39,181 bases of DNA. Source: Treponema sp. (GTDB taxonomy: Bacteria > Spirochaetota > Spirochaetia > Treponematales > Treponemataceae). Of this stretch, positions 1-39,181 are shown in pieces (position 1 is the stretch's first letter; each line of letters begins with the position of its first letter). Position numbers and translations under genes: made by a program. The stretch covers positions 1 through 39,181 of the forward strand of contig JAILPY010000144.1 of NCBI GenBank assembly GCA_024699235.1, in the 5' to 3' direction. The notes under the pieces are model-generated. The model was not told the DNA's origin and did not search any database. It saw only the letters and a program-made list of their open reading frames with translations.

Positions 1-109
1 GCAGTATATTTATTTATATAATAAATATATCCCTCTGCTTTTGAACTCGATTTTAGTTCAATTACCTGCATTTTAATATTTTAACATAAAATTATAGTAA
101 AAACAATAG
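1..109. other. Short AT-rich flank with two inverted repeats, downstream of the PilZ gene
   Basis: No gene is seen here. Bases 6-14 and 20-28 form a perfect 9-bp AT-only inverted repeat around a 5-base loop. Bases 41-47 (ttgaact) and 55-61 (agttcaa) form a 7-bp inverted repeat around a 7-base loop. The second hairpin lies about 50 bases after the stop codon of the PilZ gene, but no T-run follows it on the minus strand, so a terminator role is only possible. Confidence 0.4.
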
Positions 110-1186
110 TCATTTATCATATCCATAAACAAATGCAGATATTCTATTCTTTACTCCCAAATCAATATCTATGAATTTAATATGAAGAACATATTGTTTT
201 CCATCTGGAGACTTTTTAGTCATTACTATATAACCTATAGACTGTTCTGTCTGTCCATCTTTTAAAGAAAATTCTACGTTTAGATATTGTCCTTCTTTTA
301 TAGGCATTGTACAGGAAAGCCTGCATCCTGTAGCTGAAATATTCTGAAGCTTTCCTTCATATTTATTCTGTAAAATTTCATAACTGTTAGTTTTATTATT
401 TGGATTATATTTAACAGCAGAAAATTTACATTCCTTATCTAAATGAATTCGTTTTGAAGTACGTCTTTGAATGGCTGTAAGAGTATTATTTGATGATGCT
501 ATAAGGATAAATTTTCCTGATTTTTCTTCTTCATACCTTACGACCCTTGTCAATAAAGTGTAAGTTGTTCCTGCTTCAGTTTTAAATGTAAGTATGAATT
601 TGGAAAGCTGTGCTGGTTTTTTATCACTTTGGGCAAAGGCTTTTGGAATTGAAATTACAAGTCCTTGAGGCTCATTTCGTTCTAACGTAAGTTTCCAGTT
701 ATTTCTGTCACTGTCAATATATGTGAATTGCTGTCCATTGGGCAAGGCTCTTGTTGTACTTATGAATGTAATATTGTCATGTGCTTTCTCAAGCTTATAA
801 AGAACTTCATATAACATTTCAAAAGTTTCCTGACTTGCATTTTTACTTTTGAATTCTGTGTATCCTTGATTAAATAAATCAATTATTGCCTTTTCATCTC
901 TTATCAGATATTCAATGTTTTTAGGTTTGAATTTTTGGCAAATCTGAGAAAGAATTCTCTTTTCTTCTGTAGAAAGATTTGCTAAATTTGCTACGTTTTC
1001 TACATTTTTTTTAGTAGTTGCAAGGTTTTTATGGGACTCAATCCATTCAGGGGTTGAATGTAATTCTCGAATTTTTTTTAGTATAAGTCCTACTATGACA
1101 AGAACTGCAAATGCTGCTAAAACGATAAGTATGATTGTATAGAGCAGGGGATTTTGACGTGCATCTACTAGACTTCCATTATTCAT
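110..1186 (-). CDS. Membrane-anchored PilZ-domain protein (probable c-di-GMP receptor)
   Basis: A 358-residue protein with one N-terminal membrane segment (about residues 14-36), a helical middle region and a C-terminal PilZ domain. Both hallmark c-di-GMP contacts are visible: the RxxxR motif in RRTSKR (241-246) and the (D/N)xSxxG motif in NISATG (282-287). PilZ proteins change the behaviour of a partner when c-di-GMP binds, often flagella or secretion. The start has a good AGGAG site on the minus strand, and the gene begins 14 bases after the stop of the small protein downstream of fliD. It is therefore probably the last gene of the filament cluster, which fits a motility role. The partner is unknown. 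Confidence 0.85.
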   Translation of the reverse strand: MNNGSLVDARQNPLLYTIILIVLAAFAVLVIVGLILKKIRELHSTPEWIESHKNLATTKKNVENVANLANLSTEEKRILSQICQKFKPKNIEYLIRDEKAIIDLFNQGYTEFKSKNASQETFEMLYEVLYKLEKAHDNITFISTTRALPNGQQFTYIDSDRNNWKLTLERNEPQGLVISIPKAFAQSDKKPAQLSKFILTFKTEAGTTYTLLTRVVRYEEEKSGKFILIASSNNTLTAIQRRTSKRIHLDKECKFSAVKYNPNNKTNSYEILQNKYEGKLQNISATGCRLSCTMPIKEGQYLNVEFSLKDGQTEQSIGYIVMTKKSPDGKQYVLHIKFIDIDLGVKNRISAFVYGYDK

Positions 1187-1200
1187 ATTAAAACTCCTAC

Positions 1201-1791
1201 TTATACAACTTTTATGGCATCTACTATACTTTTTAGGCGTGGTACCATTTCATATTCAGAAAGGTCCCCAATCGTAACTGTATCTTTATCTTTTAAGGCT
1301 GATTCAAAATCACTAAGAATTGGCAATAAGTCCTTAAAGAAATCGTTTAAGGATGTTCCATTAATTAACAGTTTATTGTAAAGGTCCGGAAATAACATAG
1401 ACATTGTTCCGATATGGCAGAAATTATTGCATTTTGTTGCAAGGTCTTCAATTATTTCAGATGCATCTTTATCTTTTCCACTCTGTAAAAGAACAGGAAT
1501 GCTTTCTAATTTTTCAGTTAAAACAGAAAAGTCTGAAGAAATTGCATGAAGTGACTCAATAATTTCAATCTTAGATATGACACTTAAGTCTAAAGCTGTA
1601 TTTTCTGTAAGTTCTTTATCCAAAATTGATTCAAATTCACTTGATTCAATTTCCTTACCATCAAGAATAATTTTTACAGTTGTAGCATCATTTTTTTCCA
1701 TTTCTTTTTCAAATGATTTCAAAATGTCTCCAACAGTCTTTTCATTTTCAAGTGTTATATCTAGGTTTTGTCCATTGACCGAAAGTTTCAT
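1201..1791 (-). CDS. Small acidic protein of unknown function following fliD
   Basis: I do not recognise a named family. The 196-residue protein has no signal peptide or membrane segment and is rich in Asp, Glu and Lys. Residues 1-75 read like a small beta-rich fold, starting MKLSVNGQNLDITL. The rest looks mostly helical, with a short Cys pair in NNFCHIG. It lies 16 bases after the fliD stop, with an AGAGGAA-type ribosome site, in the same minus-strand series as flaB, flaG and fliD. In other bacteria the gene after fliD is often an export chaperone (FliS or FliT). A chaperone or assembly role is inferred from position only; no sequence similarity to FliS or FliT is claimed. Confidence 0.7.
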   Translation of the reverse strand: MKLSVNGQNLDITLENEKTVGDILKSFEKEMEKNDATTVKIILDGKEIESSEFESILDKELTENTALDLSVISKIEIIESLHAISSDFSVLTEKLESIPVLLQSGKDKDASEIIEDLATKCNNFCHIGTMSMLFPDLYNKLLINGTSLNDFFKDLLPILSDFESALKDKDTVTIGDLSEYEMVPRLKSIVDAIKVV

Positions 1792-1807
1792 CTATAAAAT
1801 TCCTCTT

Positions 1808-3877
1808 TTATTTATTTTGATTTTGATTTGCAAAATTATTTAAGGAATTCTTTTGACTTTCAAGACTGTTAAGAGTTCCTTCCATATTTGCATACTTATA
1901 TTTTAATTCCATTTCTTTCTCATCCAACTGAGCTTGAAGGGTTGAAATTTTTGAGTTTGAATTTTTAATTTGATTTTCGAGCAAAGCAATCTTTGTAGAA
2001 ATAAGACCTCCTGCCTGAGTCCAAGAATTTGTCTGCTTGTCAAGAAGATAACCTAATCCACTGTCTATAACGTGATCTCCGTCACTGTCATAACCGAATA
2101 GATTTTTTATGTCTTCTAGGTTTGATTCCAATGCAGCGTCAAGTTGCTTTTCGTCTATTTCAAGATAACCCCTCATTTGAGAAGCATTATAACCAGACCC
2201 TTTAGAACTTGCATTTGTAGAAATGCCAATCTGATTTAACATCGTTATTTCTGCATTTTCTGAAGTGTTATATTTGTTAGCAACAGTTCTCTGCATAGAG
2301 GCTTTTCCATTTGTCAATGTAAAGTCTCCTTGAAACATCCCAAGTTTTTTTTCTGCAGCTTCACGTTCTTCTTCTGTCAGATAATCAAGTTCTGATATTA
2401 CTTCCGGCTTATTTGACGTAAGTATATTAATTTCTGCCAATACCTGATTATAAGTACCTACAAAATTTATGAGAGCCTCTTTTGCACTGTCTTTATCTGG
2501 ATTAATTTTAATTGTTACAGGTTTTTCTGTTGCAGCATGCATATGCAATGTAACATTGGGAATAACGTCATCTACATCGTTCGATGAGCGGTGCAAGGTT
2601 ATGCCTTCGTATTTAAAGACAGAATCTTCGGCTGTTGAAATTGCATGATTAGGAGTATACCCCTGGTTTTTAGAAGCATCACGAGATTGAGGCACTGATA
2701 ATGTAAGCTCTTTGCCAGTGCTTCTATTACGTATAATAAGACTTTCTGCATCAGGATAATCATTTAACGACAATGAAATCTGCATGTTTCCATTTTCATC
2801 AGGTGCATAAGCACTTGTATCTAAAGGAATTTCTGTACCGTCTTTATTTTTTATTGCAATGTAATTTGAATCATTGATAGGAATAAGCTGTTCTTCCGGC
2901 TCTGTTTCTTTAGATTCTAAAGATGTTTCGCTCTGCTCATTTGTAATGACAAGACCTTGAAATTCTACATATCCAGGACTTGGAAGAGAAGGTCCCTTTG
3001 CTATATCTTTGATTTTAGAAGTAATGTCTTCTGTTTCTGAAACTTTAAAGGAAAATTCAAGAACCTGATGTCCTGATTCATTTAAATCTTCTGGAATAGG
3101 AATTTCAATGCCACCGCGTGCTGGAACTGTTATAGTATTATTATCTAGTTTAACATTATTTTTTGATAGCCCAGGCATATTTTTCTGTAAATTTTCTTCA
3201 TTTGATATTGGTGCAGAGAAATCTTCAATTGATGCAAATAGATTTTCCGTTTCTACAGGTGCATCACTTACCATATCAATATTTTTAGCAAGTTCAAGAG
3301 CCCGTTCTTCAAAAACAAGCTTGTTTTCCGAACCTGTAACAAGGCCTTCAATTAAAAGAGATTTTTTACTTGCCGTAACTCCTATTAGGCTTGCTTTTAA
3401 TATGTTTTCACCACGACGGTTAATTGCCTGAACAAAGTCTGATATTTTTCCGCCTTTCCAGTTTAATTCTATTTTTTTATTGCCGACACCGAATATATAC
3501 TTACCGGCATCTATTTTCATATTTCTATCTATATTGCCGCTTAAAAAGCGGTCAGAAGTTGCTTCTTTTATTATGTTTATCTTAAATGAACCTGCTTCTG
3601 CAGATCTGTCTGCATCTGCGGTAAGGGCATCCTCATTTGAGGATTCTGTTAATTTACTATTAAATGGATTTTGAAAAGAATAAAGATTTTTTGTAGTCTC
3701 TTTCAGAGAGGAAATTTTCTGATTTACATCTCTCCATGCATTCTGCTGAGTCTGATACTTTTCTAACTGAGCTTCTTCACGTCTTAGAGGTTTCCTTTCT
3801 ACCTCCATAAGAGAATTTACGAGATCATTGGTTTTATATTTATCAGTAACTCCTGGTATGCTTAATCCGTCTGCCAT
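1808..3877 (-). CDS. fliD: Flagellar filament cap protein FliD (hook-associated protein 2)
   Basis: FliD caps the growing filament and helps flagellin subunits fold into place. The N-terminus (SIPGVTDKYKTNDLVNSLME, then a run of coiled-coil heptads) is the conserved FliD_N region. The C-terminus (residues about 560-689) has the FliD_C pattern, including LGYLLDKQTNSWTQAGGLIS and a closing coiled coil. At 689 residues it is longer than the roughly 470 residues of enteric FliD, with the extra length in the variable central domains, as is usual in treponemes. It lies downstream of flaG behind a strong hairpin. The ribosome site is weak (GGCGGG close to the ATG), so translation may be modest, which suits a protein needed in few copies. 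Confidence 0.95.
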   Translation of the reverse strand: MADGLSIPGVTDKYKTNDLVNSLMEVERKPLRREEAQLEKYQTQQNAWRDVNQKISSLKETTKNLYSFQNPFNSKLTESSNEDALTADADRSAEAGSFKINIIKEATSDRFLSGNIDRNMKIDAGKYIFGVGNKKIELNWKGGKISDFVQAINRRGENILKASLIGVTASKKSLLIEGLVTGSENKLVFEERALELAKNIDMVSDAPVETENLFASIEDFSAPISNEENLQKNMPGLSKNNVKLDNNTITVPARGGIEIPIPEDLNESGHQVLEFSFKVSETEDITSKIKDIAKGPSLPSPGYVEFQGLVITNEQSETSLESKETEPEEQLIPINDSNYIAIKNKDGTEIPLDTSAYAPDENGNMQISLSLNDYPDAESLIIRNRSTGKELTLSVPQSRDASKNQGYTPNHAISTAEDSVFKYEGITLHRSSNDVDDVIPNVTLHMHAATEKPVTIKINPDKDSAKEALINFVGTYNQVLAEINILTSNKPEVISELDYLTEEEREAAEKKLGMFQGDFTLTNGKASMQRTVANKYNTSENAEITMLNQIGISTNASSKGSGYNASQMRGYLEIDEKQLDAALESNLEDIKNLFGYDSDGDHVIDSGLGYLLDKQTNSWTQAGGLISTKIALLENQIKNSNSKISTLQAQLDEKEMELKYKYANMEGTLNSLESQKNSLNNFANQNQNK

Positions 3878-3917
3878 AATCCCGCCATCAAATAAGATAT
3901 TCTATATTTAAAACATA

Positions 3918-3944
3918 ACTACGCTGTTAAAGTAACAGCGTAGT
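3918..3944 (-). terminator. Strong hairpin between flaG and fliD (possible partial terminator)
   Basis: Bases 3918-3929 (actacgctgtta) and 3933-3944 (taacagcgtagt) are a perfect 12-bp inverted repeat with a 3-base loop. On the minus strand it starts 8 bases after the flaG stop, and its 3' side is followed by TATGTTTT. It may end most filament transcripts and let some reach fliD, or it may stabilise the upstream mRNA. Confidence 0.6.
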
Positions 3945-3951
3945 ATGCTTA

Positions 3952-4335
3952 TTAAATAGTCTCATCAAATACCAGCCCCATGGTATGCTTTAAGTTTGCC
4001 TGAAGTCTTTGAATTTCTTCAGATGGAATCTCTCGTATTACCTTGTTTGTAGAAGGATCTACAACCTCAATAATAACTTTTCCAAGTTCTTTATTTACAG
4101 AAAACTGTAATGTATGACCATTAATAATATCTGTAATTTTCTGAATGTTTTCAATATCACTCTTTTCAGTTGCAATTGATTGAGCAATATTCTCAACAAC
4201 TTCGGCAGCACTGTTCGGAAAAAAAACAGTTGGGCGAACTGATTCTGCGGTTGGTGCCCGCTTTTGTTTCCCTGCAGTTATGCCTTTTGAGCCATCCGTG
4301 GCTGCTACATGCCCAGTCATACTTATTGTATTCAT
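3952..4335 (-). CDS. flaG: FlaG family flagellar protein
   Basis: A 127-residue protein with the FlaG family core near the C-terminus: LQFSVNKELGKVIIEVVD, then the signature IREIPSEEIQRLQ. FlaG proteins influence filament length or stability and are usually encoded between flagellin and fliD, as here. The ATG at 4335 is chosen because AGGAGG lies 7 bases upstream. The frame stays open for 33 more codons upstream to 4434, but that part runs through an inverted repeat and has no ribosome site. The first 45 residues are low in recognisable structure. The exact biochemical role of FlaG is not well defined in any organism. Confidence 0.88.
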   Translation of the reverse strand: MNTISMTGHVAATDGSKGITAGKQKRAPTAESVRPTVFFPNSAAEVVENIAQSIATEKSDIENIQKITDIINGHTLQFSVNKELGKVIIEVVDPSTNKVIREIPSEEIQRLQANLKHTMGLVFDETI

Positions 4336-4395
4336 GGACTTTCCTCCTGAAAATGAAAAGAGAGGGAAGGTGGCGCACCCCTCCCAGGCTTTTCT

Positions 4396-4445
4396 AAGTG
4401 GTTTAACAAAAAATGACATCCAGAAATTTCTCAATTAAACCACTT
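4396..4445 (-). repeat. Long-loop inverted repeat between flagellin and flaG
   Basis: Bases 4396-4406 (aagtggtttaa) and 4435-4445 (ttaaaccactt) are a perfect 11-bp inverted repeat with a 28-base loop. It sits 14 bases after the flagellin stop and before the flaG ribosome site. It may protect the 3' end of flagellin mRNA or limit read-through into flaG. Confidence 0.55.
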
Positions 4446-4459
4446 TGACTTTTTGATCG

Positions 4460-5314
4460 TTATCTGAGCAATGCAAGTACGCTTTCAGACTGATTGTTAG
4501 CCTGTGCAAGCATAGCAACGCCAGACTGTGTAAGGATTGAATTCTTTGTGTATTCAACCATTTCTGATGCCATATCTGTATCGCGGATTGTTGATTCTGC
4601 ACTCTGAAGGTTCTCTGCTGCAATGCCGAGACCATAAGATGTTTCTTCTAAGCGATTCTGATAAGCACCCAAATCTGCACGCTGCTTATTTACAATTTTC
4701 AAAGCTGCATCAATTGTGCCGATGGCAACGTTTGCTGCTTCTGGAGTAGAAATGCTAATCTTTTCATCAGTACCCTGAACACCTCTCAAGCCAAGAGCCT
4801 GTGCTGTCATAGTTCCTACATAAGCAGTTACACGCTGATCCATGTTTGCACCAATATGGAAAGTCATCTCCTGATTAGAAACAGACTCACGAGCAAAACG
4901 TCCTGTCAACATATTCATGCCGTTGAATTGTGCCTGTGAAGCGATGCGGTCTACTTCTGCAACAAGCTGAGATACCTCAACCTGAATCTGCAAGCGGTCT
5001 TCTTCTGTATAGATGCCGTTAGCAGACTGAATAGAAAGTTCACGCACTCTCTGCAAGATATCTTCAGTTTCCTGAAGGTATCCTTCTGTTGTCTGAATGA
5101 AAGAAATTCCGTTCTGTGTGTTGCGGTTAGCCTGATTCAAGCCACGAATCTGAGCTCTCATTTTCTCAGATACTGCAAGACCAGAAGCGTCATCGCCAGC
5201 ACGGTTAATTTTCATTCCAGAACTGAGCTTTGAAATATTGCCCATCAATTCAGCATTGTTAAGTCCCAATGAGCGGTTTGCAAACATTGAACTCATGTTG
5301 TGATTAATTACCAT
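4460..5314 (-). CDS. flaB: Flagellin FlaB (core filament protein), second copy in the cluster
   Basis: A 284-residue class B flagellin. It has the conserved N-terminal D0/D1 helices ([17 protein letters not shown], then [20 protein letters not shown]) and the conserved C-terminal helix ([20 protein letters not shown], ending SVLALLR). The variable middle is very short, as in spirochaete core flagellins, which form the periplasmic filament. The ATG at 5314 is chosen because GGAGGAC lies about 7 bases upstream and it matches the start of the neighbouring paralogue. An upstream ATG at 5341 would add nine residues that do not fit the family. The gene resembles the flaB at 5634-6494 closely along its length. 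Confidence 0.96.
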
Positions 5315-5633
5315 AATAAGTGTCCTCCATGTTCTATACATAAAGCATCATGCCTTACGCCTGATTGTACGAGCATCTGCCGTTTTGCGCCCCGGCAGAA
5401 GATTTAGACTCTTACAGCAGGAATTGTTATTATTCATGATAATAACAATCTATACTGTTACAAACAGCATGAAGAATACTATTTCAAAGAACAATATTCC
5501 GTCTAAATACGGAATAAAATGCTTTTGCAAAAACGGATTGATTTAAAGTTAGAAAAGTTGAAGTGCATTTTATCAGTCCGCGCAATAAGCGTAAGGAGTC
5601 TTTAAGACCCCTTACACCTATTATTATACTACA
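5315..5633 (-). other. Structured gap between the two flagellin genes
   Basis: No gene is seen in these 319 bases. In minus-strand order it holds four inverted repeats. 5591-5615 is a 10-bp stem allowing one G-U pair, 18 bases after the first flagellin stop. 5495-5516 is an 8-bp perfect stem (tattccgt/acggaata). 5423-5449 is an 11-bp perfect stem (attgttattat/ataataacaat, 5-base loop). 5376-5399 is a GC-rich 7-bp stem (tctgccg/cggcaga). None has a convincing T-run. The region probably contains the 3' end of one flagellin mRNA and the promoter and leader of the next. I could not assign a promoter with confidence. Confidence 0.6.
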
Positions 5634-6494
5634 TTATCTCAACAAAGACAATACTGTCTGTGACTGAGAATTAGCCTGAGCCAGCATAGCTGTTCCTGCC
5701 TGAGTAAGAACCTGGTTCTTTGTAAATTCAACCATCTGAGCAGCCATATCTGTATCACGGATTCTTGATTCAGAAGCCTGAGTATTCTCAGCAGCTACGT
5801 TTAATCCTTCTACAGTCTTCTCGAGACGGTTCTGATAAGCACCAAGGTCTGCACGCTGCTTGTTGATTCTCTTGAGAGATTCATCAAGTGTGCCGATTGC
5901 GCGGTTGGCATCATCCGGTGTAGCAAGTGTCAAAAGTTCTTCTGTTCCAACGTTGCGGATTCCGAGAGCTGATGCTGTCATTGTTCCGATGTAAACCTGT
6001 ATGCGCTGATCCATGTTTGCACCAATATGGAGCCACATAGAACCAGTTACGTTGTTTTCACCTGTTGGGCGAGCGTAGCGTCCTGTGAGCATATTCAAGC
6101 CATTGAACTGAGCTGCAGATGCAATGCGGTCTACTTCAGCGATAAGTGAACTAACTTCAACCTGAATCATTTCGCGGTCTTCTTCTGTGTAGATGCCGTT
6201 GCTTGACTGAACTGCAAGTTCGCGGATGCGCTGAATGATATCTTCAGTTTCCTGCAAGTATCCTTCTGTTGTCTGAATGAAGCTGATTCCGTCAGTTGCG
6301 TTTCTTGATGCACGGTTGAGACCGCGAATCTGTGCACGCATTTTTTCAGAAACAGCAAGACCAGAAGCGTCATCACCAGCACGGTTAATCTTCATACCAG
6401 AAGAAAGTTTTTCCATATCCTTCTGAAGTGCTACGTTTGTTACTCCCAAAGAACGATTTGAGAACATTGCTGACATGTTGTGGTTGATTACCAT
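5634..6494 (-). CDS. flaB: Flagellin FlaB (core filament protein), first copy in the cluster
   Basis: A 286-residue class B flagellin with the same layout as its downstream paralogue. It has the N-terminal D0/D1 helices ([33 protein letters not shown]), a short middle containing [20 protein letters not shown], and the C-terminal D1/D0 helix ending SQTVLSLLR. It is an export substrate that assembles into the periplasmic flagellar filament. A GGAGGAAAC ribosome site precedes the ATG. Two tandem flaB genes upstream of fliD match the flaB1-flaB3-fliD region of Treponema pallidum as I recall it; which paralogue is which cannot be settled here. A roughly 200-base leader with a long inverted repeat lies upstream. 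Confidence 0.96.
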
Positions 6495-6543
6495 AATGTT
6501 TCCTCCATGGAAATGTAATGGGGCAAAATCCTTTTTACCCTAT

Positions 6544-6594
6544 TTGTAAAAGATCACATCTGCATTACAAGGCTACATCTGTAATCTTTTACAA
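6544..6594 (-). repeat. Inverted repeat in the flagellin leader
   Basis: Bases 6544-6554 (ttgtaaaagat) and 6584-6594 (atcttttacaa) are a perfect 11-bp inverted repeat around 29 bases. The loop contains two direct copies of acatctg. It lies about 50-100 bases before the flagellin ATG, so it would be part of a 5' leader RNA or an operator. A CCGGATAA sequence (minus strand, about 6665-6672) resembles a sigma-28 type -10 element, but no correctly spaced TAAA was found, so no promoter is annotated. Confidence 0.5.
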
Positions 6595-6694
6595 TGAATT
6601 ACCTGATTGTTGTCTTCTTCGAAGTTGAACAACCATGGCTTTTCAATTTATAGTTTCGGATGTATTATCCGGAATCTTTAATAAAAAAATAAAT

Positions 6695-7378
6695 TTATTC
6701 TATTTTTTTCAAAATTTCTGTAATTATTCTTGTTGCCTTACCCCTGTGTGAAATTTTGTTCTTTTCATCAGCAGATAATTCTGCTGCAGTTTTTCCATAA
6801 GAAGGTAAAAAAAACAGCGGATCATACCCAAAGCCTCCTGTTCCCCTTTGTTCGCTGGCTTTTTCTATTATGGTACCTTCCATTGTTTCTTCTGCGATGA
6901 CAAACTTATCATATCCGAAATATAAAACCATTGAACATGTATAATGGGCGCTTCTTGGGCCGTCTTTGAATAAACCTGACTTTTTCCCTTCATCTAAGTT
7001 TATTCCTTTTGAAACAGCATCATTTAACTGTTCGATAAGTAAAAGGTTTTGTTCCTGCTGTGGAATTTTGAGTCCGTCACTTCTTCCTGTCATGAACATG
7101 GGGCCTGCATATCTTGACGAATATATGCCAGGTGCTCCATTAAGGGCGTCTACGCAGATGCCGGAGTCGTCCGCAATGACTGGACTGTGTACTATATTCC
7201 ATAGGGCTTTCGCCTTTATAAGGCTGTTTTCGTAAAAAGTAGAGCCTGTTTCAGCTGGATTAAAGTCAATATCTTCATCTTTCGGTATGATTATTTTTAT
7301 TTTAGAATCAGGGCTTTCAAGAATTTGTTTCATCTCTCTTTTTTTGTTTTCGTTGCCTGTTGCAAGATATAGTTTCAT
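6695..7378 (-). CDS. rdgB: RdgB/HAM1 non-canonical purine NTP pyrophosphatase
   Basis: It hydrolyses dITP, XTP and similar damaged purine nucleotides to the monophosphate and pyrophosphate, keeping them out of DNA and RNA. The family motifs are all visible in the 227 residues: the N-terminal ATGNENKKREM nucleotide loop, ADDSGICVDALNGAPGIYS with the catalytic acidic residues, GTGGFGYDPLF, and the C-terminal SHRGKA. The protein is somewhat longer than the usual 195-200 residues because of an insert near MFMTGRSDGLKIPQQEQ. The first 62 bases overlap the end of the upstream gene in another frame. Confidence 0.95.
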   Translation of the reverse strand: MKLYLATGNENKKREMKQILESPDSKIKIIIPKDEDIDFNPAETGSTFYENSLIKAKALWNIVHSPVIADDSGICVDALNGAPGIYSSRYAGPMFMTGRSDGLKIPQQEQNLLLIEQLNDAVSKGINLDEGKKSGLFKDGPRSAHYTCSMVLYFGYDKFVIAEETMEGTIIEKASEQRGTGGFGYDPLFFLPSYGKTAAELSADEKNKISHRGKATRIITEILKKIE

Positions 7379-8330
7379 GGCTTATATCATAATCCTTCAT
7401 AGAGATTGTGTCTATGTTTTTTTTGGCGCTGTTGATTATATGGCCTATTTTTCTGTCTGAAATGTTGAGGACTTCTGCCAATGCAGCATTTGAAGGTATT
7501 GCCATATATTTTGAAGTTTTTAGCTGTTTATTACGGTTTTCCCATATTTTAGTCTGCTTTTCATATTTTTTCCTTAATTTTTCTGAAAAAAAATTGTCAT
7601 CTTGCAGTTTCTGAAATTCAAGAAGGTACCGGCGGTGAAAGAAGAATGCAGAATCGCGTGACTTTATGCAGCATTCTCTTTTTTTTATTTTTTCTCCCAC
7701 TTTTTCCTTTACTTGCTCTAAAAGTTCCGTAATGTCATTTTCTGTTAATTTTGTTATGAAACTTACTTTTCTTATTATGTCAGAATCAACAAAACAGCAG
7801 GCTTTTAGCGTTAAAATAAGGCAAGCTGCTTTTCTAAGGTTTTCTTTCATTTCTAATTGGCTCCACCTGATGCCTTTTTGGGACAGAAGGGCGTTCATGA
7901 AATCCTTATATCGTATATGAGTGGCATCTGGCTGGTTATCTGGCATGCAGCAGGATAATGAGTATTCCTCTGAATTATACTGATACTCGCGTTCTTCTTC
8001 CTTTAACGGACTGATTTCTATTAGGCTTTTTTCACAAGCCTGAGTTCTTGCCAAGACTTTTAGGAATGAACGCTTGCATAAGAATATGGACTGCCTGAAA
8101 TACGTTGCAAAATGTCCGATTTTAGAATTGTAATTAGTAAGTAATTTTACAATTCTTTGCTGGACCCACAGTAAAAAAGAATGTAAGTCGTCCTTGTTAA
8201 GTTTTTCTAATCCGAAATACTGCGGATTGTTATATATCTGCATGATAAGCTGATTTTTTGCTTCGTCTGCGGAAATTTCATGAATTATAAATTTTTTTTC
8301 TATAATGTCTAATGTTTCTTCATTTTGCAT
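7317..8330 (-). CDS. Unknown protein with sigma-factor-like regions and C-terminal helix-turn-helix
   Basis: I do not recognise a named family. The 337-residue protein has no signal peptide and is rich in Lys and Cys. Residues about 48-95 (WVQQRIVKLLTNYNSKIGHF, then ATYFRQSIFLCKRSF) resemble the region-2 pattern of sigma-70 factors, in which a Y...G.F.TYF.. stretch follows a helix. Near the C-terminus, NAALAEVLNISDRKIGHIIN looks like a region-4 type helix-turn-helix. Both resemblances are by eye. The end of the gene overlaps rdgB by 62 bases. The start codon has no Shine-Dalgarno sequence and is preceded by a near-perfect hairpin. A divergent sigma factor or DNA-binding regulator is the best guess. 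Confidence 0.6.
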   Translation of the reverse strand: MQNEETLDIIEKKFIIHEISADEAKNQLIMQIYNNPQYFGLEKLNKDDLHSFLLWVQQRIVKLLTNYNSKIGHFATYFRQSIFLCKRSFLKVLARTQACEKSLIEISPLKEEEREYQYNSEEYSLSCCMPDNQPDATHIRYKDFMNALLSQKGIRWSQLEMKENLRKAACLILTLKACCFVDSDIIRKVSFITKLTENDITELLEQVKEKVGEKIKKRECCIKSRDSAFFFHRRYLLEFQKLQDDNFFSEKLRKKYEKQTKIWENRNKQLKTSKYMAIPSNAALAEVLNISDRKIGHIINSAKKNIDTISMKDYDISHETISCNRQRKQKKRDETNS

Positions 8331-8333
8331 ATA

Positions 8334-8359
8334 CTGTAACCTCGATATGAGGATTACAG
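8334..8359 (-). promoter_or_regulatory. Hairpin ending 4 bases before the start codon of the sigma-like gene
   Basis: Bases 8334-8343 (ctgtaacctc) pair with 8349-8359 (gaggattacag) with one bulged base and a 5-base loop. The element takes the place where a ribosome site would be. It could be an operator for a DNA-binding protein, possibly the gene product itself, or an RNA structure controlling translation. Confidence 0.45.
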
Positions 8360-8416
8360 CAAATTCCGTGCCAATAAATTTTGCTTATTTTAGTATATAA
8401 ATAGGCCTAAAATCTT

Positions 8417-8455
8417 ACTTTGTGTAAGTTTATTATTATTTTTCTTACACAAAGT
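8417..8455 (-). terminator. Probable terminator after the DHH phosphoesterase gene
   Basis: Bases 8417-8428 (actttgtgtaag) and 8444-8455 (cttacacaaagt) are a perfect 12-bp inverted repeat with a 15-base AT-rich loop. It begins 18 bases after the minus-strand stop at 8473. The 3' side is followed by only a weak T-run (ATTTT). Confidence 0.55.
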
Positions 8456-8472
8456 GAAGGTTATGAATAGTT

Positions 8473-9456
8473 TTATGATATTATCCTTGAAAATTCTTTT
8501 ACAATTGAAGGAATAAGTGTTTCAACCTTTCCGTCTGTACTTGCCCCTGAAGCATTTTTATGGCCCCCTCCGCCAAATTTAGAGGCTACAATGCTTACGT
8601 CAACTCTATCCTTTGATCTAAAACCGATTGTACAGCTGTGATCAGTTTCCTGGCGCACAAAAACAACGGCTTCAACGCCTTCTACGCAGAGCATCATTGT
8701 ATACAGGGCATCGCTGTCTCTTCCTTCCTGTCCATATTTTCTTGTATCATCCTGAGTCTCATAAGTAATTACAAGCTTACCGTTTAAGTACCTTTCTGCA
8801 CGGGTAAGCATAATGCCAAGAAGCTTCCTTGTATTCCATCCTTTGCCGCCGGTCATATCCTGATATATTTCTCTTGGACTTGTACCTGCTTCTACAAGAC
8901 GGGCTACAGAGTTGAAGACTTCTTTATCAGATTCATTTAAAAATCTGAAGAATCCTGTGTCCGTAGCCGTTCCAAAGAATAATGTCTTTGCTTCTTCTTC
9001 ATTTGGCTTTCCCACAAGATGTTCAAAGATTTGCTGAACTATGCATGCTGCTGCAGGGGAAGTGGAATCTATTATCGAATTTTTACTTTCAGCAGCAGTT
9101 TTGTGATGGTCTATTATAAATGTATCAAAAGTCTTAAGGTCTCCGTCAATTTCTCCAAGCCTGGAAATCTCTGAGCAGTCTACAATAATGAGTCCGCAGC
9201 GCTTCTGTTCTTCCAAAGTCATGAATCCGATTTCCTGCTTAAAGCTTGAAGCATATTTTTTTATTTCTGTTCGCTTGAATGGACCTGCATTAAGAAGCTG
9301 GTAGGGTTTGCTCATGTGAGAAAGAATGTAGGAAACTCCTAAGCTGCTTGAAATGCAGTCTCCGTCAGGTTCCTTGTGCCCTGCAATAATAAATGAATCG
9401 TGATCGGTAATAAAATTTTTAAATGAATTAATTTGACTTTCAGAGATAATTTTCAT
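8473..9456 (-). CDS. nrnA: DHH/DHHA1 phosphoesterase, NrnA-like (nanoRNase/pAp phosphatase family)
   Basis: The family degrades very short RNAs and often 3'-phosphoadenosine 5'-phosphate; some members act on cyclic dinucleotide products. Metal-binding motifs are clear: HKEPDGD (27-33), VDCSE (92-96) and the name-giving DHH (116-118) in the DHH domain. The DHHA1 domain ends with FGGGGHKNASG (294-304). The length of 327 residues is typical. The ATG at 9456 is chosen because AAAGGA precedes it. The frame is open 15 codons further upstream, but that part is translated from the terminator of the neighbouring gene and starts with a meaningless run of Phe. The pathway choice (RNA decay or nucleotide clearance) is inferred from the family. 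Confidence 0.9.
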   Translation of the reverse strand: MKIISESQINSFKNFITDHDSFIIAGHKEPDGDCISSSLGVSYILSHMSKPYQLLNAGPFKRTEIKKYASSFKQEIGFMTLEEQKRCGLIIVDCSEISRLGEIDGDLKTFDTFIIDHHKTAAESKNSIIDSTSPAAACIVQQIFEHLVGKPNEEEAKTLFFGTATDTGFFRFLNESDKEVFNSVARLVEAGTSPREIYQDMTGGKGWNTRKLLGIMLTRAERYLNGKLVITYETQDDTRKYGQEGRDSDALYTMMLCVEGVEAVVFVRQETDHSCTIGFRSKDRVDVSIVASKFGGGGHKNASGASTDGKVETLIPSIVKEFSRIIS

Positions 9457-9487
9457 GGAAAAAATCCTTTTAAAATGTATTTTGAAG

Positions 9488-9527
9488 AAAAAAAAAGGCA
9501 CGGAATGTAAAATTCCTGCCTTTTTTT
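9488..9527 (-). terminator. Rho-independent terminator (works on both strands)
   Basis: The stem is ggca-c-ggaat (9497-9506) paired with attcc-tgcc (9512-9520) with one bulge and a 5-base loop. A-run and T-run flank it on both sides. On the minus strand it follows the stop of the exported protein by 18 bases and has a strong T-run. The DHH gene starts only about 30 bases later, so it may depend partly on read-through. Confidence 0.85.
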
Positions 9528-9545
9528 AGTAAGGAAATCTATTAA

Positions 9546-9971
9546 TTAGAACTCAATAGAAAGAGTTTCTATATTTGCATCTACCTGAGTTCCATTTGGA
9601 GCAACTGCCCATACGGAATCCCTTCGATCCATTGGAACGTTAAGGATTACTTTATAGAAGTCTCCATCTTTGTAGAAAACTGACATGTATGCACCTACAT
9701 TCTTTACTTTTTCATGGAAAACAAGCTTTCTGTCAACATTGCCTGTTGCCCATTTCTTTGGGATTGCAATCTGACCGATTTCTGTTGTCTGCTTCTGATA
9801 AAGTACTATATAAGAGTCCAGCTGATCATAAACCTTGTATACCTGTACATTACGATAAGTTAGGTTTGAAACGTTATCGCCTTTGTCCCAGATAGGTTTT
9901 GCTGCTTCCTGTGCGAGTGCTGGCATAACAACACTTGCAGCCATGATTAAAGCTAATAATAGTTTTTTCAT
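9546..9971 (-). CDS. Small exported protein of unknown function
   Basis: The 141 residues begin with a clear Sec signal peptide (MKKLLLALIMAASVVMPALA, cleavage after ALA-Q). The mature part of about 120 residues is predicted by eye to be mostly beta strands (YRNVQVYKVYDQLDSYIVLY, MSVFYKDGDFYKVILNVP). No lipobox Cys, no membrane segment and no enzyme motif are visible. It has its own AAGGAAGGA ribosome site and a strong terminator, so it is probably a single-gene unit. I do not recognise the family. A periplasmic role is inferred from the signal peptide. Confidence 0.8.
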   Translation of the reverse strand: MKKLLLALIMAASVVMPALAQEAAKPIWDKGDNVSNLTYRNVQVYKVYDQLDSYIVLYQKQTTEIGQIAIPKKWATGNVDRKLVFHEKVKNVGAYMSVFYKDGDFYKVILNVPMDRRDSVWAVAPNGTQVDANIETLSIEF

Positions 9972-9996
9972 AAGTCGATCCTTCCTTAGGTTTCCG

Positions 9997-10950
9997 TTAT
10001 TTTATAATGGCCAACATTATGGCTTTTATTGTATGCTTTCTGTTTTCAGCTTCGTCCCATACTTTGCTTGCACTGCTTTCAAAAACGTCTTCTGTTACTT
10101 CCTGCCCCTTTACTGCAGGAAGACAGTGTAAAAAGATGGTAGAATCCTTACCAGTAGCAGCCATCAAGTCCTTATTGACCTGAAACGGCTTGAGTAATTT
10201 CATTCGCTCGTCCTTGAGCGCTTCTTCACCCATGGAAACCCATACATCAGTATAAAGGCAATCTGCGTTTTTGACAACTGAAATTTGGTCAGAAATGGTA
10301 ATTTTCGCTCCTGAAACTTTTGCAAACGGAGTGCATATCCTTATTATTTCTTCATCTGGAGACAGTTCTTTTGGACAGAACATTGAAAAATTTATTCCAA
10401 ATTTTGAACAGATGAGCATGAGCGAACGTGCCATATTGTTTCGTCCGTCCCCGCAGAAGCATAATGTCAGGCCTTTTAAAGTGCCAAAATGTTCCTTTAG
10501 TGTCATTATGTCAGCAAGGACCTGCGTTGGGTGAAATTCATCTGTAAGGCCGTTTATTACAGGAACTCCAGAATACTTGGCAAGCTTTTCAACATGCTCC
10601 TGCTTGAATCCCCTGAATTCAATTGCGCTGAACATTCTTCCTAAGACTCTGGCTGTGTCTTCTACGCTTTCCTTTCCGCCAAGCTGTATGTCCTGCGTAG
10701 ACATGAATACAGGATGGCCGCCTTCTTCTCCGAATGCCGTTTCAAAAGAAGACCGCGTGCGCGTAGAGCGTTTTTCAAATATGAGGGCGATAGTCTTTCC
10801 CAAAAACCTCTGGTGGATTTCGCCGTTATGAGACTGTTTTTTTACAAGGATTGCCCAGTCAAGGATCTGATTTATTTCTTCAGGTGTCCAGTCTATCCAA
10901 TTTAAAAGGCTTCTGCCCTTAAATGGACTTTCAAATGCTTCTGTTTCCAT
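9997..10950 (-). CDS. argF: Ornithine carbamoyltransferase
   Basis: It transfers a carbamoyl group from carbamoyl phosphate to L-ornithine to give citrulline (arginine synthesis), or runs in reverse in arginine deiminase catabolism. All diagnostic motifs are present in 317 residues: STRTR (62-66) for carbamoyl phosphate, HPTQ (140-143), the ornithine-specific DVWVSMGEE (235-243) and HCLPA (275-279). The SMG motif separates it from aspartate carbamoyltransferase. No other arginine genes lie beside it, so the direction of use in this organism is unclear. The ATG lies 7 bases after a TATAAT element and has no ribosome site, suggesting a leaderless mRNA. Confidence 0.95.
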   Translation of the reverse strand: METEAFESPFKGRSLLNWIDWTPEEINQILDWAILVKKQSHNGEIHQRFLGKTIALIFEKRSTRTRSSFETAFGEEGGHPVFMSTQDIQLGGKESVEDTARVLGRMFSAIEFRGFKQEHVEKLAKYSGVPVINGLTDEFHPTQVLADIMTLKEHFGTLKGLTLCFCGDGRNNMARSLMLICSKFGINFSMFCPKELSPDEEIIRICTPFAKVSGAKITISDQISVVKNADCLYTDVWVSMGEEALKDERMKLLKPFQVNKDLMAATGKDSTIFLHCLPAVKGQEVTEDVFESSASKVWDEAENRKHTIKAIMLAIIK

Positions 10951-10957
10951 GTGCTAT

Positions 10958-10985
10958 ATTATAATGATATTAAGAATAGATTCAA
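10958..10985 (-). promoter_or_regulatory. argF promoter, probably giving a leaderless mRNA
   Basis: On the minus strand, TTGAAT (10980-10985) is followed after 16 bases by TATAAT (10958-10963), then 7 bases and the argF ATG. Transcription would be expected to start at or next to the ATG. No Shine-Dalgarno sequence is present. Confidence 0.7.
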
Positions 10986-11041
10986 GTGGACTGCCTTATA
11001 ATGGCTTTTTCCTTTTACGAAAGAGCCTTCATGTCTGTAGG

Positions 11042-11075
11042 AACAGGAGAGTGGATGTCGTCACACTCTCCTGTT
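11042..11075 (-). terminator. Hairpin terminator after the HU-like gene
   Basis: Bases 11042-11053 (aacaggagagtg) and 11064-11075 (cactctcctgtt) are a perfect 12-bp inverted repeat with a 10-base loop. It starts 7 bases after the minus-strand stop of the HU-like gene. The T-run is on the plus side; on the minus strand the tail is CCTACAG, so termination on that strand may not be of the classic kind. Confidence 0.6.
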
Positions 11076-11082
11076 TTAATCG

Positions 11083-11847
11083 TTATTCCTGTATCAGCAC
11101 AGGAATTTTACTTATTCCCGTAACAGGATTCTTTAGTTCTGTTCCATTCCTTTCTGAGGCGCGGACAGCTATGTAATAGCGGGTGTTTGCCGTAATATTC
11201 CGCGGAAGATGAAATTCCAGGGTCTTGTCAGTATTCCTTGTAATGAAACTGTCTGGAACTTTGATCCAGTCGTCTTCATTTTTAGAAGGATTGCCGTCAT
11301 CAAGCAAAGGAACGAAAAATATGCCTCCTAAATCTCCTGCAACTTTTAGCTTCTTTCCTAGAATCCTTGCACTGAAAGTTGCTTTTAATAAACCATTGTC
11401 AGTTTCCATTTTAGTCATAGGATTTTCTATTTGGCTTATTTGAGGAGATGAATCTGTTACGGCAGTTACAGTTGCTGTCATTCCCTTAAGTCTTTCCCTG
11501 AGTCTTTCATTTACAGAGAAGCGGGCTTCAAATCCTGTTACTGACTCTGATTCTGGAGTCAGTGACTGAACGCTGCTAATTGGTGCAATGTACAGCTTGC
11601 ATATTTCTAGAATGTCAACTGAAAAGCCCAGTTCTGCCTGTTCAAGAATCTCTTTTTTTAGAAGAGCCATGGCATGTCCAACCTGATATCTGTCAATTCC
11701 CTGATTGTGTGCAGAAACAAGGTCTAGGATCTGGTCTGTAGAAACAGTTCTTCTTGGCACATGTGCAATATAGGTATTTTCCTTAAAGCGACATGGGGTT
11801 AGCGTTACGGCGAAATTTGTTTCGCGCTTTGTGTCTATGTTTGTCAT
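11083..11847 (-). CDS. HU-like DNA-binding domain protein with DUF4469-type C-terminus
   Basis: The 254-residue protein has two parts. Residues about 10-115 follow the pattern of the divergent HU/IHF-like domains found in Bacteroidetes and treponemes: an N-terminal strand set (AVTLTPCRFKENTYIAHVP), RTVSTDQILDLVSAHNQGID, then the helix GHAMALLKKEILEQAELGFS. Residues about 140-254 resemble the beta-sandwich DUF4469 domain, with paired strands ending TRYYIAVRASERNGTELKNP. The combination suggests a nucleoid-associated or structural DNA-binding protein, but its biochemistry is not established. The ribosome site AAGGAG is clear and sits inside a small CCTTA/TAAGG repeat. It is divergent from the plus-strand operon at 12222. 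Confidence 0.75.
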   Translation of the reverse strand: MTNIDTKRETNFAVTLTPCRFKENTYIAHVPRRTVSTDQILDLVSAHNQGIDRYQVGHAMALLKKEILEQAELGFSVDILEICKLYIAPISSVQSLTPESESVTGFEARFSVNERLRERLKGMTATVTAVTDSSPQISQIENPMTKMETDNGLLKATFSARILGKKLKVAGDLGGIFFVPLLDDGNPSKNEDDWIKVPDSFITRNTDKTLEFHLPRNITANTRYYIAVRASERNGTELKNPVTGISKIPVLIQE

Positions 11848-12104
11848 AAATACTCCTTAGGCTAAGGGGTTTGTCCCTGCCTGGATATAAGCTAACATAT
11901 TTTATAGGCCCTAAAATGTAGATTATGCTTGATGGCACGTTTTTTTTCTGACAAATTTTTCTGCCATGTGTCTGGAGTCAGCCGCTGTTCTTTATTGGAA
12001 TTTAGGCTCAATTTGTTACTGGAAATGACATGCATTTCTTTATTAGAATTTAGGTATGATTCTTTTCTAGAAGTGGCTGATGATTCTAGCCATATAAAAA
12101 GGTA

Positions 12105-12134
12105 TTGGTATTTTATATTCTGTTGGTATATAAT
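12105..12134 (+). promoter_or_regulatory. Promoter of the six-gene operon
   Basis: TTGGTA (12105-12110), an 18-base spacer and a perfect TATAAT (12129-12134) form a sigma-70-type promoter. The expected start is near 12141, giving a leader of about 80 bases. Confidence 0.7.
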
Positions 12135-12150
12135 AGAATAAATATTATAT

Positions 12151-12184
12151 CAGTTTTAGATTCAAGAATCTGATTTTGAAACTG
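12151..12184 (+). promoter_or_regulatory. Leader hairpin upstream of the PurF-like gene
   Basis: Nested inverted repeats: outer cagttt (12151-12156) with aaactg (12179-12184), inner agattc (12159-12164) with gaatct (12167-12172). It lies in the expected 5' leader. The sequence does not match the purine riboswitch core that I know. It may be an attenuator-like element or an operator. Confidence 0.45.
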
Positions 12185-12221
12185 GCATTTATTTTATCCT
12201 TTTCTGCATTAGGAGAACTCT

Positions 12222-13655
12222 ATGGGCGGTATATTTGGCGTTGCCTCTAAAGGTGACTGTTCACTTGATTTATTCTTTGGCGTTGACTATCATTCTCATC
12301 TTGGTACGCGGCGTGGAGGCCTTGCAGTTTACCAGGAAGAAAATAAGTTTAAACGTGCAATCCACAATATACAGAATTCCCCGTTCCGTACAAAATTTGA
12401 AAATGACATTACAGAAATGAAAGGCCGGCTTGGAGTTGGCTGCATTTCAGATTATGAGCCTCAGCCTCTTTTGGCCCGTTCTCATTTAGGTCGCTTTGCC
12501 CTGACTACGGTTGGAATTGTTACTAATAAGGAAGAGATTGCAAAAGAGTTAATGGATAAAGGAATATCTTTCCTTGAGATGTCTGGCGGAGAAATTAATC
12601 AGACTGAGCTTATTCTTGCTATGATTAACAGCCAGCCTACTATTGTAAAGGGCATTCAGTATGTTCAGTCCCGCATAAAAGGATCAATTACAATGCTTGT
12701 TGCTACTCCTGACGGCATTTTTGGAGCTCGCGACAAAATGGGTCGCACCCCTTTGCAGATTGGCAAGAAAGTAAATGATGACGGTTCTGTACAGGCTTGT
12801 TGCTTGAGCTTTGAAAGTTTTGCCTATATGAATTTGGGCTACAAGCATGAGCATGAACTCGGTCCTTCAGAAATTGTATTTGTGACAGATTCTGGCTATG
12901 AAATTCTTCAGGAACCTCAGAAAGAAATGAAGATATGTACTTTCCTTTGGATTTACTACGGCTATCCTACTGCCTGTTATGAAGGAGTTAACGTTGAATC
13001 TATGAGGTATAACTGTGGAAAGTACCTTGCAAAGAGGGATAAGGTTGCAGATATCCATCCAGATTGCGCTGCAGGGGTTCCTGATTCAGGCACAGCACAT
13101 GCCGTCGGATATGCAAATGAAGCTGGAATTCCTTTTACTAGGCCTTTTATAAAATATACTCCTACATGGCCACGTTCCTTTATGCCTGTAAATCAAGAGC
13201 AGAGAAACCTTATTGCCCACATGAAGCTTATTCCTGTGCCGCAGCTTATAAAGGATAAGAGCATTCTTTTGATAGATGACTCGATTGTACGTGGCACTCA
13301 GTTGCGAGAAACTACGGATTTTCTGTATGAAAGCGGTGCAAAGGAAGTTCACGTCCGGCCTGCATGTCCTCCAATAATGTTTGGATGTAAGTATCTGAAT
13401 TTCAGCCGTTCTAAAAGCGAAATGGATTTAATTGCCCGCCGGGTAGTAAAGCAGTTTGAAGGTGATAATGTCAGTGAAGAGACTCTTGCCAAGTACTGTA
13501 ATCCAGATACTCCAGAATATGAAAAAATGCAGGAAGAAATACGCCGGCAGCTGCATTTTACGACTCTTCGCTTTCATAGGCTTGATGACATGCTTGATTC
13601 TACGGGGCTTGATCATTGCAAGCTATGTACGTACTGCTGGAACGGGAAGGAATAA
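12222..13655 (+). CDS. PurF-like phosphoribosyltransferase with a degenerate glutaminase domain
   Basis: The 477 residues align with glutamine PRPP amidotransferase, which normally makes phosphoribosylamine in the first step of purine synthesis. The phosphoribosyltransferase half looks intact: GVPDSG (285-290), the PRPP loop LLIDDSIVRGTQL (349-361), and Cys 239, 389, 466 and 469/472, placed like the iron-sulfur ligands of the Bacillus enzyme. The Ntn glutaminase half has lost its active site: the nucleophile Cys after Met is Gly (MGGIFGV), the HNGN stretch is TTVGI (95-99), the Arg of the GHxRYST loop is missing, and the SDTE Asp is Gln (NQTE). The flexible loop reads YTPTWPRSFMP. It may use free ammonia or another amine. 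I recall similar MGG-starting paralogues in Bacteroidetes. It heads a six-gene operon and has the site AGGAGAA. Confidence 0.85.
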   Translation: MGGIFGVASKGDCSLDLFFGVDYHSHLGTRRGGLAVYQEENKFKRAIHNIQNSPFRTKFENDITEMKGRLGVGCISDYEPQPLLARSHLGRFALTTVGIVTNKEEIAKELMDKGISFLEMSGGEINQTELILAMINSQPTIVKGIQYVQSRIKGSITMLVATPDGIFGARDKMGRTPLQIGKKVNDDGSVQACCLSFESFAYMNLGYKHEHELGPSEIVFVTDSGYEILQEPQKEMKICTFLWIYYGYPTACYEGVNVESMRYNCGKYLAKRDKVADIHPDCAAGVPDSGTAHAVGYANEAGIPFTRPFIKYTPTWPRSFMPVNQEQRNLIAHMKLIPVPQLIKDKSILLIDDSIVRGTQLRETTDFLYESGAKEVHVRPACPPIMFGCKYLNFSRSKSEMDLIARRVVKQFEGDNVSEETLAKYCNPDTPEYEKMQEEIRRQLHFTTLRFHRLDDMLDSTGLDHCKLCTYCWNGKE

Positions 13656-14734
13656 TGGCATTTTGTACAATACATAAGAATGCAATAGAACAGAATTATA
13701 GGCAAATGAGTATGCTGTGTAAGAAAAATAATGCACAGCTGAATGTAGTGTCTAAATTCTGTCTTAGCAATCCGCTTGTCATTTCGTTTCTTAATGGCAT
13801 AAAAGACTGTCCCTGTACTGTTATTTCAGACAGTAATATGGAAAATTTTGCACGCCTTGAAGAATCCCTTGCATCAAGGCTTACTAAATGTGTCATAAAG
13901 ACTCGGCTTTCTGACATAAAAAAAATTCCATCCATAAAAAAATCCTACAGGCCAGACAGGCTTTTTGTTTCTGATATGGCAATGCTTAATGCCATTGCTG
14001 AACTTCCAGGCGATATGAGGCCGGAAATTGTCCTTATAGCTGAAACTGGCGATCTTAAAGACGGTTTTTTGCTTAATGATATAATGTTGATTTCAGAAAT
14101 GTTGCCGATACTTAACATAATAGGGGTATCTGCTAATTTTTCATGCCTTTCTGGAATTTTACCAGATATTGATACTGTTTGCAAACTTTATGAAACAGCT
14201 GCCTTCATTCAGAAAAAGCGCAGCCTGGAAAAACCTTTTCTTTCTGTAGGAGGAACTGTTATTCATGGATTGGCCGGTACAGGTTCTTTAGATGGACTTG
14301 TGCAGGAAATAAGGAGCGGAGAAGGAATCTTTTTTGGTTATGATTCTTCCGGGGGAACTGATCTTGCTGGTTTTTCCAAAGAGACAATTTCTCTTGATGG
14401 AGAAGTTCTTGAAGTTGCTGAAAAAGATTTTGCAATTAGAGAGGGGCATCAGTCTGGATTTACGGCAACTGGTAATATTTCGGACAGTAATTTTGAAAAG
14501 GGATTGCGAAAAAGGGCGGTTCTTGATTTCGGCATCCTTGCAGCTTTGCAAAAGGATTTAATTCCTGCTGATAAAGGCGTTGTTCCTGTCGGACAGACTT
14601 TTGATTTTACTGTTGTTGATGTTACAGGTTCTGCAAGAACGTATGCAGCTGGCGAAACCGTTTCTTTTTATACAAATTATGCATCCGCATCGTTTGCTAT
14701 GATGAATAGGTATATTCCATGTAATCTGGAATAG
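13655..14734 (+). CDS. Fold-type III PLP enzyme, alanine/ornithine racemase family
   Basis: The 359 residues match the family that includes clostridial ornithine racemase. The PLP lysine is K34 in VVSKF. The phosphate and substrate region shows ETGDLKDG (130-137), GVSANFSCLSGILP (157-170), and IRSGEGIFFG (219-228), where the Arg would contact the PLP ring. The C-terminal part VGQTFDFTVVDV follows the family pattern ending in a buried Asp. Predicted role: interconversion of L and D forms of an amino acid; lysine or ornithine are plausible, but the substrate is not proven. The ATG overlaps the last base of the upstream TAA (TAATG) behind GGAAGGA, so translation is coupled. A start 13 codons earlier is rejected for lack of a ribosome site. 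Confidence 0.82.
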   Translation: MAFCTIHKNAIEQNYRQMSMLCKKNNAQLNVVSKFCLSNPLVISFLNGIKDCPCTVISDSNMENFARLEESLASRLTKCVIKTRLSDIKKIPSIKKSYRPDRLFVSDMAMLNAIAELPGDMRPEIVLIAETGDLKDGFLLNDIMLISEMLPILNIIGVSANFSCLSGILPDIDTVCKLYETAAFIQKKRSLEKPFLSVGGTVIHGLAGTGSLDGLVQEIRSGEGIFFGYDSSGGTDLAGFSKETISLDGEVLEVAEKDFAIREGHQSGFTATGNISDSNFEKGLRKRAVLDFGILAALQKDLIPADKGVVPVGQTFDFTVVDVTGSARTYAAGETVSFYTNYASASFAMMNRYIPCNLE

Positions 14735-14755
14735 AATATTATTTAATATAAGTGG

Positions 14756-17164
14756 ATGGTTAATGTGAAGAATAGGCGCACTTTTTTTACTGGCATTTCT
14801 GTTTTTGCTGTCATTCTTGCCTTGGGACTTGTTGTTAACGGAGCTCTCGGAATATCAGGCTTTGAAGGCGTGTATAGGGATGCTTTAATATCTCGTTACA
14901 ATATAGATGGAAAATACATAAAAAGCAGGATAGAATCTAACCTTAATCTTGGAAAGAAGCTTTATCTTCTGGAAAACACTGTAAGGCCTCTGTTTTCTCA
15001 GGTTTTAGATTCCTCTGCAGGCATTGAGCACATTTATGTTTCTGATGAGCATAATGAAATTCTGTATTCTTCCAGAAGCGTTATAAGTCAGCAGAAAATA
15101 CCTTTTAATTATTATGAAGGTGAAAAAGAACCTTCAGAATCAAATAGTCCCTACAGCCTAAAATTTCTAGACAGTACTTTTATATGCATTCCTCTGTATT
15201 CAGCAGATTCATTTGCAGGTTCCTTGCTTATGGAATTTTCGCAGAAATATGTTGCAAGCTACATTCAGCAGTATTCCAAGTTTTCTTTGAAGACGGGAAT
15301 GATTCTATTCCTTGTAGCCTTAGTTTTATATATTATTGGATGCCTAGCCTTTAGTGAAAGTGAGAGCTTTGAAAATTTTTTTACAGTTGTCCTGCTGCTT
15401 ACTTCTCAAATAATTTTTTCAGTCTTTAATTACAACAGCTATAATAATGCCATTTCTTCGATTTTTAATGCGAACATGGAGCGTTTAGGCCATTCTGTTT
15501 CTACGGCTATTCAGGATCCTCTGAAAATGGAAGAAACGTTTGATAATATGAAAGATGTTGACGTTTACCTGGCAGAGCGCATATCTGGTAATAATCAATG
15601 TTCTGGCATCTTCATAATAGATAAAGATCAAAAAATACTCTACAGGGCTTTTAATGAAACAAGGGGGGATTCTTCAGAAGTCTTGGATTTGACTGATTCT
15701 GATATTACAGTTGTTGATCTTACTGTACCAGATTCTCCATATTATTATCGTCTTGCCCTCCGGATAAACCGTCCTTTGATTAATAGTGTTTTGCGTGACA
15801 TGGCTTTGGATTCTGGCACTATTATTATAGTAGCCCTTATATTCGCATTTATATTAAAGAGCTTTATAATCCTGATTCAGAATAGGAAAGATATCCTTGT
15901 AATTCCAAAGGAAATGACTCCTTCTCAGTCTAGGACAGCACTTCGCCTTATAGAAATAAGTACTTTTGTATTTATGTTTGCAGCATATGAAACCCTTTCC
16001 TTTATACCTTTGTATATTCAGGATGTGTTCAGGTCTTCAGGAAGCTATTTTATGGGCTTGTCTTCAGAAACCGTTGAAAGCCTTCCTGTTACTACCTATA
16101 TGATAGGCATTATGATTGCAATGTTCTTTACTCTTTTCGTCATGAAACAAATTTCCGTTCGTAAGAGATATGTAATTATGTCTGCTATTTTTATTGCAGG
16201 CTCCTTCCTGACTATTTTTTCTAAAGATATTGTACTGTTTTCAATTTCAAGGTTGATTTGCGGCTTTGGTTTCGGAGGAATCCTATTGAGCACTTCGTCT
16301 CTGGTAATTGAATATACGAGTTCAAGGACACGAAGTGCAGGTTTTGGCACTAATGCAGCAGCATTTGCATCTGCTTCTATTTCTTCAATACCAATCGGAG
16401 GCGTTGTAGTTAATAAATTTGGATATGAAGCAGGCATCTTAGTTTCAATATTTTTTGCATTTGCATTCTTACTGTTTGCAATGTGCTGCCTGCCTGAAAA
16501 GAAGAGACTTCGAATAAAGAAGAACGGTAAGGTTGTAAAGTCTCGTAATGTTACTTTAAAAGATTTTTTCAGGGTGTTTTTCTCAAGGCATGTGCTTACG
16601 TATATCTTGTTCATAAACATTCCTTTCCAGATTATTTACTGGGGACTTTTCCAGTTCCTGCTGCCGCTTTATATGAGCGATACGCTCAAGCTTTCTCAGG
16701 GAAACATAGGACGCATACTTGGTATTTTCAGCGTTATAAGCCTGTTTGCAGCTTCTGTCAGCCGGCTTTCTGATAAGGCAAGGAATGACAAGCTTCTTAT
16801 TTCACTTGGAGCATGCTGTGCTGGAATTGCAATGATTGCATTTGGATATGGGGCAGGGGGATTTATAATGTTTATTGTAATAATGGTTGCAATGGGCATT
16901 GACAATCTATTTATAGACTCTATTGAAGAAGTCTATCTTGAGTCTGGACATATAAAACATGTATCCGAAGAAAATCTTTTGCAGACTTATAAGGTTATTG
17001 AAAAAGTTCTTTCTGTGTTTATACCTTCTGTTACAAGCATTATTATTGTTAATTCTGGCTTTAATAAAAGTCTGATGGTAATTGGTATTTATTCAGCTAT
17101 AGGTGCTGTACTGTTCTTATTGTTCGGTAAAAACGGAAGATGGGAGAAAAAACATGAAAAATAG
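14756..17164 (+). CDS. MFS transporter fused to two extracytoplasmic sensor-like domains
   Basis: An 802-residue membrane protein of unusual build. One membrane segment (about 11-32) leads to an extracytoplasmic region (33-178) with Cache-like strands (GIEHIYVSDEHNEILYSS). Two membrane segments (180-199, 206-226) and a second such region (227-352, with GIFIIDKDQKILYRAF) follow. After another membrane segment (353-374) comes a full major facilitator domain (about 395-795), with the loop after the second MFS helix ending in VRKRY and typical Gly-rich helices (ICGFGFGGILLSTSS). Sensing may gate transport, or the sensor may report transport state. The ribosome site before ATG 14756 is poor; GTG at 14765 is an alternative start with AAGTGG in front. 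The transported compound is unknown. Confidence 0.8.
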   Translation: MVNVKNRRTFFTGISVFAVILALGLVVNGALGISGFEGVYRDALISRYNIDGKYIKSRIESNLNLGKKLYLLENTVRPLFSQVLDSSAGIEHIYVSDEHNEILYSSRSVISQQKIPFNYYEGEKEPSESNSPYSLKFLDSTFICIPLYSADSFAGSLLMEFSQKYVASYIQQYSKFSLKTGMILFLVALVLYIIGCLAFSESESFENFFTVVLLLTSQIIFSVFNYNSYNNAISSIFNANMERLGHSVSTAIQDPLKMEETFDNMKDVDVYLAERISGNNQCSGIFIIDKDQKILYRAFNETRGDSSEVLDLTDSDITVVDLTVPDSPYYYRLALRINRPLINSVLRDMALDSGTIIIVALIFAFILKSFIILIQNRKDILVIPKEMTPSQSRTALRLIEISTFVFMFAAYETLSFIPLYIQDVFRSSGSYFMGLSSETVESLPVTTYMIGIMIAMFFTLFVMKQISVRKRYVIMSAIFIAGSFLTIFSKDIVLFSISRLICGFGFGGILLSTSSLVIEYTSSRTRSAGFGTNAAAFASASISSIPIGGVVVNKFGYEAGILVSIFFAFAFLLFAMCCLPEKKRLRIKKNGKVVKSRNVTLKDFFRVFFSRHVLTYILFINIPFQIIYWGLFQFLLPLYMSDTLKLSQGNIGRILGIFSVISLFAASVSRLSDKARNDKLLISLGACCAGIAMIAFGYGAGGFIMFIVIMVAMGIDNLFIDSIEEVYLESGHIKHVSEENLLQTYKVIEKVLSVFIPSVTSIIIVNSGFNKSLMVIGIYSAIGAVLFLLFGKNGRWEKKHEK

Positions 17165-19526
17165 CTATAGGCGTCATCTGCTTCTTTTTACATGCATTCT
17201 TATTTTTTCTATTCTTTTTTGCGGCTGTTCTGCAGGACTCTCTTCTTCAAACTATTGGAAAGGCGTTGAAAAAGAGTCTGAATGGGTTGAAAAAAAATAT
17301 AAGCCTTTTAAACTTTCCGCAATTGAAAATTCTTCTGAAAACTCTCAAGACTTATCTCAGCAGCCTGTTCCCGCTTTCTTAAAAAATGAAGGTCAAAAAT
17401 TTAGGATAGGCATTGTAATATCAGGTGATTACTGGGAATTTTTTGAAAATCTTAAGGGGCTAATTGAAGGTTTTTCCAGCATTGGATGGGCGAATCGAAT
17501 ATCTGTACCTTCATCTTTCAGTCACTGTGATGAATTGATTTCTTGGCTCAATGGAAAAAAATACAGTGATTACATTGAATTTGTTCCAGAATATTTTGTT
17601 AATGTTAACTGGGGTGATAACACTGATGAGTTAATTGAGAAATATTTTACCTATAGGCCTAGTGTCGATGTTGTCATTACTTATGGCGGAAAGGCTTCAA
17701 AAACATTTTATGACATGAAGTCTTATCCTATTCCTGTGTTTTCAGACGCAATTACGGACTGTTCTGAAGCAGGCGTTACTCTTTCTGATGAAGATTCTGG
17801 AAAGGATTTCTTTTCCAATAAGATAGATCCTGAGATTTTTAAGCAGCAGATACGATTGTTCCATGATATGGTTGGCTTTAAAAACCTTGGAATTATTTAT
17901 GGAAATAATGCTGATGGAATTCTTTATGGTGCTGTCAATGATGTAGAAGCTGTTGCAAGGGAGAGGTATTTTGATATTGTCCGTGATACAAATGTAAAGG
18001 AGTTTATGGATGATGATACTCCTGATTTGTATCTGGCGGCTTTACGCCGTATCGTGGATAAAGTAGATGCTGTATATATAGGTGCATCTACAGCTGTTAC
18101 AGAATATAATATTATGCCTCAGATTGTAGAGATTCTGAACAAATCAAAAAAGCCTTCTTTCTCCCTTGAAGGAACGATCCGCGTTAAAGACGGAATACTT
18201 TTCAGTTTGTCTTCAAGTGGTCTTACAAGGTCTGGCATCTGGATGGCTACTAAAATTTCTCATGCCTTTTCAGGGGAGTCACCAAGGTCATTAAGCCAGC
18301 ATTTTGAGAATATGTATTCGGTTGCTGTAAACCTTGATACTGCCAAGAAAATTGGATTTAAAATGCCTCTTGATTTGCTTGTAAACTCTGACGAATTCTA
18401 CATAGACGTTAACGGATCTATTGTTCAATACGGCAGTGATATGCAATCAGCAGGTTCTCGCCAGTCTTTAAGTCCAAAGAAAAGAAATGACAGTAAAAAA
18501 TATAAAATTGCAGTGGTAGAAAGCGGAGACGGTAACTATTGGGAGTTTACAGAGCACCTGAAAGGTATTATAAACGGATTAAGGACTAACAGATGGATAA
18601 AGCAGAACCTTGACTTATCAAACGCCCATACTGTTAATGATATTTATCAAGTTCTTGCAAATGAGGATTACAGTGATTATTTAGAGTTTGTTCCGGAATA
18701 TTTTGTTAAGCTAGGGTGGGGCAGTCACTCTGACCGCATTAATATGCTGTTTGCAGATGAAAAACCTGACATTGATTTGATTATTGGATTGGGGGGTGTG
18801 GCAGGAAAGATTCTGTCAAAACAGGAAAAATATAAAATCCCAGTTCTGCTTGATGCCATTACAGATCCTGTTGGTTCTGGAATTGTATATTCTGTTTCTG
18901 ATTCTGGTAAATCATTCCTTACATGCCGTGTTGACCAGACTCAATATCAGAGACAAATTCAGCTGTTTAAAGAATTTACAGGCTTTAAGAAACTGGGCAT
19001 TGTTTATGGAGACGATGAATACGGCCGCTTGTACGGTGCTGTAGGCGATGTGGAACTGATGTCCCTGAAACTTAATTTTGATATTGTAAGGAATACCGAT
19101 GTAAAGGAATCTGTTGCAAAAGATACTGTAGATTTATATCTGAAAGCACTTAAAGATGTGTGTTCTCAGTGTGATGCAGTATATATTGGTGCATCAACAG
19201 CTGTGACGGAATATGATATTATGCCTCAGATTGTAAATATTATTCAGGAAGCAGGAATTCCATCATTTGCCCTGGAAGGTGATATTAGGGTAAAAAAAGG
19301 AATACTTATGGGCGTTTCCTCTTTGGAATCTGAAAAAATTGGATTGTATAATGCAGATAAAATAGCTTCAATATTTTATGGAACAACACCTCGCCTTTTA
19401 AAGCAGGAATTTGTTGGAGTTCCTTCTATAGCACTTAATATTGATATGGCAGATAAAATAGGTATGGACATACCTTTGTCAACGCTTGCAACAGTTGACC
19501 AGATTTATGGAGGACCGTTCAATTGA
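17154..19526 (+). CDS. Lipoprotein with two tandem TrpX/ABC_sub_bind-type ligand-binding domains
   Basis: The 790-residue protein starts with a lipoprotein signal (hydrophobic run, then LFCGC; Cys 25 is the likely lipidation site, a relaxed spirochaete lipobox). Two homologous units of about 320 residues follow. Copied landmarks are YWEFFENLKG and YWEFTEHLKG, YSDYIEFVPEYF and YSDYLEFVPEYF, KNLGIIYGNN and KKLGIVYGDD, and VYIGASTAVTEY in both. Each is a periplasmic-binding fold of the ABC transporter substrate-binding family that includes TrpX-like proteins. No permease or ATPase gene is present, so the domains may hand ligand to the sensor-transporter or the cyclase. The ATG at 17154 overlaps the upstream stop by 11 bases and follows GGGAG. 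Confidence 0.88.
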   Translation: MKNSYRRHLLLFTCILIFSILFCGCSAGLSSSNYWKGVEKESEWVEKKYKPFKLSAIENSSENSQDLSQQPVPAFLKNEGQKFRIGIVISGDYWEFFENLKGLIEGFSSIGWANRISVPSSFSHCDELISWLNGKKYSDYIEFVPEYFVNVNWGDNTDELIEKYFTYRPSVDVVITYGGKASKTFYDMKSYPIPVFSDAITDCSEAGVTLSDEDSGKDFFSNKIDPEIFKQQIRLFHDMVGFKNLGIIYGNNADGILYGAVNDVEAVARERYFDIVRDTNVKEFMDDDTPDLYLAALRRIVDKVDAVYIGASTAVTEYNIMPQIVEILNKSKKPSFSLEGTIRVKDGILFSLSSSGLTRSGIWMATKISHAFSGESPRSLSQHFENMYSVAVNLDTAKKIGFKMPLDLLVNSDEFYIDVNGSIVQYGSDMQSAGSRQSLSPKKRNDSKKYKIAVVESGDGNYWEFTEHLKGIINGLRTNRWIKQNLDLSNAHTVNDIYQVLANEDYSDYLEFVPEYFVKLGWGSHSDRINMLFADEKPDIDLIIGLGGVAGKILSKQEKYKIPVLLDAITDPVGSGIVYSVSDSGKSFLTCRVDQTQYQRQIQLFKEFTGFKKLGIVYGDDEYGRLYGAVGDVELMSLKLNFDIVRNTDVKESVAKDTVDLYLKALKDVCSQCDAVYIGASTAVTEYDIMPQIVNIIQEAGIPSFALEGDIRVKKGILMGVSSLESEKIGLYNADKIASIFYGTTPRLLKQEFVGVPSIALNIDMADKIGMDIPLSTLATVDQIYGGPFN

Positions 19527-21130
19527 TTTATGAATTAAAAGGTACTGGATTCTGGCTTGATGAAGCATGTGACAAACTTCTTGAATATCTAAAAGATTTA
19601 GATCCTGACAGCAGGTCTATAATATGTGCTGCAGGCATGACGCCTTCTGCTCCCATTCATTTTGGCATTTTACGCGAAGTTGCAATAAGTTCATTTATTA
19701 CAGATGAGCTTGTTCGCCGTCGGCGAAAAGCCAGTCTTGTGTATTATTGGGATGATTATGATCATTTCTGTAAGATTCCTTATTATACGACTAAAGATGC
19801 CGTTAGTGAACATATTGGAAAGACTCTTCGCGATGTCCCTGATTTTAATGGAAGCTATAATTCTTACGGCGAACACTATATGCATGAATTTGAAGAATGC
19901 GTTCATAAATGCGGTTTTTTCCCGAATTATAACTATCAGTCCAGAATGTATAAGTTTGGCCTTTATGCAGATAGAATAAGGGCTGCACTTAATAAGCGAA
20001 AAGAAATTTTTGATATTGTCAGTCGTTCTTCTGGAATGTCTGAGGACGAGGCTTCTGTAAAGCGTGACAGTTATTATCCTCTGGAAGTTTATTGTGACAA
20101 ATGCGGTAAGGATTCTACAGTAACCACATCCTGGAATAGTGAAAAAGATTGTATTGAATATACATGTAAGAATTGCGGCCATAAAGGCTCTTATATTATA
20201 GGAAAAGACTTCAGGGGAAAACTTGCTTGGAAAGTTAACTGGGCTACAAGATGGAGCGATGACTGTGTCTGTTATGAAAGTTCTGGTGAAAATCAATTGA
20301 CAGATACTGGCAGTTATTCTGTTTCAAGTAGGGTTGCTACTGAAATTTTTGGAGGGCATGTCCCTTTTTCTTTGCTGTATCGTTTTATCGGCATGCCAGG
20401 CATTGCTAAAGTTTCAAGGGCTCAGGGAGAAAAGACTCTTGCAACTAGGCTGACAGGTGTTCTTGAACCGTGTATCGTCAGATGGCTTTTGTTAAAAAAT
20501 CCTCCTAATAAAGCGTTTTCTGTAGATATAGAGGAAGGCATATTCCGTATATATCACGAATGGGATGCTTTTGTTGACAAAATAGAATCAGGAGAGTGTA
20601 CTGATTTGGATAGGCGCATATATAATATATCGATGGAAGGAGTTGAATTTTCTAAGTTCCGCATTCCTTTCAGAACAATTATTATAGCACTTGGAATATG
20701 TGATGGTAATAAAAAAACTGCTGCCCAGCAAATGTTAAAAATGACTGGATTTAATGGGACTGCAGATGAACTTTTAGTTGCCGCTCATTCAAGAATAAAT
20801 GCAGCCTATTACTGGCTTTATAAATGCGGTCATGTGGAAAATCAGCTGTCTTTACGCGCTTCATTTAATGACTCCGCTTGGCAGGAACTTTCTGATGCAT
20901 GTAAAAATGCTGTTATGCAGGTTTGCCGTAATCTGGATTCTTTTACAAATGAAGATGATGCAAAGAAAATTTTGTATGATATTGCTTCTCAGACAGGTGC
21001 AGATAAAGATTTGTTTCATGCAATTTATATGCTGTGCCTTGGAAAGGAACGAGGACCTAAATTGACGACATTATTATGTCTTACCCAAAAAGAAAAGCTT
21101 CTGGCATTGCTAAAAGGAGATAATAAATGA
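19523..21130 (+). CDS. Class I lysyl-tRNA synthetase-like protein with altered active-site motifs
   Basis: The 535 residues cover the full LysRS1 architecture: a Rossmann domain with AAGMTPSAPIHFGILRE (HIGH-type, 36-52) and YYWDDYD (74-80), a zinc ribbon with Cys 191, 194, 215 and 218, the connection RW near 244, and a C-terminal helical anticodon-binding domain ending GPKLTTLL. Compared with authentic spirochaete LysRS1, the KMSKS-type loop reads KVSRAQG (296-302) rather than KISSSSG. The conserved His pair after the AG of the lysine pocket is also absent (SSGENQL). These changes suggest a paralogue with a different amino acid or without tRNA charging, though it could still be active. It starts with TTG overlapping the previous stop (TTGA), with GGAGGA 8 bases upstream. 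Confidence 0.83.
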   Translation: MIYELKGTGFWLDEACDKLLEYLKDLDPDSRSIICAAGMTPSAPIHFGILREVAISSFITDELVRRRRKASLVYYWDDYDHFCKIPYYTTKDAVSEHIGKTLRDVPDFNGSYNSYGEHYMHEFEECVHKCGFFPNYNYQSRMYKFGLYADRIRAALNKRKEIFDIVSRSSGMSEDEASVKRDSYYPLEVYCDKCGKDSTVTTSWNSEKDCIEYTCKNCGHKGSYIIGKDFRGKLAWKVNWATRWSDDCVCYESSGENQLTDTGSYSVSSRVATEIFGGHVPFSLLYRFIGMPGIAKVSRAQGEKTLATRLTGVLEPCIVRWLLLKNPPNKAFSVDIEEGIFRIYHEWDAFVDKIESGECTDLDRRIYNISMEGVEFSKFRIPFRTIIIALGICDGNKKTAAQQMLKMTGFNGTADELLVAAHSRINAAYYWLYKCGHVENQLSLRASFNDSAWQELSDACKNAVMQVCRNLDSFTNEDDAKKILYDIASQTGADKDLFHAIYMLCLGKERGPKLTTLLCLTQKEKLLALLKGDNK

Positions 21131-23163
21131 CAGATTTGAACGAATCAAACACGATGGTAAGTAAAAAAGAATCTATTAAGAATAGATTACAGAAATATTT
21201 TCTGCTCATTTCTCTATCTATCATTTTTTTGATGAGTATATTTTCTTTAGTCTTTTTCTATAACAGTACTTTGAAGGAAAGCACTTCTGTCATTCGAAAT
21301 AAACTTCTCCTTGCAGATTTATTTATGCAGGATAAAAAAAATGATATTTCCGATTTGGCTAAAAACCTTGCTTCGAATAGGAGCGTTCAGCTTGGCATTG
21401 AACTTGAAAGCAGCATTAAGCTAACGGAATATCTTGATTCTCTTGAACAGAAAAATAACTATAGAATTGCTGTGTTTGATGTTGAAGGAAATCAGCTTAC
21501 AGAAATAAACAGCAGTTTTTCAGGCGAAAGAAATATATTGCAAAAGGCTTTGTCTGGAGAATCTTCTTTGGAACCGTGTTTCATCGAAGATTATAATGTA
21601 AAGTCTCCAGCTTTTGTGGCTTCTTGTCCTGTTTATTATGGAGATGATATAATTGGAGTTGTACTAGTTGAATTTGTCTTTATGGAAAATAAAGATTTTT
21701 TCACCGAACTTGCAAGAAATCTTGATTGTGAACTTGCTATATATTCAGATAATGCTACTGTAGTTTCTACAGGAGAACTTATAATAACCGAACAGCTTTA
21801 TAAAACCGTTGCATATCTTGGCAGGACTTATGAGGATATAAGCCTTAGGTCATCTGGCTTAAATGAATATAAGGCAATAACTGACAGTTTTGAGAATCCA
21901 ATAGCTGTTATTCGCGTTCATATGTCTTCTTATCAATATATCAAGATTTTTATGACAGCAATAATTATTTATATAATTCTGGCTACAATTTTTACTGTAA
22001 TAGTAATTGCTCTTGTCCTTCGTGTTTCTGCAAGCATCTTGAATCCTATAGAATTGCTTCTTAATAATGTAAATATTGTCCGTAATGGGGACTTGAGTCA
22101 CGAGGTTATTCTTCATGTTCAGGATGAAATAGGCCGTCTTGGATATGCATTCAATGAATTAAGGTCTCAGCTCAATGAAAAAATTACGACAATTCAGTCG
22201 ATGAATCAATCTCTTGAAGCTACTGTCCAGGAAAGGACTGCTAGGTTGAATACTCTAAATGACAAAATGAAGCATTATCTTTCTCCTCAGCTGTATGCGT
22301 CAATTTCTGGAGGTGAACGAGATGTGTCTGTTGATAAGCATTACAGAAAAAAACTTACTGTATTTTTCTCTGATGTTGTAAGTTTTACCGCAACAACTGA
22401 GTCTCTTGAAGCAGAAGATTTGTCTACTCTTTTAAATTCTTATCTTGATAATATGGCAGAAATTGCCCAAAAGTATGGCGGAACTATTGATAAATATGTC
22501 GGTGATGCTGTGATGGTTTTCTTTGGAGATCCAGAGTTTACGTCTGATAAAGATCATGCAGTAAGGGCTGTAAAAATGGCTATGGAAATGCAGGAACGTC
22601 TTATTTCATTCCGCGAAGAATGGCGTTCTCGTGGCGTAGAAAATCCTTTCCATGTACGAATGGGCATTAATACCGGTTACTGTACTATTGGAAACTTTGG
22701 TTCCGAAACAAAGATGGACTACACTATAATAGGCAATAATGTTAACCTTGCTGCCCGCTTTGAAGCTGCTGCGGAACCAGATTCTATTTTGATGAGTCCT
22801 GAAACGTACATGCTTGTAAAAGATGAAATTGATTGTGTGGTTGGCGGAGAGTTCTCTTTAAAGGGTGTTTCTGGAATAATAAAGGCTTATACGCCTGTAA
22901 AGATAAAGAAGTCAAAATCAAACGTAAATTTTGCTAAAGTTACTAACAGGGGCGAAGTGCTTTTCCCAGAAAAACCTGTAGACCTAAAGCTTCTTTCTCC
23001 ATCAGAGCGTAAGCAGCTTATACTGTCTGTAAAAAATGCTTTCCATGACATAGTGGAAACAAGCAAAGATATAGCAGATAAGAAAGCTTCTAAGCCAAAG
23101 ATAGTAAGAAAACTGGACGGAGATGAAGGAAAGACAAAAAAAATGCCTGAGAATAAAAAATAA
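21127..23163 (+). CDS. Membrane sensor adenylate cyclase (class III)
   Basis: The 678-residue protein makes cAMP from ATP. Layout: membrane segment about 25-46; extracytoplasmic sensor of about 225 residues with Cache-like patches (RIAVFDVEGNQLTEI); membrane segment about 274-298; HAMP linker (299-352); coiled coil (353-385); class III catalytic domain (about 405-580); and a Lys-rich tail. The catalytic residues are all visible: metal-binding Asp 416 (FFSDVVSFT) and Asp 460 (KYVGDAVMVFFGD), adenine-selecting Lys 456 and Asp 531 (KMDYTIIG), and transition-state Asn 540 and Arg 544 (NLAAR). That set favours ATP over GTP. The ATG overlaps the upstream stop by 4 bases (ATGA) after AAGGAG. Its ligand is probably linked to the lipoprotein and transporter encoded upstream. 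Confidence 0.93.
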   Translation: MTDLNESNTMVSKKESIKNRLQKYFLLISLSIIFLMSIFSLVFFYNSTLKESTSVIRNKLLLADLFMQDKKNDISDLAKNLASNRSVQLGIELESSIKLTEYLDSLEQKNNYRIAVFDVEGNQLTEINSSFSGERNILQKALSGESSLEPCFIEDYNVKSPAFVASCPVYYGDDIIGVVLVEFVFMENKDFFTELARNLDCELAIYSDNATVVSTGELIITEQLYKTVAYLGRTYEDISLRSSGLNEYKAITDSFENPIAVIRVHMSSYQYIKIFMTAIIIYIILATIFTVIVIALVLRVSASILNPIELLLNNVNIVRNGDLSHEVILHVQDEIGRLGYAFNELRSQLNEKITTIQSMNQSLEATVQERTARLNTLNDKMKHYLSPQLYASISGGERDVSVDKHYRKKLTVFFSDVVSFTATTESLEAEDLSTLLNSYLDNMAEIAQKYGGTIDKYVGDAVMVFFGDPEFTSDKDHAVRAVKMAMEMQERLISFREEWRSRGVENPFHVRMGINTGYCTIGNFGSETKMDYTIIGNNVNLAARFEAAAEPDSILMSPETYMLVKDEIDCVVGGEFSLKGVSGIIKAYTPVKIKKSKSNVNFAKVTNRGEVLFPEKPVDLKLLSPSERKQLILSVKNAFHDIVETSKDIADKKASKPKIVRKLDGDEGKTKKMPENKK

Positions 23164-23628
23164 TCAGGAGAGTCTTTTTAGGAGTCCTTTGCATCCTGCC
23201 ATAATCTGGTCATAGGTTGTATCAAAATCGCCGGTATACCAGGGGTCGGCAATGTCCCCTGGGTGTTCCGTATATTCCCTTAGTTTATGAATCTTGCCTT
23301 CAGGGTCTTTTCCGAAAATGTACAGCATGTTTCTGATGTTGTTACTGTCCATTCCTATTATATAATCATATTCTTCATAATCATTTTTTGTAATCTGAGA
23401 GGCCTGATGAGATGACATTCTGATTCCCATTTCCTGCATTTTCCTTCTGGCAGGAGGGTAGGGAGGGTTGCCAATTTCTTCTGTGCTGGTAGCCTTGGAA
23501 TAAATGTAGAACCTGTCTGCAAGGTCTGCTTCATCTACTAACTGTTTCATGATAAATTCTGCCATTGGTGAACGGCATATATTGCCGTGGCAGACAAAAA
23601 GAATTTTAGTTATTTTGTTCATAGTCAT
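23164..23628 (-). CDS. Low-molecular-weight protein tyrosine phosphatase
   Basis: A cytoplasmic phosphatase of 154 residues. The P-loop CHGNICRS (CX5RS) near the N-terminus holds the nucleophile Cys and the phosphate-binding Arg. The general-acid Asp is in DPWYTGDF near the C-terminus. Members act on protein phosphotyrosine or on small phospho-compounds; the substrate here is unknown. The start ATG overlaps the stop of the upstream aldolase (ATGA), so the two are co-translated. Another ATG two codons later is possible. The stop codon directly abuts the stop of the convergent cyclase gene, with no bases between. Confidence 0.92.
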   Translation of the reverse strand: MTMNKITKILFVCHGNICRSPMAEFIMKQLVDEADLADRFYIYSKATSTEEIGNPPYPPARRKMQEMGIRMSSHQASQITKNDYEEYDYIIGMDSNNIRNMLYIFGKDPEGKIHKLREYTEHPGDIADPWYTGDFDTTYDQIMAGCKGLLKRLS

Positions 23629-24650
23629 AATAATGCAATAAGTTTCTCGACGTTTTCTTTTGAGGTTGCCCAGCTTGTAGCAAATCTGGCAACCGTATGG
23701 GTTTCGTCGTATTTTTGCCAGAAACTGAAAGTCACTTCTTTTTTCAGTTCTTCCATTTTTTTGTTTTCTATGATAATGAATTGCTGGTTTGTCGGGGATT
23801 CTATGAAAAATCTGTATCCCTTTGCCTTAAATGCTTCTTTTAGCATATCTGCAGTTTTTATAGCATTCTGGCTTATTTGCAGGTATAAGTTGTCAGTAAA
23901 GAGTGCGTCAAACTGAACTCCCAGTAAGCGTCCCTTTGCAAGCAGTGCTCCATGTTGTTTTGTGAGCGTTTCAAAATGGTCTGGCTTATTATTGTGCGTA
24001 AAAACGACTGCCTCTCCACATAATGCTCCGACTTTTGTTCCTCCTATGTAGAAAATGTCACAGAGTCTCGCTATGTCACTTAAAGATAGATCTGATTTTT
24101 TGCTCATAAGGGCATACCCCAACCGTGCTCCATCTATATATAAAGGAATGCTATGTTTTGTGCATGCAGAATGAATGTCTTGAAGTTCTTTTTTTGAATA
24201 TATTGTTCCGTATTCAGTTGGATGTGAAATATATACCATTCCTGGAAAAACTTCATGCTCATGGTTTTCGTCACTGTAAAATTCATCTATAAATTTAGAA
24301 AGTTCTTCCGCCTTTATTTTGCCTTCATGCTGAGGAATGCAAAGTACTTTATGACCGGTGTATTCAATTGCTCCGGCTTCATGAGTGCTGACATGTCCTG
24401 TTTCAGCCGCGATTACACCTTCGTATGGTTTTAGGGTGGTATCTATAATAATCTGGTTCGTCTGAGTTCCGCCTACGAGAAAAGTAACTTGTGCATTATC
24501 ACTTTTGCAGGCTTCCTTAATTTTTGCTTTTGCATTAGCAGTATATATATCATTTCCGTATCCTGAAAGCTGCTCCATATTTGTTTTTATGAGCTGTTCA
24601 AGAATTTTTGGGTGAGCGCCTTCTATATAGTCACTTTCGAATGAAATCAT
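23625..24650 (-). CDS. Threonine aldolase / beta-eliminating lyase family PLP enzyme
   Basis: The 341 residues match low-specificity threonine aldolases, which split threonine into glycine and acetaldehyde. Visible landmarks are FLVGGTQTNQ (57-66, cofactor phosphate), HVSTHEAGAIEYTGHK with the stacking His, YIDGARLGYAL (171-181, PLP Asp and Arg) and the Schiff-base Lys 206 in YIGGTKVGALCGE. The family also holds related beta-eliminating lyases, so the substrate is a family-level prediction. The ATG at 24650 is preferred to an upstream one at 24767: the sequence before it holds a good promoter, the extra residues have no family match, and family lengths are about 340. No ribosome site is seen. 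Confidence 0.88.
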   Translation of the reverse strand: MISFESDYIEGAHPKILEQLIKTNMEQLSGYGNDIYTANAKAKIKEACKSDNAQVTFLVGGTQTNQIIIDTTLKPYEGVIAAETGHVSTHEAGAIEYTGHKVLCIPQHEGKIKAEELSKFIDEFYSDENHEHEVFPGMVYISHPTEYGTIYSKKELQDIHSACTKHSIPLYIDGARLGYALMSKKSDLSLSDIARLCDIFYIGGTKVGALCGEAVVFTHNNKPDHFETLTKQHGALLAKGRLLGVQFDALFTDNLYLQISQNAIKTADMLKEAFKAKGYRFFIESPTNQQFIIIENKKMEELKKEVTFSFWQKYDETHTVARFATSWATSKENVEKLIALL

Positions 24651-24657
24651 GTTCTGT

Positions 24658-24686
24658 ATTATGCAATTTTTTTTACTGGATTGCAA
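24658..24686 (-). promoter_or_regulatory. Promoter of the aldolase-phosphatase pair, probably leaderless
   Basis: On the minus strand, TTGCAA (24681-24686), a 17-base spacer and CATAAT (24658-24663) are followed by 7 bases and the ATG. The transcript would begin at about the start codon. Confidence 0.65.
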
Positions 24687-24901
24687 TACTTTGCTATGCA
24701 CGTGAATAGTATTAGGAATCTTGCATAGACTAGTTTTCTGCTGAACGATTAAGTATATAAAGCTCATGTAATATTATGTGCTTTATTGCTGATTATCATG
24801 TCATGATAAAAATAATAGAAGGAAAAGGATTTATGAAAGGTTTGTTTCTTTGGGTAAGTCAAGTCTTATTTTGAATATACATGCAGTATTAGGTTTAAAA
24901 T

Positions 24902-24932
24902 AAAAAAAGAATCCAGAATAATCCGGATTCCT
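24902..24932 (-). terminator. Rho-independent terminator of the tRNA-Lys gene
   Basis: On the minus strand the stem GAATCCGG/CTGGATTC (plus 24923-24930 and 24909-24916, one G-T pair, 6-base loop) is followed by seven Ts (plus 24902-24908). It begins just after the tRNA 3' end. Confidence 0.88.
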
Positions 24933-24938
24933 TAATAA

Positions 24939-25011
24939 TGAGCTATTGCAGATTCGAACTGCAGACCCACGCCTTAAAAGGGCGTTGCTCTACCTACTGA
25001 GCTAATAGCCC
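24939..25011 (-). tRNA. tRNA-Lys (anticodon UUU)
   Basis: The minus strand folds into a complete cloverleaf of 73 bases: acceptor GGGCTAT with ATAGCTC (one G-U pair) and discriminator A; D arm with AGCTCAGTAGGTAGAGC; anticodon arm ACGCC-CTTTTAA-GGCGT giving anticodon TTT; T arm TGCAG-TTCGAAT-CTGCA. CCA is not encoded. A consensus-like promoter lies upstream and a terminator downstream, so it is a single-gene unit. Confidence 0.97.
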
Positions 25012-25036
25012 ATCACTTTATCTCTAAAGTGTCTAA

Positions 25037-25065
25037 AGTATATTGGTATTATAAAAAAGTGTCAA
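25037..25065 (-). promoter_or_regulatory. tRNA-Lys promoter
   Basis: On the minus strand, a perfect TTGACA (25060-25065), a 17-base spacer and TATACT (25037-25042) precede the tRNA by about 25 bases. Confidence 0.85.
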
Positions 25066-25218
25066 GATGTATTAGCAATATTTGATAAAATTTATTAATT
25101 CTTGTAATTAAATTTGCTATTTCTTTTATTCATCATTTTATTTCGATAATTGTATAAAATCTTAAAGAAATTTATTTGCATATAGACTTTATATAATGAG
25201 AGGTATTTAAATATCTTA

Positions 25219-25337
25219 TTGACATACGCTATAAATAGTGTTAATCTAAAATTAGGAGAAGATAGGTAACACTATTTTACTCAATCCCACCCATGCTCCG
25301 GCAGTTCCCACTAATCCCACTGACGGAGCATTTTTTA
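25219..25337 (+). ncRNA. Candidate small RNA with C-rich loops
   Basis: This plus-strand unit is not part of any gene. It has TTGACA at 25219-25224 (TAATCT after 17 bases; a TATAAT at 25192-25197 is another possible -10) and ends in a strong terminator. A 10-bp inverted repeat (aatagtgtta 25234-25243, taacactatt 25267-25276) forms a first hairpin if transcription starts early enough. Three UCCCAC motifs lie in unpaired positions: one in the linker (25285-25290) and two in the terminator loop (25306-25319). C-rich UCCC loops are typical of RNAs that pair with ribosome sites. Bases 25283-25292 are perfectly complementary to 35993-36002, the flhA ribosome site. No plausible peptide was found. 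The 5' end is uncertain. Confidence 0.5.
25293..25336 (+). terminator. Terminator of the candidate small RNA
   Basis: Atgctccggcag (25293-25304) pairs with ctgacggagcat (25320-25331) with one mismatch and a 15-base loop, followed by a run of Ts on the plus strand. On the minus strand there is no T-run, so this is not a typical terminator for the histidine kinase gene, whose stop overlaps its tail. Confidence 0.8.
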
Positions 25338-26717
25338 TTTTGGAATTGTAATTATGAATTCGGTTCCTTCATTTAATTTAGATTTTACATCTATTTTCCA
25401 GTCATGTACATCAATTATGGTTTTTACAACTGAAAGTCCTATTCCCATTCCGCTTTCACGGCGAGAATTTGTGCCCCTGTAAAATATTTCATATATATTT
25501 TCAAAATCTTTTTCTGCAATGCCAATTCCTGTGTCTGCTATTGATAAGGTAATGCGGTCACTTTCTTCCTTCGCTTTAATGCTTATTGAATCATTGTCAT
25601 TTGTATACCTTAGAGCGTTGCTAAAAAGATTTTCCATTGCTCTGTTAAAAAGGTTTTTATCCATAGAAATTTTAAATTCTGGGTCAATGTTTATTTCTGC
25701 AGTTATATTTCTGTTGTAAATAGTAGCTGTGTTAACTGAAGAATCTGCAAATTCTTTAAGAATAGGGTAGAGTGATATGTATTCAAGAGACTGCTTCCAT
25801 TCGGTATTGTTCAGTTTTACATAATTTATTAGGTCGTTGATCATTGTTTCAAGTTGGTCTGCTTTAGAATGTATGATTGATAGTGATTTTGATATTGAGT
25901 CCTTGTCCCCTATTACACCGTCTGTAATTGCTTCTGTATATCCCTTTATCAAGGCTATTGGCGTTCTTAAGTCATGACTTACACCCATTAGGAATTTAGA
26001 CCTGCGTTCTTGGTCATCTTTTATGGTAATGCGTATTTTTTCTAGATTTTTAGTCAGTGATGTAATTTCATTGGAATTATATCTTTTTTTCGGAGTTTCT
26101 ATGGCGTTGTAAATCTCTCCATTTGCGATTTTCATTGTACTGTGTTCTAGAAGAGTAATGGAAGATGCTATCGTCCTTGACAAATTTATTAGAACTGCTA
26201 TACAGATAGATTCGAATATCAATAAGGTTAGGAAAGCTACTGTATATAAATCTTTAAAATTATGTTTTCTATGATCCAACATTTTCATTCTGCTTAATAC
26301 CAGATACTTAGGCGGATGCCTTATGCTGGATGAAAAGGCTTTCTGTGGATGACCGCGTTCTGGAGATTGAATTTGGTAGTCATACATATTGCTTGTTGTA
26401 TTAATAAGTTCCAGGATGTCCGATGGTGACATTTCTCTTCCTGCTTTTATTTCCGGCATGGTTGAAATAAGTACCATAGAATTGTAGTAAACAAGAGCCT
26501 GTACGTTTGGCGGTATGGTCTTTATTTGCTGCTCAAGTACGCTCCAGTCTTTATCTGTAAAATCTATGTTTCCTAAAGCCCTTATTTCCTTATAACCTTT
26601 TAAAAGATGCCTCTGTGGAGAGCTTATGTATTGGTATACTGGAAAAATCAGCATGCATGCAAAAGGTATGAAAACCATAAAGATTATAAGCTGGACAAGT
26701 TGTGAGCGTATTTTCAT
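25335..26717 (-). CDS. Membrane sensor histidine kinase
   Basis: The 460-residue kinase has a membrane segment (about 7-29), a periplasmic sensor of roughly 125 residues, a second membrane segment (about 158-180), a HAMP linker (181-235), a HisKA domain with phospho-acceptor His 248 in MGVSHDLRTP, and an ATPase domain with the N box (Asn 367 in NLFSNALRY), G1 box DTGIGI (395-400) and G2 box GMGIGLS (423-429). All catalytic boxes look intact. It lies 14 bases downstream of its response regulator gene. The sensor domain gives no hint of the signal. The pair stands directly beside the motility operon, where flgD and flgE would be in some treponemes. Confidence 0.93.
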   Translation of the reverse strand: MKIRSQLVQLIIFMVFIPFACMLIFPVYQYISSPQRHLLKGYKEIRALGNIDFTDKDWSVLEQQIKTIPPNVQALVYYNSMVLISTMPEIKAGREMSPSDILELINTTSNMYDYQIQSPERGHPQKAFSSSIRHPPKYLVLSRMKMLDHRKHNFKDLYTVAFLTLLIFESICIAVLINLSRTIASSITLLEHSTMKIANGEIYNAIETPKKRYNSNEITSLTKNLEKIRITIKDDQERRSKFLMGVSHDLRTPIALIKGYTEAITDGVIGDKDSISKSLSIIHSKADQLETMINDLINYVKLNNTEWKQSLEYISLYPILKEFADSSVNTATIYNRNITAEINIDPEFKISMDKNLFNRAMENLFSNALRYTNDNDSISIKAKEESDRITLSIADTGIGIAEKDFENIYEIFYRGTNSRRESGMGIGLSVVKTIIDVHDWKIDVKSKLNEGTEFIITIPK

Positions 26718-26731
26718 GAATATGAAGTCCT

Positions 26732-27421
26732 TTATTTTTCGAATTTATATCCCATTCCGAATATCGTAGTTATGTATTTTGGATGAGATGGATCTTCTTC
26801 TATCTTTTTTCTGAGCCTTTGCACATATACAGCAACTGCTGTTACATCTCCGTACTGGTTTTTCCATACGCTGTTATAAATGACTTCTGGATTCAGAGAT
26901 TCTCCTGTATGGCGCACAAGATATTCAAGTACCTCATATTCTTTTGTTGACAAGGGAATCTTTTCTGTACCTTTTTTTAGGACGCAACTGTTGCAAAACA
27001 ATTTATAGGGACCAAATGAAATGACTTCTTCTACAGAAGCTTCTGTTTCTGCCTGTCTGTTAAGCTTTGACTGTACCCTGGCAACAAGAACCCTTGGGCT
27101 GAAAGGCTTTGTTACGAATTCGTCTGCACCGTATCCAAGTCCTGCAATTATATCTTCATCACTGTTCCTTGCAGAAACAATAATTACAGGAATGGTTGTC
27201 TTGTATTTGTCTCTGAAATGTTTTAAAAATTCTAACCCGCTCATTCCTGGCAAGTTAAGGTCTAGTAGTACTAAATCAGGAATAAGTCCTTCTTCCATTT
27301 TATCTAGTGCAGATTCTGCAGTCTCGCAGGATATGGATTCAAATCCTGCTTTTTCCAAATACATGCATATTAGCTGAGCCATCTCCATGACATCTTCAAT
27401 TACAAGAATTTTGCTTTTCAT
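26732..27421 (-). CDS. OmpR/PhoB-family response regulator
   Basis: The 229 residues form a receiver domain (1-118) and a winged-helix DNA-binding domain (about 130-228). The receiver has the acidic pair E9/D10, phospho-acceptor Asp 54 (LLDLNLPGMSG), the Ser of IIVSARN and Lys of TKPFSP. The output domain ends in the usual VAVYVQRLRKKIEEDP and YITTIFGMGYKF. It is the partner of the downstream kinase. The ATG follows a promoter-like element by 6 bases with no ribosome site, which suggests a leaderless mRNA. Targets are unknown; the divergent flbD promoter region is a candidate because of its palindrome. Confidence 0.95.
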   Translation of the reverse strand: MKSKILVIEDVMEMAQLICMYLEKAGFESISCETAESALDKMEEGLIPDLVLLDLNLPGMSGLEFLKHFRDKYKTTIPVIIVSARNSDEDIIAGLGYGADEFVTKPFSPRVLVARVQSKLNRQAETEASVEEVISFGPYKLFCNSCVLKKGTEKIPLSTKEYEVLEYLVRHTGESLNPEVIYNSVWKNQYGDVTAVAVYVQRLRKKIEEDPSHPKYITTIFGMGYKFEK

Positions 27422-27427
27422 AAAATA

Positions 27428-27456
27428 AAGATATAATTAAAAGTCTAAATTCTCAA
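27428..27456 (-). promoter_or_regulatory. Promoter of the two-component system, probably leaderless
   Basis: On the minus strand, TTGAGA (27451-27456), a 17-base spacer and TATCTT (27428-27433) are followed by 6 bases and the ATG. Confidence 0.55.
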
Positions 27457-27523
27457 TATACATTGTGTTATAATCATTGAAATAACATTTTTTTATTAAA
27501 ATAAAAAAATGAGAATTAAGGAC

Positions 27524-27552
27524 TTGACGACCGGGTCAATATCGTACATTAT
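27524..27552 (+). promoter_or_regulatory. Motility operon promoter with an overlapping palindrome
   Basis: TTGACG (27524-27529), a 17-base spacer and CATTAT (27547-27552) end 8 bases before the flbD ATG, with no ribosome site. The palindrome ttgac-gaccgg-gtcaa (27524-27539) covers the -35 element and looks like an operator. The -10 match is only fair. Confidence 0.5.
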
Positions 27553-27560
27553 ATAGAAAT

Positions 27561-27755
27561 ATGATTCAAGTTACTCGTCTTGACGGTAAAATATATTGGA
27601 TAAATCCTCATCAAATTGAGAGTATGGAAGAAAATCCTGATTTAACGATATCTTTATTGTCTGGTAAAAAAGTTGTTGTTAGGGAAAGACCTGATGAAAT
27701 AATTTTAAGAATCATTGAATATAGAAGAAAAATTGGAATAAATCAGGAACTCTAA
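27561..27755 (+). CDS. flbD: FlbD family motility protein
   Basis: A 64-residue protein of the small FlbD family that spirochaetes and clostridia keep beside motA. Typical features are MIQVTRLDGKIYWINPHQIE followed by a strand-rich core (LTISLLSGKKVVVRE) and the helix DEIILRIIEYRR. It is unrelated to the Caulobacter regulator of the same name, and its function is not well defined. Here it is the first gene of the operon, about 85 bases before motA. Its ATG has no ribosome site and sits next to the -10 element. Confidence 0.9.
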   Translation: MIQVTRLDGKIYWINPHQIESMEENPDLTISLLSGKKVVVRERPDEIILRIIEYRRKIGINQEL

Positions 27756-27840
27756 GTTTTTTGATTAAGTCGTTCGATGATTGATTTAAATGTTTTTCTG
27801 AATTGTCCGATAATATAAAAAATGGGAGGCTTTTTTCTAA

Positions 27841-28623
27841 ATGGATATAGCTACAATAATTGGTTTTTTTGGCGGACTTGCAGCTGTTGTACTTGGAGTT
27901 ATTTCTTCTGGTAGTTCTATTATGAATATTATTGATGTCCCGTCTGTATTCGTTACTGTCGGTGGATCGTTTTTCTCACTGTGGATTGTTGCTCCTATGG
28001 ATCAAGTATTGAAGGTTGGTACTGTCCTTGGGCGTACTTTGAAAGTATTTGATTATGGTGAAAAGGCTATTGTTCAGAATATGGTCTCTTTGTCAGAAAA
28101 GGCTCGTCGTGAAGGAATTCTTGCTTTGGAAGAAGGCCTGGAAGATCTTGATGATCCTTTCTTAAAGGAAGGACTTCGCCTTATGGTTGACGGTAGTGAT
28201 GGAAATGTTATTAGGACTATTTTGGAAAGTGAAATGGCGAAAACTGAACAGCGTCACATGACGTATATTAATATTGTTAACCAGTGGGCCGGTTATGGTC
28301 CAGGTTTCGGAATGATGGGTACTGTTATTGGTCTTATTGGTATGTTGCGTAACCTTGAAGATAAGAGTTCCCTTGGTCCTAACATGGCTACTGCTTTGAT
28401 TACAACATTGTATGGTTCTTGGGTTGCTAACTGGCTGTTCGGTCCTATGGCTCAGAAACTTATAGGTCAGAATTCAGCTGAAATGAATGCAAAAGAAATG
28501 GTAATAGAAGGAATCCTTTCTATACAGCAGGGAGACAACCCTCGAGTTCTTGCTCAGAAGCTTCTTACGTATCTTGATCCAAAATCACGAAAGGCTATTG
28601 AAGGCGAAGTTCTTAAGGACTAA
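27841..28623 (+). CDS. motA: Flagellar stator protein MotA
   Basis: MotA is the ring subunit of the ion-driven stator in the inner membrane; it converts ion flow into torque on FliG. The 260 residues show four membrane segments: two near the N-terminus ([35 protein letters not shown]) and two after the cytoplasmic loop ([39 protein letters not shown]). The conserved Pro and Gly of the third segment are present. The cytoplasmic loop carries the charged residues expected for rotor contact ([20 protein letters not shown]). A GGGAGG ribosome site lies 12 bases before the ATG. motB follows after 14 bases. Confidence 0.96.
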
Positions 28624-28637
28624 GGCAGGAACGACAG

Positions 28638-29360
28638 ATGGCAAAAAGAGAAAAGAAAGAACCGGAAAAACCGTCCACTGCCTGGCAGGGTACGTATGGA
28701 GACATGATTACGCTCATGCTCTGCTTCTTCGTTGCCCTGTATGATCCTACTGAAACTGATTCTGCTGCCCTTGCAGCACTCTCTGCTTCTCTTCAAAATA
28801 ATAATACCGGCGGAGGAATTTCATTAAGTAACGGACGACTTGCTGATTTAGGTAATGTCGTGAGTTCTCTTTCCTCTATGGAACGCGGTAAGTCTCTTGG
28901 TCCTACAATGAAAAAGGCTGTCAGTATCTTTGCTCCGGATGTAAAATCAAATAAAATTACAATTACGAGTGATGAAAGGGGTATTGTGATTTCTCTTGCT
29001 TCCGATGCTTTTTTTGCTCAGGGAAGTGCAGAACTTGATATTGATTCAACAAGAGAAACTTTGATACGTCTTTCTCAGTTCTTTAATGACAGTGCAATGA
29101 AGGACCGTAAATTTAGAATAGAAGGTCATACTGATAATACTCCAGTTCCAGAAGAAGGTTCTTTTAGAAGTAACTGGGAACTTTCTACGACTCGCGCTGC
29201 AAATGTTTTGCATTATCTTTCTGACTTTGGCGTTAATGAAAATCAGTTTTCGTTAGCGGGATATGCAAACACTCGTCCTAAATTCAGTAATGATTCTGCA
29301 GAGGGAAGGGCTTATAATAGGCGTGTTGACATTATTATTTTAGATGATGCACATTTTTAA
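28638..29360 (+). CDS. motB: Flagellar stator protein MotB
   Basis: MotB anchors the stator to peptidoglycan and carries the ion-binding Asp. In the 240 residues the single membrane segment is preceded by [20 protein letters not shown], where the Asp of YGD is the conserved ion site. The C-terminal OmpA-like domain (about 115-235) has the peptidoglycan-binding pattern [13 protein letters not shown] ... [16 protein letters not shown] ... [10 protein letters not shown]. Only one stator pair is present in the window, and the sequence alone does not settle whether it uses protons or sodium. Confidence 0.96.
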
Positions 29361-29453
29361 TGGGATTTAGTAAATTTTTCTTTAATTCCTACAGTTAAAG
29401 AATAATTTGCCGATAAGGTATATAAAGAAAGTTAAATAAATTGGGAGGATGTT

Positions 29454-30008
29454 ATGGCAGATGAAAATGCAGATGACTTGGGCGCTGGTGACCTTGGTGG
29501 AGGAGACGGTGGTTCTTCTGGAAAAGGCGGTTTAAAGGGCGCATTTCCAGCATTGCTTAAATGGATATTAATTGCACTTGCTGCTGTCATATTTATTATT
29601 ACAGTTGTATTTGTTGCTGTAAAACTTATGACTGGAAATGGTAAATCCCAGACTGCTATTCCTATTAGTGAAGAATATACAATTCAACGTGAAGATTATG
29701 ACTGGTATACATCTCTTGATCAGGTTCGTACTCAGACTAACGATGCGATTCCTGCAAGTGTAGTTGTACAAGTGGCTCTTGGATATAAAAAAGATGATAA
29801 GGCTGCATCGACTGAAATAACAGCTAGAAGAATCGAAATTATAGACTTTTTGCGCCGTTATTTTTCAACTAAGACTCAGGAAGATTTAAAACCTGAAAAT
29901 GAGGAATTACTGAAACAGCAGATTCGCGATCAGATTAATGATGACATTTTGAGTAATGCTAGAATCAGGGCTGTTATGTTTACAGCAAAAGACGTTGTGG
30001 CTCAGTAA
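29454..30008 (+). CDS. fliL: Flagellar basal body-associated protein FliL
   Basis: FliL surrounds the stator and supports torque. The 184-residue protein has a Gly/Asp-rich cytoplasmic N-terminus (GDLGGGDGGSSGKGG), one membrane segment (about 35-60) and a periplasmic domain with the FliL core: PASVVVQVALGYKKDD, then TARRIEIIDFLRRYFSTKTQ. The site GGGAGG precedes the ATG. It sits between motB and fliM, the usual spirochaete order. Confidence 0.93.
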   Translation: MADENADDLGAGDLGGGDGGSSGKGGLKGAFPALLKWILIALAAVIFIITVVFVAVKLMTGNGKSQTAIPISEEYTIQREDYDWYTSLDQVRTQTNDAIPASVVVQVALGYKKDDKAASTEITARRIEIIDFLRRYFSTKTQEDLKPENEELLKQQIRDQINDDILSNARIRAVMFTAKDVVAQ

Positions 30009-30041
30009 TAAAAGTGTTAGTAATATAGGGTGGAATAAGAC

Positions 30042-31079
30042 ATGAATGAAGTTCTGTCACAAGATGAAATTGATCAACTTCTCCAGGCAATAAGTACAGG
30101 TGAAAGTGAGTCTGATGACTTTAAACCGGTTAGTGATACCCGCCGTATTAAAATCTATGACTTTAGACGTCCTGACAAGTTCTCTAAGGAACAGATTCGT
30201 ACTGTTTCCAATATGCATGAGACATTTGCCCGTCTTACCACCACAAGTCTTTCTGCTCAGTTAAGAACTCTTGTCCATACGCATGTAGCTTCTGTTGATC
30301 AGTTGACATATGAAGAATTTATACGTTCCATTCCAACTCCGACTACTCTTGCGGTTGTTAATATGGATCCTCTAAAGGGAAATGCAGTTCTTGAAATTGC
30401 TCCTGAAATTACATTCATAATGATTGACCGTTTGTTTGGTGGTTCTGGAGATACAGGAGGAAAAGTAAATAGAGACCTTACAGATATTGAACAATCTGTT
30501 ATGGAAGGAATAATTGTACGCATACTTGCAAATATGAGAGAGTCGTGGACGCAGGTTATAGATTTACGCCCTCGCTTGCAGCAGATTGAAACGAATCCTC
30601 AGTTTGCTCAGATTGTTCCTCCTAGTGAAATGGTTATTCTTGTAACTCTTGAAATTAAGATTGGTGATGAAGCAGGTATGATGAATATCTGTATACCGTA
30701 TCTTACTATAGAACCTATTGTTTCAAAATTGTCATCTCAGTTCTGGTTCAGTTCTGTAAGACGAAGTTCAACAACGCAATATCTTGGAACATTGAAGGAG
30801 AAACTTTCTGATGTTGAGATGGAACTTGTAGCGGCTATTGGTTCGGAAAAAGTTCCTATTCGTGATGTTGTAAATTTACATGTAGGTGATGTAATTCGCC
30901 TTGCAAATACAAAAATCACAGACCCATTGACTCTTGCGGTGGGTAATAAAAAGAAATTTTACTGTCAGCCTGGTGTTGTAGGCAAGAAAATGGCAATTCA
31001 GGTAATTGCAAAGACAAATCAGGATGATGATGACGAATTTGAAGAATTAACAACTGCTGAAGGAGAAGAATCTGTATGA
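30042..31079 (+). CDS. fliM: Flagellar motor switch protein FliM
   Basis: FliM is the middle part of the rotor C-ring; it binds phosphorylated CheY and passes the signal to FliG. The 345 residues start with the CheY-binding motif VLSQDEIDQLLQAI (residues 4-17), followed by IKIYDFRRPDKFSKEQIRT at the start of the middle domain. The middle domain contains GGSGDTGGKVNRDLTDIE, the FliG-facing GGXG pattern. The C-terminal SpoA-like domain ends near residue 330, and an acidic tail follows. The last 4 bases overlap fliY (ATGA), so translation is coupled. Confidence 0.97.
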   Translation: MNEVLSQDEIDQLLQAISTGESESDDFKPVSDTRRIKIYDFRRPDKFSKEQIRTVSNMHETFARLTTTSLSAQLRTLVHTHVASVDQLTYEEFIRSIPTPTTLAVVNMDPLKGNAVLEIAPEITFIMIDRLFGGSGDTGGKVNRDLTDIEQSVMEGIIVRILANMRESWTQVIDLRPRLQQIETNPQFAQIVPPSEMVILVTLEIKIGDEAGMMNICIPYLTIEPIVSKLSSQFWFSSVRRSSTTQYLGTLKEKLSDVEMELVAAIGSEKVPIRDVVNLHVGDVIRLANTKITDPLTLAVGNKKKFYCQPGVVGKKMAIQVIAKTNQDDDDEFEELTTAEGEESV

Positions 31080-32194
31080 GTGAAGGATCAATATCACAGG
31101 AAGAAATAGATGCATTGCTGTCCGGAGTGGATACAGGTGGCTTAAATGCCAGTGGTTCTACAAAAGCAGATCCTCAGATTGCAATAGATATTCCTACGCT
31201 GTCTAAATTTGCAGATGAAATAAAAGATAAGTTGTCTGCAAATTTAAATACAATGACAGGTGTTGAAATAAAGACCGAAACGCCAACTGTAGAGGAATTG
31301 GACAGAAATCAGTTTCTCGCAAAGATTCCTGAAACAGTTGTTGCTGTAATGCATGATTTTTCAACAGGTTTGAGTGGAGACCATCTTTTTGTTTTGTCTC
31401 CAGAATTTGCACAGAAACTTGTTGGCTTGATAAATAAAGAAGATAATGCTTCTCTTGATGATATGGCATTATCAGTAATCTCAGAGGTTATTTCAAATCA
31501 CTCAGGAACAGAAATAACATCTTTGAGTGCAGGTGGAAAACTTCCAGGATTAGCTGCGAATCCTCCTGAAGCTGTAAATCAGCCTAAGGCAATGGTTCGC
31601 ATGCCTCAGAATAAATTTGCATTGTTTACATATCCTATAACAATTGATGGAACTACATTTAATTTATGGGAGGCAGTAAGCAGTTCTGTTGCAGACGGAA
31701 TGGCAAAAGCTTTGGGTGGCGGTGCTGCCCCTTCAGCTCCTGTTCAGGATGCTGCTGGTCTTGGTATGGGAGCAATGATGGGTGGTGCTCAGATGATGGG
31801 ACAACCAAATATGATGGCTCAGCCAACTATGATGCCTCAGATGGGAGTTAATATGAATGGTATGATTGGTACGCCGCCAAACGTTCAGTCTTTGCAGTTC
31901 CCTAACTTACAGCCTGTAATGGGAAATGCAGAACAGGGCAATATTGGTCTTATCATGGATGTCTTTATGGAAATGACCGTAGAATTAGGTCGAACAAAGA
32001 AAACCATAAAAGAAATCCTTGGTATGGGAGAAGGCACTATTATTGAACTTGATAAATTGGCTGGTGAGCCAGTGGATATATTAGTAAACCATAAGCCTAT
32101 TGCAAAAGGTGAAGTTGTAGTTATTGACGAAAACTTTGGTGTTCGTGTAACGGAAATTCTTCCTGCTATAGAACACGTAACAAGCCAGATGTAG
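31076..32194 (+). CDS. fliY: Flagellar motor switch protein FliY (FliN/CheC-like)
   Basis: The 372-residue protein combines an N-terminal CheY-binding-like motif (GSISQEEIDALLSGV), a CheC/FliM-like middle domain (about 60-200) and a C-terminal SpoA/FliN domain (about 290-370: MEMTVELGRTKKTIKEILGM ... VVVIDENFGVRVTEI). The SpoA domain forms the base of the C-ring. In the middle domain the Glu-to-Asn spacing differs by one residue from the usual CheC phosphatase motif (SEVISNHSG), so phosphatase activity is uncertain. The linker, about residues 231-266, is very rich in Met and Gln. Confidence 0.94.
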   Translation: MSEGSISQEEIDALLSGVDTGGLNASGSTKADPQIAIDIPTLSKFADEIKDKLSANLNTMTGVEIKTETPTVEELDRNQFLAKIPETVVAVMHDFSTGLSGDHLFVLSPEFAQKLVGLINKEDNASLDDMALSVISEVISNHSGTEITSLSAGGKLPGLAANPPEAVNQPKAMVRMPQNKFALFTYPITIDGTTFNLWEAVSSSVADGMAKALGGGAAPSAPVQDAAGLGMGAMMGGAQMMGQPNMMAQPTMMPQMGVNMNGMIGTPPNVQSLQFPNLQPVMGNAEQGNIGLIMDVFMEMTVELGRTKKTIKEILGMGEGTIIELDKLAGEPVDILVNHKPIAKGEVVVIDENFGVRVTEILPAIEHVTSQM

Positions 32195-32934
32195 TGATAT
32201 GGAATCTGTTCTGCCTTGCTATGGGGATAGCGAAATTGGGCAGAGCAGTTTATTTATGGGTGGGGGATATTACGATTTACTCAAAGTGGAAAATGGCAGT
32301 TGTTGCAACTGCCTTATTCTTGTTTTTGCTTCCTTTTTCAATTGCTCAGGCATCAAAAGGTGTTTCTGCAGAAGAACAAAAAACTCAAACAGAATCTTCT
32401 TATGAAGAAAATTCTATTTATACAGAAGAAGATGAAACAAAACTTCCTATTGTAAGCGGGTCTGGAAGTAACAATATCTCAGAATCTTCATATTCTACCA
32501 GTGGAGTCGGCATATATATCAGAATGATTATCATGCTATTGATAGTTATAGCCTTGATTTATGCTGTATTTAGGTTTTTAAAGAATTCAGGTAAAGTTTC
32601 TGGCTTAAATGATGATACATTCTTGCGTAGGGTTTCTTCTCTTTCTGTAGGAAATGGAAAATCTGTTCAAATTATTACCCTTATTGATACAGCTTATCTT
32701 ATTGGAGTTACTGATAACTCTATAAATCTTATATCAGAAATTAAAAACAAGGAACTAATTGATGCTCTGAATTTATATGCTGATAAGCATGATAATTCAT
32801 CTAGACCTAAGAATTTTGCAGACGTTCTTTCTTTATTCATGGCTCCTAAAAAAAATATATTTGAAAATAATGATTCTGAAAAGATTCTGAATTCTCTTGG
32901 AAAGCAGGAGCAGAATTTAGATGTCGGAGAATAA
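32194..32934 (+). CDS. fliO: Flagellar export protein FliO (FliO/FliZ family)
   Basis: FliO helps assemble the FliP ring of the export gate. The frame shows a signal-like hydrophobic segment (MAVVATALFLFLLPFSIAQA), a Ser/Glu-rich periplasmic stretch, a membrane segment (VGIYIRMIIMLLIVIALIYA) and a cytoplasmic part with the FliO pattern DTFLRRVSSLSVGNGKSVQI. It lies between fliY and fliP, where FliO is expected. The start is unclear: the GTG at 32194 overlaps the fliY stop but has no ribosome site, and ATGs at 32221 and 32293 are alternatives. The latter would begin directly at the signal segment. Confidence 0.8.
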   Translation: MIWNLFCLAMGIAKLGRAVYLWVGDITIYSKWKMAVVATALFLFLLPFSIAQASKGVSAEEQKTQTESSYEENSIYTEEDETKLPIVSGSGSNNISESSYSTSGVGIYIRMIIMLLIVIALIYAVFRFLKNSGKVSGLNDDTFLRRVSSLSVGNGKSVQIITLIDTAYLIGVTDNSINLISEIKNKELIDALNLYADKHDNSSRPKNFADVLSLFMAPKKNIFENNDSEKILNSLGKQEQNLDVGE

Positions 32935-32937
32935 GAT

Positions 32938-33771
32938 ATGAAAAATATAGTGTGCAAAATTATCCTTATCTTTCTCGTGCTGTTCATGAGTTCTGTTTCA
33001 TTATCGGCTCAGTCTGCAGGAAATGAAAATTTCCCAGCTGGTTCAGCCAATGGGACTACGGAAATGTCAGAAAAAACTACTGGAATTGATTTTCCAAACA
33101 TTTCATTCTCTGCTACATCCCCGAAAACTGGAAAAGAGGTGGCGTTCAGCGTCGAACTTCTTCTTCTTCTCTCTCTTTTGACCATAGCTCCTAGTCTAAT
33201 AATTCTATTAACAAGTTTTCTAAGGTTTTCGATAGTTCTTGATTTTATAAAGAGGGCTTTGTCTTTGCAGCAAGTTCCACCTACATCTGTTCTTAACGGA
33301 ATTGCTCTGTTTATGACTTTATTCTGCATGTGGCCGACTTTTAAGAATGTATATGAAAAATCATTTGCACCTCTTTATAATAATGAAATATCTTTATCTG
33401 AAGCTTATAAAGAAGCAGAAGCGCCTTTAAGGCTTTTTATGTATCGTCAGATGTCCGATGATACATCTTACATTGGAACTTTTATGAATATGGCAAAATT
33501 AGAAAAGCCTGATACTCTTGATGATGTACCTACTTATGTTTTAGTTCCTTCTTATATTTTGCATGAACTTACGGTTGCATTTAAAATAGGCGTTATCCTT
33601 TATATTCCTTTTATTGTGATTGATATGGTAGTTGCCAGCATTTTGATGAGTATGGGTATGATGATGCTTCCTCCTGTTCAAATTTCTATGCCATTTAAGC
33701 TTATGCTGTTCGTCCTGGTTGATGGGTGGGGATTGCTTACTACGCAACTCTTTAATAGTGTAATCCACTAG
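32938..33771 (+). CDS. fliP: Flagellar export gate protein FliP
   Basis: FliP forms the main ring of the type III export gate. The 277 residues begin with a cleavable signal peptide (LVLFMSSVSLSAQS), then a spacer and the conserved membrane core: LLLLSLLTIAPSLIILLTSF, LRFSIVLDFIKRALSLQQVP, DDVPTYVLVPSYILHELTVA and LMSMGMMMLPPVQISMPFKL. The end LVDGWGLLTTQLFNS is also typical. The ATG follows the fliO stop by 3 bases. Confidence 0.97.
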   Translation: MKNIVCKIILIFLVLFMSSVSLSAQSAGNENFPAGSANGTTEMSEKTTGIDFPNISFSATSPKTGKEVAFSVELLLLLSLLTIAPSLIILLTSFLRFSIVLDFIKRALSLQQVPPTSVLNGIALFMTLFCMWPTFKNVYEKSFAPLYNNEISLSEAYKEAEAPLRLFMYRQMSDDTSYIGTFMNMAKLEKPDTLDDVPTYVLVPSYILHELTVAFKIGVILYIPFIVIDMVVASILMSMGMMMLPPVQISMPFKLMLFVLVDGWGLLTTQLFNSVIH

Positions 33772-33788
33772 TTTTTTAGGAGATGTAA

Positions 33789-34058
33789 ATGAGTATTAAT
33801 GCTATTACTGGTATTATGCAGTCAGGTATATTTTTGGTGTTTAAGCTGTGTGCTCCTGTTTTGGGAGGAGCTTTGATTATAGGCTTGGTAGTTGCCATTT
33901 TTCAGGCTACGACTTCGATTCAGGAGTCAACGCTTACTTTTCTTCCGAAATTATTTGTCATATTGCTTGTTTTGGCATTGCTTGGTGGATGGATGTTTAC
34001 AGAATTGAGAACTTATATGATAAATCTTTATAATCTTATTCCTCAGATGGCAAGATAG
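33789..34058 (+). CDS. fliQ: Flagellar export gate protein FliQ
   Basis: The 89-residue protein has two membrane helices joined by a short loop: ILVFKLCAPVLGGALIIG-like first segment (the window reads IFLVFKLCAPVLGGALIIGL) and ILLVLALLGGWMFTELRTYM. The central motif VAIFQATTSIQESTLTFLPK is the FliQ signature. Four copies pack against FliP and FliR in the gate. The site TTTAGGAG lies before the ATG. Confidence 0.96.
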   Translation: MSINAITGIMQSGIFLVFKLCAPVLGGALIIGLVVAIFQATTSIQESTLTFLPKLFVILLVLALLGGWMFTELRTYMINLYNLIPQMAR

Positions 34059-34075
34059 GCAGGTAAAAAGCAGAG

Positions 34076-34900
34076 ATGTTAGAAACTATTGTGGGGAATG
34101 CACCTGTATTTTTACTTGTATTTGCAAGATGTTTTTCTCTTATAATGGTGAGTCCAATGTTTTCTTCAAAAAGAGTGCCGCGCTTTGCAAAGCTTGCACT
34201 TGCTGGTTATATGGCTTATTTTATTTTTCCACAGATTTCGTTGTCATCCGGTTCGTATAATGCGTATGCTTCTTATGTTTCTGCAACAGGTAGATTTACG
34301 CAAGAGTATATTTTTATCCTGATTGGTGAAGTCCTTGTCGGTCTTATTGTTGGTTTTTATGTTTCTGTCATTTTTTCTGCATTCAGTACGGCCGGTCAGT
34401 TTTTTGCATTCCAGATGGGATTTTCAGCAAGTCAGGTTTATGATTCGTTAAGTGAAGTTGAAAATCCTTTGATGGGGGAATTTTTTAATTTTATAGCAAT
34501 TCTTATATTTTTGCAGAATAGATGGTTTCAGAGGCTTTTTTTAGGAGGTCTTGTTACAAGTTTTAAATCTCTTAATGTTTTTTCTATAATTGATCATGCC
34601 GACAGTCTTTCTTCATTTATGCTTTCTGGCTTGACAATTCTTTTTAAAGACGCTCTGTCGATAGCGCTTCCATTGATGGGAACTTTATTCTTAATAAATG
34701 TATGTATGGGTATGCTTGCAAAGGCTGCACCTCAAATGAACTTACTTGCAGAAGGTTTTCCTATACTTATGCTGACAAGTTTTTTCTTGCTAACTGTATT
34801 AATGCCGGCAATATGTGAATTCTTTGAAGATGGTTTTGTTGACGGATTTCATCATCTGGAGAGTTTATTTGTCAGATTAGGCGGTGGAGGAGTTGAATGA
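34076..34900 (+). CDS. fliR: Flagellar export gate protein FliR
   Basis: The 274-residue membrane protein completes the FliPQR gate. Typical features are the N-terminal FLLVFARCFSLIMVSPMFSS, the conserved GEVLVGLIVGFYVSVIFSAF and AGQFFAFQMGFSASQVYDSL, and the late helix MGMLAKAAPQMNLLAEGFPI. The spacing is usual for the family. Its end overlaps flhB by 4 bases (ATGA). Confidence 0.96.
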   Translation: MLETIVGNAPVFLLVFARCFSLIMVSPMFSSKRVPRFAKLALAGYMAYFIFPQISLSSGSYNAYASYVSATGRFTQEYIFILIGEVLVGLIVGFYVSVIFSAFSTAGQFFAFQMGFSASQVYDSLSEVENPLMGEFFNFIAILIFLQNRWFQRLFLGGLVTSFKSLNVFSIIDHADSLSSFMLSGLTILFKDALSIALPLMGTLFLINVCMGMLAKAAPQMNLLAEGFPILMLTSFFLLTVLMPAICEFFEDGFVDGFHHLESLFVRLGGGGVE

Positions 34901-35991
34901 GTCAGATAGATTTACAATGGTTCTCTGCTGAAGATGAGGGGAAAACAGAACAGCCTTCAGAATATAAACTCCGAAAAGCCAGAGATGAAGAAGGCCGTGT
35001 TCCTAAGAGTCAGGAACTTAATGGAAGCATTATCCTTCTTTTTATTGTCTTTATGATTATTCTCATGGGACCGTGGATAGAGCGTAAAATGAAAGAGCTT
35101 TTGATATTTTATTTTAATAATATCATTTCATCGCGTATTGATGATAAGCGTTTTGCGGTTGTCTTTTTTCAGTATTTTATTATACTTACGATTCCGTTTT
35201 GTATTGTTGGTTCAATTATAGGCATAGTTTCAAATTTGATACAGAATAAAGGTTTTATTTATACGACTAAGTTGATAATGCCTAAGTTTGATAAGCTTAT
35301 TCCTAATATTGGAAAGTATCTAAAGAGAACTATGTTTTCTTTTGAAGGTGCTTTTAATGTCGTTAAGTCTCTTTTGAAGGTTTCTGTCATTGCATTTTCT
35401 GCATATCTTTTAATACGGTATAATATGAAATATCTTCTTGAGATGATTCATACAGGCGGGCCTGAACTTGCCCTTCATTTTGTAGGAAAGGTTGCAGCAC
35501 AAATTATGATTGTTTCAACAATGTTTCTTTTGCTTATAGGGGTGGCGGATTATCTTGTTCAAAAACGCCAATTTATTGAAGAAATGAAGATGACAAAGCA
35601 GGAAGTAAAGGAAGAGTTTAAAGAAATGGATGGCGATCCTGAAGTAAAAAATCGTCTCGAGGCAGCCCAGCGAGAGTTGTTGCAGCAGAATATGCCTAAG
35701 GCTGTTAGGGAAGCCGATGTATTGATAACGAATCCTACACATTTTGCAGTAGCCTTACAATGGCAGAAAGAGGCTCCTCAAGTTACTGCCAAAGGAGAGG
35801 ATATGACTGCCTTGAATATGAGGCGCATAGCAAAGGAAGCGGATGTTCCTATTGTAGAAAACAGGTCTTTGGCTCGTGGTCTCTATACAGACACGAAACT
35901 TGGTGATATAATACCAGAGGCTTATTATAAAGTTGTATCTATAGTATATGCTCAGATAGGCTATATGGAAAAAAAGAAACGTAATTCATAA
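34897..35991 (+). CDS. flhB: Flagellar export switch protein FlhB
   Basis: FlhB controls the change of export substrate from hook to filament. The 364 residues hold an amphipathic N-terminus (EDEGKTEQPSEYKLRKARDE), four membrane segments (about 43-60, 88-112, 155-175, 200-222), a helical linker (EVKEEFKEMDGDPEVKNR) and the cytoplasmic domain with the self-cleaving NPTH motif (279-282). Cleavage between Asn and Pro is expected from the family. The spirochaete-type Gln-Trp start (DLQWFSAEDEG) is present. Confidence 0.97.
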   Translation: MSQIDLQWFSAEDEGKTEQPSEYKLRKARDEEGRVPKSQELNGSIILLFIVFMIILMGPWIERKMKELLIFYFNNIISSRIDDKRFAVVFFQYFIILTIPFCIVGSIIGIVSNLIQNKGFIYTTKLIMPKFDKLIPNIGKYLKRTMFSFEGAFNVVKSLLKVSVIAFSAYLLIRYNMKYLLEMIHTGGPELALHFVGKVAAQIMIVSTMFLLLIGVADYLVQKRQFIEEMKMTKQEVKEEFKEMDGDPEVKNRLEAAQRELLQQNMPKAVREADVLITNPTHFAVALQWQKEAPQVTAKGEDMTALNMRRIAKEADVPIVENRSLARGLYTDTKLGDIIPEAYYKVVSIVYAQIGYMEKKKRNS

Positions 35992-36005
35992 AGGGTGGGA
36001 TTTAA

Positions 36006-38135
36006 ATGGCAGAACGGCAGAGTCTTTTTAACAGGACGCTTTCTTCTCAGAACAGCGTTATTGCAATAGCTGTTGTAATTACTGTTTTAATGATGTTCAT
36101 TCCAATTCCAAAAGGACTTGTTGACCTTGCAATGGTTGTGAACATGGCAATTTCTCTTACAGTTCTTCTTACGGTTATTTATACAAAACGGGCTTCTGAA
36201 TTTACATCGTTTCCTCGTCTTATACTCCTTATAACCTTATTTGGTCTTGCAATAAATATTACATCTACAAGACTGATTCTTACTAACAGGGCTCCTAATC
36301 CTTCTGTTTTTATGAATACTCAGAGTGAAATGGTAAAGTCTTTTGCAAATATTGCAACTGGCGGTAATGTTCTTGTAGGTTTTATTATTTTTATAATTCT
36401 TATTGTTGTTCAGGTTATAGTTGTAACAAAGGGCGCTACTCGTGTTTCTGAAGTAACTGCCAGATTTACGCTGGACAGCATGAATAATAAAATGTTTGAT
36501 GTTCAGAATGAATTAAATTCAGGTGCTATAACAGAACAGGAAGCCGCTGAAAAAAAAGAGAAGATAAGGCAGGAAGTAGATTTTTATTCTGCTATGGATG
36601 GAGCTTCAAAGTTTGTAAGCGGAAACGTAAAGGCCGGTATTTTTATTACCGCCTTAAATTTAATAGGCGGCTTTATTATTGGTATGGTATGGGGCGGAAT
36701 GAAATTTAATGATGCCCTTGAAAGTTACATTAAGCTGACTATTGGTGATGGACTTATGTCGCAGTTACCAGCTCTGATGCTGTCATTTGCTACAGGTATA
36801 CTTGTTACAGGTGGAAGTGCGGAAGAAGTTATTGGTGATCAACTAAAGAAAAACTTTAATGTTGATGGAACAGCTTACCTCATAGTTGGCATTGCTCTTG
36901 TTGTTATGGGAATCGCATTTCATAATGGTTCTGCAGTTGTCCTTATTCCAGTTGGCATATTATTTATATATATAGGTATAAGACAGTCAAGTATGATGCA
37001 GAAACGGGAAGAAAGCGAACTTGCTTCGCATTCTTCATCTGGTGGTAAGGCAGGAACTTCTAGTGCATCTGGTGAAGAAATGTCTCCAGTAGCTACATTG
37101 CCTCCTCTTTCCCTGGAGTTGGGATATACACTTGTTCCTCTTGTTGATAAAGAAAAGGGTGCTGAATTACTTGAACGTGTTACTAGAATTAGAAAGGAAC
37201 AGGCTTTGGATCTGGGACTTGTCGTCCCTCCTATACGAATCAGGGATAGCATGGCTATTGATTCTGAAGAATATTCATTTAAGATTCGTGGAATAGAAGT
37301 TGGGCGGGCTCGCCTTAAGCTTGGTTATTATATGTGTCTTAATACAGGGAATGTTCCAAAGGATAAAGAGTTAAGGGGTGAGCGAACTCATGATCCTGCT
37401 TTTGGAATGGAAGCTTTGTGGATTCCTGAAGACAGGCGTGTTGAGGCAGAAAAAGCTGGTTATGCGGTAATTGACCCTCCTACTATTATTGCTACTCATT
37501 TGACAGAAATTATTAAAAAGCATGCTTCTGAAATTCTTACAAGGCAGGAAGTTAGTACTATTATATCTAAAATCAAGGAAACAAACCCTGTTGTTGTTGA
37601 TGAAGTCCTCTCCGGAGAACATAAGTATACATACGGAGAAATTGAAGCAGTCCTCAAAAATCTTCTTTCAGAGCAGGTTAGCATTAGAAATATGGTTGCA
37701 ATTCTTGAGACTCTTGCAAATTTTGCTCCTCTTACTAGAGACCCTTATTTCCTTACAGAGAAAGTGCGACAGGCCCTTGGTGCTCAGATTTGCTTGCAGT
37801 ATGCGGATGATCAAAAAGTCCTTCATGTCTTGCGTCTTTCTCAGTCTTTGTCAGAAAAAATATTAGATCACAAAGGTGAGATTCCTGGGCAGAAACCATT
37901 TGTAGGATTTGATCCTGTTGATGGAAGAAAATATATTGAAGTTATGAGTGCTTCTATTGCTGCTGTACGTGACAGAAATTATTTACCGATTGTATTGTGT
38001 GTAGATGAGGTTCGGCAGTTAGTAAAATCTTCTACGGAAAGGGAAATACCGGGACTTGTCGTTATTTCAATAAGTGAAGTGATGGCTGCTGGTAGTGATA
38101 TAAAAGTAGAAACTATTGGAGATATCGATGTATAA
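36006..38135 (+). CDS. flhA: Flagellar export apparatus protein FlhA
   Basis: FlhA forms the nonamer export ring that docks chaperone-substrate complexes. The 709 residues include eight membrane segments in the first 330 residues. The FHIPEP-type cytoplasmic loop is represented by ITSTRLILTNRAPNPSVF and VVTKGATRVSEVTARFTLDS, ending with FYSAMDGASKFVSGN. A flexible Ser/Gly-rich linker (about 340-360) leads to the large cytoplasmic domain with VPPIRIRDS and THLTEIIKKHASEILTRQE. The ribosome region GGGTGGGATT is perfectly complementary to a loop of the candidate small RNA at 25283-25292. The gene overlaps flhF by 8 bases. Confidence 0.97.
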   Translation: MAERQSLFNRTLSSQNSVIAIAVVITVLMMFIPIPKGLVDLAMVVNMAISLTVLLTVIYTKRASEFTSFPRLILLITLFGLAINITSTRLILTNRAPNPSVFMNTQSEMVKSFANIATGGNVLVGFIIFIILIVVQVIVVTKGATRVSEVTARFTLDSMNNKMFDVQNELNSGAITEQEAAEKKEKIRQEVDFYSAMDGASKFVSGNVKAGIFITALNLIGGFIIGMVWGGMKFNDALESYIKLTIGDGLMSQLPALMLSFATGILVTGGSAEEVIGDQLKKNFNVDGTAYLIVGIALVVMGIAFHNGSAVVLIPVGILFIYIGIRQSSMMQKREESELASHSSSGGKAGTSSASGEEMSPVATLPPLSLELGYTLVPLVDKEKGAELLERVTRIRKEQALDLGLVVPPIRIRDSMAIDSEEYSFKIRGIEVGRARLKLGYYMCLNTGNVPKDKELRGERTHDPAFGMEALWIPEDRRVEAEKAGYAVIDPPTIIATHLTEIIKKHASEILTRQEVSTIISKIKETNPVVVDEVLSGEHKYTYGEIEAVLKNLLSEQVSIRNMVAILETLANFAPLTRDPYFLTEKVRQALGAQICLQYADDQKVLHVLRLSQSLSEKILDHKGEIPGQKPFVGFDPVDGRKYIEVMSASIAAVRDRNYLPIVLCVDEVRQLVKSSTEREIPGLVVISISEVMAAGSDIKVETIGDIDV

Positions 38136-39181
38136 TAGGTCTTATAATCAACAGTTTTCATCTACTCCCATACAGTTAAAGATTACTGCTGCAACTTTGG
38201 ATGAATGTAAAGAATTGCTTTATAAACAGTTTAATACTGATTATGAAATTGTAGATTACAGAGTTGTAATGCAACCAAGGTTTTTTGGAATTCTCTCTCC
38301 AAAGCCTGCTGTAGAAGCTACATATATAACTAAAAATTCTATTTCTTCCCCCAGGGTAAATGAATATAAAGGTAATTCTACAGGGTATGGATTTTCACAG
38401 CCTGCTAGTGCAAGAGATGAATCTTCTGCTCCTGTTAGGGAAGACTTTACGACTTCACGTGATAATATTTTGAAGCAGCAGATTTCTTCCCCTTCTCAAA
38501 ATGCAATAAAGGATTTATTAAAGAATGCCCAAGTAAGCAGGCAGCTTGAAGAAATAAAGGATAAGATTGACACTTTATCTCAAAAGGCTTCTCAAAAAGA
38601 GGAGCATCCAACTATCATAAAGTTAGAGTCATTGCTAGAGCAAAATGAATTCAGCGGTTCTTATATAGAAGAAATAAAATCTAAAATACGCAAAGAATTT
38701 TCAATAGAAGAACTAGATGATTTTAATCTTGTAAAGAATGCAGTTGTTGATTGGATAGGTGAAAGTATAAATATTGCTGGAAAATATAAGGGGAAAATGC
38801 CTCATGTTATTGTAATTGTTGGGCCTACAGGTGTTGGAAAGACTACTACGATAGCAAAAATGGCTTCTAAGGTGAAATTTATTTCAAAGAAAAGGAATGT
38901 CCCTAAGGGGCAGGAACCTATTATGCATATGATTACTGTCGATAATATTCGTGTCGCAGCTGCAGAACAGTTGGAGCATTATGGTCAGGCTCTTGAGGTT
39001 TCTGTTGAAAAGGCTGGTAATAAGGATGATCTTGAATTGCTATACAGACAGTATAATGATCCTAAGGTAAAGTATTTATTTATTGATACAAGCGGTTTTA
39101 GTCCTAATGATAATAAACATATTGCAAGTCTAGTAAAAATGCTTGAGATTCCAAAAATGCATGCAGATATATTTCTTGCTA
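38128..39181 (+). CDS. flhF: Flagellar GTPase FlhF (3' end missing, cut by the window)
   Basis: FlhF is an SRP-type GTPase that sets the position and number of flagella. The 351 visible codons begin MYNRSYNQQF inside the end of flhA (8-base overlap, GGAGA upstream). Residues 1-200 form the variable B domain, starting with IQLKITAATLDECKELLYKQ and continuing with a polar linker. The NG GTPase domain starts near residue 200, with the P-loop GPTGVGKTTTIAK from residue 232 and the TVDNIRVAAAEQL stretch. The G3 motif reads DTSGF where DTAGR is usual. The frame is still open at the last base. Confidence 0.95.
   Translation, partial: MYNRSYNQQFSSTPIQLKITAATLDECKELLYKQFNTDYEIVDYRVVMQPRFFGILSPKPAVEATYITKNSISSPRVNEYKGNSTGYGFSQPASARDESSAPVREDFTTSRDNILKQQISSPSQNAIKDLLKNAQVSRQLEEIKDKIDTLSQKASQKEEHPTIIKLESLLEQNEFSGSYIEEIKSKIRKEFSIEELDDFNLVKNAVVDWIGESINIAGKYKGKMPHVIVIVGPTGVGKTTTIAKMASKVKFISKKRNVPKGQEPIMHMITVDNIRVAAAEQLEHYGQALEVSVEKAGNKDDLELLYRQYNDPKVKYLFIDTSGFSPNDNKHIASLVKMLEIPKMHADIFLA

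Follow-up and report, generated by a model that had tools for sequence, protein, structure and literature searches.

We found that a rumen Treponema-like bacterium encodes, in one chain, two outward-facing domains that sequence comparison supports as Cache-type (sCache_3-like) sensor domains, homologous to each other, followed by an apparently complete MFS transporter domain. Some 20 further proteins with this fusion were detected in Spirochaetota, Desulfovibrionales, Alphaproteobacteria and Vibrio. We give about even chances to the reading that Cache-MFS is a sensor-regulated transporter, which would export an amino-acid derivative under the control of an outside ligand. The gene belongs to a cassette of five closely spaced or overlapping genes, for a racemase, Cache-MFS, a tandem ABC_sub_bind lipoprotein, a LysRS paralog and an adenylate cyclase, which is located in the window (the whole stretch of DNA analysed, 39,181 nucleotides) as follows:

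13655..14734, + strand: PLP fold-III amino-acid racemase, Orr-like (NCBIfam racem_Orr, 3.3e-37, below the model cut-off; start chosen by homolog alignment)
14756..17164, + strand: Cache-Cache-MFS fusion protein, 802 aa (ATG at 14756, stop at 17162-17164; frame open and complete)
14786..14851, + strand: TM helix 1, residues ~11-32 (hydropathy)
14852..15295, + strand: D1, predicted extracytoplasmic sCache-type domain, residues 33-180 (dCache_1 fragment, hhalign, low-confidence model)
15296..15433, + strand: TM helices 2 and 3 with a short cytoplasmic turn, residues ~181-226 (hydropathy)
15434..15820, + strand: D2, predicted extracytoplasmic sCache-type domain and probable duplicate of D1, residues 227-355 (D1 profile, hhalign)
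15821..15943, + strand: TM helix 4 and cytoplasmic linker, residues ~356-396 (hydropathy)
15944..17140, + strand: MFS domain, DHA/SLC18-like (PF07690; PDB profile search; motif-B arginine R499)
17154..19526, + strand: tandem ABC_sub_bind (TrpX-like) periplasmic binding protein (PF04392, 4.9e-27; TrpX model, 1.8e-28)
19523..21130, + strand: class I LysRS paralog with altered signature motifs (PF01921, 8.2e-82)
21127..23163, + strand: membrane receptor-type adenylate/guanylate cyclase with HAMP (PF00211, 2.9e-29; HAMP, 1.7e-6)

The 802-aa protein is ordered TM-D1-TM-TM-D2-TM, then MFS. Hydropathy averaged over 16 homologs places the pre-MFS TM segments at residues ~13-31, 181-199, 206-224 and 356-374, with soluble stretches of ~149 (32-180) and ~131 residues (225-355) between them, and the MFS helices start at about residue 403. 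These boundaries agree within a few residues with the original prediction of four membrane segments and two periplasmic domains (33-178 and 227-352) ahead of an MFS domain. The short N-terminus is positively charged and should lie inside, so that the D1 and D2 stretches would face outward and the ~28-residue pre-MFS linker inward, the latter in agreement with the requirement of the MFS fold. As is characteristic of Cache domains, D1 and D2 are outward and bounded by TM helices in the hydropathy analysis. A full-length model, built from three sequences, reached a pLDDT of only 37. A chance frame or a misassembly was ruled out by the recurrence of uninterrupted fusion frames in independent assemblies and in plasmids of unrelated bacteria.

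The sensor-like character that had been proposed for the two N-terminal domains was borne out by profile comparison. In hhalign, D1 and D2 matched each other at 97.7% and matched sCache receptors at 98.8% and 97.7%, respectively, the receptor set having been picked by the query profile and hence being favoured. The independently chosen dCache chemoreceptors of the same genome matched D1 at 91.5% and D2 at only 6.6%, and D2 is thus assigned through its matches to D1 and to the sCache receptors; hmmsearch with the D1 and D2 profiles found no match among these chemoreceptors, which were matched by profile-profile comparison only. Decoy alignments of binding proteins, racemases, synthetases and MFS proteins gave at most 0.4% against D1 and D2 in hhalign. 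Among relatives, the D1 profile recovered D2 of the same chains, down to 1.6e-12, which suggests that the D1-D2 arrangement probably arose by duplication of a TM-domain-TM unit. A bridge to known receptors was provided by the N-terminal profile, which matched a SpoIIE receptor-phosphatase of another spirochaete (7.8e-10) over a region that itself passes the curated sCache_3_2 cut-off; other, weak matches of this profile were mostly to HAMP-bearing chemoreceptors, kinases and SpoIIE phosphatases.

The original prediction had proposed two checks for these domains. Comparison with Cache families was positive at the profile-profile level, and among relatives the Pfam E-values reached 1.7e-4 for dCache_1 and 4.2e-6 for sCache_3_2, but the direct Pfam scores of the 802-aa protein fell below the cut-offs (dCache_1, 12.7 versus 45; sCache_3_2, 12.4 versus 28.4), D1 matching dCache_1 as an N-terminal fragment with an E-value of 0.0091. 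Structure prediction for D1 gave Foldseek matches that were nearly all PDC/Cache sensors, including WalK, KinD, DctB, PctA, Tlp3 and CqsR, but from a low-confidence model (pLDDT 48.8) and with E-values no better than 0.01 (0.01-0.2). In a sequence search of the PDB the N-terminal profile had no match. The alternative named at the outset, that the N-terminal parts belong to an MFS insertion family lacking a sensor fold, was not borne out, and profile comparison points to Cache.

The transporter part was recognized by PF07690 (MFS_1) at residues 401-715 (E 2.6e-25, 89.5 bits versus a cut-off of 33.4), as predicted, and has 11 hydropathy segments where 12 TM helices are expected of an MFS protein, with region 680-720 counting as one or two depending on the method. 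Its best solved relatives in a PDB profile search are VMAT2, NorA and EmrB, and multidrug, Cmx and Bcr models match the MFS part in most members. The motif-B arginine (R499) is invariant in 23 divergent members, over which glycine-rich helices and a D/R motif in the C-terminal half are also kept. Motif A, which MFS proteins typically but not invariably have between TM2 and TM3, has degenerated in the Treponema group (MKQISVRKRY in the 802-aa protein) and is canonical-like in two Azospirillum relatives, L080 and L084. The antiporter motif C (GxxxGPxxGG) that marks the DHA family is incomplete in the 802-aa protein, which reads SASISSIPIGG; GPAIGG occurs in L080 and L084 only. The closeness to VMAT2, NorA and EmrB, the antiporter models and the invariant arginine favour proton-coupled export. 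The likeliest role of the MFS part is to export an amino-acid derivative in this way. The degenerate motif A and incomplete motif C make the direction of transport uncertain and mean that transport could be lost.

We estimated how widespread the fusion is. In 8 of 145 genomes of the family, an N-terminal relative is continuous with an MFS domain in one uninterrupted frame, and about 11 of 393 genomes of the phylum carry Cache-MFS relatives; the predicted rarity of the architecture thus holds for spirochaetes. The fusion was also detected, at 67-89% identity, in two more rumen MAGs: L012, an independently assembled Spirochaetaceae MAG, has the whole architecture, and in L011 it is cut at a contig end. 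In the proposed survey of spirochaetes, the N-terminal profile picked up full-length relatives from further families and classes within the phylum (G196, G209, G170, G159, G166, G359 and G406), and the relationship was confirmed by aligning 16 proteins (773-839 aa) over their full length. The patchy distribution is as expected if the cassette is mobile or frequently lost; the viral contigs searched contained no match.

Cassette content varies with distance. Loci L012-L017 have the identical five genes in identical order, L019 has a shorter, rearranged cassette in which no cyclase was seen, and L018 ends at a contig end, matching binding-protein and LysRS pieces being located on a separate contig of that genome. 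At L015 (G018, 11343-15326) the binding-protein and LysRS-like frames are broken and the Cache-MFS frame is intact. In distant spirochaetes a D-Ala-D-Ala-ligase-like ATP-grasp enzyme occupies the LysRS slot; the binding protein and Cache-MFS are retained, and the racemase and cyclase mostly so. Beside the cassette at L049 lies a 952-aa protein (13207-16065) with a weak TLC-transporter-like region and two cyclic-nucleotide-binding stretches, another possible transporter-sensor fusion.

Outside Spirochaetota, where the distribution is drawn from plasmid records only, the N-terminal profile covered nearly the full length in four MFS proteins from Nitratidesulfovibrio, Azospirillum and Aureimonas (best domain 1.6e-15 to 1.3e-27, at a search size fixed at 5000), and the Vibrio tubiashii protein matched more weakly (1.2e-6). 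The Nitratidesulfovibrio vulgaris plasmid carries a binding-protein gene and then a 1012-aa MFS protein; Azospirillum plasmids carry a racemase, binding protein, MFS and GNAT, with a cyclase too in one; and the Aureimonas plasmid carries SpoIIE, binding protein, a GCS2-type ligase and MFS. On the Vibrio tubiashii plasmid (L083, 4682-9863), a Ddl-like ligase, Cache-MFS and two binding proteins sit within a type VI secretion cluster. At L081, a VgrG-like gene adjoins the Cache-MFS pair. At the edge of a T6SS cluster of Vibrio fluvialis, a periplasmic component of ABC type has been mentioned together with an MFS transporter, neither being studied (PMC5371669); the two are possibly a binding-protein/Cache-MFS pair. 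A single Cache domain is found in Vibrio THAF190c and Azospirillum pAB510a/TSH58, and a binding-protein gene again adjoins the Azospirillum single-Cache genes. In Azospirillum TSH58 (L084) a HAMP domain lies between Cache and MFS (38.3 bits versus a cut-off of 25, E 1.7e-9), as it does with a weaker score in L080, in the position equivalent to TM4 and the linker (residues ~356-396).

The most constant neighbour is the binding-protein gene, which adjoins the Cache-MFS gene, mostly overlapping it, in 20 of the 21 loci measured. In the window it overlaps the MFS gene, and its product has an N-terminal signal/lipobox-like sequence. Strong matches to it occurred in exactly the 8 of 145 family genomes that carry Cache-MFS, with none elsewhere at a comparable score. 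The binding protein may therefore be a specific partner of Cache-MFS. No ABC ATPase (an open reading frame with Walker A and signature motifs) was found in the cassettes, candidates at L047 and L050 being several kb away, and no DctQM or TctAB membrane subunits accompany the binding protein, whose membrane partner is the MFS protein. One MFS relative without Cache domains (L082) is also without a binding-protein neighbour, a single suggestive case. In frame 7182-8924 of L084, the binding protein occupies the C-terminal part.

The racemase of L044 scored 8e-67 with racem_Orr, still below the model cut-off. The signature motifs of the LysRS-like protein are altered (HIGN to HFGI, KMSSSKG to KVSRAQG), and its strong matches come from cassette genomes only. 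It is an extra copy, a canonical LysRS being present on contig C179, and was rejected as the main enzyme of the cell; its role may be amide formation or sensing instead of tRNA charging. The outer domain of the cyclase matched D1 and D2 at 41% at best in hhalign, showing no clear relation. PycC models match its catalytic domain, but we rejected an anti-phage Pycsar reading, as such models would pick up most class III cyclases, and the other cassette genes do not agree with this reading. A PurF-like amidophosphoribosyltransferase paralog (12222-13655), far below the model cut-off, overlaps the racemase start with its end and is not conserved in other cassettes. A tRNA gene (24939-25011, minus strand) lies shortly past the cassette, as a possible integration landmark.

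Cache modules transmit ligand-induced motion through a TM helix, and HAMP domains relay such motion. We infer the MFS bundle to be its receiver here, and likewise the ligand class, binding-protein contact, gating, transport direction and product. The two tandem TM-Cache-TM units would bind an amino-acid-like ligand outside the membrane, directly or via the co-encoded ABC_sub_bind lipoprotein. Binding would move helices through TM4 and the short cytoplasmic linker, in Azospirillum relatives through the HAMP relay, and so set the activity of the MFS bundle. The transporter would then export an amino-acid derivative made by the cassette racemase and amide-forming enzyme, and the co-encoded cyclase would report the same outside signal as cAMP or cGMP. 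Four unrelated amide-bond-forming enzyme types occupy one slot (LysRS-like, Ddl-like, GNAT and GCS2) next to a racemase gene, suggesting a D-amino-acid amide or dipeptide as substrate or signal. The binding protein, the racemase and amide enzyme, the cyclase and the Cache-HAMP-MFS relatives make sensor regulation of the MFS part more credible than the sequence of the protein by itself. The original prediction had likewise put forward a transceptor gated by extracellular ligand; such gating and transceptor signalling are putative. A fuller, quorum-like circuit is a tentative and on balance doubtful extension: the D-amino-acid derivative made by racemase and amide enzyme would be exported by the binding-protein-assisted, Cache-gated MFS under feedback from its outside concentration, with the cyclase reporting inside, in several phyla.

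The cassettes could be read differently. If the MFS part were a non-transporting signalling or scaffold module resembling UhpC, it would, with the binding protein, act through protein contact on the cyclase encoded next to it. Most cassettes do contain a gene for a cyclase or a SpoIIE receptor, and the degenerate motif A of the Treponema group would suit such a role. We nonetheless hold it to be unlikely: core MFS features persist over the 23 divergent members, and the pair occurs with no cyclase gene annotated beside it in Nitratidesulfovibrio, Vibrio tubiashii and one Azospirillum locus. Comparably improbable is a binding-protein-dependent importer, in which the lipoprotein hands its ligand to the Cache platform or MFS and the racemase and amide enzyme assimilate it. 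The near-constant binding protein with no ABC ATPase, and cassette enzymes that act on amino acids, speak for import, but exporters are the nearest relatives of the MFS part, and L080 and L084 retain an antiporter motif C. That the Cache-like domains sense nothing and serve folding, dimerisation or envelope anchoring would fit the few residues invariant in D1 and D2 across 16 members; tandem Cache domains kept across phyla, the HAMP-containing relatives and gene linkage to receptors point instead to signalling, and we regard this reading as very unlikely.

Several known systems resemble parts of the sensor-regulated exporter. LuxP-LuxQ partners a periplasmic binding protein with an outward Cache-fold receptor; in Cache-MFS the MFS part would replace the kinase, and contact with the binding protein is putative. 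TRAP and TTT systems combine a binding protein with a secondary transporter without an ATPase, whereas here the transporter is an MFS protein and the binding protein belongs to the ABC_sub_bind family. TRAP systems are also covered in PMC9352664. With Cache receptors (chemoreceptors, kinases, cyclases and SpoIIE; PMC4822843), Cache-MFS shares the TM-Cache-TM sCache_3-type input, and in some relatives HAMP, but its output is a transporter; a term search of that founding Cache survey found no mention of transporters. MFS fusions with CBS, CNBD, PAS and UspA domains, usually C-terminal (Willson et al. 2019 as cited in PMC10710835), likewise place an extra domain, proposed to be regulatory, in the MFS chain; in Cache-MFS the added domains are N-terminal, outward, membrane-flanked Cache domains, sometimes with HAMP. 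In the SLC5-STAC histidine kinases CbrA and CrbS (PMC9100948), transporter and signalling module also share one chain, but in them a kinase is fused to the transporter, and in Cache-MFS the sensor precedes the transporter with no output enzyme in the chain. The SLC18/DHA1 H+ antiporters VMAT2 and NorA, the best solved-structure sequence match of the MFS part, are without N-terminal Cache sensors, and motif C is incomplete in Cache-MFS.

A literature search that chiefly covered open-access papers found no description of Cache-MFS, and an earlier mention is possible; it also found no described case of an outward Cache sensor or HAMP relay wired directly to a transporter. The combination of Cache-MFS, binding protein, racemase and cyclase thus appears to be undescribed. 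Regulated MFS proteins with fused domains are already known, and the apparently new part is the outward Cache/HAMP input. If the gating is real, outside signals could act on transport with neither transcription nor a kinase in between. With a nearly constant binding-protein neighbour and no ABC ATPase, Cache-MFS would bring binding-protein-dependent transport into the largest superfamily of secondary transporters. The neighbouring racemase, ligase and cyclase genes suggest a so far unrecognised signal or effector metabolite derived from an amino acid, also within the Vibrio T6SS cluster.

The Azospirillum versions reside in tractable laboratory hosts. Directly upstream of the Cache-HAMP-MFS gene of L084, a stand-alone TM-Cache-like protein with no Pfam match (4937-5899) is encoded, possibly a split sensor partner.
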